Assembly (NCBI GenBank): GCA_945639195.1
Contig: CALZEE010000005.1
Span: 62,001 to 126,000, forward strand
DNA: 64,000 nt
Origin: an uncultured Ignatzschineria sp.
GTDB lineage: Bacteria > Pseudomonadota > Gammaproteobacteria > Cardiobacteriales > Wohlfahrtiimonadaceae
Direction of reading: 5' to 3'
Every line of letters begins with the position of its first letter. Within the stretch, counting starts at the first letter, position 1. Made by a program: the position numbers and the translations under genes. Of this stretch, positions 1 to 64,000 are shown in pieces. The notes below the pieces were generated by a model, which searched no databases, had not been told where the DNA came from, and worked only from the letters and a program-made list of their open reading frames with translations.

Positions 1-1260
1 TGGTGCTGTCTCATCAGTATTATCTGTCATCAATGGTGCCTTTTTCTGGGGGTTCTTCATAGGAAATGCAATCGCAAACCAAAGTGCGAGAAGCCCCGCT
101 CCTATCAAGAGCACCGGCAATGCCGAGAAGTAGCCAAAGATAAGGCTTGCTAATATCCCGCCGATCGATGCACCTAAGAACTGACTTGATGAGAAGAAAC
201 CCATCACCATGCCTCGATTCTGTTCCGGCGCTAAACGACTCATTAATGAAGGTTGCATCGCTTCCATCATATTAAAACCCCAGAAGAAGATCGTCATAAA
301 GAGCAGCATCATGCCATAGCCCTTTGCAAAAGCCAGCGCAATTAACGCAATAATGAGTGCCCCTATTGAGAGCAAGAAGGAGATTCTAAACTGCCTAAAG
401 CGCTCCGTAACCCCTACTGCCGGGAACATTAGAATAATGGCAATAAAGAAACCCGGAAGATAGATCTTCCAAGATTCTTGTGGCAAGAAACCTTCTGCTT
501 CAAGTAACCATGGGAAAATTGTAAAAGAGAGCGTTAAAATCAGGTGCAACATAAATGCACCCAAGTAGAGCCTTACAATATCCGGATTACTCATTGCCGA
601 GCGCATCGATGCAACGATTGGCTGACGTTGCCCTTTATTTTTCTTATGCTGCTCACTTTGTGGTAATTGTTTGAGCGTCACGTAGATCGCAATCACGCCC
701 AGCACTGCACAGAGCAGAAACACCCCGCGCCCGCCAAATAGACCATAGATAATCGGCGAGATAAAGATCGCCAATCCAAAGGTTAAGCCAATACTGATGC
801 CGATCAGCGCCATCGTTTTCCCGCGAATCTCTTCCCGTACAACATCGCTCGTAAAGGCGAGAACCACTGCAGATACTGCGCCGGCGCCTTGCACGACACG
901 TCCCCAAATCGCAAGATAGATCGAGTCTGTAAAGGCGATCATGAGGCTCCCGATGACAAAGAGCGCCATCCCGATCGTAATCGTGATTTTCCGCCCAAAA
1001 TAATCCGAAAGCGTGCCAAATAATGGCTGTAAGATAATCTGCGTTAAAGCGTAACTACTAATAAAAAGTCCGGCCAAAAGCGGTGTTGAGCCCAATAACT
1101 CTTTTGTATAGAGCGAGTAGATGGGGAGGATAATAAAGATCCCAAGCATCCGAATAGAGAATAATCCAGCAAGCTTTGAGCCTAGCAACCAATCCCCTTT
1201 CGAAAATTTATGCGCTGATGCCTCTGCCTTTTGATCTGCTTGTTTAACGCCTTCTTGCAT
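1..1260 (-). CDS. MFS transporter, YajR-like (3' end cut by window edge)
   Basis: The reading frame starts at the ATG at 1260 and stays open for 420 codons to base 1, so the C-terminus lies outside the window. The translation begins MQEGVKQADQKAEA, then the first membrane helix around SIRMLGIFIILPIYSLYT. The MFS loop 2-3 signature is visible as GTLSDYFGRK (about residues 90-100), followed by GRVVQGAGAVSAVV of helix 4. About 10-12 hydrophobic segments can be counted. The SxRMLGxFxxLP start and overall pattern resemble YajR-type drug or proton antiporters, though substrate is unknown. It starts 5 bp after the rsmI stop, so the two are probably co-transcribed. The C-terminal YAM domain of true YajR cannot be checked here. 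Confidence 0.85.
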   Translation of the reverse strand, partial: MQEGVKQADQKAEASAHKFSKGDWLLGSKLAGLFSIRMLGIFIILPIYSLYTKELLGSTPLLAGLFISSYALTQIILQPLFGTLSDYFGRKITITIGMALFVIGSLMIAFTDSIYLAIWGRVVQGAGAVSAVVLAFTSDVVREEIRGKTMALIGISIGLTFGLAIFISPIIYGLFGGRGVFLLCAVLGVIAIYVTLKQLPQSEQHKKNKGQRQPIVASMRSAMSNPDIVRLYLGAFMLHLILTLSFTIFPWLLEAEGFLPQESWKIYLPGFFIAIILMFPAVGVTERFRQFRISFLLSIGALIIALIALAFAKGYGMMLLFMTIFFWGFNMMEAMQPSLMSRLAPEQNRGMVMGFFSSSQFLGASIGGILASLIFGYFSALPVLLIGAGLLALWFAIAFPMKNPQKKAPLMTDNTDETAP

Positions 1261-1265
1261 GATGA

Positions 1266-2108
1266 TTACTCCTCATCTTTTAACGCCAATAATTCCTGAT
1301 AGAGCTCGTTCTTCGCTCTGCCTGTTACCTTATGCAAAATGGTTGAGATCTGCTTTAAAGGAAGCTTCTCTGCCATTAAGGTTTTGAGTAGTTTCTCTGA
1401 ATCAAATCCTGATTCTGACTCTGCGGATTTCTCTTTGCCCGTTGTTGCCACTACAAACTCGCCCCGAATCTCACTATCATGCGTGGCATAATGCTCATGG
1501 AGTTCCTTTGCAGTCCCAAAACGATAGTCTTCAAAGCGCTTCGTCATCTCTCGACCCACAAAGATTGCGCGATCATCGCCAAAGCTCTCTCTAAGATCTT
1601 CAAGCATCGCTACAATTCGATGGCTAGATTCATAGAAGACTTGCGTATGCTCTACCGTACTTAAAAGATCTAACTCGGTTCTTCTCTGCCCCTTTTTGGA
1701 AGGGAGAAAGCCGATAAAGGTGAATCGATCTGTCGGAATGCCGGCTACTGACAGCGCGGTAATAATCGCACTCACGCCGGGGATCGGTACCACTAAAAAA
1801 CCTAACTCACGAAGATGGCGAACCACTGTAAAGCCAGGGTCTGAGATTAAAGGCGTACCCGCATCAGAGATAATCGCAACGGACTCTCCCGCCTCGAGCA
1901 TCGCTTTAATCTTTTCTACACGACTCATCTCATTGTGTTCATGTAGGGAAATAAGGGGACATTGAATGCCAAAATGTACCAGTAATTTTGCCGATACTCG
2001 TGTATCTTCCGCAAAAATGGCACTCACAGATTTCAAGGTTTCCACCGCGCGCGGTGTCATATCTTGAAGATTCCCAATCGGGGTGGCTATAACGTAACAA
2101 GTTGACAT
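1266..2108 (-). CDS. rsmI: 16S rRNA (cytidine(1402)-2'-O)-methyltransferase RsmI
   Basis: The protein belongs to the tetrapyrrole-methylase-fold family RsmI, which 2'-O-methylates C1402 of 16S rRNA using S-adenosylmethionine and tunes decoding at the P site. The N-terminal motif YVIATPIGNLQDMTPRA and the EDTRVSAKLL, ISDAGTPLISDPG and PGVSA motifs are all present and diagnostic. I take the ATG at 2108 (MSTCYVIATP), preceded by GAAGAG, giving 280 residues, close to the E. coli protein (286). An in-frame ATG five codons upstream at 2123 has no clear ribosome binding site. It is divergent from yraN, the same pairing seen in E. coli (yraL-lpoA-yraN), but lpoA is absent between them. Confidence 0.95.
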   Translation of the reverse strand: MSTCYVIATPIGNLQDMTPRAVETLKSVSAIFAEDTRVSAKLLVHFGIQCPLISLHEHNEMSRVEKIKAMLEAGESVAIISDAGTPLISDPGFTVVRHLRELGFLVVPIPGVSAIITALSVAGIPTDRFTFIGFLPSKKGQRRTELDLLSTVEHTQVFYESSHRIVAMLEDLRESFGDDRAIFVGREMTKRFEDYRFGTAKELHEHYATHDSEIRGEFVVATTGKEKSAESESGFDSEKLLKTLMAEKLPLKQISTILHKVTGRAKNELYQELLALKDEE

Positions 2109-2162
2109 CAATCTACTCTTCATCCATCTTGAAAGATGTCAGTATAACAAGAGAATCCCAAA

Positions 2163-2510
2163 ATGACGAACCACAAAATGATCGGAAATATGGGCGAAGC
2201 CGTCGCAAAGAACTACCTTATCAAGCAAGGTTGTGAAATTATTGAGAATAATTTTCATTCGCGTTACGGAGAAATTGATATTATCGCCAAAGATCAAGAT
2301 TCATTAATCTTTGTGGAAGTAAAATATCGAAAAAATGAACGATTTGCGACAGCTGCAGAATCGATCACGCCTTCAAAGCAAGAAAAAATGCGTCTGACCA
2401 TCGAAACCTATCTCCAAAAATACCCCACAAACCGTCCTCTGCGTATTGATCTCATCACGATCATCGGCTATGAGCCGTTTAAAATTACCTGGCTCAAAAA
2501 CATCTGTTAA
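2163..2510 (+). CDS. yraN: UPF0102 family protein YraN
   Basis: The 115-residue protein matches the YraN/UPF0102 family, which has a predicted Holliday-junction-resolvase/endonuclease-like fold. The conserved opening GNMGEAVAKNYLIKQGCEIIENN and the active-site-like stretch GEIDIIAKDQDSLIFVEVKYRK (D, E-x-K pattern) are visible. The exact function is unsettled in any organism, though links to recombination and transformation have been proposed for the family. It is divergent from rsmI, 54 bp from its chosen start, so the two probably share a promoter region. No gene follows it on the plus strand. Confidence 0.9.
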   Translation: MTNHKMIGNMGEAVAKNYLIKQGCEIIENNFHSRYGEIDIIAKDQDSLIFVEVKYRKNERFATAAESITPSKQEKMRLTIETYLQKYPTNRPLRIDLITIIGYEPFKITWLKNIC

Positions 2511-2631
2511 TCACGGCTTTATCTGCAAATGCATCCATCTTCAGACAGACTCAAAAAATGCCGGCAATTGATGATACTCTTCGAACACTTTCTTTACGCA
2601 GATATTCTGTATCTGGCATCTACAAAAAACA
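2511..2631. other. Short intergenic stretch with a TGCCGGCA palindrome
   Basis: Between convergent yraN and dnaA there is no convincing gene. An open frame here runs through the dnaA terminator and has no ribosome binding site. The palindrome TGCCGGCA sits at 2559-2566 inside an AAATGCCGGCAATT context, one of many such sites in the window. Confidence 0.5.
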
Positions 2632-2664
2632 GACATAAAAAAAGAGAAACTTTCGTTTCTCTTT
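2632..2664 (-). terminator. Rho-independent terminator of dnaA
   Basis: A perfect 10-bp stem (AAAGAGAAAC with GTTTCTCTTT, loop of four) is followed on the minus strand by a run of seven T. It lies 43 bp beyond the dnaA stop codon. Confidence 0.85.
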
Positions 2665-2706
2665 TTGATCTGCGAGGTCATTATCCGCTGAGGATCTCGC
2701 TTGAAT

Positions 2707-4071
2707 CTACACTAAGAGCGATGCTTTAATCGCTTCAAAGTCGCGCTTCAAACGGATATTGGTTTCTAACTCATTCGAGATTTTATCAAACGCATGCATC
2801 ACCGTTGAGTGGTCTCTGGCAAACTCTCGCCCAATCTCCGGCAAGCTATGGTCCGTTAAGACGCGAGCAATATACATCGCTAACTGACGGGGTTTTACGA
2901 TATTCGCTTTACGCGATTTTCCTAAAACTTCGCTCATCTCAAGGTCAAAATAGCTTGCAACAGTTCTTTGAATATTCGCCAATGTAATTTGACGATCTTG
3001 AATCTCGACTAAGTGGCGTAAGGCTTCTTGTGCAATATCTAATGTTAACGGCATACCTTTAAAAGATGCCATTGCATTCACTTGCTTCAATGCGCCCTCA
3101 AGCTCACGAACGTTTGCTCTGACGGTTTCCCCAATAAAGAATTTCGTATCTTTAGGGAGATCTACGCCCCAAGCTTCCGCTTTTTGCTCTAAGATCGCAA
3201 CACGATGCTCAAAATCTGGTGGCTTAATATCCACTGTTAATCCTGACGCAAAGCGCGATTTAAGTCGCTCTTCCATCGCTTCTAGCTCTTTTGGATATCG
3301 GTCACACGTTAAAATAACCTGATGACCCCCATCAAGTAATGTGTTAAAGGTATGGAAGAAAACCTCTTGTGATCCGCCTTTTCCTGAGAGAAGCTGGATA
3401 TCATCAATCAAGAGCGCATCAAGCGTACGATAAAAGTGTCTCAACTCGTTAATCGTATTGTTACGCATGCTTCGCACGATATCTTCGATAAATCCATCAC
3501 AATGCTGATAGATTAAACGCGCATCAGGATACTGCTCTTTAATCGCATTTCCCACTGCATGCATTAAGTGCGTTTTACCAAGCCCGGTATTTCCGTAGAT
3601 AAAGAGCGGGTTGTGTGAGGTTCCTGGGTTCTTCGATACCTGCGCACAGGCAGCTAAAGCAAATTGATTCGAGCGTCCTTCAACAAAATTATCAAAGCTA
3701 AAATCAGGATTTAAGTTACTCGTTTCGATCGATTGCTCGCGAATAGAGTCTTTCGTGACATTTCTGGCACGGCCTGTTTTACGAGTGGTACGTTTGATCT
3801 GTTTTTTAACTTGGTGATCTTCGTACTCAGATTCTGTCCCAAGTCCATAACGAACTTCGAGCTCAAATCCACTCTCTTCAATAATCGTATTTTCTAATAA
3901 CGCTTTAAATTTAGTTTGAACGCCTCGAAGAACAATCTCGTTTGCCGCAAGTACCATCACGTGATCGTCTTTAAAGACCACCTCGAGTGGTGAAATCCAC
4001 ATGCTGAACTCTTCCTCCGACATCTCGGCCGCAAGTATTTCCAGGCAATTTTCCCAACTAAATTTCATCAT
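2707..4071 (-). CDS. dnaA: Chromosomal replication initiator protein DnaA
   Basis: DnaA is the AAA+ ATPase that binds DnaA boxes and melts oriC. The 454-residue product has domain I (FSWENCLEILAAEMSEEEFSMWI), a short linker rich in K/R (domain II), the AAA+ core with Walker A GNTGLGKTHL (near residue 165) and Walker B ALLIDDIQLL, and the C-terminal DNA-binding signature FARDHSTVMHAFDKI. The start carries two consecutive ATG codons (4071 and 4068), so the exact first residue is uncertain by one. Unusually, it is not next to dnaN, recF or rpmH. Upstream on the same strand is mlaE, 79 bp away. No cluster of DnaA boxes is visible next to it, so oriC is probably elsewhere. Confidence 0.98.
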   Translation of the reverse strand: MMKFSWENCLEILAAEMSEEEFSMWISPLEVVFKDDHVMVLAANEIVLRGVQTKFKALLENTIIEESGFELEVRYGLGTESEYEDHQVKKQIKRTTRKTGRARNVTKDSIREQSIETSNLNPDFSFDNFVEGRSNQFALAACAQVSKNPGTSHNPLFIYGNTGLGKTHLMHAVGNAIKEQYPDARLIYQHCDGFIEDIVRSMRNNTINELRHFYRTLDALLIDDIQLLSGKGGSQEVFFHTFNTLLDGGHQVILTCDRYPKELEAMEERLKSRFASGLTVDIKPPDFEHRVAILEQKAEAWGVDLPKDTKFFIGETVRANVRELEGALKQVNAMASFKGMPLTLDIAQEALRHLVEIQDRQITLANIQRTVASYFDLEMSEVLGKSRKANIVKPRQLAMYIARVLTDHSLPEIGREFARDHSTVMHAFDKISNELETNIRLKRDFEAIKASLLV

Positions 4072-4150
4072 AAATGTAAGACTCTAAATTCTAAAAACCG
4101 GTAGTAAAGGTAAAGATCTAAACTTCATATATAGACCCATGATTTAAGGT

Positions 4151-4933
4151 TTAAACCCCAAAGATCATCGCTGTTAGTAAGAAGTCTGCTACTAAAATCA
4201 GTAGTGAAGAGATCACAACAGTATCGGTCGTTGATCGAGCAATGCCGCTAGCGGTTGCTCTTCCCTTTAATCCGATATAAAGCGCAACAAGGTTCGATAT
4301 TATACCGAAAACAAAACTTTTTAAAACCACCCCAAGGCCAATATCTACACCGAAATCGACCCCTGACTTCATTTGCGACCAATAAGCACCACCATCAACG
4401 CCTAATGAAGTCGTCGCAACGACATAACCACCAATGATTCCTACCGCACTAAAGAGTAGCGCGAGGATAGGAACCGCAATGACTCCCGCCCAAAAGCGAG
4501 GTGTTAAAATGTATTGAATCGGGTTCACAGCCATCAACTCATAGCTTGCCCACTGCTCCGTCGCTCGCATTAAGCCAATTTCTGCTGTTAGCGAAGAACT
4601 TGCTCGTCCTGTATAGAGAAGTGCCGTTAATACTGAGCTTAATTCCCTAAAAAGTGCGAGTGCAACGATCGTTCCGACAGAGGCTTCTGCCCCGAAATTA
4701 ATCAGGTTAACGAATGCCTGGAAACAGAGTACCATTCCCACAAACAATCCTGACAAGAGGATAATTGGCAATGATAAAATTCCGAGCTGATAAATCTGCC
4801 GCGTAAAGAGAAACGGCTTCTTAAAGATATACCACGAGTTTAAGAGGATATTAATGAGTAGTCGCGTAGCTTCTCCTAGGTGCATTAAAAACCCACGGGT
4901 TTTCTCACCGGTCGCGTTGATGATATTACTCAA
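4151..4933 (-). CDS. mlaE: Phospholipid ABC transporter permease MlaE
   Basis: MlaE is the integral membrane subunit of the MlaFEDB complex that moves phospholipids between inner and outer membrane to keep outer-membrane asymmetry. The translation shows the MlaE-family core: FVGMVLCFQAFVNL, GRASSSLTAEIGLMRATEQ and GIARSTTDTVVISSLLILV near the C-terminus, with 5-6 hydrophobic helices. A longer open frame overlaps mlaF by 88 bp. I prefer the TTG start at 4933, which overlaps the mlaF stop by four bases (TTGA) and gives 260 residues, exactly the E. coli length. The usual downstream partners mlaD, mlaC and mlaB are missing: the next gene is dnaA. Confidence 0.93.
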   Translation of the reverse strand: MSNIINATGEKTRGFLMHLGEATRLLINILLNSWYIFKKPFLFTRQIYQLGILSLPIILLSGLFVGMVLCFQAFVNLINFGAEASVGTIVALALFRELSSVLTALLYTGRASSSLTAEIGLMRATEQWASYELMAVNPIQYILTPRFWAGVIAVPILALLFSAVGIIGGYVVATTSLGVDGGAYWSQMKSGVDFGVDIGLGVVLKSFVFGIISNLVALYIGLKGRATASGIARSTTDTVVISSLLILVADFLLTAMIFGV

Positions 4934-5721
4934 AACAACACCTCCTCTAAAGATTTCGTTGGAATATGAAATGGTACAGGACCATCCACCTCTCCATCTA
5001 TAAACTGTCTTACCCAAGGATCTTGATGATGACGAATCTCATCAGGCGTACCTTGCGTGATAATTCTGCCCTCCCCTAAAATACAAACATTATCTGCAAT
5101 AGAGAGCACCTCTTCAACGTCATGAGAGATCACGACACTCGTGATTTTCAATGCATCGTTCAAGTTTTTAATCAGGCGAATCAACACTCCCATCGAAATT
5201 GGGTCTTGTCCTGCAAAAGGCTCATCGTAGAGCAACAATGCCGGGTCTAACGCAATTGCTCTCGCGAGCGCGGCACGTCTTGCTTGTCCACCCGATAACT
5301 GCGTCGGATAAGAATCTTTTAACGCCCGTAATCCTACAGACTGAAGCTTTAAAAGCACCAAGGTGTTAATCATCGATTCATCAAGCTTCGTATGTTCGCG
5401 TAATGAAAACGCGACATTATCATAGACTGTCATATCCGTAAAAAGTGCACCAGACTGGAAAAGAACCCCCATCTTGGTACGAATATCATAAAGATTTTTG
5501 ACAGAAATCGTGCCGATATCTTCCTGCATCAATTCAACTTTGCCAGATCCTGGGATAATTTGCCCACTCAGCAGACGTAATAAAGTTGTTTTGCCAGACC
5601 CAGAAGGTCCGAGAATCGCGGTAAGTTTTCCCGTAGGAATCTTAATAGAGAGATCTTTAAAGATCGTTCTCTCACCAAACTTCAGATGGATATCTTCGAG
5701 CTTAATAATATAATCTTGCAT
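4930..5721 (-). CDS. mlaF: Phospholipid ABC transporter ATP-binding protein MlaF
   Basis: This is the ATPase of the Mla system. Walker A is GPSGSGKTTLL (near residue 38), the ABC signature is LSGGQARRAALARA and Walker B is LLLYDEPFAGQDP, followed by the H-loop VISHDVEEV. The chosen ATG at 5721 begins MQDYIIKLEDIHLKF and is preceded by AAGGAT six bases upstream, giving 263 residues (E. coli MlaF has 269). An open frame continues 25 codons upstream but would lack both homology and a ribosome binding site. Translationally coupled to mlaE; dsbB lies just upstream on the same strand. Confidence 0.95.
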   Translation of the reverse strand: MQDYIIKLEDIHLKFGERTIFKDLSIKIPTGKLTAILGPSGSGKTTLLRLLSGQIIPGSGKVELMQEDIGTISVKNLYDIRTKMGVLFQSGALFTDMTVYDNVAFSLREHTKLDESMINTLVLLKLQSVGLRALKDSYPTQLSGGQARRAALARAIALDPALLLYDEPFAGQDPISMGVLIRLIKNLNDALKITSVVISHDVEEVLSIADNVCILGEGRIITQGTPDEIRHHQDPWVRQFIDGEVDGPVPFHIPTKSLEEVLF

Positions 5722-5798
5722 ATGACTATCCTTGTTACCCTTATGACGGCCCGTATCTAAGTCAGCACGGGTTGAATTGACCTTTTTAAGATTCATTG

Positions 5799-6314
5799 CT
5801 ATCTAAGCCATGCCCCTCTTGTCGGTCGTCTCCGAGCCATACGGTTCACTAAAATCCCCAGCAATGTTAAAACAACAGTTAAGGCTAACGTCCACATCGG
5901 AATTGAGAGCCCTAAAAATGTCCAATCAATGACGCTACAATCGCCACCGGTCAATAAGATATCTTTCACAATCTGGTAATCAAATACCTCTGTGATCGCT
6001 AGCGTTGTCTGGGTACATCCCAAGCTTTCTGTGGGATTGAGTTGCAATAAAATATGCTTCCCTGAGATAAAGACTCCTAAGCCCCCTACAATCAACGTTA
6101 AAAGTATCGAAATGGCCGAGAGAAAACGAGAGCCTTGACCAACAAAAATTGCACTAAGCCAAAAGACAATGGTGAAGAGCACCATAACGCCGCGCTGCAA
6201 CATACAGTAAGGACATGGCTCTAAAAGCTGCACATCCTCTAGATAAAATTTGGCAAATAGAAGCGCAACAAGCGGAATAAGCCCTAATATAAAAAACATG
6301 CTACGAGAAGACAT
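5799..6314 (-). CDS. dsbB: Disulfide bond formation protein DsbB
   Basis: DsbB is the inner-membrane quinone reductase that re-oxidises periplasmic DsbA. Four hydrophobic helices are evident. The first periplasmic loop carries the CPYC cysteine pair (around residues 34-37, in LLEPCPYCMLQRG, where the following R is the quinone-contact residue of the family). The second pair is the cysteine of SLGCTQTT and the one in GGDCSVIDWTFLGLSIP. The length of 171 residues is close to E. coli DsbB (176). It is transcribed towards mlaF, with 77 bp to the chosen mlaF start. Confidence 0.95.
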   Translation of the reverse strand: MSSRSMFFILGLIPLVALLFAKFYLEDVQLLEPCPYCMLQRGVMVLFTIVFWLSAIFVGQGSRFLSAISILLTLIVGGLGVFISGKHILLQLNPTESLGCTQTTLAITEVFDYQIVKDILLTGGDCSVIDWTFLGLSIPMWTLALTVVLTLLGILVNRMARRRPTRGAWLR

Positions 6315-6537
6315 TGGTTCGGTACCCTTCTAAGATGCTAAGGATTAAGTATATTATCATGTTTTGTGGATAACTTCTTTAGATAAATCAGTTGTATTAA
6401 TATTAAATTAATCACGATTATTCCGCCCTTCTCCCCCCTTTTTAATCAACTTAAAATCAGCTGATTTAATCCGCTCAAAAAACACCCATTGAAAGGATCG
6501 AAAACCTCCTTCTCAAGATCGGAAAAATAAAAAAAGA

Positions 6538-6569
6538 ATAAAAAAAACCTGCATATATAATGCAGGTTT
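6538..6569 (-). terminator. Terminator of the tRNA-Ala/tRNA-Glu transcript
   Basis: A 9-bp stem (AAACCTGCA with TGCAGGTTT) is followed on the minus strand by a T-rich run. It starts nine bases beyond the tRNA-Glu 3' end. Confidence 0.85.
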
Positions 6570-6577
6570 CTTAAATA

Positions 6578-6653
6578 TGGCGTCCCTACGGGGATTCGAA
6601 CCCCGGTTGCCGCCGTGAAAGGGCAGTGTCCTAGGCCTCTAGACGATAGGGAC
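6578..6653 (-). tRNA. tRNA-Glu (anticodon TTC)
   Basis: A complete cloverleaf can be folded: acceptor GTCCCTA pairing with TAGGGAC, a TTCGAAT T-loop and an anticodon loop CTTTCAC giving TTC. The 3' CCA is encoded. It follows tRNA-Ala by four bases and is part of the same transcript. Confidence 0.97.
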
Positions 6654-6657
6654 GTTA

Positions 6658-6733
<76 letters not shown>

Positions 6734-6756
6734 AGACATGTTGTCTGAGGAGTTGT

Positions 6757-6785
6757 ATAATAGAAAAATTCGCTTTTAATGTCAA
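6757..6785 (-). promoter_or_regulatory. Sigma-70 promoter of tRNA-Ala/Glu
   Basis: On the minus strand a consensus -35 TTGACA is followed after exactly 17 bases by TATTAT (-10). It ends 23 bases upstream of the tRNA-Ala 5' end. Confidence 0.8.
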
Positions 6786-7074
6786 TTCAAAAATTGCGCA
6801 ATTTAAACGCAACAGTCAATGAATCCCTATCAAAACCTTTTTTTCATATAACGATCCATCCTCTTTACACAGTCAACATATTTACCATCTTCTATTAAGT
6901 CATTATTTTTAAAATATTAAATAGCACTCACATCCCCAATCATCGTCTAGATGGCTTGACCAACAAAAATCATCTACTCTGGTGTTTAACTGCCTATCGA
7001 CTAAAAATTAAACACTCAATAATGAGCCTCCTTGAAACTTACATCGCAAATCAAATCTCATCTTCACCCGCCAT
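6786..7074. other. AT-rich intergenic region, no gene seen
   Basis: The space between the tRNA-Ala promoter and the dksA terminator holds no open frame with a ribosome binding site on either strand, and no recognisable RNA or repeat. Confidence 0.5.
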
Positions 7075-7110
7075 CAAAAAAAGCTCAACGCCATGACGTT
7101 GAGCTTTTTT
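7075..7110. terminator. Terminator downstream of dksA, bidirectional form
   Basis: The stem AAGCTCAACG/CGTTGAGCTT with a six-base loop is flanked by A-runs on the left and T-runs on the right, so it can terminate in both directions. The gene it serves is dksA on the minus strand. Confidence 0.85.
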
Positions 7111-7187
7111 AGTTTGTTCTATTATTAATAATAAGTTTAAGACGTTATTTTAAAGATCGGATCCCTGCAACAACGTTAGCTCTTATA

Positions 7188-7610
7188 TTAGTTTACTCTT
7201 GATTTCTCTTTTTGCTCTTCAATCTCTTTACAGTCAATGCAGAGCTCTGCTGTTGGTCTTGCTTCGAGACGACGGATACCAATCTCTACACCACAAGTAT
7301 CACAAAAACCATAGTCATCAAGTCCTAAACGACGAAGTGTTTTCTCAATTTTTGAAAGAAGCTTACGTTCGCGATCACGCGTTCTAAGCTCTAATGAGAA
7401 TCCCTCTTCCTGGGTTGCTCTATCATTGGGGTCAGGGAGATTAAATGCCTCATCTTGCATATTGTTCACGGTTTTCTCACCTTCTTGAACTAATGCTTCT
7501 CTCCAACCTTCAAGAATGAGTTTGAAATGCGCTTGCTGCGCTTCATTCATATACTCTTCATCTTCTTTAATGTCGTAAGGCTTAAAACCGCTAAATTGTT
7601 CACTCTTCAT
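7188..7610 (-). CDS. dksA: RNA polymerase-binding transcription factor DksA
   Basis: DksA inserts a coiled-coil into the RNA polymerase secondary channel and, with ppGpp, represses stable-RNA promoters and activates amino-acid genes. The 140-residue product has the coiled coil (about 25-110) with the functional tip PDPNDRATQEE, keeping the two aspartates and the alanine of the DxxDxA tip. The C4 zinc finger is CDTCG ... CIDCK near the C-terminus. It stands alone between two long non-coding regions. A second, smaller DksA-fold protein occurs at 51635-51901. Confidence 0.96.
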   Translation of the reverse strand: MKSEQFSGFKPYDIKEDEEYMNEAQQAHFKLILEGWREALVQEGEKTVNNMQDEAFNLPDPNDRATQEEGFSLELRTRDRERKLLSKIEKTLRRLGLDDYGFCDTCGVEIGIRRLEARPTAELCIDCKEIEEQKEKSRVN

Positions 7611-8014
7611 TTAAATCCTCTCTCTATACCCCTCGTGACTAGCAGGAGCTCGATATGATACTTAATACACATTACATTGATACAAACGTCGATTTATTGA
7701 TCGCTGCTCGCACTATTACCTAATACTTTTATAATATTTTTTAGCTGATTAAGTTAACTTTCAAAACAATACAAAATCATAAAACTGTCATAACGAAGAT
7801 GATCACTCTCACGATAATTATTCATCTTCGCATTATTAATATCTTCATTTAATTAACAAGATTAATATTCACTAAAAACGGCGTTTTTACATAGATAACA
7901 GCAAGTTATCCTCTAAACTCAATAGTTAATCATAATGCGGTCAAAATTATACATTAATATTTTTTGAAAAGATACTCTTAACACTGAGCAAAGACATTAA
8001 CCATTTGATAGTGT
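7611..8014. other. Long AT-rich upstream region of dksA
   Basis: About 400 bp lie between dksA and the next gene. No coding frame, tRNA or clear hairpin-terminator was found. Such a long leader would suit a regulated dksA promoter, but I could not assign -35/-10 boxes with confidence. Confidence 0.4.
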
Positions 8015-8341
8015 TTACAATTCCTTGTATTCCCCCTCATAGAGGTTTCCTGATTTTATGCCACTTTTTGCATTTTGCTCCGTACTCTGATTCGCAAATC
8101 CGGCATTATCAGCCCCTGCTGATGCCTTGGCTCGCATCATCTCTTCATTAATATGGCGTCTAATTTTACGCGTTTTCCACCAGAAAAAGAGCCCTAAGAC
8201 GAGTGTTATCGCTAAGCCAATCACAAATACAATTAAGCCAAAAAAAGCAAAAAACACTAATGCGCCAACCCCTAAGATTGCCGCCAATATTCGTTGAAAT
8301 ACTGTTGCAGGCTTACCATTAATATATAGCTGATTACTCAT
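8015..8341 (-). CDS. Small two-helix membrane protein, function unknown
   Basis: The 108-residue product has a polar start (MSNQLYINGKPATVFQR) and two adjacent hydrophobic segments (about residues 19-39 and 42-54). A positively charged turn follows (WWKTRKIRRH), and then a hydrophilic tail of about 45 residues. The positive residues after the second helix suggest a cytoplasmic tail. I do not recognise a family. It lies upstream of dksA and downstream of dapB on the same strand, separated from both by long gaps, so it is probably its own transcription unit. Its frame, start and bacterial composition look genuine. Confidence 0.75.
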   Translation of the reverse strand: MSNQLYINGKPATVFQRILAAILGVGALVFFAFFGLIVFVIGLAITLVLGLFFWWKTRKIRRHINEEMMRAKASAGADNAGFANQSTEQNAKSGIKSGNLYEGEYKEL

Positions 8342-8522
8342 ATTGAGTCTCCCATGCGATCCTTAATTCGGTATCGCTAGTATGTTTAATTAAACATTCC
8401 AGTGTGACCTGAAATTTTAAAGGTTACTACTAAAGACCGAGATAGCCCTATAAACCGCTATCTCTTTGCGCTATTATCCGTAATTTTTCTTAAGGTTTCC
8501 TTAAAGCATAGGCTTCTGTCGA

Positions 8523-9287
8523 CTATTTCGTCAGTGATAACACATCAAAAATAGTATAGATTCCGGGTTGCTTCGCAGATACTAACCACTGCGCGCCTTT
8601 CAATGCGCCTTTGGCAAATAATGAGCGATCAAAGGCAGTATGCTTAATCGTAATTTGCTCTTCAAGACTTGTAAAACTGACCTCATGCTCACCGACAATT
8701 GAACCACTTCGAGAGACTGACACACCAATCAGATCCGCTTCACGTGCGCCATGCCCTACGGTATAAGTCTCAAACGTTTTACCATAAGCAGATTGTTTCG
8801 CTGCTTTAATATCGTCTAATAACGTTACTGCGGTGCCTGATGGGCTATCAACTTTAAAGCGATGATGAGACTCATGAAGATCCACATCAAACTCATCTCC
8901 TAAAGCCTTAGAGACAATTTGCACAATATAGCGCTGAATCGCTGCTCCTACACTGGTATTCGTTGCAAGAATTACCGGCACTTTCTCAGCTAAAGCATCA
9001 ATTTTCGGCTGTAATGCAACTTGATCCCAACCTGTCGTACAGATCATCAACGGTTTTGGCGTCGTCAATGCCGCCTCTAATACATTCTCAACAAGCGCAG
9101 CATTTGAGAAATCAACTACTACATCATTATCAGCAAATACCGCTGCTAATGTGACTTCACCTGCAAGTTCTTTACTATATGAGGCTCCGACTTCATATCC
9201 CGGCTTTTTAGAAACTTCATCGCTCAAGACTTGCCCCATTCGGCCACTGATTCCAATGATTCCCACTTTAATAGCCTGACTCGCCAT
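8523..9287 (-). CDS. dapB: 4-hydroxy-tetrahydrodipicolinate reductase DapB
   Basis: DapB reduces 4-hydroxy-tetrahydrodipicolinate with NAD(P)H in the diaminopimelate/lysine pathway in the cytoplasm. The N-terminal nucleotide-binding motif GIIGISGRMGQ and the catalytic signature ESHHRFKVDSPSGTA (containing the catalytic His and Lys) are intact. The length of 254 residues is slightly shorter than the E. coli enzyme (273). The start has the expected MASQAIKVGIIG opening. It is monocistronic here, not beside carA or dnaJ as in some relatives. Confidence 0.96.
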   Translation of the reverse strand: MASQAIKVGIIGISGRMGQVLSDEVSKKPGYEVGASYSKELAGEVTLAAVFADNDVVVDFSNAALVENVLEAALTTPKPLMICTTGWDQVALQPKIDALAEKVPVILATNTSVGAAIQRYIVQIVSKALGDEFDVDLHESHHRFKVDSPSGTAVTLLDDIKAAKQSAYGKTFETYTVGHGAREADLIGVSVSRSGSIVGEHEVSFTSLEEQITIKHTAFDRSLFAKGALKGAQWLVSAKQPGIYTIFDVLSLTK

Positions 9288-9449
9288 ATTATTCCCTCAT
9301 ATAAGATCTAAATAGATTAAAAATTTATGACATCATAGCCTACCCTATTTTTTCACTTGCATGCAATGTTTAATTCTTCTAAAAAGAGGGATAAATCTCT
9401 TTTATCTTTTCTTTTATGTTTCTTAAACCAATGGTGGTATATCTTCTAA

Positions 9450-9488
9450 AAGAATAAAGGCGTACTGATCATCTATCAACAGTACGCC
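9450..9488 (-). terminator. Terminator of the EexN-like lipoprotein gene
   Basis: A perfect 9-bp stem GGCGTACTG/CAGTACGCC with a 12-base loop lies 28 bp beyond the stop codon at 9517, followed on the minus strand by a T-rich stretch. Confidence 0.7.
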
Positions 9489-9516
9489 TCCTCTATGTAT
9501 CTATTAATAAGATGAG

Positions 9517-10485
9517 CTACTCTGCAATTTTCACTTTAAAAGCAGAATACCCCATTCCTCTGTTGCTATAAGCATTCGCTGCTTGCTTACATGGTGCTGC
9601 ATCTGTAATACGGCTTTTTGCTTCACTTTTTGCAGCATATCTTAAGTTTTGCGCATTCACCGCATCAAGCTGGTCGACACAACTGTTATAAACAGTAATA
9701 AATTCCGCATCATTATCCACAAAGAACTTCACAAGCGCTTCATTTTTAATGCGCCATGCGCTTCTCCAGCTATCACGACAGACAGCTAAGTTTCCAAGTC
9801 CATCACCACAGAACTCTTCTTTGCGTGCTTCGATAACATCAATCTCAGCACCTTCTAACTCTTTAGCGCCTTTTTCAGCTAATGCTTCTTGCCACACCGC
9901 GCAACTCGAACCGCTTCGCTGATCTAAACTACAATACTCCTTTGATCCGCCTCTTAGCACTTCAAAATCCACTTGCGCTAAAGCAGCCTTTCCCTCTGTA
10001 ACCGCCTCATCATAGAACTCAAACCATGCGGCGCATTCTGCTGTAGGTGTTCCCCAGCCACTCTTACAATCTTGCTTTAAGAATTCAGAAACACGTTTCT
10101 CCCAGCTGAGATCTTTGTTATTAGCAACAATAGTTGCCTTCATATCTGCAATTTCTTGGGCTCTTTTAGCTTCTTCTTCGGCAATCGCTTGTAATCTTTT
10201 CTCTTCAGCAACTTTTCTTGCAAGCTCTCTCTCTGCAATTTCTTTTTCCCAGTCCAATTGCGCCTGCTTTGCGAGCGCTTCTTGCGCAGCATTACACTCA
10301 GGGTCTTTCTCTAAAGCAATAAGCGCCTTTTCATCTTCTTTTTCAATAGCCTTCATAAACTTATTTTCACAAGCTTTCAAATGTGCTTCTGCTTTATCTT
10401 GATGCTCAAAGAAATAGGCCTCATCACGATCCCCACATCCTGCAAGAATCGCACCTAACACAGCAATACCAATAATCTTTTTCAT
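9517..10485 (-). CDS. Lipoprotein with EexN-like N-terminus, coiled coil and Cys-rich tail
   Basis: The 322-residue product begins with a lipoprotein signal peptide and lipobox (AVLGAILAGC, lipidated Cys17). The first mature ~60 residues (EAYFFEHQDKAEAHLKAC ... DPECNAAQEA) follow the pattern of plasmid entry-exclusion lipoproteins of the EexN type. A charged helical segment (about 75-125, rich in E, A, K, R) probably forms a coiled coil. The C-terminal half carries regularly spaced cysteine pairs, for example EYCSLDQRSGSSCAVW and EFCGDGLGNLAVCRDSW, suggesting a repeated disulfide-bonded unit. No conjugation genes are nearby, so an exclusion role is not implied. Function unknown; it has its own terminator. 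Confidence 0.7.
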   Translation of the reverse strand: MKKIIGIAVLGAILAGCGDRDEAYFFEHQDKAEAHLKACENKFMKAIEKEDEKALIALEKDPECNAAQEALAKQAQLDWEKEIAERELARKVAEEKRLQAIAEEEAKRAQEIADMKATIVANNKDLSWEKRVSEFLKQDCKSGWGTPTAECAAWFEFYDEAVTEGKAALAQVDFEVLRGGSKEYCSLDQRSGSSCAVWQEALAEKGAKELEGAEIDVIEARKEEFCGDGLGNLAVCRDSWRSAWRIKNEALVKFFVDNDAEFITVYNSCVDQLDAVNAQNLRYAAKSEAKSRITDAAPCKQAANAYSNRGMGYSAFKVKIAE

Positions 10486-10633
10486 ATCTTTCTCTGTAAT
10501 GTAAACATTTTATGCTATCAGAGAAGCCATCTGGTGACACTTAGCCATAAGGGCTAGATATAGATAAAATACCCCTTTTTACAAATATCATCATGAGGAT
10601 AAGTATTGCTAGGGATCTCCTTTTAAAGACAAC

Positions 10634-10671
10634 AAAAAACCCTTGTAACTCGTAGAGTTAAACAAGGGTTT
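10634..10671 (-). terminator. Terminator of tRNA-Ser
   Basis: Stem AAACCCTTGT/ACAAGGGTTT with a T-run on the minus strand lies about 10 bases beyond the tRNA-Ser 3' end. Confidence 0.85.
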
Positions 10672-10681
10672 TTGATAGATA

Positions 10682-10772
10682 TGGCGGAAAAGGAGGGATT
10701 CGAACCCTCGATACGCTACTAACGTATACCCGCTTTCCAGGCGAGCGCCTTCAACCACTCGGCCACTTTTCC
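10682..10772 (-). tRNA. tRNA-Ser (anticodon GGA)
   Basis: A 91-nt class II tRNA with long variable arm. Acceptor GGAAAAG pairs with CTTTTCC, the anticodon loop CTGGAAA reads GGA, and the 3' CCA is encoded. Confidence 0.97.
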
Positions 10773-10794
10773 AATATTGCTGGTTGAGGGTGAT

Positions 10795-10823
10795 AAGATA
10801 CTAAATATCCCCGCAATTGACAA
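10795..10823 (-). promoter_or_regulatory. Sigma-70 promoter of tRNA-Ser
   Basis: On the minus strand TTGTCA (-35) and TATCTT (-10) are separated by 17 bases. They end 22 bases upstream of the tRNA. The layout matches the other tRNA promoters in this window. Confidence 0.65.
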
Positions 10824-10825
10824 GC

Positions 10826-11530
10826 CTACTTTGTAAATAGATATCGCCCAGTTGTAACGCTATAGTTAAGGGGTTGATGGCCTTTTTCAAACTGCTGATA
10901 TCCCTCTTGTAGATTTCCCCAGAAAGCATAATGCTTTGAGTCTTTCTCTTTTTCTAATCGCTCCGCGCTCATTTTAAAGGGATATGCCTGCACTTCAACA
11001 TAGGGCTGTCCATTTTTTAAGGCTAAATCAACCAGTCCATAGATCTCTTCAATTTGGGGATCTGTCATCGCATAACAACCAATCGAGACACATTTACCAT
11101 GCACCATCAGGTAACTTCCGGTTCGGCGCAATGATCGATCAAAGGCATTGGGATATCCTAAATTAAAGGATTTATAAAAACGACTGTGCGGATTCATCGC
11201 ACGTCTATCAACACGATAAAAACCCTCAGGCGCCTGTAAGTCACCCTCATAGATCTTCGGCCCCAAAGCCCCAGAGAAATTACAAATAGGATAATCGGTG
11301 AAACGAACAAATTTCGTCTTACCTTTAGGCTTCATCCATACTTCAAGGAGAGATTCCTCTTTAAAGATACGAATTAAAACTTCATCCCCCTTCTCTAATC
11401 CATGATTTTTTAAACGCTCCGTCAAAGGCCCGTTCCACATATAAGTGGGCGATCGATGACTCGATCCCGTACATGCGGCTAGCATCAACGCCAAAATCCC
11501 AACCCCTAATATTCGCTTTAACACTGACAT
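10826..11530 (-). CDS. L,D-transpeptidase (YkuD) family lipoprotein, YafK/DpaA-like
   Basis: The 234-residue product starts with a lipoprotein signal (LALMLAACTG, lipobox Cys20). It contains the YkuD catalytic signature VHGKCVSIGCYAMTD (His and catalytic Cys of HxxxxSxGCxAxTD) near residues 145-158. The overall layout, including GFYRVDRRAMNPHSRFYKSF ahead of the active site, matches the YafK subgroup. In E. coli, YafK (DpaA) cuts the link between peptidoglycan and the Braun lipoprotein rather than making cross-links. That role is inferred from subgroup resemblance only. A different, larger YkuD protein is encoded at 46023-48029. Confidence 0.85.
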   Translation of the reverse strand: MSVLKRILGVGILALMLAACTGSSHRSPTYMWNGPLTERLKNHGLEKGDEVLIRIFKEESLLEVWMKPKGKTKFVRFTDYPICNFSGALGPKIYEGDLQAPEGFYRVDRRAMNPHSRFYKSFNLGYPNAFDRSLRRTGSYLMVHGKCVSIGCYAMTDPQIEEIYGLVDLALKNGQPYVEVQAYPFKMSAERLEKEKDSKHYAFWGNLQEGYQQFEKGHQPLNYSVTTGRYLFTK

Positions 11531-11630
11531 TACTCCTCGCCACCTATCAAAAAACGCCTGCTAATAGCGTTTAGGAAATTTCAAAATTTATATTACAGAA
11601 TTTTTAAGTCGATAAAACCGCTTAATGAGT

Positions 11631-11666
11631 AAACACCGTCACGAATCAACATTCATGACGGTGTTT
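11631..11666 (-). terminator. Hairpin downstream of the phosphatase gene
   Basis: An 11-bp stem AAACACCGTCA/TGACGGTGTTT lies about 110 bp beyond the stop at 11775. The T-tract on the minus strand is short, so termination strength is uncertain. Confidence 0.5.
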
Positions 11667-11774
11667 TATAATATACCGGACATTCAATCATCGCATCTTT
11701 CAGCAAGATCCGATGATTGCCGGCAATGGTACTTTTAATCTAACATGCTGTTATTTGATGCTAAAAACCATTAT

Positions 11775-12557
11775 TTAAAACTGTAAAATATCGAGTACTT
11801 GCTGATGGAGTTTTGGCGTTGATGCTAAAATCGTTGTAACCTCCAACGTAATCGCACTACCATCAAGCGCAGTCATTTTACCACCCGCTTCATTGACGAT
11901 AATTGAGAGTGCCGCGATATCTAAGATATTCACATCTGACTCTACGATTAAATCAAGGTTCCCCATCGCAAGAAGATGGTACTGCAAGAAGTCCCCAAAT
12001 CCACGCGTTGAATTCACTTGACCAACAAGCTTACCGTAGTTCGCCCATTTTTCAGCATTCTGCGTTAAGCGCTTTAAGTTTCCTGATGAGAATACCGCTT
12101 GAGAAAGTTCAGAAACATCACTCACAGAGATCTGTTTACCTCCTTCTAAGAACGCGCCCTGACCTTTCACTGCATAAATACGCTCACCACCGTTGAAGCA
12201 TGGCGCCGTTGAAACACCTAATACCACTTCACCTTTGTACATTAAAGCAATTTGGCATGAGAAGAAAGGACGTCTTCTTACAAATGCTTTTGTGCCATCA
12301 ATCGGGTCAATCAACCAGATGAAGTCTGAAGTCATATTCTTCTGACCGCTCTCTTCCCCAAAGAAACCATGATCCGGAAAAGCCTTAGAAATGTGTTCAT
12401 AAATCGCCTTCTCAACCGCGATATCAACTTCCGTTACCGGCGTTGCATCTGCTTTGATCTCAATTTTAAACGCATTTTCATCATACGCCGTTGCGATGAG
12501 TTTTCTTGCGATTTCTGAGGCTTCCAGCGCACAATCTAAATACTTTTGCATATCCAT
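11775..12557 (-). CDS. Inositol monophosphatase family protein, probable histidinol-phosphatase
   Basis: The 260-residue enzyme has the metal-dependent phosphatase motifs GFFGEESG (metal-binding Glu), WLIDPIDGTKAFVRRRPFFS (DPIDGT) and, late, SDVNILDIAALSIIVNEAGG (the third metal-binding Asp in a W/N-x-x-D context). SuhB/IMPase proteins and HisN-type histidinol phosphatases share this fold. The F-x-R-R-x-P run after DPIDGT and the absence of a SuhB-like C-terminus favour HisN-type activity (histidinol phosphate to histidinol, last phosphatase step of histidine synthesis). This is an inference. The start may alternatively be the second ATG (two codons in). It follows glyQ but has a terminator between. 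Confidence 0.85.
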   Translation of the reverse strand: MDMQKYLDCALEASEIARKLIATAYDENAFKIEIKADATPVTEVDIAVEKAIYEHISKAFPDHGFFGEESGQKNMTSDFIWLIDPIDGTKAFVRRRPFFSCQIALMYKGEVVLGVSTAPCFNGGERIYAVKGQGAFLEGGKQISVSDVSELSQAVFSSGNLKRLTQNAEKWANYGKLVGQVNSTRGFGDFLQYHLLAMGNLDLIVESDVNILDIAALSIIVNEAGGKMTALDGSAITLEVTTILASTPKLHQQVLDILQF

Positions 12558-12627
12558 ATCTATTTACCATTCTCTTTGTATGTCACAGTGACAAATAATT
12601 AATTACATCTCGTGATTACAGCTACAT

Positions 12628-12661
12628 TGAAAAACAGATGATCGGAAATTCCGATCATCTG
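12628..12661 (-). terminator. Terminator of glyQ
   Basis: A perfect 13-bp stem (CAGATGATCGGAA/TTCCGATCATCTG, one-base loop) is followed on the minus strand by five T. It lies 20 bp after the glyQ stop and shows that glyQ is not co-transcribed with a downstream gene. Confidence 0.9.
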
Positions 12662-12681
12662 TCTTGTTTTAACGGTTACCG

Positions 12682-13572
12682 CTATTTTTTTAACATTGGG
12701 AAGCCCAATTTCTCTCTTGACTCATAGTAGCTCTTCGCAACCATTCCCGCCATTTTACGAACCCGTAAGATATATCCCTGACGCTCCGTTACTGAGATCG
12801 CTTTACGCGCATCAAGGAGGTTAAAGGCATGCGAGGCTTTTAAAACTTTCTCATACGCAGGAAGTGCAAGATCTGCTTCTAAAAGTCGTTCGACTTCTTT
12901 CTCGTAGAAGTTAAATGACGTGAGAAGGAAATCGACATCCGCATGTGAGAAGTTGTAATGCGATTGTTCTACCTCATTTTGATGGAAGACATCGCCATAA
13001 GTGATCGTTCCAAAAGGTCCTTCTGACCATACAAGATCATAGACGCTCTCAACTTCTTGCACATACATCGCAAAACGCTCGAGTCCATAAGTAATCTCGC
13101 CTAACACAGGCTTACATTCGATACCGCCCGCTTGCTGGAAGTAAGTGAACTGCGTGACTTCCATCCCATTAAGCCAAACTTCCCAACCTAAGCCCCACGC
13201 GCCAAGCGTTGGTGATTCCCAGTCATCTTCTACAAAACGGATATCATGTTTTGTCGTATCAATGCCGAGTGCTTCAAGCGAACCTAAATAGAGCTCTTGC
13301 ATGTTCTCTGGCGATGGTTTGATCGCAACTTGGAACTGATAGTAATGTTGTAAACGGTTTGGGTTCTCACCATAACGACCATCGGTTGGTCTTCTTGATG
13401 GCTGAACATACGCCGCAGCCCATGGCTCTGGCCCGAGCGCACGGAGGAAGGTAGCGGTGTGGAATGTTCCCGCCCCTACTTCAATATCGTAAGGCTGTAA
13501 AACTGCACATCCTTGCTCTGCCCAGTAGGTTTGCAAGGTGAAAATCATCTCTTGGAAGGTCATTTTTTTCAT
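12682..13572 (-). CDS. glyQ: Glycine--tRNA ligase alpha subunit GlyQ
   Basis: GlyQ is the catalytic alpha subunit of the bacterial alpha2beta2 glycyl-tRNA synthetase. It carries the class II aminoacylation core, with [32 protein letters not shown] and the ERFAMYVQ motif 3 region visible. The 296 residues match the usual length (about 300). In most proteobacteria glyQ is followed directly by glyS, which supplies the tRNA-binding beta subunit. Here a strong terminator and an unrelated phosphatase gene follow, so glyS must be elsewhere in the genome. Confidence 0.97.
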
Positions 13573-13790
13573 GTCGGTTTCTTTATCTCATTTCTCTATC
13601 GACGAATTCTTGAATATTGCTTCAATCTTTAAATTCTGTAGTCTTAAATGCATGATGACGTCTCATAACATTGCATAATCTATTTTAATATCTTGTAATA
13701 TTTGAGGATTCCGCGATTACTTATCGATAAAGTAATCGCCTAGTTCCTCGCTTCGAAAGCATTATATCGCATCCGGACATTTGGCGTCTG

Positions 13791-16079
13791 CTAGGATTCC
13801 TTTTCAGGCTCATCTACCTTATCCAGCATCGCTTCATCTCGCAAAATCTCTTGACGAACACGCTCCACAGGAAGAATCTCTCCCTCTCTAAAGCGATGTT
13901 CTCTTTGCGGTACAGGAATTTCAATATTATTCTCACGCAGCGCCGTATCAATAGCCCACATATACGCAGCGCGAATCCCATTAGGTCGTTTTACCGCACG
14001 CGAAGTAAGCCATACGACTAACTCAAACTCATAGTAGTAATCTTTAAAGTCTGTCAACCATACCGCGGGGTTTCTACCAGGAATCCCTTTTAAGGTATGC
14101 GGTAATGCTTCGGCAGCCGCTAAAACCGCCTCACGCACAAGCTCTTTATCCGTGCCATAAGCCACTCTGAACTGATAACGCATTCTGCGCTGAGGCTCTT
14201 TGAGCGTCCAGTTAAGCATCTTGGTATTGATAAACTCAGAGTTCGGAATCACGATGTCCACGTTATCATTATCCGTAATAATGGTCGCACGGACATTGAT
14301 CTCTTTTACTTCACCCCAGAGCGGTTTACCATTTTTCTGATCTTGCAACTCAATGAAGTCACCCACTTTAATCGAGCGCTCAAAGAGAAGGATTAATCCC
14401 GAAACAAAGTTATTAACAATCGATTGTAACCCGAACCCGAGTCCAATTGCCAAGGCCCCGGCAACTAATGCAAAGTTGGTAAAATCAATCCCAACAGCCG
14501 TTAAACCATAAAGGAATCCAAAGAGAATAATCGCATAATAGGTTAAGCGCCCCGCAAGATAATAGGCCGGAAGCTTATCATCACCCCGCTTGTTTCCCAT
14601 TCTGTTAAAGAGTCTATTAAGCCAGAAAGCAATCCACCAACAGACCAATACAATCATTAAGAATTGCGCAAAACTAAACGCGGTTACCGGCGTTTCACCC
14701 ACCGTAAAGAGGGGCGTTCTGATCAACTGCTTCACATTACGCCAAGCATAACTCAAGCTACTTTTAGTGCGGTTAATCGTATTGAGTAATACACCTTGGT
14801 ATTTCAGAAGCTGATTTTCTAAAATCCGCCCCATAAACTCACTATCCGCAATTTCTGTCTGCAGCTTTTGTAATAAGACGGAAGTTTCTTGAATTAACGT
14901 TAATCGATCATTTGCAATGCCGGCAAGGAAGCTATTTTCATTAACGCCACCGCTCATCTCAATATCTGCTAAAAGGGAGTTTGTATAACTTCGCTCAACT
15001 TCATTCTGGTTGAACCAATCTTTTGCTTTCTGACGCACCTCAATCAGGGCACGTAATCTCTCTGCATAATTTTTTTGAATACGCTCAACATCAACGCCCT
15101 CCTCTTGAGAAAGAATGGCTAATGTGTCACGCTCATTTTCGTACATGTCCAAGCGCACTTCTAAGATCGCGACATTGATTTTTTCTTTTGCCACTCGCTG
15201 ACTACGCAATCTAGCAACCGCTTGATCTTCGACGGTCTCATCTGGCAATAAGAGTAGCTGCGACTGCTCACGTAGGAGTTTGGTGTTTGCTTCTTGTAAA
15301 CGAACCGTCGTATTACTAATCCGCTCATCAAGATCCTCAAGCTCTTCATCCATAAAGGTCAGACGACTAATCGCCCCACTTTTGGCATCTTGTATCTCTC
15401 GTGATTCTATCTCAAGAAGCGAAAGACTCTCTTTGAGCAATCTTAATCGCTCGTTAATCAGCGCATATTCTGTCTGTAATGTGATGGCTTGAAGCGCCGC
15501 TAAATAACGTTCTGGCGTATCTTCTTGCGTCTCAAGATAGCGTACAAATTGATTACCGACTTGTCGTGAGAGATCTCTTGCTTGTACATCTTGGTCGCGA
15601 ATATCTTCTCGCGTACTCACAAGCTCGGTACTAAGCTCTCTCTCGCGATGAATAATAGCAAGGAGCTCCCCAATGTTATAAGCATCTTTTAGGACGAGCT
15701 TGGGGCTCTTTCTGGTGACGCGCTTCTCTTTTAATGCAACATAGGCAAAGAAGTTCGCACTGATATGCGAAATTTTAGGAAGCTCGCGTTTATAAATGGT
15801 TTCTGGCAAAAGAGAGGATTCGATTTCAATATACTCTAAAAAATCAATTACGCCTTGACGCAGTGCGCCGACCTTTTTGCTCTCAAAATAACTCCACCAA
15901 GAACTGGTGAGCGTCATGGGATCTGGCAGTGTGAGCTCTTCTTTCTCACTCTTTTCCGTCCCCCCCAATCCATTTTGCAAAATAGAGCCGATAGGATGAA
16001 CCTGAGAGAAAGCGATACTAACGCTCATAAACAGCATTAAAATCAGCGTTAAACCTCGCTTTGTATTGCTCACAGGCAC
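13791..16079 (-). CDS. Large MscS-family mechanosensitive channel with periplasmic coiled coil
   Basis: The 762-residue product has a signal peptide (MPVSNTKRGLTLILMLFMSV...AFSQ). A long charged helical periplasmic region follows (about 60-430, many E/R/L heptads), then several membrane helices (about 465-560). The MscS pore helix reads AGALAIGLGFGLQSIVNN (near 535-552), with a beta-domain containing GDFIEL and GEVKEINVRAT, and a C-terminal cytoplasmic domain. The size is intermediate between plain MscS (286 in E. coli) and MscK/MscM (over 1,100). It presumably gates solute efflux under osmotic downshock. It is divergent from xseB-ispA-dxs. Confidence 0.9.
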   Translation of the reverse strand: MPVSNTKRGLTLILMLFMSVSIAFSQVHPIGSILQNGLGGTEKSEKEELTLPDPMTLTSSWWSYFESKKVGALRQGVIDFLEYIEIESSLLPETIYKRELPKISHISANFFAYVALKEKRVTRKSPKLVLKDAYNIGELLAIIHRERELSTELVSTREDIRDQDVQARDLSRQVGNQFVRYLETQEDTPERYLAALQAITLQTEYALINERLRLLKESLSLLEIESREIQDAKSGAISRLTFMDEELEDLDERISNTTVRLQEANTKLLREQSQLLLLPDETVEDQAVARLRSQRVAKEKINVAILEVRLDMYENERDTLAILSQEEGVDVERIQKNYAERLRALIEVRQKAKDWFNQNEVERSYTNSLLADIEMSGGVNENSFLAGIANDRLTLIQETSVLLQKLQTEIADSEFMGRILENQLLKYQGVLLNTINRTKSSLSYAWRNVKQLIRTPLFTVGETPVTAFSFAQFLMIVLVCWWIAFWLNRLFNRMGNKRGDDKLPAYYLAGRLTYYAIILFGFLYGLTAVGIDFTNFALVAGALAIGLGFGLQSIVNNFVSGLILLFERSIKVGDFIELQDQKNGKPLWGEVKEINVRATIITDNDNVDIVIPNSEFINTKMLNWTLKEPQRRMRYQFRVAYGTDKELVREAVLAAAEALPHTLKGIPGRNPAVWLTDFKDYYYEFELVVWLTSRAVKRPNGIRAAYMWAIDTALRENNIEIPVPQREHRFREGEILPVERVRQEILRDEAMLDKVDEPEKES

Positions 16080-16214
16080 CTCTTTGTTTGTTAAGAAAAC
16101 GATAAAAAATGATGATTGTTAATCATATCACTCTTAGGGCTAATATTATTGCATATAGCGCCCACTCAATCTAGAATATGAGACCGAATTATTAATTATT
16201 TTAAGGAAAAATTT

Positions 16215-16418
16215 GTGTCCGATAAAATAACCAAAAATCAAAGCATTGAAGCAAAGCTCCAAATGTTAACGAAAATTATTGAAGCCCTTGAAAGCGACGA
16301 ACTTCCCCTCGAAGAATCTCTCCAAAAATTTGAGGAAGGAATCGCCCTCACAAAAGCATGCCAAGAGAGTTTAGAGGCTTCTGAAAAACGCATTGCGCAA
16401 CTTCTCACAAAAGAATAA
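16215..16418 (+). CDS. xseB: Exodeoxyribonuclease VII small subunit XseB
   Basis: The 67-residue protein has the XseB helical hairpin with the conserved core LESDELPLEESLQKFEEGIALTKACQ. With XseA it forms exonuclease VII, which degrades single-stranded DNA from both ends. The start is GTG at 16215 with AAGGAAA eight bases upstream. It is the first gene of the xseB-ispA-dxs operon, the same order as in E. coli. Confidence 0.95.
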   Translation: MSDKITKNQSIEAKLQMLTKIIEALESDELPLEESLQKFEEGIALTKACQESLEASEKRIAQLLTKE

Positions 16419-16434
16419 AGGAGTATTCATCATC

Positions 16435-17310
16435 ATGCTTACCGCTTGGTTTACCGATCAGCTACAAGCCTTCGAGAGCGCCTTTAAAGTAAAGCTCGAG
16501 AACATTGACGCCCCCGCTCGCCTAAAAGAGGCGATTCTCTATAGCACACTTAATGGTGGCAAACGTCTCCGTGCCCTACTCACTTTAGCGAGCGGCGAAC
16601 TTTGTGGCGTTAAAAGAGAAACACTCTTTCCTATCGCTGCAGCGATTGAAGCGATTCATGCTTATTCCCTGATTCATGATGATCTTCCGGCAATGGATGA
16701 TGATGATTTTAGACGCGGCAAGCCAACTTGTCATAAAGCCTTTGATGAAGCCACCGCGATCTTAGCGGGGGACGCGCTCTTAACCTATAGCTTTGAGCTC
16801 CTGAGCAATATCACAACACTAGATGCTGAAAAAAAGCTCGCAATTATCCAGCTCTATAGCCATGCCGCAGGCACATCTGGCATGGTTGGGGGTCAGTTTA
16901 TTGACCTTGAATCAGAACATTGCCAGATCTCTTTGCACCAATTAGAGACCATTCACCGTAAAAAAACCGGCGCACTCATAAAAGCCGCGATTCTTGCAGG
17001 GGCAATTGCCGGCAATGCAGATCAAGCGACTTATGATAAACTATCCATCTATGCAGATAATATCGGTCTTGCGTTCCAAATTAAAGATGACATCTTAGAT
17101 GTTACAGGAACACAGGAAGAGCTCGGTAAAATGCCGGGGAGTGATCTATTACAGGAAAAATCGACCTATATTTCTCTGCTCGGACTCGATGCTTCCGTTG
17201 TAAAACTCGAAGCATTAACGTCTGAAGCCATTGAGTTACTCTCTCCTTTCGGCGAAAAAGCCGCACCACTGATAGATCTAGCGCTCTACATCCAAACGCG
17301 AAATCATTAA
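16435..17310 (+). CDS. ispA: (2E,6E)-farnesyl diphosphate synthase IspA
   Basis: IspA condenses isopentenyl diphosphate with dimethylallyl and then geranyl diphosphate to give farnesyl diphosphate. Both aspartate-rich metal-binding motifs are intact: HDDLPAMDDDD (first) and FQIKDDILDV (second), along with GGKRLR near the N-terminus. I place the start at the ATG at 16435 (MLTAWFTDQL), preceded by AAAGGAG, giving 291 residues. The longer open frame overlapping xseB is not needed. It lies 16 bp after xseB and 9 bp before dxs. Confidence 0.96.
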   Translation: MLTAWFTDQLQAFESAFKVKLENIDAPARLKEAILYSTLNGGKRLRALLTLASGELCGVKRETLFPIAAAIEAIHAYSLIHDDLPAMDDDDFRRGKPTCHKAFDEATAILAGDALLTYSFELLSNITTLDAEKKLAIIQLYSHAAGTSGMVGGQFIDLESEHCQISLHQLETIHRKKTGALIKAAILAGAIAGNADQATYDKLSIYADNIGLAFQIKDDILDVTGTQEELGKMPGSDLLQEKSTYISLLGLDASVVKLEALTSEAIELLSPFGEKAAPLIDLALYIQTRNH

Positions 17311-17319
17311 GGTTTGATT

Positions 17320-19209
17320 ATGAATCCAACGCCCCTACTTGATCAGATCGAGTCACCGCTTGATCTTAAAAACTTAACCACAAATGAACTGATCAATGTC
17401 TCATCTGAGTTAAGACAATTTTTGATTGATAGCGTTCTCGATTCGGGCGGTCACTTTGCGTCAGGCCTTGGCGTCGTTGAATTAACGGTCGCGCTACATC
17501 ACGTTTTTAATACACCACATGATAAAATCATTTGGGATGTAGGCCATCAAGCTTATCCGCATAAAATCCTCACAGGTCGTAAGAATAGCATTCATACGAT
17601 CCGTCAAAAAGAAGGGCTAGGACCATTCCCTTCTATCTTTGAAAATGAACACGATGCCTTTGGTGTTGGTCACTCTTCCACCTCCATTAGTGCTGCGCTT
17701 GGTATGGCGATTGGCGCAAAGCATCATCATGACCATGAGCAACAGCTCATTGCAGTTATTGGGGATGGCGCACTAACAGCAGGACAAGCATTTGAGGCGC
17801 TTAATCATGGGGGCGATTTGAAAGCAAATATGCTCGTGATTTTGAACGACAATAATATGTCGATCTCTCCGAATGTCGGCGCTTTAAGCTCAATGCTTAC
17901 CCGAACGCTCTCAAACCCTTCACTCCAATCTATCCGTGAAAGTGGCGCGAAGATTTTAGAGCATCTGCCCTTCCCGCATGCACGCGATATCGCTAAAAAA
18001 GCAGAAACGCGTGTGAAGAGTGCGATGGCAGAAAAGAGTATTATCTTTGAAGAGTTTGATTTCCAATACTTTGGGCCCATTGATGGTCATGATTTACCAA
18101 CGCTCATCACGACCTTAAAAAACCTCAAACAAAAGTCCGGACCAAAGCTGCTACATATCACGACTAAAAAAGGGAAAGGCTACGCCAAAGCAGAAGCGGA
18201 ACCTGTGAAATTCCACGCGGTATCCGCCGCTAAAAAGAGCCCCGCTCCTTTAGTAGAACCCAAAAAAGCGCCGAGCTTAACGTACACGCAAGTATTCTCA
18301 AAATGGCTTTGCGAAATGGCAGAGACAGAATCTGATCTTATGGCCATTACCCCGGCAATGTGTGAAGGCTCTGGGCTTGTCGAGTTTAGTCGCCGCTTTC
18401 CAAATCGATTCTTTGATACTGCCATTGCCGAGCAACACGCGGTAACGCTAGGTGCAGGAATGGCGCTCGGCAAACTCAAACCTGTTGTGGCAATCTACTC
18501 TACATTCTTACAACGCGCATATGATCAGTTGATTCATGATGTTGCGATTCAAAATCTCGACGTCACTTTTGCCATTGATAGAGCCGGCATTGTTGGACCA
18601 GATGGCGCAACACATGCAGGGACATTCGACCTCGCATTCTTACGCACAATTCCTAATATGGTGATTATGGCGCCCTCTGACGAGGTGGAATGCTTTAAAA
18701 TGTTAACAACCGGTTATCATTATCAAGGTCCTGTAGCGATTCGTTACCCTCGCGGTAAAGGAACCGGCGCTTGTGTTGATTCAACCGCGATTACAGATAC
18801 CATTCCCTTTGGGAAGAGCCATGTTATTCAGGAAGGAAAAACATTATTAGTCATTAATGTCGGTCCACTAATCACAAGTGCTCGCGCAGTGGCGGATCAT
18901 TTTGGGGCAACGCTACTCGATCTTCGTTTTGTAAAACCACTGGATCGCGAAACGCTTATCTCTCTTGCAACAACTCATAGCGCGATTATTACGCTAGAAG
19001 ATGGAGCCATTATGGGTGGCGCGGGCTCTGCTGTCAGTGAGCTCCTCAATGAAGAAGGCATCTACTTACCGATCAAACATTTCGGTATCAAAGATTACTA
19101 TCCACAACATGGAGAGCGAGAAGAAATCCTTGCAGACTACGGTTTAACGCCGGAGAATATGATCCTTGAAACAACGCAGTTTCTGGAGAAAGTACATCCG
19201 CAACAATAA
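17320..19209 (+). CDS. dxs: 1-deoxy-D-xylulose-5-phosphate synthase Dxs
   Basis: Dxs is the thiamine-diphosphate enzyme that makes DXP from pyruvate and glyceraldehyde-3-phosphate, the first and rate-limiting step of the MEP isoprenoid pathway. Motifs seen: WDVGHQAYPHKILTGR, the ThDP-binding GDGALTAGQAFEALNHGG...NDNNMSIS, and the transketolase-like DRAGIVGPDGATHAG. The start is the ATG at 17320 with TTAAGG upstream, giving 629 residues (E. coli has 620). A TTG two codons upstream is less likely. Last gene of xseB-ispA-dxs. Confidence 0.97.
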   Translation: MNPTPLLDQIESPLDLKNLTTNELINVSSELRQFLIDSVLDSGGHFASGLGVVELTVALHHVFNTPHDKIIWDVGHQAYPHKILTGRKNSIHTIRQKEGLGPFPSIFENEHDAFGVGHSSTSISAALGMAIGAKHHHDHEQQLIAVIGDGALTAGQAFEALNHGGDLKANMLVILNDNNMSISPNVGALSSMLTRTLSNPSLQSIRESGAKILEHLPFPHARDIAKKAETRVKSAMAEKSIIFEEFDFQYFGPIDGHDLPTLITTLKNLKQKSGPKLLHITTKKGKGYAKAEAEPVKFHAVSAAKKSPAPLVEPKKAPSLTYTQVFSKWLCEMAETESDLMAITPAMCEGSGLVEFSRRFPNRFFDTAIAEQHAVTLGAGMALGKLKPVVAIYSTFLQRAYDQLIHDVAIQNLDVTFAIDRAGIVGPDGATHAGTFDLAFLRTIPNMVIMAPSDEVECFKMLTTGYHYQGPVAIRYPRGKGTGACVDSTAITDTIPFGKSHVIQEGKTLLVINVGPLITSARAVADHFGATLLDLRFVKPLDRETLISLATTHSAIITLEDGAIMGGAGSAVSELLNEEGIYLPIKHFGIKDYYPQHGEREEILADYGLTPENMILETTQFLEKVHPQQ

Positions 19210-19288
19210 TACTTAAAGAGTCATATCTAAAGCTATGATCGAACTTGCCAATTGTAGGTGCTCATCATCCGCTTAAAAAGATATGCAC

Positions 19289-19345
19289 AAAAAAACCTTC
19301 AATCCTGTGGACAACTTTTTCCACGAGTGATTGAAGGTTTTTTTA
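19289..19345. terminator. Bidirectional terminator between dxs and rph
   Basis: A 15-bp outer stem (starting AAAAAACCTTCAATC) encloses a smaller inner hairpin GTGGA/TCCAC. A-runs and T-runs flank it on both sides. It serves the convergent dxs and rph genes. Confidence 0.9.
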
Positions 19346-19371
19346 TTAAGCAAGCAACTTATGTTGATCGA

Positions 19372-20097
19372 CTAAGCAATCACGCTCGTTAATACTTTAA
19401 TCTGCTCAGCGGTGATCTGCTTAATACCAATCTCTGCAAGATCAAGCATCGAAAGAAGCTCACGCTTATCAAATGCTGCTTGCTCTGCTGTTGCTTGTAC
19501 TTCAATGATTTTGCCTTCACTGGTCATAATCACGTTCATATCCGTATCGGCATTACTATCTTCATCATAATCAAGATCAAGCACTGGCGTTCCTTGATAA
19601 ATCCCGACTGAGATCGCTGCAATTTGACTGGTAAGGGGCGACTTTGGTAATGCGCCTGATTCTACCAATTTATGCAGTGCAATCACCAATGCAATATAAG
19701 CCCCCGAGATAGACGCCGTTCTTGTCCCCCCATCTGCTTGTAACACATCACAGTCAATCGTGATTGTTCTCTCTCCGAGAAGTTCTAAATCAATCGCAGC
19801 ACGAAGCGAACGACCAATGAGGCGTTGAATTTCGAGGGTTCTACCGCTCTGTTTACCACGCGCAGCTTCACGATTAGATCTTGTATGGGTTGAGCCCGGA
19901 AGCATACCATATTCAGCCGTTACCCAGCCTTTTCCAGCGCCACGTAAGAATGATGGTACACGCTCTTCAACAGAAGCGGTACAGAGGACCTTTGTATTAC
20001 CAAATACTGCTAAAACAGAGCCAGCAGCATGCATTGTAAAGTTAGGAATAAATTGTAATGTGCGCATCTCATCTGCGGCTCTTTTGGAGGGTCTCAT
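19372..20097 (-). CDS. rph: Ribonuclease PH
   Basis: RNase PH is a phosphate-dependent 3' exoribonuclease that trims tRNA precursors. The start [20 protein letters not shown], the tRNA-binding loop region [20 protein letters not shown] and the phosphate-site [23 protein letters not shown] are characteristic. The length of 241 residues is close to the family norm (238). It is intact, unlike the frameshifted rph of E. coli K-12. It is convergent with dxs and is preceded by a non-coding stretch containing the candidate small RNA at 20235-20353. Confidence 0.96.
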
Positions 20098-20234
20098 CGT
20101 CTCTTCTCTCTTATTTAAGTAGTGATATGTAATATTCGGTTTAATATTGGCTTAGTTATAGGCTAAGTATGGGTTAATGAGGCTTTGTAACTGGCTTTTG
20201 CAAGTAAAGCCTCATCTTCTGAATCCCCCAGATA

Positions 20235-20260
20235 CAAAAACGCCCGTTTTAATACGGGCG
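20235..20260 (-). terminator. Terminator of the infA/sRNA region
   Basis: Stem CGCCCGT/ACGGGCG with a six-base loop, followed on the minus strand by five T. Confidence 0.85.
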
Positions 20261-20353
20261 CCTTTTCTAGTCCAAGACTAGCGCTCTTGTAAGAGCTATA
20301 AATTTTATTGCGAATAGATAGAGTATCTATTGAGCTTCTTTAGATTTAAGGTG
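20235..20353 (-). ncRNA. Candidate small stable RNA between infA and rph
   Basis: A strong promoter (see 20360-20388) would start transcription near 20353. The downstream 120 nt fold, in transcription order, into four short perfect hairpins. They are ATAGATA/TATCTAT (20314-20330), GCTCTT/AAGAGC (20283-20296), CTAGTC/GACTAG (20267-20281) and CGCCCGT/ACGGGCG (20241-20260), the last followed by TTTTTGT as a terminator. No open frame with a ribosome binding site lies in it. It does not match 4.5S, 6S, 5S, tmRNA or RNase P signatures that I know. Alternative: merely a multi-hairpin infA terminator. Confidence 0.55.
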
Positions 20354-20359
20354 TCGCGC

Positions 20360-20388
20360 ACTATAGCAATGTAGAAAATTGGGATCAA
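20360..20388 (-). promoter_or_regulatory. Promoter of the candidate small RNA
   Basis: On the minus strand TTGATC (-35) is followed after exactly 17 bases by TATAGT (-10). The stretch just downstream of the -10 is GCGCG, a GC-rich discriminator of the kind found at stringently controlled stable-RNA promoters. Confidence 0.6.
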
Positions 20389-20473
20389 TGTTCTTTACTG
20401 TGATAGCGTCGCTCTCTGCCCGTAAGGGAGAGCTCGTGTTGGTAGTGCTCTATGCTATTACGCGAATAGAAGA
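20389..20473. other. 3' flank of infA
   Basis: This stretch holds an imperfect GC-rich hairpin (GCTCTC with GAGAGC around 20410-20432) without a T-run. It may mark the 3' end of the infA message, but the function is unproven. Confidence 0.4.
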
Positions 20474-20692
20474 CTATTTACCACGATAGACAATACGGCC
20501 TTTTGATAAGTCGTAAGGTGTTAATTCTACTTTAACTCTATCACCCATAAGAATGCGGATGTAGTTCTTACGCATCTTACCGGAAATATGAGCAGTGATA
20601 ACGTGACCGTTATCTAACTCTACTCTAAATTGTGTATAAGGAAGGGTCTCTGTGACCGTGCCTTCCATTTCAATATGATCTTCTTTTGACAT
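20474..20692 (-). CDS. infA: Translation initiation factor IF-1
   Basis: IF-1 is the small OB-fold factor that occupies the ribosomal A site during initiation. The 72 residues start at [20 protein letters not shown] (ATG at 20692) and include the conserved [21 protein letters not shown] longer open frame upstream crosses the tRNA-Pro gene and is not real. The gene sits 32 bp downstream of tRNA-Pro with no own promoter visible, so tRNA and infA appear to be co-transcribed. Confidence 0.97.
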
Positions 20693-20724
20693 AGAACTCT
20701 TCAAGTAATGATGTATATATATGT

Positions 20725-20801
20725 TGGTCGGGACAGCAGGATTTGAACCTGCGACCCCTTGCACCCCATGCAAGTGCGCTACCAGGCTGCGCCATGCCCC
20801 G
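20725..20801 (-). tRNA. tRNA-Pro (anticodon GGG)
   Basis: A 77-nt cloverleaf with acceptor CGGGGCA/TGTCCCG, anticodon loop ATGGGGT (GGG) and an encoded CCA. It lies immediately upstream of infA. Confidence 0.97.
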
Positions 20802-20817
20802 ACAAAATGAGGTTTAA

Positions 20818-20846
20818 ATATTAGCAAATAAAAAGCTAAATGACAA
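20818..20846 (-). promoter_or_regulatory. Promoter of tRNA-Pro-infA
   Basis: On the minus strand TTGTCA and TAATAT are separated by 17 bases. They end 16 bases upstream of the tRNA 5' end. Confidence 0.65.
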
Positions 20847-20892
20847 GAGACTTCATCCTAACAGTCATTTAGCCCAGATTGTGCTAAGTCAC

Positions 20893-22383
20893 TTATTTAG
20901 AGGATATTTGTGGTTGCATATTCTCAAAACTTGAGAAGATCGCTCCATCTTTCTCTTCTGTGACTGTTGCCGCTCTTTCTACTTCAGCACCGCCCCCTAA
21001 TGCCGCATAGAGCATCACATCATTGATGTGCTTATTAAAGTGTGTTGTTAATAATGCTTGGCGTGAACTAAAGAGGGTTCTCTGTGCATCTAACACATCA
21101 AGATAACTCGCAATTCCATTTGTATAGAGCAAGTTTGCTAAACGTAATTGCTCTGAAGTCGTTGCAACTAAGTTCTCTTGTGCACGCAGTTGGTCTGCCA
21201 ACGGCTTTTTAGAAACAAGTCCATCTGATACTTCTTGGAATGCTGTCTGAATCGCTTTTTCATAATTCACAACAGCCATATTTTGACGAACATAAGAGAG
21301 ATCTAAGTTCTGTTTAATCTTACCCCAGTTAAAGATCGGGATAGAGATTGAAGGGTTAAAGGTCCAACCACTATGACCGCCCTTAAAGAGATCTGAAAGA
21401 TCTCCCGATGCTTGTCCTACGGTTGTAGTAAGACTAATACTTGGGAAGAATGCCGCTCTTGCTGCGCCAATATTGGCATTCGCGGCTAAGAGTGTATATT
21501 CAGCTTCCATAACGTCAGGACGTACCAGTAAAATTTGTGAAGGAAGCCCCACAGGAAGATCTTGTACAAAGTGATTAGTTCTTAAAGGTAGACCTTTAGG
21601 AAGATCTGTCGCGACCGTACCCACTAATGTGTAAAGTGCATTACGCGCTTTACCTAGCTGGCCTTCAATATTCGCAACCTGTGCTTGTGCCGAGAAGACT
21701 TGTCCACGTGCTTGCGAGAGATCTAAATCGTTCGCAATACCGGCATTCACTTGCTGCTGTACAAGATTATAAGAAGATCTATTCGAGTTCAGTGTCTCTT
21801 TAGCAACACGAAGCTGCTCTTCTGCTAATACTTCTGCAAGATAGCCTCGTGCAACGCCGGAGATAATACTAATATGCGCGGCTCTTTGCCCCTCTTCCGA
21901 AGCAAGATACTGACTAAACGCCGCATCACTCATTGAAGCTGCTTTACCAAAGAAGTCGAGCTCGAAGCTACTGACGCCCACATTAATAGAGGCTTGTTCT
22001 GAGATTCGATCTCTACCAGGGAGAGTGTTCTCTCGCCCTGCTTTATTTCTTGAATAACCACCGCCGGCATTAATCCCTGGGAGTCGCTCAGAGATCGTAA
22101 TTCCGTACGCAATTCTGGCTGCTTCTAGATTTAACGTCGCTAATTTAAGATCTCTATTATTTTCAAGAGAGAGTGCGATCAAACGCTTTAAGCGAGGATC
22201 TTTGAAATACTGTTCCCAACTGATTTCATAAGCAAATGTTTGATCAGCTAAGTTCCCTGTTGTTGCCGTAGATGATGCCGGGAATGTGTCAATGACAGGC
22301 AGTGCTGGGCGGTTATATTCTGGCGCCAATGAGCACGCAGCTAAAACAAATGGCACGCTGATGTATAACAATTTCTTTTTCAT
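20893..22383 (-). CDS. Outer membrane efflux lipoprotein, OprM/NodT family
   Basis: The 496-residue product has a lipoprotein signal (VPFVLAACSLAPEYNRP, lipobox Cys). It carries two TolC-type repeats, for example SWEQYFKDPRLKRLIALSLENNRDL early and LLVRPDVMEAEYTLLAANANIGAARAAFFPSISL centrally. Such proteins form the trimeric outer-membrane and periplasmic tunnel of RND or MFS efflux pumps. The C-terminal tail after the last helix (from about residue 470) is variable. No membrane-fusion or RND pump gene is adjacent, so it is an orphan that must pair with a pump encoded elsewhere. Confidence 0.93.
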   Translation of the reverse strand: MKKKLLYISVPFVLAACSLAPEYNRPALPVIDTFPASSTATTGNLADQTFAYEISWEQYFKDPRLKRLIALSLENNRDLKLATLNLEAARIAYGITISERLPGINAGGGYSRNKAGRENTLPGRDRISEQASINVGVSSFELDFFGKAASMSDAAFSQYLASEEGQRAAHISIISGVARGYLAEVLAEEQLRVAKETLNSNRSSYNLVQQQVNAGIANDLDLSQARGQVFSAQAQVANIEGQLGKARNALYTLVGTVATDLPKGLPLRTNHFVQDLPVGLPSQILLVRPDVMEAEYTLLAANANIGAARAAFFPSISLTTTVGQASGDLSDLFKGGHSGWTFNPSISIPIFNWGKIKQNLDLSYVRQNMAVVNYEKAIQTAFQEVSDGLVSKKPLADQLRAQENLVATTSEQLRLANLLYTNGIASYLDVLDAQRTLFSSRQALLTTHFNKHINDVMLYAALGGGAEVERAATVTEEKDGAIFSSFENMQPQISSK

Positions 22384-22528
22384 AACCAGTGATTAACCTC
22401 TGAGAAGTTTACAACAATATTCAATGTTCAACGAAACCTAACGCAAAGCCGTGAAAATAGAATGCATTAGATTTCTTAACGATAACTTGTGGCATATTGT
22501 ATCAATCGACAACAATGTTGTCATCATT

Positions 22529-22978
22529 TTAAATTTTGCCAAAACCGTAAAAATGCTTTTGCCAATAAGGCGTATCAAAACGCGCGATCTCAACACGCTT
22601 TCCAGAGCTTGGTGCATGAATCATTTTATTATCACCAATATAGATTCCCGCATGTGAAATACGTTTCCCGCCAATCACAAAAAAGACAAGATCTCCGGGC
22701 TCAGGGCTCTCAGTGCGCTCGGCAAACTGATACTGACTTCCGGTAGTTCTAGGTAATTCAACGCCGGCATTTTCATACGCATATTGAATAAGACCGCTAC
22801 AATCAAATCCACGGGAAGGCTCTCTTCCCCCAAACAGATACGGTCTTCCGATCTGCTCTTTTGCGAAGTAAATCGCAGAATATTTAGTACCGACCAGATG
22901 TTCATCCGTAACATCGGCAGCCGCTAGCGAACTCAGCGCTAAAAAGGTCATCAAGAAAAAACTTTGCAACTTCAGCAT
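22529..22978 (-). CDS. NlpC/P60 family peptidoglycan endopeptidase
   Basis: The 149-residue secreted protein has an N-terminal signal peptide (SFFLMTFLALSSLAAAD). An NlpC/P60 domain follows, with the catalytic Cys in RGFDCSGLIQYAY, the His in RISHAGIYIGD and the third residue in MIHAPSSG. Family members cut D-glutamyl-meso-diaminopimelate bonds in peptidoglycan stems. It lacks SH3 or LysM anchoring domains. It is divergent from guaA with about 155 bp in between. Confidence 0.92.
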   Translation of the reverse strand: MLKLQSFFLMTFLALSSLAAADVTDEHLVGTKYSAIYFAKEQIGRPYLFGGREPSRGFDCSGLIQYAYENAGVELPRTTGSQYQFAERTESPEPGDLVFFVIGGKRISHAGIYIGDNKMIHAPSSGKRVEIARFDTPYWQKHFYGFGKI

Positions 22979-23081
22979 TCAGCAATTCCCCTCATTTCAT
23001 CCATGAAAGTATGTTAAACAGTGTATTGTCGATTGTGGGCAAATAAATTCATCGATATTTCAGGCGTATAATAGACATTTT

Positions 23082-23090
23082 TGCTATAAT
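23082..23090 (+). promoter_or_regulatory. Extended -10 promoter upstream of guaA
   Basis: TGCTATAAT fits an extended -10 element (TGn plus TATAAT) 44 bases before the guaA start. A second TATAAT lies about 20 bases upstream. No good -35 hexamer is visible for either. Confidence 0.5.
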
Positions 23091-23134
23091 TCAGCCCTCG
23101 ATAAATATCGCTTATTTCATCAAGGATCTTACCT

Positions 23135-24379
23135 ATGCCACAACATTTAGATAATAAAATATTAATTGTACACGCAAACCAGCAAGATGCTCAAAAAATT
23201 GCGCGTTTGCTACGCGATTCGGAGTTCTACTCTGAGGTTATTACCCTTAAAGACCTCAAAGCATCTTTAGATGTTCTTCCTCCACAGGCGATTCTTTCAG
23301 ATACTCCCGATGAGATCCAAGCAGTCCTCAATGAATCTGGTCACGCTATTCCAGTATTCACGCTTGATGATGCGACTCAAAAAGAGATGGTCATTGAGTT
23401 TGCAAATCACAATGGCATTAAACCTGTATGGAACATGGCAGCATTTATCGAACACCATACAAAAGCAATTCAAAATAGCGTTCAAAAAGATGAAGTCATC
23501 CTTGGTCTTTCAGGCGGTGTTGACTCATCTGTTGTTGCAGCACTCATTCATAAAGCAATTGGCGCTCAATTAACATGTGTATTTGTAGATACCGGTCTTC
23601 TTCGTCTTAACGAAGGCGATAAAGTGATGAAAACATTTGCGGAAAACATGGGGATTCATATCATCCGTGTTGATGCAGAAGCACGTTTCTTAGAAGCTCT
23701 TAAAGGCGAGAATGATCCTGAGAAAAAACGCAAAATCATCGGCGAACTCTTTGTAAGAATCTTCGAAGAAGAATCCAACAAATTGCCAAACGCAAAATGG
23801 TTGGCACAAGGCACGATCTACCCAGATATCTTGGAATCACTCAATACAAAAGATGGCGTCGCTGTAAAATCACATCATAACGTGGGCGGCTTACCAAAAG
23901 ATATGAACCTCAAGCTTCTTGAGCCCATCAGCTCGCTCTTCAAACATGAAGTACGCGCCCTTGGTGTTGAGCTTGGTCTTCCTCGTGGCATGGTTTACCG
24001 TCATCCGTTCCCAGGACCGGGTCTTGGCGTTCGTATCTTAGGCGAAATTAAAAAAGAGTATGCAGACATCCTTCGTTACGCGGATGACATCTTCATTGAA
24101 GAGCTTATCAAAGCAGATCTTTATGATAAAACCTCGCAAGCATTCGCTGTATTCGTACCAGTGAAATCAGTTGGCGTTCAAGATGATAAACGCGTCTATG
24201 ACTATGTCATTGCGCTTCGTGCAATCGAGACTATCGACTTCATGACAGCAAGAGCAGCGCACCTTCCATGGGAATTCATCGAGCATGTATCAAACCGTAT
24301 TATTCGCGAAGTTAACGGCGTATCACGCGTGACTTACGACATCTCGAACAAACCACCAGCAACAATTGAGTGGGAATAA
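23135..24379 (+). CDS. guaA: GMP synthase with degenerate amidotransferase domain
   Basis: The protein has a complete GMP synthetase ATP-pyrophosphatase and dimerisation region from about residue 115 to the end. It shows the P-loop [15 protein letters not shown] (126-132 core), [39 protein letters not shown] and the C-terminal KPPATIEWE. Normal GuaA (525 residues in E. coli) carries an N-terminal glutamine amidotransferase. Here only about 115 residues remain. They align with the first part of that domain ([20 protein letters not shown]), but the nucleophile elbow GVCYG is replaced by TLDDA, the whole His-Glu half is missing, and there is no cysteine before residue 145. It should make GMP from XMP with free ammonia or a partner glutaminase. 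The frame is unbroken. Confidence 0.93.
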
Positions 24380-24405
24380 TCTTTCGATAGATATTCACGA
24401 ATACA

Positions 24406-24434
24406 TTAAAGCCCGCGAAAGCGGGCTTTTTTTT
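24406..24434 (+). terminator. Terminator of guaA
   Basis: Stem AAAGCCCGC/GCGGGCTTT with a four-base loop, followed by eight T. Confidence 0.92.
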
Positions 24435-24475
24435 ATAAAATTATTAAATACGATTACTAGATGCTAACAATCATA

Positions 24476-25867
24476 TTAACCGATCTTCAATGCCATCAAG
24501 CAATGTTCAACCGAGCGTTTTGATGTCTCATCATACATTCTCAGTTCATCGATCACTGATGCACCTAAGGCTTCTTCAAATTGTGCTTGGCTGGATAAGC
24601 CATCGTATTCTGCTTGGCTCCCTTCACCGAGATTAGATTGAAAAATGCCGGCGGCACTAACAGGGAGGAAGTCTTCATAAACAATCGGTTCAAAAATGAT
24701 AGCACCTTCTGCGATTAAGGAATCCAATGTACTCTCTGCCCCAAAATTGCCGGCATTTTTTAAGCCACTTGCCGTTGGGTAATACGCAAAATAGGCTAAA
24801 CCTTGATCGTGTAAGGATTGATAGCTATCGGGGAATGCCGCGAAATGCTTCTCTAGCACAGCATAATAACGCCCGGCGCTCTCCTCATTTGCTGGTCCGC
24901 CCATCTCTTTACGCGTCTTACTGAGTAATTCATCGTAGAGCGCACGTCCTTTTGGCGTTAAAGCAACTCCACGCTGCTCAATCTCCCCAAAACGCGCCGT
25001 ATGATTGCCCATTTTCCCGGCATTCATCTGATCTTTAAAGCGAACGCTTTCAGAGAGCGCTTTAAAACTCGTTTGTCTCAAAAGAATCGGGCATTGTCTG
25101 CTCGGAGGGCCTTCAATCACCGCTTTAGGGGTAATCCCTCGCCATGGCATCAAGGCTTGTACTTTATCGATATCGAGCGTTCTTGGCGTTAAATGGTTAA
25201 TGTGTGGCCCTTTAAATGCAACAACATCCGCGATGAGGCGATGCTCATGATGCAACACTTCATACTGCTCACTCGTTACCGTTGAATCAACGTGCCAGCT
25301 AAATGTTTTTAATACCGCATCGACAAAGAGCGATGCATCTTTCTCCGTTAATCCGCCCTCTGTTTCGCTCTTTTCAATCAATCGAATCGCATCATCACTA
25401 AAGATATTTCGCGCTTCTAAAATCTCAGCCGCTTCCTCTCTTAAAACAGGATCCTCTATTAATTCAAGACGAAGTAACGAGGTAAAGACGCGAAAGGGAC
25501 TCACCTTTAACGAGGATTCATGAACCGCTCTAAATGCCGTAGAATGAACAGGAACGCCGGCAGGTGCAAGATCATAATATCCCACAGGACTCATTCCCAT
25601 GACCGCAAATAGTCGGCGCATCATATAGAGCTCATCTGCGGTTCCTAAACGAATAGCGCCATGACGCTCTTCATCTAATCTTGCGAGTTCATCCGTCTGT
25701 TTAAGCTGCGCCGCAAGCGCCGGTTGGGCTTTTAATGTTTCGCTGTTCACATCTGCAACGAGCGTCATTAAATCACCATAAAGTGGGACTTCTTTCTGAT
25801 ACATCGCAGACATTGCCGCTGAAAAATTTGCACGAATTAAATCCGGTAAAATAAAGGTGTTTGGCAT
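24476..25867 (-). CDS. hglS: 2-oxoadipate dioxygenase/decarboxylase (HglS/YdcJ family)
   Basis: HglS is a VOC-fold Fe(II) enzyme (formerly DUF1338) that converts 2-oxoadipate and O2 to D-2-hydroxyglutarate and CO2 in lysine breakdown. The 463-residue sequence follows YdcJ/HglS almost throughout: AMSAMYQKEVPLYGDLMTLV, the metal-binding His in AGVPVHSTAFRA (near 107), HHEHRLIADVVAFKGPHINHLTPRTLDID, and HTARFGEIEQRGVALTPKGR with the metal Glu. It lies about 165 bp from a class III aminotransferase on the same strand, which would supply its substrate. Confidence 0.93.
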   Translation of the reverse strand: MPNTFILPDLIRANFSAAMSAMYQKEVPLYGDLMTLVADVNSETLKAQPALAAQLKQTDELARLDEERHGAIRLGTADELYMMRRLFAVMGMSPVGYYDLAPAGVPVHSTAFRAVHESSLKVSPFRVFTSLLRLELIEDPVLREEAAEILEARNIFSDDAIRLIEKSETEGGLTEKDASLFVDAVLKTFSWHVDSTVTSEQYEVLHHEHRLIADVVAFKGPHINHLTPRTLDIDKVQALMPWRGITPKAVIEGPPSRQCPILLRQTSFKALSESVRFKDQMNAGKMGNHTARFGEIEQRGVALTPKGRALYDELLSKTRKEMGGPANEESAGRYYAVLEKHFAAFPDSYQSLHDQGLAYFAYYPTASGLKNAGNFGAESTLDSLIAEGAIIFEPIVYEDFLPVSAAGIFQSNLGEGSQAEYDGLSSQAQFEEALGASVIDELRMYDETSKRSVEHCLMALKIG

Positions 25868-26031
25868 GTTGATTCTCCTCCAAGCTCAAGCTTGATAGTT
25901 TTATTTATTATTATCGACTGCATCCAAATCTCAACTGATGATCTCTTGATCATTGCTGATATATAGCGGAGATTTGGCGCAGGTTCAATCTATATAGGTT
26001 CAATCTATATTCATAATTGTGTCGCTGAATG

Positions 26032-27291
26032 CTAGTTATGATTAGCGACCGCTTGTAAACATTCCCCAAGGATCGTAAGCCCCTCATCTAATAAAGCGGG
26101 TTCGATCGTCAGCGGTGCGAGCAAGCGGATGATGCTACGATATTTGCCACTAGGCATTAACAGTAATCCTCGCTCTCTTGCAAGGGTTAATACTTGTGTT
26201 AGTTCTGCCGTTCCCGGCATTCCTTCTGGCGTGAGCAGTTCGATCCCACGCATCGCACCTACGCCCGTTAATTTCCCGACAATCGATAAATTCATCGATT
26301 TCCACTTGGCATAATGCACCTCAACCATCTGGGCATATTGCGCACCCCAAACAGGCAGATGTTTCTCATCTTGCATCACATCAATAGTGGCTAAAGCAGC
26401 AGCACAGGCAACAGGATTGCCGGAGAATGTCCCTCCTAAACTTCCTTTAGGAAGATTGTTGAGGTATTTTTCACGTCCCATCACCGCCCCTAATGGCAAA
26501 CCGCCGGCGATACTTTTAGCAAGGAGCAATAAATCAGGCTCAACGCCGAGTTGTTCAAATCCGAAACGCTTGCCCGTTCGACCAAAACCAGATTGAATCT
26601 CATCAAATACCAGTAAAATTCCGTGTTCATCACAAAATGCACGTAAGTAGCGCGCAAATTCAGGATCTAAAAACTGAAATCCCCCATCGCCCTGAACGGG
26701 TTCAACAATAATACATGCCAGCTCTTTTGCATCGATCTCCACTGCCATCAATCGATCTAATGCCGCAATCGCTTCCTGACAACTAACATCTCCATCAATA
26801 CTCGGAAAGGGAATATGGTAAACCGGTCCCGGCAGTGCGCCGATTCCTTGTTTATAAGGCGCAACTTTTCCATTCAAATTTAAGGCGGCTAAGGTTCTGC
26901 CATGAAAGGCATTATCAAAAGCAACAACGCCCGTTCGCTTTGTTTGAAAGCGGGCAATCTTCAACGCGTTTTCTGTCGCTTCCGCCCCACAGTTCGTCAA
27001 CATGCCCATCATAGGTTCACGCGTAGGAATAAAGTCAGAGAGCGCCTGCATCAACGCTTCATAAGGTCGATGAGGAACCGCATTAAAAGCATAATGCGTG
27101 AGCTTTTGCGTTTGATCGATCACAGCAGCGACAATCTCAGGATGGCAATGTCCTAAATTTAAGACACCAATTCCCCCAATAAAATCGATATAAGATCGCC
27201 CCTCTTCATCCCATACAGTCGCATTCTTACCATGCGAAAGAACCAACGGATGGACAATCGATAAAGCAGACGTCACGCGAGATTGAGTCAT
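26032..27291 (-). CDS. Class III aminotransferase, GabT-like, probable 2-aminoadipate aminotransferase
   Basis: A fold-type I PLP enzyme of 419 residues. Visible motifs are TNCGAEATENALKIAR (phosphate-binding), the PLP-contact VFDEIQSGFGRTG and the catalytic lysine in LLLLAKSIAGGLPLGAV. It resembles 4-aminobutyrate aminotransferases. In Pseudomonas putida a GabT-like enzyme transaminates 2-aminoadipate to 2-oxoadipate, which HglS then consumes. The adjacent hglS here makes that assignment more likely than GABA. No succinate-semialdehyde dehydrogenase (gabD) is nearby. Specificity is an inference from context. Confidence 0.85.
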   Translation of the reverse strand: MTQSRVTSALSIVHPLVLSHGKNATVWDEEGRSYIDFIGGIGVLNLGHCHPEIVAAVIDQTQKLTHYAFNAVPHRPYEALMQALSDFIPTREPMMGMLTNCGAEATENALKIARFQTKRTGVVAFDNAFHGRTLAALNLNGKVAPYKQGIGALPGPVYHIPFPSIDGDVSCQEAIAALDRLMAVEIDAKELACIIVEPVQGDGGFQFLDPEFARYLRAFCDEHGILLVFDEIQSGFGRTGKRFGFEQLGVEPDLLLLAKSIAGGLPLGAVMGREKYLNNLPKGSLGGTFSGNPVACAAALATIDVMQDEKHLPVWGAQYAQMVEVHYAKWKSMNLSIVGKLTGVGAMRGIELLTPEGMPGTAELTQVLTLARERGLLLMPSGKYRSIIRLLAPLTIEPALLDEGLTILGECLQAVANHN

Positions 27292-27522
27292 AAATAAAGC
27301 TCCTTATAGTGCGCCCCATTGATATCAATAGAATCACGGGACGTGATCTGATGTTAGTATCGCCAAACGCCCTCTTTTAACGCTCGCCGGCAATTTATAT
27401 CAAAGCAAAACCACTCAGGATGTACAAAGGAAAAAAATTGAGGAGGTAATTCCTTTTTTTCTACCGCCTCAATAACTCCGGCAATTGTCACGAACTCTCT
27501 CAAATGACAAACCTTATAACCA

Positions 27523-27552
27523 TAAAAAAACGCCATCAATTTATGATGGCGT
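27523..27552 (-). terminator. Terminator of the AhpD-like gene
   Basis: Stem ACGCCATCA/TGATGGCGT is followed on the minus strand by seven T, 45 bp after the stop at 27597. Confidence 0.85.
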
Positions 27553-27596
27553 TTTGCATGAAACGTGGCGGGGAGTGAAATCCCGCGTTAATAATC

Positions 27597-28139
27597 TTAT
27601 ACTAAATCTACTGCCGGGAAATCAATCGCTGGATCAACAATATTATTAACCCAATTCGTGAAACTATTCATTGCCGTAAATAATGTAATTTGCACGATTT
27701 CTGCTTCCGTAATGCCGGCATTTTTTGCCGCCGCCAACGTTTCAGCGGAGACCTTTCCACGATTTCTCACGATTTCCAAAGCAACATTAATAATCGCTTG
27801 GTCTTTTGGATCATCGCTCAACCCTTTTTGGGCTTGTACACATGCCTCTTTCGTCAATCCTGCCATCTTTGTCGCTGAGAAAGTATGACCACTAACGCAG
27901 TAGTGACAGCCATTTTCATTCCCTACCGCAAGCGCGATAAGCTCTTGTGCTTTTTTAGAGAGTGATGTGAGTTTAACCGCATTTTCTTGCATGGCTAAAA
28001 AGGCCGTTAAGCTTGCGCCATCAATTCCCAGTGCCCCGAAGAAGTTTGGAACCATGCCATATTTAGCTTTTACACCCGCTAAAATTGGCTTCGCTAATTC
28101 ATCGGCATTGTCTGGAGTCACTAATTTAAAATCATACAT
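27597..28139 (-). CDS. AhpD-like / carboxymuconolactone decarboxylase family peroxidase
   Basis: The 180-residue all-helical protein has the AhpD-type active-site CHYCVSGHTFSA (Cys-x-x-Cys with the downstream His, about residues 82-90) and the flanking helix SLSKKAQELIALAVGNENG. The family reduces alkyl hydroperoxides or works as a disulfide reductase partner. No ahpC is adjacent. The tail FTNWVNNIVDPAIDFP is typical of the stand-alone subgroup. Physiological substrate unknown. Confidence 0.88.
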   Translation of the reverse strand: MYDFKLVTPDNADELAKPILAGVKAKYGMVPNFFGALGIDGASLTAFLAMQENAVKLTSLSKKAQELIALAVGNENGCHYCVSGHTFSATKMAGLTKEACVQAQKGLSDDPKDQAIINVALEIVRNRGKVSAETLAAAKNAGITEAEIVQITLFTAMNSFTNWVNNIVDPAIDFPAVDLV

Positions 28140-28440
28140 GTTTTATTCCCTCTGCTGCTGTTTTGCAGTCTGCTTTCTTATCTGTTTTAGAACAATCGAT
28201 CTGAGGTCTCATAACCGTTCTTTATCACACCATGATGAAAAACAATCTGACCGCATTATTTAAGACCGATTACCACCAATGATACGTATCATAACTTACA
28301 ATATAGATTATAACAATATATAAGATAGTTAATCGTGCGATCTTCGTCATAAAAGTCGAATTGAGCCTTTTAGGATAAAAGCATGCCGGAATAATGGGGT
28401 TTATTTTGTATAATTTATGGGCTTTCTTGCCAGAAGTGAA
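28140..28440. other. Intergenic region upstream of adk and the AhpD-like gene
   Basis: AT-rich divergent promoter region. It has a TATAAT at 28409-28414 on the plus strand. No open frame with a ribosome binding site or RNA gene was recognised. Confidence 0.4.
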
Positions 28441-28469
28441 TTGAGCGCATTAGGGGAAGCGTGTATGAT
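28441..28469 (+). promoter_or_regulatory. Promoter upstream of adk
   Basis: TTGAGC (-35) and TATGAT (-10) are separated by 17 bases. They are followed by a small 5' UTR hairpin (AATCTGC/GCAGATT, 28487-28506) and the ribosome binding site GGAGAG. Confidence 0.55.
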
Positions 28470-28534
28470 AAAAGATAGTTATCAAGCAAATCTGCGTTTT
28501 GGCAGATTGTATTAACCTTAGGAGAGAGTAATTT

Positions 28535-29086
28535 ATGCGTATCGTCCTGCTTGGCGCACCTGGATCTGGGAAAGGAACCCAGGCCGAAAATATTGTTAAA
28601 AAATTTGGAATCACGCACCTTTCAACAGGGGACATGCTCCGTGCTGAAGTGAGCGAAGGTACCCCACTTGGTCTTGAAGCTAAAAAAATCATGGATGAGG
28701 GTAAACTCGTTTCTGATGAAATCGTTCTTGGTATGGTTAAAAACCACATCTTAAAAGCTGAGAATGGCTTCTTATTAGACGGATTCCCAAGAAACATTAA
28801 TCAGGCTGAGCAACTCGATAAGCTTCTTGATGAGATCAACATGCCCATTGAGAAAGTAATCAACTTCGATGTGCCTTTTGAAGTCATTAAAGAGCGTCTT
28901 AAATCACGTGGTCGTTCTGATGACAACGAAGAGACAATTCTCAAACGCCGTAAAGTGTTTGAAGAAGAGACATTCCCATTGATCGACTACTTTGTACTTC
29001 AAGGTAAGCTCAAAACTGTGAATGGCCATGGCGATATCAATGAAATCAGCCAAGAGATCTTCAAAGTGATTGATCCTTCACTCTAA
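28535..29086 (+). CDS. adk: Adenylate kinase, short form
   Basis: Adk interconverts ATP + AMP and 2 ADP in the cytoplasm. The P-loop GAPGSGKGTQ, AMP-binding STGDMLR and GFLLDGFPRN, and the catalytic arginines in SRGRSDDNEETILKRR are intact. At 183 residues it is the short type: the LID insertion of E. coli Adk (214 residues) is reduced to a few residues at RGRSDDNEE. It has its own promoter and terminator. Confidence 0.96.
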   Translation: MRIVLLGAPGSGKGTQAENIVKKFGITHLSTGDMLRAEVSEGTPLGLEAKKIMDEGKLVSDEIVLGMVKNHILKAENGFLLDGFPRNINQAEQLDKLLDEINMPIEKVINFDVPFEVIKERLKSRGRSDDNEETILKRRKVFEEETFPLIDYFVLQGKLKTVNGHGDINEISQEIFKVIDPSL

Positions 29087-29155
29087 GCACATCAATATTG
29101 AGCACCGTATCTTCATTAATATGTGTTCAATAACGTCTTTATAGACGATGATAAG

Positions 29156-29187
29156 AAGGCTACCGGCAATGCTCGTAGCCTTTTTTC
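29156..29187 (+). terminator. Terminator of adk
   Basis: Stem AAGGCTAC/GTAGCCTT with an 11-base loop containing CCGGCAAT, followed by a T-run. It also rules out a start codon upstream of 29204 for the next gene. Confidence 0.85.
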
Positions 29188-29203
29188 CTATCATGGAGAT
29201 TTT

Positions 29204-29905
29204 ATGAAACGAAATTTAGTCTGGATTCTTAGCGTTATCCTCTTCATTACTGTCTTTGCCTACTTCGCGCACCCTCTCTTTATGCCCCCGAAGCAAGGCA
29301 ATGTAAAAACAGAACCTTTCTGGATTGTTGAGTCGAGTCCTGATCGTTTAAGCGTCTTTACCTTAACGCTTAACGAATCTAAGCTTGAAGAGCTCGTTTT
29401 TGTATTAGGTAATCGCCTGAGCCTATCGATCTTTATTGATAAAGAGGGAAAACAATTAGAAGGCTATATACGCGAAACACATGTAGGAGGGATTACTGCA
29501 AGGATTCCTTTCACATTGCGCACAACCCCTGCACAACTCGAAGAGATTATGCCCCTCTTAACACCGAGTAAAAAATCAACCACTAAACGCACGATCTTTG
29601 AAATCCCCGAAGAATATCATCCGCGCTTTTATGACAATATTGTCGATACGATTGCCTTTATTCCAATGGCAGTAAGCCTTGATGATGCAGTCATTCGTGG
29701 ACGCTTTGGTGATAATCCAACGATTCTCAAAGAAGAGAAGAATGGTGTAATTCATTATCTCTACCCTGAGAAAGGCATTGATATCTCACTCGATGCGACT
29801 GGTGAATTCCGTTCGATTGTGCAGTATGTAACACCTAATGAATTTGAAGAGCGCATTATGACACCGCTATTATTGAGCCAAGAAGCAGAAGAAACTGCAC
29901 AATAA
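29204..29905 (+). CDS. Membrane-anchored periplasmic protein, function unknown
   Basis: The 233-residue product begins MKRNLVWILSVILFITVFAYF, a single N-terminal membrane anchor or uncleaved signal. A largely beta-type soluble domain follows (for example RLSLSIFIDKEGKQLEGYI and GITARIPFTLRTTPAQLEEIM). The start is set by the ribosome binding site GGAGA seven bases before the ATG and by the adk terminator just upstream. I do not recognise a family. The pattern ARIPF...TTPAQLEEIMPLL and GVIHYLYPEKGIDISLD may be diagnostic for a search. It is monocistronic with its own terminator. Confidence 0.75.
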   Translation: MKRNLVWILSVILFITVFAYFAHPLFMPPKQGNVKTEPFWIVESSPDRLSVFTLTLNESKLEELVFVLGNRLSLSIFIDKEGKQLEGYIRETHVGGITARIPFTLRTTPAQLEEIMPLLTPSKKSTTKRTIFEIPEEYHPRFYDNIVDTIAFIPMAVSLDDAVIRGRFGDNPTILKEEKNGVIHYLYPEKGIDISLDATGEFRSIVQYVTPNEFEERIMTPLLLSQEAEETAQ

Positions 29906-29935
29906 TCGTATTATTCTAAATATTCTGTAGATCAC

Positions 29936-29970
29936 AAAAGCGCCTTAAGTACGCTCTTAAGGCGCTTTTT
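29936..29970 (+). terminator. Terminator after the unknown membrane-anchored protein
   Basis: Stem AAGCGCCTTAAG/CTTAAGGCGCTT with a six-base loop and a T-run. Confidence 0.9.
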
Positions 29971-30088
29971 CATGCTGTTTATTGATCAAATGGCGGCAAT
30001 CTCAGCAATGCCGGCGAGTAGCTTCGAACTTTTTTCATTCCCTCAATATTACTTCTGCTGATGAAGGGCAATGATCTAAACCTTCGCT

Positions 30089-30829
30089 CTACTGCGTGAT
30101 TTTATTAATGATGTAACTCGCAGCTAACATCCCCATTGTCGCGGTGACAGTAATGATTGAGCCGTATCCTTGGCAATTGAGCCCGCCACTCGCATTTTTC
30201 TTCGCTTGACTGTTCTCTTTACTAAACACAATCGGAACCCCTGCTTTTTTAGTGTGATCGGGGAAGTGATAATCTTTACGTAATAATGCCTTTAAACGTG
30301 CACATAACGGATCATGAAACGTTGCATTAAGATCATCAATCATCAGATCCTCTGCTTTCGTCTTCCCTCCGGCCGCACCCGTTGTAATAATCTTATAGCG
30401 ATGACGCTTAGCATAAGCAATTAATGCCGCCTTCACACGAACTTCATCCATTGCATCCAAAATCCAGCTATTTTCACGGGGATGCGTTAAATATTCCGAC
30501 AAATTCTCAATCGTCAGGAAATCCTCAACAAGAACTACCTCACAACGGTCATTAATCTCCATAATACGCGACTTCATCGCCTCAACCTTGGATTCCCCTA
30601 CGGTAGAGCTTAACGCGTGTATTTGACGGTTAATATTACTCTCAGCAATATTATCAAGATCAATGAGGGTGAGTTTACCAATACCACTACGTGCTAAGGC
30701 TTCTACTGCCCAAGAACCAACGCCACCAATACCGATCACAACGACATGGCTCGCTTCTAGCTTCTGGAGTCCTGCTTCACCATAAAGACGGCTGAGCGTT
30801 GAAAATCGACGTTCATAATCTTGCTTCAT
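30089..30829 (-). CDS. tcdA: tRNA threonylcarbamoyladenosine dehydratase TcdA (CsdL)
   Basis: TcdA is an E1-like ATP-dependent enzyme that dehydrates t6A37 to cyclic ct6A in tRNA. The nucleotide-binding GIGGVGSWAVEALARSGIGKLTLIDLDNI, the NINRQIHA loop and the adenylation region SWILDAMDEV are visible. At the C-terminus a hydrophobic segment follows the conserved GSIITVTATMGMLAA. I use the ATG at 30829 (MKQDYERRFSTLSRLYG, 246 residues). The longer frame would start with TTG and adds only seven residues. Confidence 0.95.
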   Translation of the reverse strand: MKQDYERRFSTLSRLYGEAGLQKLEASHVVVIGIGGVGSWAVEALARSGIGKLTLIDLDNIAESNINRQIHALSSTVGESKVEAMKSRIMEINDRCEVVLVEDFLTIENLSEYLTHPRENSWILDAMDEVRVKAALIAYAKRHRYKIITTGAAGGKTKAEDLMIDDLNATFHDPLCARLKALLRKDYHFPDHTKKAGVPIVFSKENSQAKKNASGGLNCQGYGSIITVTATMGMLAASYIINKITQ

Positions 30830-30953
30830 TAATCGCTTGTTCCTTTTCAATTCGGCAAATCGTACGATGCCAATTCCTGATCTCTAATCCAATCTACCGG
30901 TTGCCCTAAAGACTTATTTTCCGGCCTGCTTTGAATGCGCTATTTTACACGCA

Positions 30954-30983
30954 TAAAAAAAGAGGCACAATCAATGCGCCTCT
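30954..30983 (-). terminator. Terminator of sodB
   Basis: On the minus strand GAGGCGCA pairs with TGTGCCTC (one G-U), followed by seven T. It lies 56 bp after the sodB stop. A TGCCGGCA palindrome follows at 30996-31003, between the hairpin and the gene. Confidence 0.8.
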
Positions 30984-31038
30984 CTTTCGTTGATTTGCCG
31001 GCATTTAATAATACCTGTAAATCAATGATCCTTGTAAC

Positions 31039-31617
31039 TTACGCTAAACGCTCGTTTACTTTATCCCAGTTAATAAGCGCCCAGAAGTTTTCTAAGTAGT
31101 TAGGACGGCTATTACGGTAATCGATATAGTAAGCATGTTCCCAAACGTCACATGTTAAAAGTGGTGTTTGACCAGCTGTTAACGGTGTTGCTGCGTTTGA
31201 AGTTGAAGCAAGATCAATTGATCCATCAGCATTTTTCACTAACCATGCCCAACCTGCACCAAAGGTACCGACTGCACATTTATCAAAAGCTTCTTGGAAT
31301 GCTTCGAAAGAACCCCATTTTTTATTGATCTCTTCAGCAATTTTACCAGTTGCTGCACCGCCGCCTTGTGGCTTGAGTGATTCCCAATAGAAAGTATGGT
31401 TCCAAACTTGCGCTGCGTTGTTGAACATTGGACCTGAAGATTTAAGAATGATCTCTTCAAGCGTTGCGTTCTCAAACTCAGTACCTTTAATAAGGGTATT
31501 TAAAGTATTTACATAAGTTTGATGATGTTTGCCGTAATGATATTCTAAAGTTTCTTTAGAGATATGTGGTGCAAGAGCATCGATTGCATAAGGTAATTTT
31601 GGTAATTCAAATGACAT
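31039..31617 (-). CDS. sodB: Superoxide dismutase [Fe]
   Basis: SodB converts superoxide to hydrogen peroxide and oxygen in the cytoplasm. The metal ligands are in [13 protein letters not shown] (His), [10 protein letters not shown] (His) and [15 protein letters not shown] (Asp, His). The residues [11 protein letters not shown] and FGAGWAWL fit the Fe-type subgroup. I place the start at [13 protein letters not shown] (ATG at 31617) because GGAGGAA precedes it, giving 192 residues as in E. coli SodB (193). The 16-residue extension in the longer frame lacks homology. Confidence 0.96.
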
Positions 31618-31784
31618 ACGCTTCCTCCAGTCAAATACTGATTTAGATAAAAAGTTCCTACTCAATTTTAGGCTTTATCGTGATCTAACACAAGTTATAC
31701 CCTTATTGTTTCAGTAACTCCGTATTTTCGCTTCACTTTTTCTTAAGGGGATTTCAATGAATCCTCTCTTAAAAAGAAAATAGC

Positions 31785-32228
31785 TTATTTTCCAGCTTGT
31801 CTCGCTTCGATCGTTTTAGAAATTTTATCTAAAACACCATTTACGTAACGATGACTTCCCTCTGCCCCAAATTGCTTCGCAAGTTCAACGGCTTCGTTGA
31901 TGACAGATTTATAAGGAATATCTAATTGGCTTTGGAGCTCATAAGCCCCCAACCATAAGATTGCACGCTCAATCGGGTCAACTTGTTCGATATCACGATC
32001 TAAGAAAGGCGAGATAACATCGTTAAGCTCTGCTCTTTTTTGCGTGATGTTTTGTAATAATTCATGGAAATATTCGCTATTGGCTTCTGCGAACTTCTCA
32101 TTATCGGCCATATTTGCACTGAGTTCACTTAAAGAGCTCTGCGCCATTTGCCACTGATAGAGTGCTTGAATTAAGAAAAATCTTGCTGATTTTCTTGATG
32201 CGATGAGTTTTCGTTTTGAAACAGACAC
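31785..32228 (-). CDS. nusB: Transcription antitermination factor NusB
   Basis: NusB binds boxA RNA together with NusE (S10) and promotes rRNA antitermination. The 147-residue all-helical protein shows ARFFLIQALYQWQM, IERAILWLGAYELQ and the conserved VINEAVELAKQFGAEGSHRYVNGVLDKI. Usually nusB follows ribH/ribE; here it lies 86 bp beyond rpoC, after a terminator, with no riboflavin genes nearby. Confidence 0.95.
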   Translation of the reverse strand: MSVSKRKLIASRKSARFFLIQALYQWQMAQSSLSELSANMADNEKFAEANSEYFHELLQNITQKRAELNDVISPFLDRDIEQVDPIERAILWLGAYELQSQLDIPYKSVINEAVELAKQFGAEGSHRYVNGVLDKISKTIEARQAGK

Positions 32229-32250
32229 GCTATTTTTCCTCTCGATTTTG

Positions 32251-32282
32251 AAATGAGAAAGCGCTCCACTAAAGGAGCGCTT
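32251..32282 (-). terminator. Terminator after rpoC
   Basis: A perfect 9-bp stem AAGCGCTCC/GGAGCGCTT with a six-base loop, followed on the minus strand by TTTCTCATTT. It lies between the rpoC stop and the nusB start. Confidence 0.8.
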
Positions 32283-32314
32283 CTTCGATTAGTCAATTAA
32301 TCAACTGACTCGAT

Positions 32315-35300
32315 CTATTTTGCAGCGTTACGACGCTCTTCATGATAAATAAGACCCGTTCCTGCAGGGATTAAGCGTCCCACAATAACGTTCTCTTTAA
32401 GACCACGGAGGTGATCTTTCAATCCACGAATCGAAGCATCAGTTAACACACGTGTTGTCTCCTGGAACGATGCCGCTGAGATGAAGCTGTCAGTTGCAAG
32501 AGATGCTTTCGTGATACCAAGAAGAACAGGCTGATAAGTTGCAGGAACTTTACCTTCTGCTTCTAAGCGCTCATTCTCTTCAAGCACTGATACATATTCA
32601 GCTTGCTCACCTTTGATGAACGTACTGTCATTTGCATCAAGAATCTCAACTTTACGAAGCATTTGACGAACAATAACTTCGATATGTTTATCAGAGATTT
32701 TAACCCCTTGTAAGCGATAAACGTCTTGAATCTCTTTTACGAGGTAAGCCGTTAACTCTTTAACACCAAGAAGACGAAGAATGTCGTGAGCACTTAACTC
32801 ACCATCAACGATGATCTCACCCTTCTCAACCGTTTCCCCTTCAAACACGTTCACATGACGCCATTTTGGAATAAGCTCTTCATGTGCAATACCATCAGTA
32901 TCAGTGATGATAAGACGTTGTTTGCTCATTGTTTCTCGACCGAAGCTCACGATACCTGTTTTTTCAGCAAGAATTGCTGCTTCTTTAGGACGTCTTGCTT
33001 CAAAGAGGTCAGCAACGCGTGGGAGACCCCCGGTAATATCACGTGTTTTCGATGATTCTTGTGGAATACGTGCAAGTGGATCACCCATTGATACAACGTC
33101 GCCATCATTTAAGTTAAGAATCGCCCCAACAGGAAGTGTATACATTGCTGTTACATCTGTTCCTGGAATGTTGAGTTCGTTACCCGCTTCATCCACAACA
33201 CAGATAGAAGGACGTTTACCGCCTGTATTACGTTGTTTAGAGTCAAGAACGATAAGGTTCGAAAGACCTGTAATATCATCCGTTTGTTTCTGAACGTTGA
33301 TGTTCTCTTCAAAGTCAACAAACTTAAGATGACCTGAAACTTCAACGATAACAGGAATTGTATGCGGATCCCATGTTGCTACGATATCACCTACTTCTAC
33401 GCTACCACCTTCGTCAATAACGATAGTTGCCCCGTAAGGAACTTTATAGCGCTCACGGTTACGACCAAATTCATCCATGATGATGAGTTCGCCCGAACGA
33501 GAGATTGAAACAAGGTTGTTATCTTTGTTACGTACAGTTTTCATACGAACAAGTTTAAGAGTACCCTTCGTTTTAACCTGAACGTTAGAAACTGCTGCAG
33601 AACCTGATGCCGCTCCCCCGATATGGAACGTACGCATCGTTAACTGTGTACCTGGTTCCCCGATTGATTGTGCAGCGATAACGCCCACAGACTCACCTGG
33701 GTTAACAAGGTGACCACGACCAAGGTCGCGACCATAACATTTTGCACAAAGACCATGACGGTTCTTACAAGTAATTGCTGAACGAGCGATAAGCTCATCC
33801 ACACCCTTCTCATCAAGAAGCTCAACAGCTGCTTCATCAAGAAGAGTTCCTGCTGGGAAGAGAACTTCTTCTGTTCCAGGAATATACACGTCTTGAGCAA
33901 CAACAAGTCCTAATACGCGATCGCTCAATGGTTCAACAATATCCCCACCTTCTACGATTGGCGTCATAAGAAGACCATCTGTCGTACCACAATCTTCGCT
34001 CACAATCACTAAGTCTTGTGCAACGTCAACGAGACGACGGGTTAAGTAACCTGAGTTCGCTGTTTTAAGTGCGGTATCCGCAAGACCCTTACGAGCACCA
34101 TGCGTTGATACGAAGTACTGAAGAACGTCTAGACCTTCACGGAAGTTTGCCGTGATTGGTGTTTCGATGATCGAACCATCTGGTTTCGCCATCAATCCAC
34201 GCATCCCTGCAAGCTGACGAATCTGAGCGGCACTACCACGCGCTCCTGAGTCTGCCATCATGAAGATTGAGTTGAAGGAGATTTGATCCACTTCTTTGCC
34301 AGTCGTTTTATCAATTACACGATCTTTACCGAGGTTGCTCATCATTGTTTTCGCAACTTCTTCGTTCGTACGTGACCAAATATCGATCACTTTATTGTAA
34401 CGCTCACCATTTGTTACAAGACCTTGTGAATACTGTAACTGAACTTCTTTTACTTCAGCTTCAGCACGTTCAATGATCTCTTCTTTTTGTGGTGGAATCA
34501 CCATGTCTTCGTAACCAACAGATGATCCTGAACGCATTGCGTAGTAGAACCCTGTGTACATCAATTTATCTGCGAAGATAACTGTGTCTTTAAGGCCTAA
34601 ACGACGATAGCAATGATTGATTAAGTTAGAGATCTCACGTTTTGTAAGAACTTTGTTAATCAATGCAAATGGTAAACCTTCAGGAAGAAGATCCGTTAAG
34701 AGGATACGACCCACTGTTGATTCAACACGGCGATATACTTCACCTTCATGTACTGCTTCTTCTTCAAACATTGAAATTGGAAGACGTACAGAAATTTTCG
34801 CATGAACATCAAGCTCTTTAAGCACGTATGCACGATGAACTTCCGCTGTATCTGTAAATACGCGACCTTCACCTTTAGCATTGATGCGCTCACGCGTCAT
34901 GTAGTAAAGACCTAATACAACGTCCTGTGACGGAACAATAATCGGCTCACCGTTTGCAGGTGAAAGAATATTGTTTGAAGACATCATGAGTGCACGTGCT
35001 TCAAGTTGTGATTCGATCGATAATGGAACGTGAACCGCCATCTGGTCACCATCGAAGTCCGCGTTGAATGCGGTACAAACGAGCGGGTGAAGCTGAATCG
35101 CTTTACCTTCGATTAATACTGGTTCAAACGCTTGGATACCGAGTCTGTGAAGGGTCGGTGCACGGTTCAAGAGAATTGGATGCTCTGTGATCACGTGTTC
35201 AAGGATATCCCAAACTTCTGGTACTTCACGCTCAACCATACGTTTCGCTGCTTTGATCGTTGTTGCGATACCGCGTTGGATCAATTGAGAGAAGATGAAT

Positions 35301-36430
35301 GGTTTGAAGAGCTCAAGCGCCATCTGTTTTGGTAAACCACACTGATGAAGACGAAGTGTTGGTCCAACCACGATTACAGAACGACCTGAGTAGTCAACAC
35401 GCTTACCAAGAAGGTTTTGACGGAAACGACCTTGTTTACCCTTGATCATATCTGCAAGTGATTTAAGCGGACGCTTATTCGCACCTGAGATCGCACGACC
35501 ACGACGGCCGTTATCAAGAAGTGAGTCTACTGACTCTTGAAGCATACGTTTTTCGTTACGAACAATAATGTCCGGTGCTTCAAGTTCAAGAAGACGGAGT
35601 AAACGGTTGTTACGGTTAATCACACGACGATAAAGGTCGTTAAGATCTGATGTCGCAAAACGACCACCATCAAGTGGAACGAGTGGACGTAAATCTGGTG
35701 GAAGAACCGGTAAATTTGTGAGGATCATCCACTCAGGTTTGTTACCTGACGCGATGAATGACTCAACGAGTTTAAGACGGTTTGAGAGACGCTTGAATTT
35801 TGTCTCTGAACGCGTTTCTTGAAGATCTTCACGTAATTGTGATGCTTCTTCTTCAAGATTGATCGCTTTAAGAAGTTCTAAAACAGCTTCAGCACCCATG
35901 CGCGCATCAAATTCATCGCCGTACTCTTCAATCGCATCTAAGAACTCTTCATCTGTTAATACTTGACCATGTTCAAACGGTGTTAAACCTGGTTCGATCA
36001 CTACAAATGATTCGAAATAGAGGATTTTCTCGATATCACGAAGCGTCATATCAAGAAGTAAACCGATACGGCTTGGGAGTGATTTCAAGTACCAAATGTG
36101 CGCAACAGGTGACGCAAGACCGATATGGCCCATGCGCTCACGACGTACATTTGAAAGCGTTACTTCAACGCCACACTTCTCACACACAACACCACGGTGT
36201 TTAAGGCGCTTATATTTACCACATAAGCACTCGTAATCTTTTACTGGTCCGAAGATCTTTGCACAGAAAAGACCATCACGCTCTGGTTTAAAGGTTCGAT
36301 AGTTAATTGTCTCTGGCTTTTTAACTTCACCATAAGACCAACTAAGAATTTTTTCAGGTGATGCAAGACCGATCTTGATCGCATCAAAACCACCTTTATC
36401 TTCATTCTTAAATAAATTTAATAAGTTCAT
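32315..36430 (-). CDS. rpoC: DNA-directed RNA polymerase subunit beta'
   Basis: This is the largest core subunit of RNA polymerase. The 1,371-residue sequence has the N-terminal zinc site [19 protein letters not shown], the absolutely conserved catalytic loop [12 protein letters not shown] (three Mg-binding Asp), the bridge-helix/trigger-loop region and the second zinc site [15 protein letters not shown]. The length is close to E. coli (1,407). The gene follows rpoB by 60 bp and ends the transcription unit, with no rpsL/rpsG (str operon) downstream. Confidence 0.99.
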
Positions 36431-36490
36431 TCGTTATCTTCCAATGTATATTTAAAGAAATGTCTCTATGAAACGGCAGGGAAAGGATGA

Positions 36491-39400
36491 TTACTCATCA
36501 TCCTCATTGCTGACCGTGTCAATATCGATACCCAGAGAACGGATCTCTTTAATCAGTACGTTAAAGGATTCAGGCATCCCTACTTCAATGTTATGCTCAC
36601 CATTAACGATGTTTTTGTACACTGCTGTACGTCCTGCAACGTCATCTGATTTAACTGTTAACATCTCTTGTAGTGTATATGCCGCACCATAAGCTTCAAG
36701 TGCCCACACTTCCATCTCTCCGAAACGTTGTCCCCCGAACTGTGCTTTACCACCAAGTGGTTGCTGTGTTACGAGTGAGTAAGGACCAGTAGAACGAGCA
36801 TGCATTTTGTCATCCACTAAGTGGTTAAGTTTAAGCATGTACATGAAGCCAACTGTTACAGGTCTGTCAAATGCATCCCCAGTACGACCATCATATAATC
36901 TAATTTGTCCTGATTCAGGGAGATCTGCTAAGCGAAGCATACGACGCATTTCATCTTCCGATGCACCATCGAATACTGGGCTAGCCATTGGAACCCCTTT
37001 TCTTAAGTTACCGCAGAGCTCAAAGACTTCTTCATCACTGAATGATTGCACATCTACAACCTGCGCACTTCCATCTTTGTTATAGATCTCATCTAAGAAA
37101 CCACGAAGCTCATTTGCTTCAGCGTGTGACTTGATCATTTTGTCGATCTTAAGACCGAGTCCATGAGCTGCCCACCCTAAGTGAGTTTCAAGAATCTGAC
37201 CGATATTCATACGTGATGGAACCCCTAGTGGGTTCAAGCAGATATCCACTGGTGTACCATCTTCCATATATGGCATGTCTTCTTCCGGAACAATCATAGA
37301 GATAACCCCTTTGTTTCCGTGACGACCTGCCATTTTATCTCCTGGTTGAATACGACGTTTCACCGCAAGATAAACTTTAACCATTTTAAGAACACCTGGT
37401 GCGAGTTCATCGCCCTGGGTGAGTTTTTCACGAAGCTCTTCAAATTTCTTATTAGAGTCTTTACGTTGTTGCTCAAGAAGTTGTTTCAATTTCACAAGCT
37501 CTTCTGCTTGCTCTTCTGACTTCATCTTAAGATCTAACCATTTTTCACGTTCAATACCTTGGAGGTAATCGTCAGTGATTTTATCGCCTGCTTTAATGCC
37601 TTTATTACCTGCAGCAACTTCTACCCCAATAAGGCTTCTGCCAACACGAGCAAATAAGTCATCTTCAAGGATACGTAATTGGTCATTTAAGTCTTTACGA
37701 ACGCCACGAAGTTCACGATCTTCGATCTCTTTTGCACGGCTATCTTTTTCGATACCATCACGTGTAAATACACGAACGTCAATAACAGTACCGTCCATTC
37801 CTGTAGGAACACGGAGTGAGTTATCTTTTACGTCTGATGCTTTCTCACCAAAGATCGCACGAAGAAGTTTCTCTTCAGGCGTTAAGGTCGTTTCACCTTT
37901 TGGTGAAACTTTACCTACTAAGATATCTCCTGATTTTACTTCCGCACCGATGTAAGCAATACCCGCTTCATCAAGTTTAGAAAGTGCTGATTCTGATACG
38001 TTTGGAATATCTGAAGTAATTTCTTCAGGTCCTAATTTTGTATCACGAGCCACACAGGTTAACTCTTCGATATGAATCGTTGTGAAACGCTCTTCTTTAA
38101 CAACGCGCTCAGAGATCAAGATGGAGTCTTCGTAGTTATAACCATTCCATGGCATGAATGCCACGAGCATGTTTTGTCCGAGTGCAAGCTCCCCTAAATC
38201 CGTAGAAGGACCATCTGCTAAGATGTCTTTACGAGAAACAAGGTCGCCTTCTCTTACTAATACTTTTTGGTTGATACAAGTGTTCGCATTTGAACGTTGA
38301 TATTTTGTAAGGTTGTAAATATCAACCCCAGATTGACCAACGATTGTCTCTTCATCGTTTACACGAATGATGATTCTTGTCGCATCTACGTAATCAACAA
38401 CACCACCACGTTTTGCAACAACACAAACCCCAGAGTCACGAGCAACAATACGCTCCATCCCTGTACCTACAAGCGGTTTATCCGCATTTAATGTAGGAAC
38501 TGCCTGACGTTGCATGTTTGATCCCATGAGAGCACGGTTAGCATCATCGTGTTCCAAGAACGGAATCAATGCCGCAGCAACTGATACGATCTGTTTTGGA
38601 GAGATATCGATGTAACTGATTTGCTCTTTCGTCAAGAGTGTGAACTCACCTTCAACACGTGCAGCGATAAGATCATCTACGAATTCCGCATTTTCATTCA
38701 ACTGTGCGTTCGCCTGAGCGATTCCGTAATGCGCTTCTTCATACGCAGAAAGATAATCAACTTGGTCAGTTACGCGACCATCAACCACTTTACGATAAGG
38801 AGTTTCAAGGAAACCATAGCTGTTTGTACGAGCATAGCTTGCAAGCGAGTTGATCAAACCAATGTTTGGTCCCTCAGGTGTTTCGATAGGACATACACGA
38901 CCATAGTGAGTTACGTGAACGTCACGTACTTCGAAGCCGGCACGCTCACGCGTTAAACCACCTGGCCCAAGTGCAGAGATACGACGTTTGTGCGTTACTT
39001 CTGATAATGGGTTATTTTGGTCCATGAACTGTGAAAGCTGTGATGAACCGAAGAACTCTTTAATCGCAGCGCCAACAGGTTTTGCATTAATAAGCTCATG
39101 TGGCGTTAAACCTTCCGCTTCTGCAATGAGAAGACGATCTTTTACTGCACGCTCAATACGTACAAGACCGATACGGTAAACGTTTTCAACCATTTCCCCT
39201 ACTGAACGGATACGACGGTTGCCTAAATGGTCAACGTCATCCACTGTACCGTGGCCGTTACGAATAGCGACTAATTCTTTTAATACGTCAAGGATATCGC
39301 CATTAGAAAGTGTACCTTCGCCAGTATCGCTATCGCGACCTAAACGACGGTTGAACTTCATGCGTCCTACGGCAGAAAGATCATAACGATCTCCTGAGAA

Positions 39401-40621
39401 GAAGAGGCTTGAGAAAAGATTCTCTGCCGCATCTTTTGTAGGTGGCTCACCTGGGCGCATCATTCGATAGATTTCGATTTGCGCTTCTAATTGGCTCTTC
39501 GTAGTATCTGCACGTAATGTGTCAGAGATATACGCTCCACGGTCTACTTCGTTTGTGAAGAGCGCAGGAATTGTATCGATACCATAAGCAACAAATTTCT
39601 CAAGCGTCTCAGCAGTAATAACATCATTTGCAAGCGCTAAGAGTTCACCAGTTGCTTTGTCTAAGATATCTTGTGAAAGTACACGGCCAACTAAGTACTC
39701 AAATGGTACTTCAAGATCTTTAACACCAGCATCTTCTAATTTTTTCACGTGACGCGCGGTAACACGACGTCCTTTCTCAACAAGCACTTCGCCGTCAAGA
39801 ATAATATCAAACGCAGCCATTTCTCCACGTAAACGTGCAGGAACGAGTTCGAGTAATAATTTTTGTTTTTTGATCTTAAAGGTGTTTGTTTCAAAGAATT
39901 CTGCAAGAATCTCTGTATCAGACAAACCTAAAGCTCTTAAGATGATCGTTGCATGAAGTTTACGACGACGGTCAATACGAGCATAAACTAAGTCTTTCGC
40001 ATCAAACTCGAAGTCCATCCATGAACCACGGTAAGGGATAATACGTGCAGAGAAGAGAAGCTTCCCTGATGAATGGCCTTTACCTTTATCATGGTCAAAG
40101 AACACACCTGGTGAACGGTGAAGCTGAGAAACAATAACACGCTCAGTACCATTAATGACGAATGTACCATTCTCTGTCATCAACGGAATTTCACCTAAGT
40201 AAACACCACCACGACCGAACTGATCGATACCAGCTTCACGGATTTCTTTAATTTCACCCGATTCTAAGTCTGCAATCTTAAGACGCATTCCGATACGTAA
40301 TGATGCCGCGTAAGTTGTTCCACGCATCTGACATTCACGTACATCGAACTCAGGTTCACCAATATGATAATCTACATATTCAAGCGAAAGACGGAAACCA
40401 TTTGAAGTTGCAGTTTTTGCCTTAATCGCTTCGATTGGGAAAATAGATTTAAAGGCTGCGTTTAAGCCTTGATCTTTTCGCTCTCTACGAGGGGTATTAT
40501 CTTGAAGAAAAGTTTCGTAAGAATCGATCTGAGTTGCGAGGAGAAAGGGAACTTCTTGAACTTCAATTTGTTGTCCGAAGTCTTTACGGATGCGTTTTTT
40601 TTCTGTAAACGAATAGACCAT
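36491..40621 (-). CDS. rpoB: DNA-directed RNA polymerase subunit beta
   Basis: The 1,376-residue beta subunit forms one side of the polymerase cleft. The rifampicin-binding cluster reads [20 protein letters not shown] followed by [10 protein letters not shown], with the residues equivalent to E. coli D516, H526 and S531 unchanged, so the allele looks rifampicin-sensitive. The C-terminal region with [20 protein letters not shown] is present. It follows rplL after a 210-bp spacer that contains a hairpin (40726-40757), as in the E. coli rplKAJL-rpoBC operon. Confidence 0.99.
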
Positions 40622-40700
40622 GCAATTAAATTCCTCAATAGATGGGAAGTGTAAACATATAAATTAATCCTTTGGCCAAAAGGCCTAATTTATACGCTCG

Positions 40701-40757
40701 AAAAAAATATTTTTTTTAGAAGCTAGTAAAGGCTAGAGTCAAAACCCTAGCCTTTAC
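40701..40757 (-). promoter_or_regulatory. Hairpin in the rplL-rpoB spacer (attenuator or processing site)
   Basis: A perfect 11-bp stem (GTAAAGGCTAG/CTAGCCTTTAC, 40726-40757) is followed on the minus strand by an A-run and, about 15 nt later, a T-run. That is not a full-strength terminator. In E. coli the corresponding spacer holds an attenuator and an RNase III site that lower rpoBC expression relative to L7/L12, and a similar role is inferred. Confidence 0.6.
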
Positions 40758-40831
40758 CGTTCATTCTTAATTAAAAGAGTTACCTATTTTACTAGGCGGA
40801 TATGAAATCATCTCTTCTAATTATAGCCTGA

Positions 40832-41200
40832 TTATTTAAGCTCAACAGTTGCGCCAGCTTCTTCAAGCTCAGCTTTAACTTTGTCTGCTTCATCTTTTGA
40901 TACTTGTTCTTTGATTGTTGCTGGTGCACTTTCAACAAGCGCTTTAGCATCACCAAGACCAAGACCAGTGATTCCACGTACAACTTTGATTACGTTGATT
41001 TTCTTCTCGCCAACTGCAGTCATGATAACATCAAACTCAGTTTGTGCTTCTGCTGATGCGCCTGCGTCTGCTGGACCAGCTGCTACTGCAACTGCTGCTG
41101 TTACGCCGAATTTTTCTTCGATTGCTGAGATTAACTCCATAACTTCTGCAGTTTTCATCTCGTCAATTGCATTAAGGATATCTTCATGTGAGATTGCCAT
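40832..41200 (-). CDS. rplL: 50S ribosomal protein L7/L12
   Basis: L7/L12 forms the multicopy stalk that recruits elongation factors. The 122 residues have the N-terminal dimer helix [20 protein letters not shown], the Ala/Gly hinge and the C-terminal domain [15 protein letters not shown]...[14 protein letters not shown]. It is 76 bp downstream of rplJ in the same operon. Confidence 0.98.
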
Positions 41201-41276
41201 AATTTTTTAACTCCTAAAATTATCTTAAAATTTTGATTGGATAATAATTCTAAATTTAGAACTATCAGCAGAGCAA

Positions 41277-41786
41277 TTAAGCTGCTTCCGCCTCTTTCTT
41301 GTCTCTTACTGAAGCTAATGTTGCAGCAAGCTTCTGAACTGGTGCTTTTAATACAGCTAAGAACATAGAGATCGCTTCTTCCTTCGTTGGGAGAGATGCG
41401 ATTGCTTTAAGTTCAGATCCGTCATAAACAGCTCCGTCATGTGCAATTGCTTTAACTACTAACTTCTCATTCGCTTTTTCCTTAAGGAAAGTGTGAATAA
41501 CACGTGCGCCAGCAACAGGATCTTCCTCATTCATAGAGAAAGCCATGATGATTGGCCCAACAAGACTTGGAATTGCATCTTCAAACGCAGTGTCTTTCAA
41601 TGCGAGTCTTGCTAATGTATTTTTCACAACACGGATATCAACATTTGCTGATCTTGCCGCGTTACGAAGAGATGTAATCTGAGCTACCGTAAGCCCGTGG
41701 TATTCAGAGAGAACTAATGAATGTGCAGCATTTGCAACTCCACTAACTTCTTGAACCACTTCTTGTTTACTTTGCAAAGAACTCAT
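41277..41786 (-). CDS. rplJ: 50S ribosomal protein L10
   Basis: L10 anchors the L7/L12 stalk to the ribosome and in E. coli represses translation of its own mRNA. The 169-residue product shows LVLSEYHGLTVAQITSLRNAAR, IRVVKNTLARLA and a helical C-terminus that binds L12. A 255-bp gap to rplA contains a likely autoregulatory leader. Confidence 0.98.
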   Translation of the reverse strand: MSSLQSKQEVVQEVSGVANAAHSLVLSEYHGLTVAQITSLRNAARSANVDIRVVKNTLARLALKDTAFEDAIPSLVGPIIMAFSMNEEDPVAGARVIHTFLKEKANEKLVVKAIAHDGAVYDGSELKAIASLPTKEEAISMFLAVLKAPVQKLAATLASVRDKKEAEAA

Positions 41787-42041
41787 TTTTCACCTTTACA
41801 TTTTTGGTAATTTCTTACCACCTACAAACACCCAAGTTTTTACACTTGGCCCTACGGCAACCCTAATTTAGAACCACCGTCTACGTAGATAACTTTCGTA
41901 ATTAAGCACTTTGATTTCTCTCAATGCATCTACGGTCTTAGACTCAACCTTCAATATTCACCGAAGGGTTAGCAACGAATAAATTTATTACTAACCTCAT
42001 CGTTTCACATTAAAAGATAAGTTCGTATTCTTTCGAAATAC
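41787..42041 (-). promoter_or_regulatory. rplJ leader, probable L10 autoregulatory RNA
   Basis: The 255-nt region between rplA and rplJ is non-coding. On the minus strand it carries GTAGACGGTGG (41871-41883 area), similar to the GTAGACGGTGA of the E. coli rplJ leader, and a hairpin CCAAGT/ACTTGG near 41832-41850. In E. coli this leader binds the L10-L12 complex to block translation. Assignment rests on position and this short similarity. Confidence 0.5.
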
Positions 42042-42731
42042 TTATACTGACGCTAAATCAACAGCAATACCAGGACCCATAGTCGTAGATACTGTTAATT
42101 TTTTGATGTAAACACCTTTCGCTGATGAAGGCTTGAGGCGTGAAACTTCAGCGATCAACGCTTTTAAGTTTCCACGAAGCTTTTCAACATCGAAGTTTGC
42201 TTTACCAATTGAGCAGTGAACAATCCCTGCTTTGTCAGTACGGAAACGTACTTGTCCTGATTTTGCGTTAGTAACAGCAGTCACAACGTCTGGTGTTACT
42301 GTACCAACACGTGGGTTAGGCATAAGTCCGCGTGGACCTAAGATTTGACCTAACTGACCAACAACACGCATTGCATCAGGAGTTGCGATAACTACATCGT
42401 AGTTTAAATCGCCATTTTTCATGCTTTGAGCTAAGTCTTCGAAACCAACAACGTCAGCACCAGCAGCTGTTGCAGCTTCAGCGTTTGCACCTTGTGCAAA
42501 TACTGCTACGCGAACATCTTTACCAGTTCCGTTAGGCATTACAGTCGCGCCGCGAACAACTTGGTCTGATTTACGTGGATCAACACCAAGGTTTAACGCT
42601 ACTTCGAATGCTTCCTCAAATTTAGCTGCAGGTACTTTGTTAAGTAATGCTACAGCTTCATCTAAAGTGTATACTTTTTCAGAATCAACTAACTCTAAAA
42701 TTGCTTTTTGTTTTTTAGTTAACTTAGCCAT
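42042..42731 (-). CDS. rplA: 50S ribosomal protein L1
   Basis: L1 binds 23S rRNA at the E-site stalk and, in E. coli, represses the rplK-rplA message. The start is the ATG at 42731 ([11 protein letters not shown]), preceded by GGAGGG within the end of rplK, giving 229 residues. A longer open frame overlapping rplK by 16 codons is not real. The L1 signature [20 protein letters not shown] is intact. Confidence 0.98.
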
Positions 42732-42732
42732 C

Positions 42733-43164
42733 TTACACACCCTCCACTTCGATACCCATTGAGCGTGCGCTTCCTGCAATGATTTTCACCGCTGCATCAA
42801 GGTCTGCTGATGATAAATCTGGTTCTTTCGTTTTTGCAATTTCTTCTAATTGCGCACGATTTACCTTACCCACTTTTTGTGTGTTAGGTTTTGGACTTCC
42901 AGATTTGATTCCAGCTGCTTTCTTAAGAAGATATGCTGCTGGTGGGGTTTTAGTGATGAACGTGAATGAACGGTCACTATAAACAGTGATAACAACAGGA
43001 ATAGGCATACCTACTTCAAGTTGTTGAGTCGCTGCGTTGAACGCTTTACAGAATTCCATGATGTTCACACCATGCTGACCAAGTGCAGGTCCGATTGGTG
43101 GTGATGGATTTGCTTTACCTGCAGCTACCTGCAAGTTGATATAAGACATTACTTTTTTTGCCAT
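42733..43164 (-). CDS. rplK: 50S ribosomal protein L11
   Basis: L11 forms the GTPase-associated centre and is needed for RelA activation. The 143 residues include the conserved [22 protein letters not shown]-terminal RNA-binding region and the C-terminal [13 protein letters not shown]. The stop codon lies one base before the rplA start, so the two genes are translationally coupled. Confidence 0.98.
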
Positions 43165-43272
43165 TTGGCGATACTCCTAATAGATGGGTCAAACGCTTTT
43201 CAGCTCCCCAATTTTAAAGACTGATTATTGTACCATTATTAAAATAACACTACAATACTTTACCACTCTCTT

Positions 43273-43800
43273 TTAGATTTTTTCGACCTGACTAAACTCA
43301 AGATCAACAGGTGTTGCACGACCAAAGATCATTACTGATACTTTTATACGACCCTTCGCAGAATCAACCTCAGTCACGCTACCATTAAATTCATTAAACG
43401 GCCCATCAACAACGCGTACTTCTTCACCGATCTCATAAAGCACTTTAAGTCTAGGACCTTCTTCTGCCTGTGCGATACGATTTAAAATCGCATTTGCTTC
43501 ACGATCAGAAATAGGACTTGGGCGGTCACTTTTACCACCAACAAATCCAATTACACGCGGAACACTATTTACAAGATGCCAAACTTCTTCATCCATATCT
43601 GCTTGAATAAGCACATAACCAGGGAAGAACTTACGCTCACTCTTACGGCGTTTTCCATCTTTAACTTCAACAACTTCTTCTGTTGGCACCAAAATTTCGC
43701 CAAACTTAACCTCAAGCCCCTCGCGAGCAATATACTCATGCAACGCACGAACAACTTGTCCTTCGTACCCAGAATAAGCTTGTATCACATACCAATGCAT
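43273..43800 (-). CDS. nusG: Transcription termination/antitermination protein NusG
   Basis: NusG is the universal elongation factor that binds RNA polymerase through its NGN domain and Rho or S10 through its KOW domain. The N-terminal [20 protein letters not shown] and the C-terminal KOW motif [22 protein letters not shown] are clear. The length is 175 residues (E. coli 181). It follows secE by 9 bp. Confidence 0.98.
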
Positions 43801-43809
43801 ATTTTTCTC

Positions 43810-44238
43810 CTACGAAAACGACAAAACAAATGAGATGACGTTCTTAATAATAAAATCGACAAACATTAAGAATAATAGCGTAATAGTCATTACCACAATT
43901 ACTAGCAATGTCATTTTACGCGTCTCATCCATCGAGGGCCACACTACTCTACGAAGCTCTGTTCTTGCTTCTTTAAAGAAAGTGATAAGCTTTTTCCCTG
44001 AAGGTGACACAAAAAAGATGCCCGCACCAGCGGCTAGACCGACGATGAGCGCACCTAAAGAATATAAGACATTCTTTTCTGAAAAATAGTAATAAGCAAA
44101 GATCCCTGCCAACGCGATGACAACCGCAAGCCAGACCTGCCCTTTACCACTTTTGACTTCTTGATTCTTAACTACTGCAGACTTCTTCTGAACAGCTTGC
44201 TCAGATTTCGCCTCGACAGACTTTTTCTTTGTATTCAT
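43810..44238 (-). CDS. secE: Preprotein translocase subunit SecE
   Basis: SecE stabilises SecY in the protein-conducting channel. The product has a basic N-terminal tail, two non-essential helices (WLAVVIALAGIFAYYYF and VLYSLGALIVGLAAGAGIFF) and the conserved amphipathic stretch EARTELRRVVWPSMDETR ahead of the essential third helix. I choose the second ATG (44238, MNTKKKSVEA), which has GAGAAG upstream, giving 142 residues. The ATG five codons earlier lacks a ribosome binding site. Confidence 0.95.
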   Translation of the reverse strand: MNTKKKSVEAKSEQAVQKKSAVVKNQEVKSGKGQVWLAVVIALAGIFAYYYFSEKNVLYSLGALIVGLAAGAGIFFVSPSGKKLITFFKEARTELRRVVWPSMDETRKMTLLVIVVMTITLLFLMFVDFIIKNVISFVLSFS

Positions 44239-44273
44239 CTCATTACTTCTCATTCATGCATATAGAACTCTGC

Positions 44274-44279
44274 ATTATA
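44274..44279 (-). promoter_or_regulatory. -10 element of a secE-nusG promoter
   Basis: On the minus strand TATAAT lies 36 bases upstream of the chosen secE start and just after the terminator hairpin behind tRNA-Trp. The -35 (near TTTATG) is poor, so the boundary is approximate. Confidence 0.45.
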
Positions 44280-44299
44280 CTAGATTATTTTGATTACAT

Positions 44300-44330
44300 A
44301 AAATAAAAGCAGTCAGAAACTGACTGCTTT
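44300..44330 (-). terminator. Terminator after tRNA-Trp
   Basis: Stem AAAGCAGTCAG/CTGACTGCTTT with a three-base loop and a T-rich tail on the minus strand. It separates the tRNA-tuf-tRNA-Trp transcript from secE-nusG. Confidence 0.85.
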
Positions 44331-44337
44331 ATCTTTT

Positions 44338-44413
44338 TGGCGGGCCAAGAAGGAATCGAACCCTCAACCTACGGTTTTGGAGACCGTCGTTCTGCCAATT
44401 GAACTATTGACCC
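44338..44413 (-). tRNA. tRNA-Trp (anticodon CCA)
   Basis: A 76-nt cloverleaf with anticodon loop CTCCAAA (CCA), acceptor GGGTCAA/TTGGCCC and an encoded CCA end. It sits between tuf and secE. Confidence 0.96.
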
Positions 44414-44431
44414 AAATACTGCTAGCAGTAA

Positions 44432-45622
44432 TTATGCAATAACTTTAGCTACAACGCCCGCACCAACTGTACGACCGCCTTCACGAATTGCAAAACGTAA
44501 ACCATCATCCATCGCGATTGGGTTGATTAACTCTACAACCATTTTCACGTTATCACCAGGCATTACCATTTCTACACCTTCTGGAAGCTCACAAGCACCA
44601 GTTACGTCTGTAGTACGGAAATAGAACTGTGGACGATATCCTTTGAAGAATGGAGTGTGACGACCACCCTCTTCTTTAGAAAGTACGTATACTTCTGCTT
44701 CAAATTTTGTGTGTGGTTTGATTGAACCTGGTTTAGCTAATACTTGACCACGCTCAACGTCTTCACGCTTAGTACCACGAAGAAGAACACCTACGTTATC
44801 TCCTGCTTCTCCACGATCAAGAAGCTTACGGAACATCTCAACACCAGTACATGTAGTCTTTTGTGTTGGACGGATACCAACGATTTCAAGCTCTTCACCA
44901 GTCTTAACAATACCAGACTCGATACGGCCAGTAACAACTGTACCACGACCTGAGATTGAGAATACGTCTTCGATAGGCATCAAGAATGCTTTATCAATTT
45001 CACGCTCTGGCTGTGGAATCCACTCATCTAAAGCTGCAAGGAGCTTTTTGATTGCTGGAACACCAATCTCAGACTCGTCGCCTTCGATTGCTTTAAGCGC
45101 TGAACCTACGATTACTGGTGTATCATCACCTGGAAAATCGTATGCATCAAGAAGTTCACGAACTTCCATTTCAACTAATTCGATTAACTCTGCGTCATCA
45201 ACCATATCTGCTTTGTTTAAGAAAACAAGGATATATGGAACACCAACTTGACGTGATAAGAGGATATGCTCACGAGTTTGTGGCATAGGACCATCAGCTG
45301 CTGAACAAACGAGGATTGCTCCATCCATTTGTGCCGCACCAGTGATCATGTTCTTAACGTAGTCAGCATGCCCTGGGCAGTCAACGTGCGCATAATGGCG
45401 GTTTTCTGATTCGTACTCAACGTGTGAAGTAGAAATCGTGATACCACGCTCTCTCTCTTCCGGTGCGTTATCGATCTGATCATACGCACGAACGTTACCA
45501 CCAACAGCTTCGTTACCAACCTTAGTTAAAGCAGCTGTTAAAGTTGTTTTACCATGGTCAACGTGCCCAATTGTACCGACGTTTACGTGCGGCTTATTAC
45601 GACTAAAAGTTTCCTTTGACAT
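44432..45622 (-). CDS. tuf: Elongation factor Tu
   Basis: EF-Tu delivers aminoacyl-tRNA to the ribosome. The 396-residue product has the G1 motif [14 protein letters not shown], switch [25 protein letters not shown] (G3) and NKADM (G4). It is the copy preceded by tRNA-Tyr, tRNA-Gly and tRNA-Thr, equivalent to E. coli tufB. A second copy would be expected in the str operon, which is not in this window. Confidence 0.98.
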
Positions 45623-45666
45623 AATATCACTCTTCTTAGATTAGATTAATTACACTGGAAGGGGAA

Positions 45667-45742
<76 letters not shown>

Positions 45743-45748
45743 AGAAAA

Positions 45749-45822
45749 TGGAGCGGGTGATGGGAATCGAACCCACACTATCAGCTTGGAAGGCTGAAGT
45801 TCTACCATTGAACTACACCCGC
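45749..45822 (-). tRNA. tRNA-Gly (anticodon TCC)
   Basis: A 74-nt cloverleaf with acceptor GCGGGTG/CACCCGC, anticodon loop CTTCCAA (TCC) and an encoded CCA. It corresponds to glyT. Confidence 0.97.
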
Positions 45823-45845
45823 GAAACTCATTTTTTTTAAAAATT

Positions 45846-45930
45846 TGGTGGTGGAGGAAGGATTCGAACCTTCGAAGGCATAGCCGCCAGATTTACAGTC
45901 TAGTCCCTTTAACCACTCGGGAACTCCACC
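45846..45930 (-). tRNA. tRNA-Tyr (anticodon GTA)
   Basis: An 85-nt class II tRNA with long variable arm, anticodon loop CTGTAAA (GTA) and an encoded CCA. It corresponds to tyrU and is the first gene of the tRNA-tuf transcript. Confidence 0.97.
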
Positions 45931-45943
45931 AAATGAAGTCATC

Positions 45944-45971
45944 ATTATACACCGCGTTTTTGATGTGTCAA
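45944..45971 (-). promoter_or_regulatory. Promoter of tRNA-Tyr-Gly-Thr-tuf
   Basis: On the minus strand consensus TTGACA (-35) and TATAAT (-10) are separated by 16 bases, 13 bases upstream of the tRNA-Tyr 5' end. Confidence 0.85.
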
Positions 45972-46022
45972 TAATATTTTTGATCAATTATTTTTCACTT
46001 CAAACCGAACTATCTACATCAC

Positions 46023-48029
46023 TTAATTGAGCCTTTTAAGGGTCTCGATAAGCACCTTATCTTTGCTGTAGATGTCAGCACGGAATGAGATAGTATCACC
46101 TTCAACTCGGGTTGTCATGTATAAAGTATAGACAGGTATTTTTTTATCGTTTGCAAGACTCACATGAGCCTCCGAACTCCGCTTAAATGCTGCCCCGATA
46201 CGTTTTTGATCCCACCCTGCTTCGCCTAAAAAATACTCAGCAAGCTCTTCAGGATTCTCAATACGCACACATCCAGAGCTAAAGTCTCTTGAGGTTCTAT
46301 TAAACAGTGATTTAGAGGGTGTATCATGGAGATATATTGCATGTTCATTCGGGAACATAAACTTCACGCGCCCAAGAGAGTTATGATCACCCGGATCTTG
46401 TCTTAATTGGAACGGGAAGTTATTACTACTATATTGCGACCAATCAATTGACCCAGGATCTACTTCCTGCCCGCCTCTTAGCACCTTGATTCGAGAGCGA
46501 TTAAGCGCATATGGATCACGTTTTAGACGAGGCAAGAAATCTCTCACAGCCATTGAACGTGGCACATGCCAATAAGGACTAAAGACGATATAACTCATCG
46601 GAGACATAAATACTGGTGTTTTACGATCCCCTCTTCCCACAACCGTTCTCGCACTTAATACCTCTGCGCCATCACGCATTACCGAATAACGAAAACCCGG
46701 AATATCGACCGCTACATAGTGCTCGCCCATGCTTTTGGGCATCCAGCGCCATCTCTCTAAGTTAATTTCGATCTGCTTAATACGATCTTCATTCGTACGA
46801 TTTAATTCCGCAATGGTTCTACGCCCTGGCGCACCATCGGGCTCTAAAAGATGCGTTCTTTGGAATGCTTTCACAGCTTCAATCATTTTCGCATCGTAGC
46901 TATCCGCATCGCCTGCCTCATAACCCAAATAATTCAGGCGATCACGCATCACAGTAATACGTTCTCCACTCATGCCCGCTTTAATCGTCGGCCCCTGAGG
47001 AATCATCGCGGGCTCTAATGCTTGCTCACGCTCTTTAAATGAACGCAATGCTCTTTTTAAACTCTGATATTCAGGATATTGCGGCTCTAATGCCCTAATG
47101 CCAGCATCCACATCACCACTTTGAAGAATCTTTTGATAGCGCTCAGCCACATTCACAGATCTTCCTGTCAGTAACCACTCCGGATCTTTCGCTTTCATCT
47201 CCGGCATACCGAGGACTAAATCGCGAATATAGGTCATAGCACCATCATGAAGGAGCTTATTAAGCTCTGCTTGATGCGCGGCAATATCGCCACTTTGCAA
47301 CAAATTCTGAATTCTACCAACATGATATAACGCCGGAATCATGCCTTGCGCCTCGCTTTCTAACAAGACGATATAAAGCGATTCACCCGATTTTGTTAAA
47401 CCTTTAGTATTCACAAGCGGAACATCTGCCAAGGTACCTGCGGCAACTTTATCGAGATATGCCCGCTTAAAGTTTTGCTGATCAGATGCAGGTAAACGAC
47501 TCTTTAAAACATAGCTCTCGCCTACTTTCGGCGCTTTTTCAGCCCATTTACTGGCGTTATTTAAGTAATCTACTCGCGATTTTGCCGGCGAAAACTTCTG
47601 GAAGTTCTCTTGAATGATTGTTTCATCTGCATCATCTTCTGTTGCGCCCAATGTCTCTGCAACCGTTTCAGCCGCATCATTACGATGACCACTCTCAACA
47701 TTAGCTGTCGTAGTGCTCTCAACAGCCTTTTGACCATCTACAGCTACCGTTTCTACATTCATCTGGATTGTTGTTTCAGCTTCTGCAAGTGGCAAATCTA
47801 CCGAAGGATTCTCAACTATTTGAATCACTTCACTCTTGATCGTATCGGCTTGCAAATTAGAGATCTCATCCGAAGAGATCTCCCCCGCAAAGATCTCCGT
47901 TAAAGCAGTGACATTCTCAAGATTAACCTTCATCTCGATATTGTCTTGCCCCTCTTCAGGTGCTGCGTAAAGTAATCCCGGCATTAAGGCAAGAGATAAA
48001 CTCACTGCAATCAATTTTTTCTTCTTCAT
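46023..48029 (-). CDS. L,D-transpeptidase, LdtD/YcbB-like, with long N-terminal region
   Basis: The 668-residue secreted enzyme has a signal peptide (LIAVSLSLALMPGLLYAAP). About 130 polar residues without recognisable fold follow, then an alpha-helical scaffold region. Next come a PG_binding_1 domain (GERITVMRDRLNYLGY...AVKAFQRTHLLEPDG, about 355-410) and a C-terminal YkuD domain with the catalytic SSGCVRIENPEE (Cys near 587) and preceding His in IYLHDTPSKS. LdtD-type enzymes make 3-3 cross-links in peptidoglycan. The order of domains matches YcbB. The polar N-terminal extension, rich in E, T, V and A, appears larger than in E. coli. Transcribed alone. Confidence 0.9.
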   Translation of the reverse strand: MKKKKLIAVSLSLALMPGLLYAAPEEGQDNIEMKVNLENVTALTEIFAGEISSDEISNLQADTIKSEVIQIVENPSVDLPLAEAETTIQMNVETVAVDGQKAVESTTTANVESGHRNDAAETVAETLGATEDDADETIIQENFQKFSPAKSRVDYLNNASKWAEKAPKVGESYVLKSRLPASDQQNFKRAYLDKVAAGTLADVPLVNTKGLTKSGESLYIVLLESEAQGMIPALYHVGRIQNLLQSGDIAAHQAELNKLLHDGAMTYIRDLVLGMPEMKAKDPEWLLTGRSVNVAERYQKILQSGDVDAGIRALEPQYPEYQSLKRALRSFKEREQALEPAMIPQGPTIKAGMSGERITVMRDRLNYLGYEAGDADSYDAKMIEAVKAFQRTHLLEPDGAPGRRTIAELNRTNEDRIKQIEINLERWRWMPKSMGEHYVAVDIPGFRYSVMRDGAEVLSARTVVGRGDRKTPVFMSPMSYIVFSPYWHVPRSMAVRDFLPRLKRDPYALNRSRIKVLRGGQEVDPGSIDWSQYSSNNFPFQLRQDPGDHNSLGRVKFMFPNEHAIYLHDTPSKSLFNRTSRDFSSGCVRIENPEELAEYFLGEAGWDQKRIGAAFKRSSEAHVSLANDKKIPVYTLYMTTRVEGDTISFRADIYSKDKVLIETLKRLN

Positions 48030-48287
48030 AAAATTCTCTATTTATTACCACTAATATATTCAACTTCTTCCACTAGATATCTTACAACCTTAATCTCGTA
48101 AAATACCACCACCTAGAATAACGCTCATGCTTAACAGCCATATCACTATATATATCAAATACGTAGGTATTATATATATAGTGGTATGACTGCATATATA
48201 TAGAAAACGTTATTTCAATCATATCCTTATCTATAACAATATACAGATCTACTATACGTATCGCGATAAGATTTATCGACTAACAGT
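48030..48287. other. AT-rich intergenic region upstream of the LdtD-like gene
   Basis: This contains a strongly AT-alternating stretch around 48145-48205 (repeated TATATA blocks flanking TAGGTATTA) with partial inverted symmetry. No open frame is supported. It may be the LdtD-like gene's promoter region. Confidence 0.4.
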
Positions 48288-48315
48288 AAAAGAGAGTGAT
48301 GAATCACTCTCTTTT
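48288..48315 (-). terminator. Terminator of metA
   Basis: A perfect 13-bp inverted repeat AAAAGAGAGTGAT/ATCACTCTCTTTT with a two-base loop, 78 bp beyond the metA stop, with T-run on the minus strand. Confidence 0.85.
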
Positions 48316-48392
48316 AGGTCTTCATTCATTAAGATAATTTCAGATCACCCTAAATTATTTTAATGCCTATCTTATATCCTTTTAAGCTCTAA

Positions 48393-49316
48393 TTAATCTT
48401 GCTTCAAAGCGTGAAGATCATAAGGCGTTTCCTGATACACACAATAGTTCAGCCAGTTCGCAAAGAGCATATTTCCATGAGATCGCCATGTAACCATCGG
48501 CGCATTATCCGGGTTATTATCACGATAATAATTATAAGGAGGCGTAATATCTGCGCCCTTTTCTAGATCTCGTCGGTATTCGCGATCAAGTGTATCCGCA
48601 TCATATTCTCCATGCCCCATCACATAAACATGTCTTAAGTCTCGGTTTGCCACAATGTGCACACCTGCTTCTGGAGATTCTGCCAGAATCATGAGATCTG
48701 AATGCTTTAGAATATCCTCTCTTCTTACCTCAGTATGACGACTATGCGGCGCATTAAAGCAATCATCAAATCCGCGCATCAGCTTCTCATGCCCATGATG
48801 CACCTCATGAGAGAATACCCCAAAACGTTTTTCCGCTAAGTCATACTTAGGCACTCCATAACGATGATAGAGCCCTGCTTGTGCGCCCCAACAGATATAG
48901 AGCGTTGAGAAAACATTCTTATCTGCCCACTCCATAATCGTGGTGAGCTCATCCCAATATTGAACAGACTCAAAAGGAAGCGTCTCAACAGGCGCGCCTG
49001 TAATAATGAATCCATCAAAGTTCTCCTCTTTGATCTCATCAAATGTTCTATAAAATGCATCTAAATACGCTTTATCCGTATTCTTCGGCTGATAGCTCTC
49101 GGTTGCGATAAACACAGGATCAATCTGTAACGAGGTATTACCGAGCATTCTTAATAATTGCGTTTCTGTCACTTCTTTAAGCGGCATCAAATTTAAGATC
49201 GCAATTTTCAGTGGTCTAATATCTTGCGCTATCGCACGATCTTCGTCCATGACGAAGATATTTTCATTCTTTAATACCTGAAATGCAGGCAATGTACTGG
49301 GAATTTTAACTGGCAT
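48393..49316 (-). CDS. metA: Homoserine O-acetyltransferase, MetA family (acetyl-CoA type)
   Basis: MetA-family enzymes acylate the hydroxyl of homoserine. The catalytic cysteine lies in [19 protein letters not shown], and the later conserved His and Glu are in [11 protein letters not shown] and [13 protein letters not shown]. Residue 111 ([10 protein letters not shown]) is glutamate. In the characterised family Glu111 gives acetyl-CoA specificity, while Gly gives succinyl-CoA specificity as in E. coli. So this is predicted to make O-acetylhomoserine despite its MetA name. It lies 580 bp from metY, the matching O-acetylhomoserine sulfhydrylase. The length is 307 residues. Confidence 0.94.
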
Positions 49317-49826
49317 AAATAAATATCCTATAACCTTATATCACCTAGCTAGCAGAAACTTCTTCTCTTTCCACTAAACCATAGGTATCTGTCTCGTTGT
49401 ATTGTTACTCTCGACCATCTCTGCTGATTAAAATCAGCGTGGCATATAATATTTCTGATGTTGAAAATAGGTTGCCGGCAATTGAACAAAGTATATAGAA
49501 GCCGCGATGACCGAGATGCCCTATATAATAAGAGCCCAACCTATTAATAGATCACCACCTTATAAATGCACACTTTATGCATGTATAACAATACCTTATT
49601 GACATAAATCCTTATTCATAAGGGATTCTCTTTATCGCAGTCATCATATTCATTAATATCGAGACTTATCTATATCTATAATGCTCGATTCAATATTGAA
49701 TAACTCATTAAGAGTAATCTATTAAAGCCATTGGCATTTATAACGACGAGAGCGGGACAAAGCAATCAACTATGATTACTTCAATTTTCTTCAGGTTCGT
49801 CATAATTACGCAAACCGATGAAAGAG
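49317..49826. other. Long intergenic region upstream of metA
   Basis: About 510 bp without a supported gene. It holds TGCCGGCA at 49473-49480 and an imperfect inverted repeat AATCCTTAT/TAAGGGATT near 49606-49626. I looked for MetJ boxes and SAM-riboswitch cores on the minus strand and saw none. Confidence 0.4.
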
Positions 49827-49857
49827 AAAAGAGCTGTTTAATGTCTAAACAGCTCTT
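49827..49857 (-). terminator. Terminator of metY
   Basis: A 12-bp stem AAGAGCTGTTTA/TAAACAGCTCTT with a five-base loop and T-rich tail on the minus strand, about 40 bp after the metY stop. Confidence 0.88.
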
Positions 49858-49896
49858 ATTATCCTATCTAATCAACATCAAATAATTGAGAGTGCT

Positions 49897-51183
49897 TTAT
49901 TGCTGGGATTTTTCGAGCGCTTGATCGATATCTTTAATCAAGTCATTCACATCCTCAAGCCCCACAGAAAGACGAATCAGCTCTGGCAATACACCTGCTT
50001 TCTTCAAGCCCTCTTCATCAAGCTGTGAATGCGTTGTCCCTGCAGGGTGAATCACAAGGCTCTTCGCATCTGCAACGTTCGCAAGTAGCGAGAAGATTTC
50101 CAAACTATCAATAAACTTGATGCTTGCATCTTTACCGCCCTTCACACCAAAGGTGAAGATCGCACCAACCCCTTTCGGGAAGTACTTCTGCGCACGCTCA
50201 TAGTATTCGCTTGATTCAAGCCCAGGATGCTTCACCCATGCCACTAACGGATGATTCTCTAAGTGCTTAGCGATTGTTAATGCAGATGCAGTCATACGCT
50301 CCACACGAAGACTCAAGGTTTCAAGACCAAGAAGAATCAAGAACGCATTGAAAGGACTGATACATGCGCCCGTATCACGAAGTAACTCAACACGCGCCTT
50401 TAAGATATAGGCTAACTCGCCTAAATCCGCATATTGCAAACCATGATACGCAGGATCTGGCTTATTAAAACCAGGATAACGCGGGTTATCTTTATAGTTA
50501 AAGTTCCCATTATCGACAATACCGCCACCGATGGATGTCCCGTGACCGCCGATATATTTCGTCAACGAATGCACAACAACGTTAATGCCGTAGCTTTTTA
50601 AGTTAATGAGATAAGGCGTTCCGAAGGTATTATCCACAATCGTGACGATTTTATGTTTTTGAGCAATTTCCACAAGTTTTTCAATATGCGGAATATTGAT
50701 ATCAGGATTTCCGATACTCTCGAAGAAGATCGCTTTTGTTTTCTCATTAATCGCCGCTTCTAAGCCTTCAAAATCTTCTGGCTCAATAAAGTGTACTTTG
50801 ATACCAAATTGCGATTGTAGACGATTATTGAAAAGCGTATAAGTTCCGCCGTAAATCGTGCTTAGCGTGATGATCTCATCACCCGGTGTTGCCACGTTTA
50901 ATACCGAATAGAGGATTGCCGCCATTCCCGAACTTGTTGCTAATGCTGCTACGCCACCTTCTAATGCCGCCACTCTTTTTTCAAGAACGTCGGTTGTAGG
51001 GTTCATAATACGCGTGTAGATATTCCCAGGCTTTGCAAGACTAAATAGGTCTGCTGCATGCTGAGAATCGTCGAAAACATAGCTTGAAGTTTGGTAAATT
51101 GGCACAGCTCTAGAACCAGTTTCATCAACTGTTTGGCCGGCATGAACTTGTAGAGTATCAAAACTCCAGTTTTGGGTAGTCAT
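49897..51183 (-). CDS. metY: O-acetylhomoserine aminocarboxypropyltransferase/sulfhydrylase
   Basis: MetY uses PLP to replace the acetyl group of O-acetylhomoserine with sulfide, giving homocysteine directly. The 428-residue sequence has the Cys/Met-metabolism PLP pattern: YTRIMNPTTDVLEKRVAALEGG, the SSGMAAILY loop, IVDNTFGTPYL, and the PLP lysine in VVHSLTKYIGGHGTSIGG. The long insertion DNGNFNYKDNPRYPGFNKPD is typical of MetY rather than MetB/MetZ. Together with the acetyl-type MetA it completes the direct sulfhydrylation route. Confidence 0.96.
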   Translation of the reverse strand: MTTQNWSFDTLQVHAGQTVDETGSRAVPIYQTSSYVFDDSQHAADLFSLAKPGNIYTRIMNPTTDVLEKRVAALEGGVAALATSSGMAAILYSVLNVATPGDEIITLSTIYGGTYTLFNNRLQSQFGIKVHFIEPEDFEGLEAAINEKTKAIFFESIGNPDINIPHIEKLVEIAQKHKIVTIVDNTFGTPYLINLKSYGINVVVHSLTKYIGGHGTSIGGGIVDNGNFNYKDNPRYPGFNKPDPAYHGLQYADLGELAYILKARVELLRDTGACISPFNAFLILLGLETLSLRVERMTASALTIAKHLENHPLVAWVKHPGLESSEYYERAQKYFPKGVGAIFTFGVKGGKDASIKFIDSLEIFSLLANVADAKSLVIHPAGTTHSQLDEEGLKKAGVLPELIRLSVGLEDVNDLIKDIDQALEKSQQ

Positions 51184-51634
51184 TAAAGAACTCCTAAATT
51201 TTATTGGTTTCCCACACAGAACGCATGGAAGAATTGGAAATCACGCTAAGCCCAAAAAATTAGAAACATAAACTTAGTCGCTTAAGGAATAGCTATATCG
51301 CACCCACAACGAGAAAGCAACAGCCACCGCAAATTATCCCGATTTCCGGCAATCTCAATGCCGGCATTATCTCGCGCTATCCTCGTGTTTTCACGTTATA
51401 AAACGGCATTTTTCTCTGCTCTTGAGTGAAGTGAGATATTTCCATAATTAAGAGAAAGATTTTCTCTCGTAAAAAGCGGTTTCTGGAGATTATTATAAAG
51501 TGACTGCTTCATCCATTTTCGATGAAAATTCAATAATCAATGACTCAAAAAGAAGAATAATTCGTCTAAACCACTTGATTTATCAATGATCTATTGCCAT
51601 CTTATAAAAAACCTCAACATAAAAAGGAGGCCCT
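51184..51634. other. Intergenic region upstream of metY
   Basis: No gene supported. It holds a CCGGCAAT half-site (51345) and an exact TGCCGGCA (51359-51366) 15 bases apart, and AT-rich promoter-like DNA. Confidence 0.4.
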
Positions 51635-51901
51635 ATGGCAAGTGGTTGGGCAAAAGATGGCGCAGAGCAAGAGCAGATCGACGCAACGGTTGATGATGCG
51701 ATTGCAAGAATTAAAAGCCAAATCAAACAAGGAGAAAGTGCAACGCACTGCGAAGAGTGCGATGCCGCTATTCCCGAAGCAAGAAGAGTCGCCGTTCCCG
51801 GCGTTTCACTCTGCATCGACTGCCAAGAAGCCTTCGACAAAGAACAAACTGCATTTAGTGGTTACAACCGCCGAGGTAGTAAAGATAGCCAATTACGTTA
51901 A
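51635..51901 (+). CDS. DksA/TraR family C4-type zinc finger protein (YbiI-like)
   Basis: The 88-residue product has a short helical N-terminus (MASGWAKDGAEQEQIDATVDDAIARIKS) and a C4 zinc finger ATHCEECDAAIPEARRVAVPGVSLCIDCQ. It lacks the long coiled coil of DksA. Members such as E. coli YbiI or phage/plasmid TraR may bind RNA polymerase, but for YbiI-type proteins no role is established. A perfect AAAGGAGG precedes the ATG. It stands alone, divergent from metY. Confidence 0.9.
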   Translation: MASGWAKDGAEQEQIDATVDDAIARIKSQIKQGESATHCEECDAAIPEARRVAVPGVSLCIDCQEAFDKEQTAFSGYNRRGSKDSQLR

Positions 51902-52091
51902 GCTTTTGCGCTTGAATTCGCATCAAACTCACTTGCAAGATGCCGGATAGAACGATTCCACTGCTTCTCGTAGTTCATTTCCGGCATTCAAATGCCTTGC
52001 AGCTACGATAAAGGTTCGTCCTACTCGCTGGCGTGCGATCTCCTTAAAAAGGTAAGCATTCGCCCCAGCTTTGAGACAGATTTAAATCGCC

Positions 52092-53429
52092 CTACGAGCT
52101 ATACACATCTTTGCCGGCAATATAGGTTGCGGCAATGGCACGATCATCTCCGAGTGTCATTTGGATAAAGAGGGTTTCTTCTAAACTATCGGCATAACGC
52201 ATACGATATTCGATAATCGGTGTTGATTCTAAGCTAAGTACCACAAGATCCGCTTCCATGCCGACTTCGATTGATCCGATCTTGTCTTCAAGCGAGAGCG
52301 ATTCTGCGGTTCCGCGAGTTGCTAAGTAGAATGTATGGAGCGCTGAATAAGGCACGCCATTGAGCTGCGCGGCTTTATACGCTTCATTCATCGTTTGTAA
52401 AATCGAGAAACTTGTTCCTGCGCCAAGATCTGTTCCTAATCCTACTTTAATTGGTCTTGTAACCGCTTTCGCGTGATGTACATTAAACGCGCCAGAGCCT
52501 AAGAAGAAGTTTGATGTTGGGCAATGTGCTACCGACGCCCCGCGCTCGCTTAACACATGAAACTCCCGATCAGTTAAATGCACACCATGACCATAAATTG
52601 CACGATCACGAAGCAAACCATATTGATCATAAACATCTGTGTAATCCACCGCTTCTGGGAAAAGCGCTTTCACCCATTCGATCTCTTGTAGATTCTCTGA
52701 AACGTGTGATTGAATCAATGTATCTTGATACTCTTTCGCTAATGCCCCGATCATTTCAAGTTGCTCGTGCGTTGAAGTCGGTGCAAATCTTGGCGTAATC
52801 ACATATTCTGCACGTCCTCTTTTGTGCCATTTTTCGATCAATGCTTTCGATTCATCATAGGCTTTTTGCGGTGTATCTAAAAGTGCTTCTGGTGCATGGC
52901 GATCCATACAGACTTTTCCCGCCATAATACGCATATTATATTTTTCAGCTTCTTCAAAAATTGCATCCACTGATTCAGGGAAAACGGTACAAAATACCGT
53001 TGATGCCGTTACGCCATTACGGCGCTGTTCACGAAGAAAGATCTCTGCTACTTCATCTGCATGAGAGCGCTCTTTAAAGTTTTGCTCCGCAATAAAGGTA
53101 TAGTTATTCAGCCAATCGATCAGTTGCTCACCATAAGAGGCGATGATTTCGGTTTGCGGATAATGCACATGGCTATCAATAAATCCCGGCATTATCAAAT
53201 GTTTGTTGTTATAACGCTTGACCGTAATCCCTTGTAAGGTAGGTAGTAGCTCATCCGCACTACCTACGTTAATGATTTTGCCATCTTGCATCACAATAAT
53301 GGCATCCGTCTCATAATGCAGACATTCTGCCATCGGATGGAAAAAGGGATCTTTTTTAAAACTCAACATCGCCCCACGAATCGCAGTAATCGGCATAGTT
53401 GAACTCTTTGATGGCGTAATAACTCTCAT
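52092..53429 (-). CDS. guaD: Guanine deaminase
   Basis: GuaD hydrolyses guanine to xanthine and ammonia. This amidohydrolase-fold enzyme has the metal-binding PGFIDSHVHYPQTEIIASYGEQLIDWL (HxH), IQSHVSENLQEI, GHGVHLTDREF and VGLGTDLGAGTSFSILQTMNEAY (Asp). The frame allows starts at 53429 (MRVITPSKSS, GAGAG upstream) or 53396 (MPITAIRGAM, AAGAG upstream). I take the former, giving 445 residues (E. coli 439). A further TTG upstream is unlikely. It is divergent from a MarR regulator that might control it. The ammonia released would help an ammonia-dependent GuaA, but that is speculation. Confidence 0.95.
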   Translation of the reverse strand: MRVITPSKSSTMPITAIRGAMLSFKKDPFFHPMAECLHYETDAIIVMQDGKIINVGSADELLPTLQGITVKRYNNKHLIMPGFIDSHVHYPQTEIIASYGEQLIDWLNNYTFIAEQNFKERSHADEVAEIFLREQRRNGVTASTVFCTVFPESVDAIFEEAEKYNMRIMAGKVCMDRHAPEALLDTPQKAYDESKALIEKWHKRGRAEYVITPRFAPTSTHEQLEMIGALAKEYQDTLIQSHVSENLQEIEWVKALFPEAVDYTDVYDQYGLLRDRAIYGHGVHLTDREFHVLSERGASVAHCPTSNFFLGSGAFNVHHAKAVTRPIKVGLGTDLGAGTSFSILQTMNEAYKAAQLNGVPYSALHTFYLATRGTAESLSLEDKIGSIEVGMEADLVVLSLESTPIIEYRMRYADSLEETLFIQMTLGDDRAIAATYIAGKDVYSS

Positions 53430-53723
53430 GATGACTCTCAATCTTATAAAAATAGGGAATATGGTATAGCGATAGCGTGTTTTATAGCAGGCGTTGTGTT
53501 ACTGAATCTTACGCTTATTCAAAATTATCAATATCCTAATCCCGAATAGCTTGCTAAATACACTTTGTAAAAGTATCTTTAGGTAAAGATACTTTTCGTA
53601 AAGATACCATAATCTCGCTGATCTGTAAAAATATTGAATATTCTGTTAAAACTCAGTAGAGTCGCTAGTGCTAGATTGATCATTGCCCTTCTCACACTTA
53701 CGCTAAAAGACTGATTTCTATTT

Positions 53724-54302
53724 ATGCCAAAATCCAATACTGACGCAACAGCGATCGAAAAAACCACGACGATTCACGCTCCCAAAGTTCAGCTCCCTAC
53801 AACACCTGATCTAATTGCCGGCATTGTAGATCAATGGAAAGAGACTGCTGTCGAACCTCTGCCCTCGTTAATGGGAACGGAAATTATTGGTCGGATTGTG
53901 CGGATGAATTCTTTAGTGAGCCGTAAGATTGATGAGAATCTGGCAACGTTTCAACTCAATGTGGGGGAGTTCGATCTGCTTGCGGTACTACTGCGAGAGC
54001 CGACACATGCGCTAACGCCGAGCGAGATTCAATCATTAATCCTCATCTCTTCTGGTGGGCTTTCTAACCGCATGACGCGCTTGGAATCTCGCGGTCTTAT
54101 CGAGCGCTTACCGGATCCGCGGGATCGTCGAGGTGTGATTGTCTCTCTAACGCCGAGTGGAAAGTCTCTCATTGAAACTGTAGCACCAACGCATTTAGCG
54201 ATTGAGAATGCGTCAATCGAGATGCTCTCATTTGATGAGCAGTTGCTCCTCAAAAATCTGCTCAAAAAAATACTCCTCAGCGCCGAAGCATCAGAGGAGT
54301 AG
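53724..54302 (+). CDS. MarR family transcriptional regulator
   Basis: The 192-residue protein carries a MarR-type winged helix-turn-helix. Helix-turn-helix: THALTPSEIQSLILISSGGLSNRMTRLESRGLIERL. Wing: PDPRDRRGVIVSLTPSGKSLI. A low-complexity N-terminal tail of about 40 residues precedes it. Dimerisation helices flank the DNA-binding domain. MarR proteins usually sense small aromatic ligands; here the divergent gene 294 bp away is guaD, making purines or their analogues a candidate signal by context only. Confidence 0.9.
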   Translation: MPKSNTDATAIEKTTTIHAPKVQLPTTPDLIAGIVDQWKETAVEPLPSLMGTEIIGRIVRMNSLVSRKIDENLATFQLNVGEFDLLAVLLREPTHALTPSEIQSLILISSGGLSNRMTRLESRGLIERLPDPRDRRGVIVSLTPSGKSLIETVAPTHLAIENASIEMLSFDEQLLLKNLLKKILLSAEASEE

Positions 54303-54324
54303 TTAATCTAAAAAGGGATCTGCC

Positions 54325-54488
54325 CTTTGTGCCGTCAGGCAATCTTATTTGGAGTTCAGCCATTGTATCGGCACTTTTGAGTTTTTCTAATCTCAACAGC
54401 ACCCTGTTTCGTTCAGAGCAACCGCATCGCCGGAGCAATGATCCCGAAGTACATCGTCTGCATGCCGGCAAGTTGAGCGTTCGCTCAT
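54325..54488. repeat. Repeat copy A
   Basis: It starts CTTTGTGCCGTCA, contains ATTGTATCGGCACTTTTGAG and CGCCGGAGCAATGATCCC, and ends at a TGCCGGCA palindrome (54463-54470) followed by GAGCGTTC. GTGCCG and CGGCAC inside the copy can pair to a stem. Confidence 0.9.
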
Positions 54489-54546
54489 TTTTGAATGAAT
54501 CAAAATAGTTCTAGGGAATCTCTGTCTAAACATTTAGACAACGTGC

Positions 54547-54710
54547 CTTTGTGCCGTCACGCAATCTTATTTGAAGCTCAGCCATTGTATCGGCACTTTT
54601 GAGTCTTTCTAACCTCAGCAACATTCTATTTCGTTCAAGGCAACCACATCGCCGGAGCAATGATCCCGAAGCATAACGACTGCATGCCGGCAAGTCGGGC
54701 ATTTTCACTC
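54547..54710. repeat. Repeat copy B
   Basis: Same element as copy A with scattered substitutions. The GTGCCG/CGGCAC pair is kept, and the terminal TGCCGGCA is at 54685-54692. Confidence 0.9.
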
Positions 54711-54746
54711 GTTACCAACATGCTGTTTCGTTTAAGGCAAGCCTAC

Positions 54747-54911
54747 CTTTTGTGCCGTCATGCAATCTTATTTGAAGCTCAGCCATTGTATCGGCACTTT
54801 TGAGTTTTTCTAACCTCAACAGCATTCTGTTTCGTTTAAGGTAACCGCATCGCCGGAGCAATGATCCCGAAGCAAAGCGTCTACGTGCCGGCAAATGGAG
54901 CGTTCTCTCAT
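54747..54911. repeat. Repeat copy C
   Basis: Same element; nearest to B. GTGCCG/CGGCAC is kept, and the terminal TGCCGGCA is at 54886-54893. It is preceded at 54719-54740 by a partial fourth copy (ATGCTGTTTCGTTTAAGGC). Confidence 0.9.
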
Positions 54912-54946
54912 GTTTAATTGGGAAATGGTTAACCTAACATTTAAGA

Positions 54947-55438
54947 TTAATACATTAAGTGGATAATCTTGTGCGGATTCTCTGCTAAGAGATCGCCTGG
55001 CTCTGGCGCCGTTTCGTCGAACATCGACATTCCTAACGCTTCAAAGAACTGTAGAGCACCCGCATTTTCCTCGAAAATATCGGCATATTCTGCGCCAAAC
55101 TTCGTGCGGGCGAAGGCCATTAATTTACGGCCAATTCCGCGGCGCCATAATGCCGGCTCGACAGCGATGCGCTCTACCGCATCTTCTTCAATCGCGATCA
55201 CGCCCATTAAATTGCCGGAAGCATCATAAGCGCCATAGCATTCACTCACCGTTTCGAGAAATGCCAACGTCTCCGCTTCGCTTGATGGATAGAGATTTTT
55301 GCCGGCATTTTGATTCGCCTTCTCTAAACTCTGCTGAACAAGCGCTGCCGCAACACTTTTCTCTGCTTCAAGAATGGGTTTGATAGAAAAAGAAAACGCT
55401 TCAGAAGAAGCGTTTTGGGTTGAATCTGTATTAGACAT
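54947..55438 (-). CDS. GNAT family N-acetyltransferase
   Basis: The 163-residue protein has the GNAT acetyl-CoA pyrophosphate-binding loop in PALWRRGIGRKLMAFAR (R/Q-x-x-G-x-G/A) and the preceding beta strand DAVERIAVEP. The acceptor substrate is unknown. It begins with a short low-complexity tail (MSNTDSTQNASSEAF) and ends DLLAENPHKIIHLMY. The repeat block lies immediately downstream of its stop. Confidence 0.88.
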   Translation of the reverse strand: MSNTDSTQNASSEAFSFSIKPILEAEKSVAAALVQQSLEKANQNAGKNLYPSSEAETLAFLETVSECYGAYDASGNLMGVIAIEEDAVERIAVEPALWRRGIGRKLMAFARTKFGAEYADIFEENAGALQFFEALGMSMFDETAPEPGDLLAENPHKIIHLMY

Positions 55439-55591
55439 TCATTAAACCTTTTTAATTGGATTGCCCGTTTCTGCATAATGCAGTCGGGCAATGGGTCGTT
55501 AGAAATTGATTTATTAGCCGGTGATTATAAGCGAGAAATAAAAAATATAAACCTCTCTATTTCATCGCCTATCTGCCAAGCACTTCAATCA

Positions 55592-56131
55592 CTAATTTGG
55601 CATTTCAATGCGCCCCGGCTTATGCGTTTCATCATACTTTTTCGCCACTTTTGAGAATTTCCCAGTGATGAGAGCACAGATATATGCATAAACCCCGCCC
55701 AACAATCCACCAATCGGCGCGACAACTAATACTCTATGTGAGAAAGCGTCAAAGCCAAGCATGTTCGCGATTGGCTCATTAATCATTAAGATAAAACCAA
55801 TAAGGATCAATAAATAGAAGAATGTGAGGATAAATCCGCGCTTTGCAGCAATCGACCGGAAGGTTCTATCAAGTGGCATCTTCGCAAAAGCACTCATCCA
55901 AAAGCCGAGTAATAGCCCAAGCGGCAAGATTGCAGACAATGTAATAATCGCAAACGGAACAATGCGGCTTAGTTGCAACGCATCTTGAATACGATCTGCC
56001 ACCATAATATTGAGCACTGAATAGCCAATGACAAAACTCATAAAGGCTAAAAGTCCAAAGACATAGAAAAAGGTCAGAATAATTCTGCCACGTTGATTGT
56101 CCTGATAAATTTGATCACTCTGTGTTGTCAT
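55592..56131 (-). CDS. Four-helix membrane protein with internal duplication, function unknown
   Basis: The 179-residue product has four hydrophobic segments. The first unit opens RGRIILTFFYVFGLLAFMSF (about residue 14) and the second KRGFILTFFYLLILIGFILM (about residue 91), so the protein looks like a tandem duplication of a two-helix unit, each followed by a glycine-rich second helix and a basic exit. The C-terminus is hydrophilic (KFSKVAKKYDETHKPGRIEMPN). I recognise no named family. It is transcribed alone, divergent from sbcDC. Confidence 0.75.
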   Translation of the reverse strand: MTTQSDQIYQDNQRGRIILTFFYVFGLLAFMSFVIGYSVLNIMVADRIQDALQLSRIVPFAIITLSAILPLGLLLGFWMSAFAKMPLDRTFRSIAAKRGFILTFFYLLILIGFILMINEPIANMLGFDAFSHRVLVVAPIGGLLGGVYAYICALITGKFSKVAKKYDETHKPGRIEMPN

Positions 56132-56422
56132 AATAATGTCCTTTCCTGTAATGATATTGCTAAATCCCTTAAGTCATACTTTAAAGCGGAATATATGCGA
56201 ATAAAGACTGATATTTCTCTACCGTACACAATATTTAATAACCTTTATTTTAACATATTGACGAATTTATAAGCAGTTTATCTAATACCAATATCTGCAC
56301 ATAACACTTTCATAATGAACGATTATGTCTATATCCCTCAATTTCCCTAAAAGATCGTGCCTGTCTTGCTATGATTCGGTAACATAGATCCTTGGTGTTT
56401 ACGGGATAAAAGGACAATTGAG
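56132..56422. other. Divergent promoter region upstream of sbcD
   Basis: About 290 bp of AT-rich sequence with no supported gene. The sbcD ribosome binding site region reads AAAAGGACAATTGAG just before the ATG at 56423. Confidence 0.45.
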
Positions 56423-57577
56423 ATGAAGATTTTACATACCGCCGATTGGCACTTAGGAAAACTGATTCACGGCATCTATATGACCGAAGATCAGGCCTTT
56501 CTCCTAGATCAGCTCTTGGCATATATTGCAGAAGAGAAGCCTGATGTCATCATTATTGCCGGCGATATTTATGACCGTGCGATTCCGCCTGTTGAGGCCA
56601 TTGCGCTTCTGGATCAGTTTTTGATTCGCGTCGTACTCGAGCTCGAAATCCCGATCATTGCCATTAGCGGTAATCACGATAGTCCTCAGCGCCTCACTTT
56701 TGGAAATACATTCCTGCGCCATCAAGCGTGCCATATGGTCACGGCATTTGATAAAAGCTTCACGCCGATCATTCTCAATGATGCCTTTGGTGAAGTGCAT
56801 TTTTATCCTATTCCCTATCTAGAACCCTCCGCAATTCGTACGCTCTTTGAAGACCCCAGCATTACCAGCCACGATAATGCCTTTCGCGTCATCATGAGCC
56901 ATCTCACGCCAAAACTCGATCCTTCGGTGCGTAATGTCCTTATTCTGCATGCCTTTGTAATTCATAGCTCCGCACCTGAAAAACTCACCTCAGATTCCGA
57001 AAGACCTTTAGCCATTGGTGGTTCTGAATATATCTCTGCCGATTACTTCGATGATTTTGATTATGTGGCACTCGGACATCTGCATCAAACGCATAAAATT
57101 AAAGATGAGCGTATTCACTATTCTGGCTCGCTCTTAAAATATTCGCTCTCTGAAGCACATCATCAAAAGGCGGTACTCGCAGTAACGCTCAATGAGAAAA
57201 ACGCCCTTAACGTTGAGAAAATCACCTTTACGCCCAAGCGTGATCTGCGCGAAGTTAAAGGCACCTTAAAAGAGATTCTGCTACTGCCCAAGAGTGATGA
57301 TTACTGCTTTGTCACGCTCTTAGATGAAACACCGGTGCTACAACCCATGGAGCAGATTCGTACCATTTTTCCCAATGCGATGCATGTCCGCCGTGATCTA
57401 CAAAAATCGCGCACGCAACGAGAAGACCGAGCAATGCTGAAAGCCACTGCCGAGAAATCAACGAATGATCTTTCGCTCTTTCAAGGCTTTTATGCGTCGC
57501 TGATTGAGCGCGAAGCCGATCCTGAAACACTCAAGATCTTCACCGATGCTCTCGCAACCCTTGATAACGAACAGTAG
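56423..57577 (+). CDS. sbcD: Exonuclease subunit SbcD (Mre11-type nuclease)
   Basis: SbcD is the nuclease of the SbcCD complex, which opens DNA hairpins and processes double-strand ends. The metallophosphoesterase motifs are present: ILHTADWHLGK, IIIAGDIYDRAIPP, ISGNHDSPQRL, ILHAFVIHSS and VALGHLHQTHK. The 384 residues compare with 400 in E. coli. It is 11 bp upstream of sbcC in a two-gene operon. Confidence 0.97.
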   Translation: MKILHTADWHLGKLIHGIYMTEDQAFLLDQLLAYIAEEKPDVIIIAGDIYDRAIPPVEAIALLDQFLIRVVLELEIPIIAISGNHDSPQRLTFGNTFLRHQACHMVTAFDKSFTPIILNDAFGEVHFYPIPYLEPSAIRTLFEDPSITSHDNAFRVIMSHLTPKLDPSVRNVLILHAFVIHSSAPEKLTSDSERPLAIGGSEYISADYFDDFDYVALGHLHQTHKIKDERIHYSGSLLKYSLSEAHHQKAVLAVTLNEKNALNVEKITFTPKRDLREVKGTLKEILLLPKSDDYCFVTLLDETPVLQPMEQIRTIFPNAMHVRRDLQKSRTQREDRAMLKATAEKSTNDLSLFQGFYASLIEREADPETLKIFTDALATLDNEQ

Positions 57578-57588
57578 GAGAAACCACT

Positions 57589-60500
57589 ATGCGTCCTTTA
57601 AAACTGACTCTGACCGCATTTGGTCCCTATCATGCCACTGAAGAGATCGACTTCACTGCCCTTGCCCCTCATGATCTTTTTGTCATCTCCGGCAATACTG
57701 GCGCAGGTAAAACCTCTATTTTTGATGGTATCTCTTACGCGCTCTATGGCGGTGCTAGTGGTGAAGACCGTAAAGAAGCACTCGGACTGCGGAGTGATTT
57801 TGCCGATGACAGCCTGCCAACCTCCGCAGAACTCCTCTTCTCCCTACGAGGAAAAACATACCGTGTATATCGTCAGCTCCCCTACTTAAAAGCCGGCAAT
57901 AAGAGTCAAACGCCGGGAAAAGCAGAACTCTATGAAGTGGATCTCGATTCAGATGATCTCTTTGCAGAAACCGCCGCCGTTGATCGTCAGATCACGACAG
58001 AAGTGGATCAAAAGATCTTAACGTTGATCGGCTTAAACAAGGCGCAATTTAATCAGCTCGTGATGCTTCCGCAAGGTGAATATCAACGTTTCTTGACCTC
58101 AAGCACCCATGAAAAAGAGTTGATTCTCCGCACTGTTTTTAATACCGAAAAGTATCAATCATTCATTACTCACCTCAAAGAAACGCGCGATACACACGCC
58201 AAAAAAGTCACAGAGCTGAGCGCTACGCAAAAGAGCCAGCTTCAATTGATCTTTAATCAACTTCCCCAACGGGAATCCCCGCTCTTCTCGCACACCACAG
58301 AAACAGGCGAGAATCACCTCAATCCAACGCAAGCGATTGAAGGGCTTGAGATCGAGCAATCACACTATCTTGACGCGCAAAAAGCGCTCACCGATACCGT
58401 AAAAACCGCTCAGCAATCTGTGCAGTCTCTGCAAAAGCAGATGGCCGAAGCTAATGCGACCAACCTTGCCTTTCAAACGCTCAAAGCGACCGAAGCTGCG
58501 TTTCAAACACATCTCACGCAATTGCCGGAGATTGAGCAAGCGCAAGCCCGTATTGATCTCGCAGAGCGCGCAATGCCGATCGAAAAATCCTTTGATACCG
58601 TGATCCGCTTACGAGATGAAGCGGTCAGGATCAATGCCGAGCTCAAAGCCACTAAACAACAAACAGGTGAAGCAGAAGAGGCTCTAAAACAGGCCAATAC
58701 TCAGTTTGAAGCCGAAAATGCTAAAGAGCCGATGCGTGAAGCATTGACGCGAGAAGTGATATCGCTTGAGGCTAACGCGCCCCGCATCGCATCCCTTGCG
58801 CAATTAAAAGCCGATGTTGATACGCTCAATCAACAAAAAGCCGACCTTTCGGCGCAACATCAAAAATGCCTTGAGGCGCAGAAAGAACAGCAACAAACAA
58901 TGCGTACGCTGACAGCAGAGATCACGACGCTTGAAACCACTAGTTTGCCGGCATTTGCACTCGCAAAATTCCTCCCTATGCTCAAGCGTTATCACAAGCT
59001 CATCGCTAAAATTGCTGAGGAATCCGAAAAACTCTCAACAGCGCAATCGAGAGCGGCGGCGTCATCGAACGCGCGCCTTACCGCTAAAACGCACTTCGAT
59101 ACTATGTATCAAGCATGGATTAGCGAGCAAGCCCTGCATCTCCAAAAGTCGCTTCGCCCTCATGAATCATGCCCTGTATGTGGAAGTCTTGAGCATCCTG
59201 CGCTCGATGCATTTGCGGCGCATCCGGCGAGCGCTATTACCCGTGAAGAAATTACCCCAGAAGCAATTACTTCAGAAGCAATCACCCCCACAGATTCTGC
59301 AGAAGTGGCCTTCACCGAAGCACAAGCGCAGTACCTCAAAGCAGAAACGGATGCACAAGAGGCAATGCTCCATGTGAAACATCTCCTACAAACCGTTGAA
59401 TCACTTCAAGAAGAAGCGAAAACTGAGCACCAACTGCTTCACAATTTTAGCCAAAGTGGCGATGGAGAAATCCTCTCAACGCACTTGCAACCGGCATTAT
59501 CATTGCCGGAAGCCCCCAACTGGGCAGAAGCGAGCATCATTGATGACACGCAGTTACATGACATCCTCACAGCGCTCGAATCGCGCATAACGCTCGTAGC
59601 GTGTCAGGAAGCCACCGCATCTCAAGCGCTTCAATCCCAAAAATCCGCGAGAGCCACCCAAAACGCGCTGAATGAAGCGCTGACCCAATCGCAACAATCT
59701 ATCGATACGATCCTAACAAACCTGCATCCGATTGATGCATCCATCATCGAAAAGCAGAGTGAGATATCACAAATCACACAAGTTATTCCGAGCGAGTTAC
59801 AAGATCCTGCGCAGTTTACGGCGATGCTCGATCAGAAAAAAACGCAACTACAACAGCTCAAAACAGCGCTAATCAATGCGCAGAAAGCGCAAGAAGGCGC
59901 CTCTCAAAAAAGTGCTGTGCTCGCCCATCAATATCAGCAAGAAGTAAAGCAATATGAAGCGCTCATTGCGCAAGGGAAAACTGCCAAGCACGCACTTGAT
60001 ACGGCGTTAATCAATGCCGGCTTTATTGTTGATAGCGAAATAGAGAACGAAATAGAGAGCGATATCGATACCGGTATCAATAAAAATGGCGAGCATGAAA
60101 ACAATCCGCAAAAAATGCCGGATGAAGCCGCCTTCTTACAAGCGAAGCTTGATAGCGACACATTAAAAGCCCTTCGTGAGCAGGTGAATCTCTATCATCA
60201 AAAACATGCGTTACTCTCGACCCAAATCGCTCATAGTCAAGAAGCCTTAAAAGAGAAAACGCCGATTGACATCACAACGCTAGAAACCACATTAACCGAG
60301 GCAGAAACCGCGCTTAAAAATGCACAAGCCGAAACCGTAAAAATCGAGCATTATCTGACGCAGATTCAGGCCTCGATCACCGCCATTCGTAAAAACCGAG
60401 AAACGCTCGATAAGGCAATGCACCATCTTCAAAAACTGGTGGAAGTGCATGATCTCTTACGCGGAGAAAATCCGCTCAAGCTCTCCTTTGAGCGCTATAT

Positions 60501-60972
60501 TCTTATTGAATACTTTGAGCGCGTTATTGAAGCAGCGAACCTTCGCCTCCAGAAGATGACGAATGGTCAATTTGAATTTACCCGCTCTGAATCGCTCGCA
60601 TCTCGTGGGAAGCAGAGTGGCTTGGACTTGGATATTTACGATGCTTATACGGGCGATGCGCGCGATGTTAAAACGCTCTCTGGCGGTGAGAAGTTTAAAG
60701 CCTCGCTCAGCTTATCCCTTGGTATGGCAGATGTGATCCAAGCGCATCAAGGCGGGATCTCTATTGATACGCTCTTTATTGATGAAGGCTTTGGCTCACT
60801 CGATGAAGAATCGCTCCTACAAGCGATTGATGTCCTTATTGAGCTTCAAGCATCTGGGCGCATGATTGGCGTTATCTCTCATGTGGAGGAGCTCAAGCAA
60901 ACATTGCCGGCGCGCATCGAAGTCGTGAAAACCAAAGGCGGTTATAGTCAGACGCAGATTTTAGTATCGTAA
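57589..60972 (+). CDS. sbcC: Exonuclease subunit SbcC (Rad50-type ATPase)
   Basis: SbcC is the SMC-like ATPase of SbcCD. The 1,127 residues have Walker A SGNTGAGKTSIFDGISYALYG (near 36), two long coiled coils, the zinc hook SCPVCGSLEHP (near 528-531), the signature LSGGEKFKASLSLSLGMADV and Walker B FIDEGFGSLDEESL. Just after the hook a short degenerate repeat (REEITPEAITSEAITPTDSAE) suggests a recent local duplication. A Glu/Ile/Asp-rich insert (EIENEIESDIDTGIN) interrupts the second coiled coil near residue 820. The E. coli protein is 1,048 residues. Confidence 0.97.
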   Translation: MRPLKLTLTAFGPYHATEEIDFTALAPHDLFVISGNTGAGKTSIFDGISYALYGGASGEDRKEALGLRSDFADDSLPTSAELLFSLRGKTYRVYRQLPYLKAGNKSQTPGKAELYEVDLDSDDLFAETAAVDRQITTEVDQKILTLIGLNKAQFNQLVMLPQGEYQRFLTSSTHEKELILRTVFNTEKYQSFITHLKETRDTHAKKVTELSATQKSQLQLIFNQLPQRESPLFSHTTETGENHLNPTQAIEGLEIEQSHYLDAQKALTDTVKTAQQSVQSLQKQMAEANATNLAFQTLKATEAAFQTHLTQLPEIEQAQARIDLAERAMPIEKSFDTVIRLRDEAVRINAELKATKQQTGEAEEALKQANTQFEAENAKEPMREALTREVISLEANAPRIASLAQLKADVDTLNQQKADLSAQHQKCLEAQKEQQQTMRTLTAEITTLETTSLPAFALAKFLPMLKRYHKLIAKIAEESEKLSTAQSRAAASSNARLTAKTHFDTMYQAWISEQALHLQKSLRPHESCPVCGSLEHPALDAFAAHPASAITREEITPEAITSEAITPTDSAEVAFTEAQAQYLKAETDAQEAMLHVKHLLQTVESLQEEAKTEHQLLHNFSQSGDGEILSTHLQPALSLPEAPNWAEASIIDDTQLHDILTALESRITLVACQEATASQALQSQKSARATQNALNEALTQSQQSIDTILTNLHPIDASIIEKQSEISQITQVIPSELQDPAQFTAMLDQKKTQLQQLKTALINAQKAQEGASQKSAVLAHQYQQEVKQYEALIAQGKTAKHALDTALINAGFIVDSEIENEIESDIDTGINKNGEHENNPQKMPDEAAFLQAKLDSDTLKALREQVNLYHQKHALLSTQIAHSQEALKEKTPIDITTLETTLTEAETALKNAQAETVKIEHYLTQIQASITAIRKNRETLDKAMHHLQKLVEVHDLLRGENPLKLSFERYILIEYFERVIEAANLRLQKMTNGQFEFTRSESLASRGKQSGLDLDIYDAYTGDARDVKTLSGGEKFKASLSLSLGMADVIQAHQGGISIDTLFIDEGFGSLDEESLLQAIDVLIELQASGRMIGVISHVEELKQTLPARIEVVKTKGGYSQTQILVS

Positions 60973-61015
60973 GATTCATCACGCATCTTTGTGCTGAGTA
61001 TTCATCTTCAGGCAA

Positions 61016-61052
61016 AAAAATAAGCGTCTATCCGGGACATAGATAGACGCTT
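61016..61052. terminator. Terminator between convergent sbcC and pxpC
   Basis: Stem AAGCGTCTATC/GATAGACGCTT with a nine-base loop. The A-run on its left provides a T-run for the minus-strand pxpC transcript; the plus-strand T-run is weaker. Confidence 0.85.
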
Positions 61053-61090
61053 CTATTATTCAATCTCAATGCAAATTCTGAGAATTGAAT

Positions 61091-62083
61091 TTATTGTGAA
61101 ACACCAAAGAAATCAAAGAGAGATTGCACGCGTTGCTGATAAACCTTTCTTGCTGCTAAAGCTTCATCCATCGTCACCGCTTTAAACTTCATCAGGTGAT
61201 TCGGTTGTAGCTGACCAATTAAGTCCATATCAGCACTAATTACGGTTGCAATCATGGCGTAACCGCCGCCTGAAACTGAATCGCGATGCAGAATAATCGG
61301 CTCTTTACCGCCGGGAATCTGAATCGATCCCACAGGATAAGGCGCATCAACAATGTTCGAGGGGTTCGATCCTGCGCCAAAAGGTGCTTTACGATCAATA
61401 AACCCTAATAACTTCTCGCCCTTACAGCGATACCCAATACGGTCTGATTCTGAGCTCACTTTCCATGTCATTTCATAGAAATCATTCTGCCCTTCTTCCG
61501 TTAAGAGGTGATCATACAAGCCCGGCGTTACGCGGATCTCTGCACTTTTAGGCAGTGGTTGCTGATACGCTTCCGGCAACACCTTCTCTTTAGGCGTAAT
61601 AACCGGTAAATCCCCGATATTTAAAACGTCTCCGGCAAGGAGTTTACGTCCTTCAAAACCGCCCACCGCCCCTAAGAGATAGGTGGAGCGACTGCCCAAG
61701 ATAATGGGGACATCAATACCACCCGCAACCGCAATATAGGCTCTTGCACCACTTGTCATAAAGCCAAAGGAGAGAATATCGCCGGCTTTAATCGTGAGCT
61801 GTTCATTCGCTTTTTGTGTTTCGCCATTAATCTTTGGCACACAGTTCCCGCCTGTAATCGCAATAATGGCATCGCAATTAAACTTCATCTCTGGCGCTAA
61901 GAAAGTACACTCAATGACGGCTGCACCCTTCTCATTTCCGACAAGGAGGTTCGCGGCATAAAATGAGTATTGATCCATCGCACCTGATGGTGGAATCCCT
62001 AAATGGTAGTAACCTTGACGCCCTTCATCTTGGATCGTGGATGCTAAACCTGGTTTTAAAATTTCAATAGTACGATTCATCAT
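61091..62083 (-). CDS. pxpC: 5-oxoprolinase subunit C (PxpC, KipA-like)
   Basis: The 330-residue biotin-dependent-carboxyltransferase-domain protein starts IEILKPGLASTIQDEGRQGY and contains GIPPSGAMDQYSFYAANLLVGN, the AYIAVAGGIDVP segment and HRDSVSGGGYAMIATVISADMD, all characteristic of PxpC/KipA. With PxpA and PxpB it hydrolyses 5-oxoproline to glutamate using ATP. Two ATG codons occur at the start; the first overlaps the pxpB stop (TAATG), indicating translational coupling. No pxpA is in the window. Confidence 0.93.
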   Translation of the reverse strand: MMNRTIEILKPGLASTIQDEGRQGYYHLGIPPSGAMDQYSFYAANLLVGNEKGAAVIECTFLAPEMKFNCDAIIAITGGNCVPKINGETQKANEQLTIKAGDILSFGFMTSGARAYIAVAGGIDVPIILGSRSTYLLGAVGGFEGRKLLAGDVLNIGDLPVITPKEKVLPEAYQQPLPKSAEIRVTPGLYDHLLTEEGQNDFYEMTWKVSSESDRIGYRCKGEKLLGFIDRKAPFGAGSNPSNIVDAPYPVGSIQIPGGKEPIILHRDSVSGGGYAMIATVISADMDLIGQLQPNHLMKFKAVTMDEALAARKVYQQRVQSLFDFFGVSQ

Positions 62084-62949
62084 TAGCCCTCCAAAAGTTG
62101 ACGGTTATAGCCAACAGGATCTTTTAAGAATTCTTCTGTACAGAAGTCCACTTCACGGATATTGAGTGATAATGTTCCCGCTTCCGCTTCTGCTACGTAT
62201 CGATCATATTCTGCTTCATTAATCGGCTTAAACTTCACGATGTCGCCCGGTTTAAAGAAGACCATCTCGCCCTTCATATGATCGCCCTTTCCTTCTGCTT
62301 CAAAGATTGGAATCGGCGTGATCCCAAACATCTGATAACCACCGGCGCCACGTACCGCGTAGATACAAGTGAAGCATCCGCCCATTGCCACAGTTTGTTT
62401 AGGCGTATCGGTTCTTGGGCTTAAATATTTAGGCACTTCAATCTGCTTATCGCGCTCGACCATTTGGAAGAGGAACGGTAATCCGGCAACAAAACCGACC
62501 ATCGATACAAACCAAGGAGAGCTGGTATAAGCCTCAAAGAACGCATCGACGCTCTCGTAACCATTAATGGACGCCGCATATTCCATATCGTTTTTAGAGT
62601 CTGGCACTTGGTGACGATCTCTAAACTTCTGCGCTACTTCCGTTGTCCATGGGTCATTAAAGAAGACGGGGATTTCGATTAAGCGTGTGCTTAGGCGCAT
62701 CTGTACTTTAGAGCTATCAGCCTCAATCGTCTTTAAAATGCCGAGTAGTTCATCGACACTAATAATATCGGGGTTGAAACGTACCTGGTAAGAAGCATTT
62801 GCAGGGCAAATCTCCATCACACCAGGGACTTTCATATTTTCAAGTTCAGTGGTGATTGCCATGCTTTTAAAGAAAGCATCGAGCGACATATCTTCACTTA
62901 TTTCTACAAAGATAAATTCATCTCCACTCGGAACATAACGAATCGTCAT
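62083..62949 (-). CDS. pxpB: 5-oxoprolinase subunit B (PxpB, KipI-like)
   Basis: The 288-residue product is of the allophanate hydrolase subunit 1/KipI/PxpB family: YVPSGDEFIFVEISEDMSLDA, ICPANASYQVRFNPDIISVDELL, MVGFVAGLPFLFQM and AVRGAGGYQMFGITPIPIF. It is slightly longer than typical PxpB (about 220-240). The extra length lies around WTTEVAQKFRDRHQVPDSKNDMEYAA, a segment typical of members encoded beside a biotin carboxylase. It acts with PxpC. Confidence 0.9.
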   Translation of the reverse strand: MTIRYVPSGDEFIFVEISEDMSLDAFFKSMAITTELENMKVPGVMEICPANASYQVRFNPDIISVDELLGILKTIEADSSKVQMRLSTRLIEIPVFFNDPWTTEVAQKFRDRHQVPDSKNDMEYAASINGYESVDAFFEAYTSSPWFVSMVGFVAGLPFLFQMVERDKQIEVPKYLSPRTDTPKQTVAMGGCFTCIYAVRGAGGYQMFGITPIPIFEAEGKGDHMKGEMVFFKPGDIVKFKPINEAEYDRYVAEAEAGTLSLNIREVDFCTEEFLKDPVGYNRQLLEG

Positions 62950-63078
62950 AAAAAATCCTCCTCACCGATTGCCGGCGATTATTGTCATGATGAGCATGCT
63001 CATGTCATGCTCTTTATTATTGAGGATGCCGGCATTACCCTGCATCCTCTTTACTAATTTACGTGTAAAATACGGGGG
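62950..63078. other. Spacer between biotin carboxylase and pxpB
   Basis: The 129-bp gap contains two palindromic sites, TGCCGGCG (62971) and TGCCGGCA (63027-63034), around a GAGCATGCTC palindrome. No gene. Confidence 0.5.
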
Positions 63079-64000
63079 TTAATCCCAAGTCTGTTTATCC
63101 ATCCAACCTTCTAACCAGTTGGTATGCGTATCAAACGCTCGCATTTCAGGATCATTCACGAGTGCTAAATGAAGCTTTAGCGTTGTTTTAAACCCTTCAA
63201 TCTTTGTTTCGCTAATCGCACGTGCCATTCGGTTTAACGCTTCTGTGCGTGTTTCATCCCACACAATCATTTTGGCTAACATCGAATCATAAAATGGCGG
63301 AACGCTGTAACCTTCAAAGAGCATGGAATCGATTCTAACCCCAGGACCACTGCCCCATTGCAGATACTCCACTTTACCGATATTCGGCATAAAGTTATTG
63401 GTCGGATCCTCGGCATTAATACGGCACTCAATCGCTGCGCCACGAATCGTAATATCTGACTGCTGATAACGAAGCGGTCTACCGGATGCGATGTGCAGCA
63501 TTTCACGAATCAAGTCAATGCCGGTAATCATCTCTGTAATCGGGTGTTCTACTTGGATTCGGGTATTTATCTCGATAAAGAAGAACTCGCCACTCTGATC
63601 ATCAAAGAGATATTCCACTGTTCCTGCGCCGCGGTAATTCACGCTTTTCGCAAGCGCCACCGCAGATGCGCAGAGCGCTTCACGGACCTCATCATTTAAC
63701 GCAGGTGATGGCGCTTCTTCTAATACTTTTTGACGACGGCGTTGAAGCGAGCATTCACGGTCATAAAGGTGAATCACATTCTCCCCATCGCCCAAGACCT
63801 GTACTTCGATATGTCTTGCACGAGGAATAAAGCGCTCCAAATACATGCCATCATCGCCAAAAGCACCCAAGCCTTCGCGCTGCGCCACTTCAAATTCTTT
63901 AGCGAAATTCTCTTCTTTCTCTACAACGCGCATGCCCTTACCACCACCGCCTGCTGCCGCCTTAATGATTAAGGGATAACCCACATCATGAGAGGCTGCT
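63079..64000 (-). CDS. Biotin carboxylase (AccC-like), 5' part cut by window end
   Basis: The C-terminal 307 residues of a biotin carboxylase are visible. The ATP-grasp glycine-rich loop KAAAGGGGKGMR follows AASHDVGYPLII; then QRRRQKVLEEAPSPAL, FFIEINTRIQVEHPITEM (with the family's Glu-x-Asn-x-R) and the C-terminal EGYSVPPFYDSMLAKMIVWDETR. The frame stays open to base 64000, so the start is outside the window. It lies upstream of pxpB-pxpC on the same strand, an arrangement (accB-accC-pxpB-pxpC) seen in many bacteria. It may be a second, cluster-specific AccC rather than the housekeeping one. Confidence 0.92.
   Translation of the reverse strand, partial: AASHDVGYPLIIKAAAGGGGKGMRVVEKEENFAKEFEVAQREGLGAFGDDGMYLERFIPRARHIEVQVLGDGENVIHLYDRECSLQRRRQKVLEEAPSPALNDEVREALCASAVALAKSVNYRGAGTVEYLFDDQSGEFFFIEINTRIQVEHPITEMITGIDLIREMLHIASGRPLRYQQSDITIRGAAIECRINAEDPTNNFMPNIGKVEYLQWGSGPGVRIDSMLFEGYSVPPFYDSMLAKMIVWDETRTEALNRMARAISETKIEGFKTTLKLHLALVNDPEMRAFDTHTNWLEGWMDKQTWD

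Follow-up and report, generated by a model that had tools for sequence, protein, structure and literature searches.

A sigma-70-like promoter and three hairpins ahead of the conserved infA terminator in a single Ignatzschineria species: a candidate small RNA unit

Results

The infA-rph intergenic region

The window, that is, the whole 64-kb stretch of DNA that was analysed, carries tRNA-Pro, infA, and rph in that order on its minus strand, with a 376-nt intergenic gap between infA and rph. The features of this locus are as follows.

20725 to 20801, minus strand: tRNA-Pro(GGG), found with ARAGORN; first gene of an apparent tRNA-Pro-infA transcript
20474 to 20692, minus strand: infA, encoding IF-1 (translation initiation factor), 72 aa, from ORF reading; the candidate sits in its 3′ UTR
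20360 to 20388, minus strand: sigma-70-like promoter TTGATC-17-TATAGT with an extended -10 (TGC) and a GCGCG discriminator, from a position weight matrix (PWM) scan; present in this species only
20235 to 20353, minus strand: predicted transcript of ~117 nt, starting near 20353 and ending in a T-run, deduced from the promoter and terminator
20313 to 20331, minus strand: hairpin 1, AATAGATA-CTC-TATCTATT, perfect stem
20283 to 20296, minus strand: hairpin 2, GCTCT-TACA-AGAGC, perfect stem
20267 to 20281, minus strand: hairpin 3, CTAGTC-TTG-GACTAG, perfect stem
20236 to 20265, minus strand: intrinsic terminator, CGCCCGT-loop-ACGGGCG followed by TTTTT; kept in nine of nine genus genomes
19372 to 20097, minus strand: rph (RNase PH), the downstream gene, from ORF reading

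The order tRNA-Pro-infA-rph is kept in all eight congeners, and rph follows infA in the same direction in every one of them. IF-1 is 97 to 100% identical in the congeners and 94% and 81% identical in two other genera. Some further features of the surroundings were observed. The terminator-rph stretch is 138 nt long here (20098-20235), where six of the eight congeners have 46 to 71 nt, and contains a long inverted repeat, ATGAGGCTTT...AAAGCCTCAT, of which a second copy was not found in this genome. Between rph and the convergent dxs gene, the segment 19251-19350 contains a very strong inverted repeat (z of about -7 on both strands), which is probably a bidirectional terminator. In a genome from another genus of the same family (G011), an extra ORF, HAD-phosphatase-like by eye, apparently lies between infA and rph, and a GCCCG/CGGGC-type terminator was not found at that infA-rph locus.

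A promoter-like site downstream of infA

The initial annotation placed a TTGATC-N17-TATAGT promoter with a GCGCG discriminator in this gap, and both its coordinates and its letters are correct on the minus strand: the -35 hexamer occupies 20388-20383, the -10 hexamer occupies 20365-20360, and the spacer is 17 nt. A TG sits one base 5′ of the -10 hexamer, and GCGCGA follows directly after it. When both strands of the 64-kb window were scanned with a PWM, this site ranked fifth of the 126 sites scoring at least 8, many of which are within ORFs; the three top-ranking sites were the promoters of tRNA-Tyr, tRNA-Ala/Glu, and tRNA-Pro. The matrix was built from textbook E. coli frequencies, and its scores are therefore relative only. 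Shuffling the infA-terminator interval 200 times yielded no equally good site.

The annotation further held that the same promoter geometry precedes three tRNA transcripts and that the discriminator points to ppGpp/DksA-controlled, growth-linked expression. The likeness extends to the hexamers and the 16- to 17-nt spacing but not to the discriminator. The candidate has a GC-rich discriminator, GCGCG (20355-20359), as a ppGpp/DksA-type promoter would, and GCGCG after the -10 resembles stringently controlled promoters, whereas the discriminators of the tRNA promoters (GATGACTT, ACAACTCC, TTAAACCT, and ATCACCCT) are AT-rich or mixed. Nothing beyond this discriminator speaks for ppGpp/DksA control, and growth-rate control of the candidate promoter is thus not supported. 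A 16S rRNA gene, looked for because rRNA promoters would serve as a discriminator control, was not found in the 2.45-Mb assembly (19 contigs, 99% complete by markers), likely because rRNA operons are collapsed or stretches are missing from the searched assembly.

The segment 20351-20450, upstream of and across the promoter, folds strongly on the minus strand (z of -4.2), and an imperfect dyad in it, GCGACGCTAT/ATAGTGCGC, takes in the -10 hexamer. This dyad could be an operator or could be due to chance.

Three perfect hairpins and a terminator

The four perfect hairpins in under 100 nt that the annotation described, the last one a terminator, are confirmed as three hairpins plus an intrinsic terminator, which together span less than 100 nt. 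Such a count of perfect hairpins, the terminator included, is rare in shuffled sequence (P = 0.002). For the three non-terminator hairpins in 90 nt, dinucleotide shuffles gave P = 0.01 by count and P = 0.0007 by summed pairs, and away from the locus, none of 851 overlapping 90-nt windows of intergenic DNA had at least three hairpins with as many pairs. The fold energy of the three pre-terminator hairpins alone is modestly low (z of -1.7 to -2.3), near the lower-quartile value for intergenic windows (z of -1.7); the whole stretch has a z of -4.3, which is largely due to the terminator. The U-run of the terminator consists of five U followed by G, which is shorter than usual in Hfq-bound sRNAs. 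Hfq is encoded in this genome. The unpaired 5′ end of the predicted RNA is CACCUUAAAUCUAAAG.

As the annotation had stated, no frame or known RNA family fits this region. The sole short minus-strand frame begins with the TTG in the -35 hexamer, 5′ of the predicted start, and attenuation by a leader peptide was rejected for want of a suitable ORF. No Rfam family reached threshold at either gathering or relaxed settings; the best subthreshold match, STnc430, scored 18.6 bits compared to the 47 needed and was centred on the terminator. The candidate is not 6S RNA, which is located elsewhere in this genome, and a mobile repeat was rejected because no further copies were found in the genome itself, plasmids, or phages. 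A blastn search with 176 nt against 57 genomes matched this genome alone, and a search of the literature found no paper linking an sRNA to infA and rph.

Comparison with relatives

The locus was compared with eight congeners (G001 to G008) and nine further genomes from the family. A terminator of the GCCCG/CGGGC type lies 140 to 267 nt past the infA stop codon in all nine genus genomes, including all eight congeners, where the 3′ end of infA would be expected, and was not found at three infA loci read in other genera. The sequence ahead of it follows a different course: the stretch from the infA stop to the terminator matched none of the congeners (Smith-Waterman z of -0.5 to 2.3), and no promoter-like site in their infA-terminator intervals scored above 7.7, compared to 11.1 here. 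Controls run by comparable methods behaved as they should. The region upstream of tRNA-Pro aligned in all congeners (z of 13 to 21), the tRNA-Pro promoter TTGTCA-17-TAATAT or its equivalent was found at equal distance in nine of nine genus genomes, and the 6S RNA of this genome recovered its counterpart in all eight congeners at 84 to 93% identity. The failure of the interval to align, together with the working controls, therefore points to a rapidly evolving 3′ UTR in which the terminator is fixed, and to a promoter gained in this lineage; loss of the promoter in all other lineages would be less economical.

Conservation of the stems in relatives, proposed as a check on the candidate, was not borne out: promoter and stems were found in 0 of 8 congeners and the stems in 0 of the 9 other family genomes. 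Searched against the 17 other family genomes, a covariance model built on the three stems found none at an E value of ≤1, and its best congener matches fall on the terminators of those genomes. Because of its fast evolution, the interval aligns only between close pairs, and a diverged homologue could therefore be missed.

One such close pair is formed by G008 (L003:2272-2392, minus strand) and G004 (L004:1339-1458, plus strand), in which ~90 nt before the infA terminator is conserved and structured. Two hairpins lie within an apparent outer helix, TCTGG/CCAGA, two predicted hairpin pairs are changed on both sides with pairing kept (in two sequences only), and the fold energy before the terminator is low in both (z of -2.5 for G008 and -2.8 for G004). 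This stretch is possibly a 3′-UTR RNA element of that congener pair. Homology of the candidate to it was rejected, as the G008/G004 covariance model reaches this genome at just 15.9 bits, a score explicable by the terminator. The structure kept in this pair means that, across the genus, the infA 3′ UTR may have some structural role while diverging too fast for the methods used.

Discussion

The reading that we favour, with moderate confidence, is that this region is the 3′ UTR of infA with its genus-conserved terminator, to which a promoter has been added in this species alone. The apparent tRNA-Pro-infA transcript would end at the terminator common to the genus, and a strong sigma-70-type promoter would have been gained ~100 nt before it. 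If this promoter is active, the primary RNA would be ~117 nt long, would comprise the three hairpins and the terminator shared with infA, and would offer its unpaired 5′ end, CACCUUAAAUCUAAAG, as the natural pairing region. Judged from the sequence elements, the promoter may fire and the RNA may accumulate. Of the "stable small RNA" in the initial annotation, what stands is a promoter-to-terminator unit able to make such an RNA; "stable" finds no support, and the stems are not conserved. Because only the terminator is common to the sister species, there is no sign in the sequence that the predicted RNA is an established gene. A selected regulatory function of the RNA is not supported, and, given the lack of conservation, the unit as a whole could be neutral. 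The unit does sit as 3′-UTR-nested sRNAs do, downstream of the infA ORF on the same strand and ending at the infA terminator. A stronger version, in which promoter gain upstream of the genus-wide terminator made the infA 3′ UTR independent as a recently born sRNA gene, strikes us as fairly unlikely. Were it true, with a promoter gained 5′ of a terminator that the whole genus has, the origin of the gene could be dated by comparison with the eight sister species, in which synteny is intact.

The main rival is that the promoter serves rph, the hairpins and terminator then forming a 5′ leader that allows partial read-through and is possibly an attenuator. We regard this as somewhat unlikely. The 138 nt between terminator and rph contains no promoter-like site in this species (best PWM score, 3.8), which is why the upstream promoter may serve rph; rph lies downstream in the same orientation in all congeners, and the 46 to 71 nt that separate it from the terminator in six of the eight leave little room for another promoter. 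However, relatives without this promoter must still express rph. The terminator also appears complete and is retained in both the MFE and centroid folds, and neither a suitable leader peptide nor an alternative antiterminator fold was seen.

Rather improbable, in our judgment, is that nothing but the 3′ end of infA lies here, with a fortuitous promoter match, fortuitous hairpins, and no separate RNA. Conservation of the terminator alone, with promoter and stems missing in relatives, is what this would predict, and sites scoring at least 8 are common in the window (126), many of them in ORFs. Against this, only four sites in the window score higher, no shuffle of the interval gave one as good, and at least three hairpins with this many pairs occur in no intergenic window elsewhere. 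A trans-acting sRNA gene that is conserved, selected, and under growth-linked (ppGpp/DksA) control is very improbable. The GC-rich discriminator, the strength of the promoter by PWM rank, and the presence of Hfq in the genome would be consistent with it, but homologues of the stems were found in 0 of 17 other family genomes, compared to 6S RNA in nine of nine of the genus, and the discriminator is unlike those of the tRNA promoters.

The closest known system to the infA 3′-UTR unit is ArgX of Lactococcus lactis, a 66-nt sRNA located in a 3′ UTR, with a proven promoter of its own and use of the argR terminator (PMC6586332). In both cases, a short same-strand RNA unit lies just past a gene, has a good -10 box, shares the terminator of the upstream mRNA, and lacks homologues beyond a narrow group. 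This likeness is one of anatomy, and no sequence relation is claimed. For ArgX, a mapped 5′ end, a mutant of the -10 box, Northern blots, and a target were reported (PMC6586332), whereas the unit here is predicted from sequence; ArgX is also kept among strains of its species, whereas this unit was seen in one genome. The DapZ-type 3′-UTR sRNAs of Salmonella (named in PMC6586332) likewise have a promoter near the end of the mRNA and share its terminator, but their promoter lies in the end of the ORF, compared to ~85 nt past the stop codon here. The region also resembles an ordinary 3′ UTR with an intrinsic terminator, in that the terminator follows infA at 140 to 267 nt in all congeners and the intervening sequence is free to vary; it differs from one in the strong promoter and the unusual run of perfect hairpins in this species.

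If the promoter is inactive, this would be an ordinary 3′ UTR, and a promoter, hairpins, and a terminator in a single genome would have to be seen as weak evidence for an sRNA gene. If it is active, the locus would be a clean case of an sRNA arising in a 3′ UTR, with nine species sharing the same gene order and terminator and one having the promoter.
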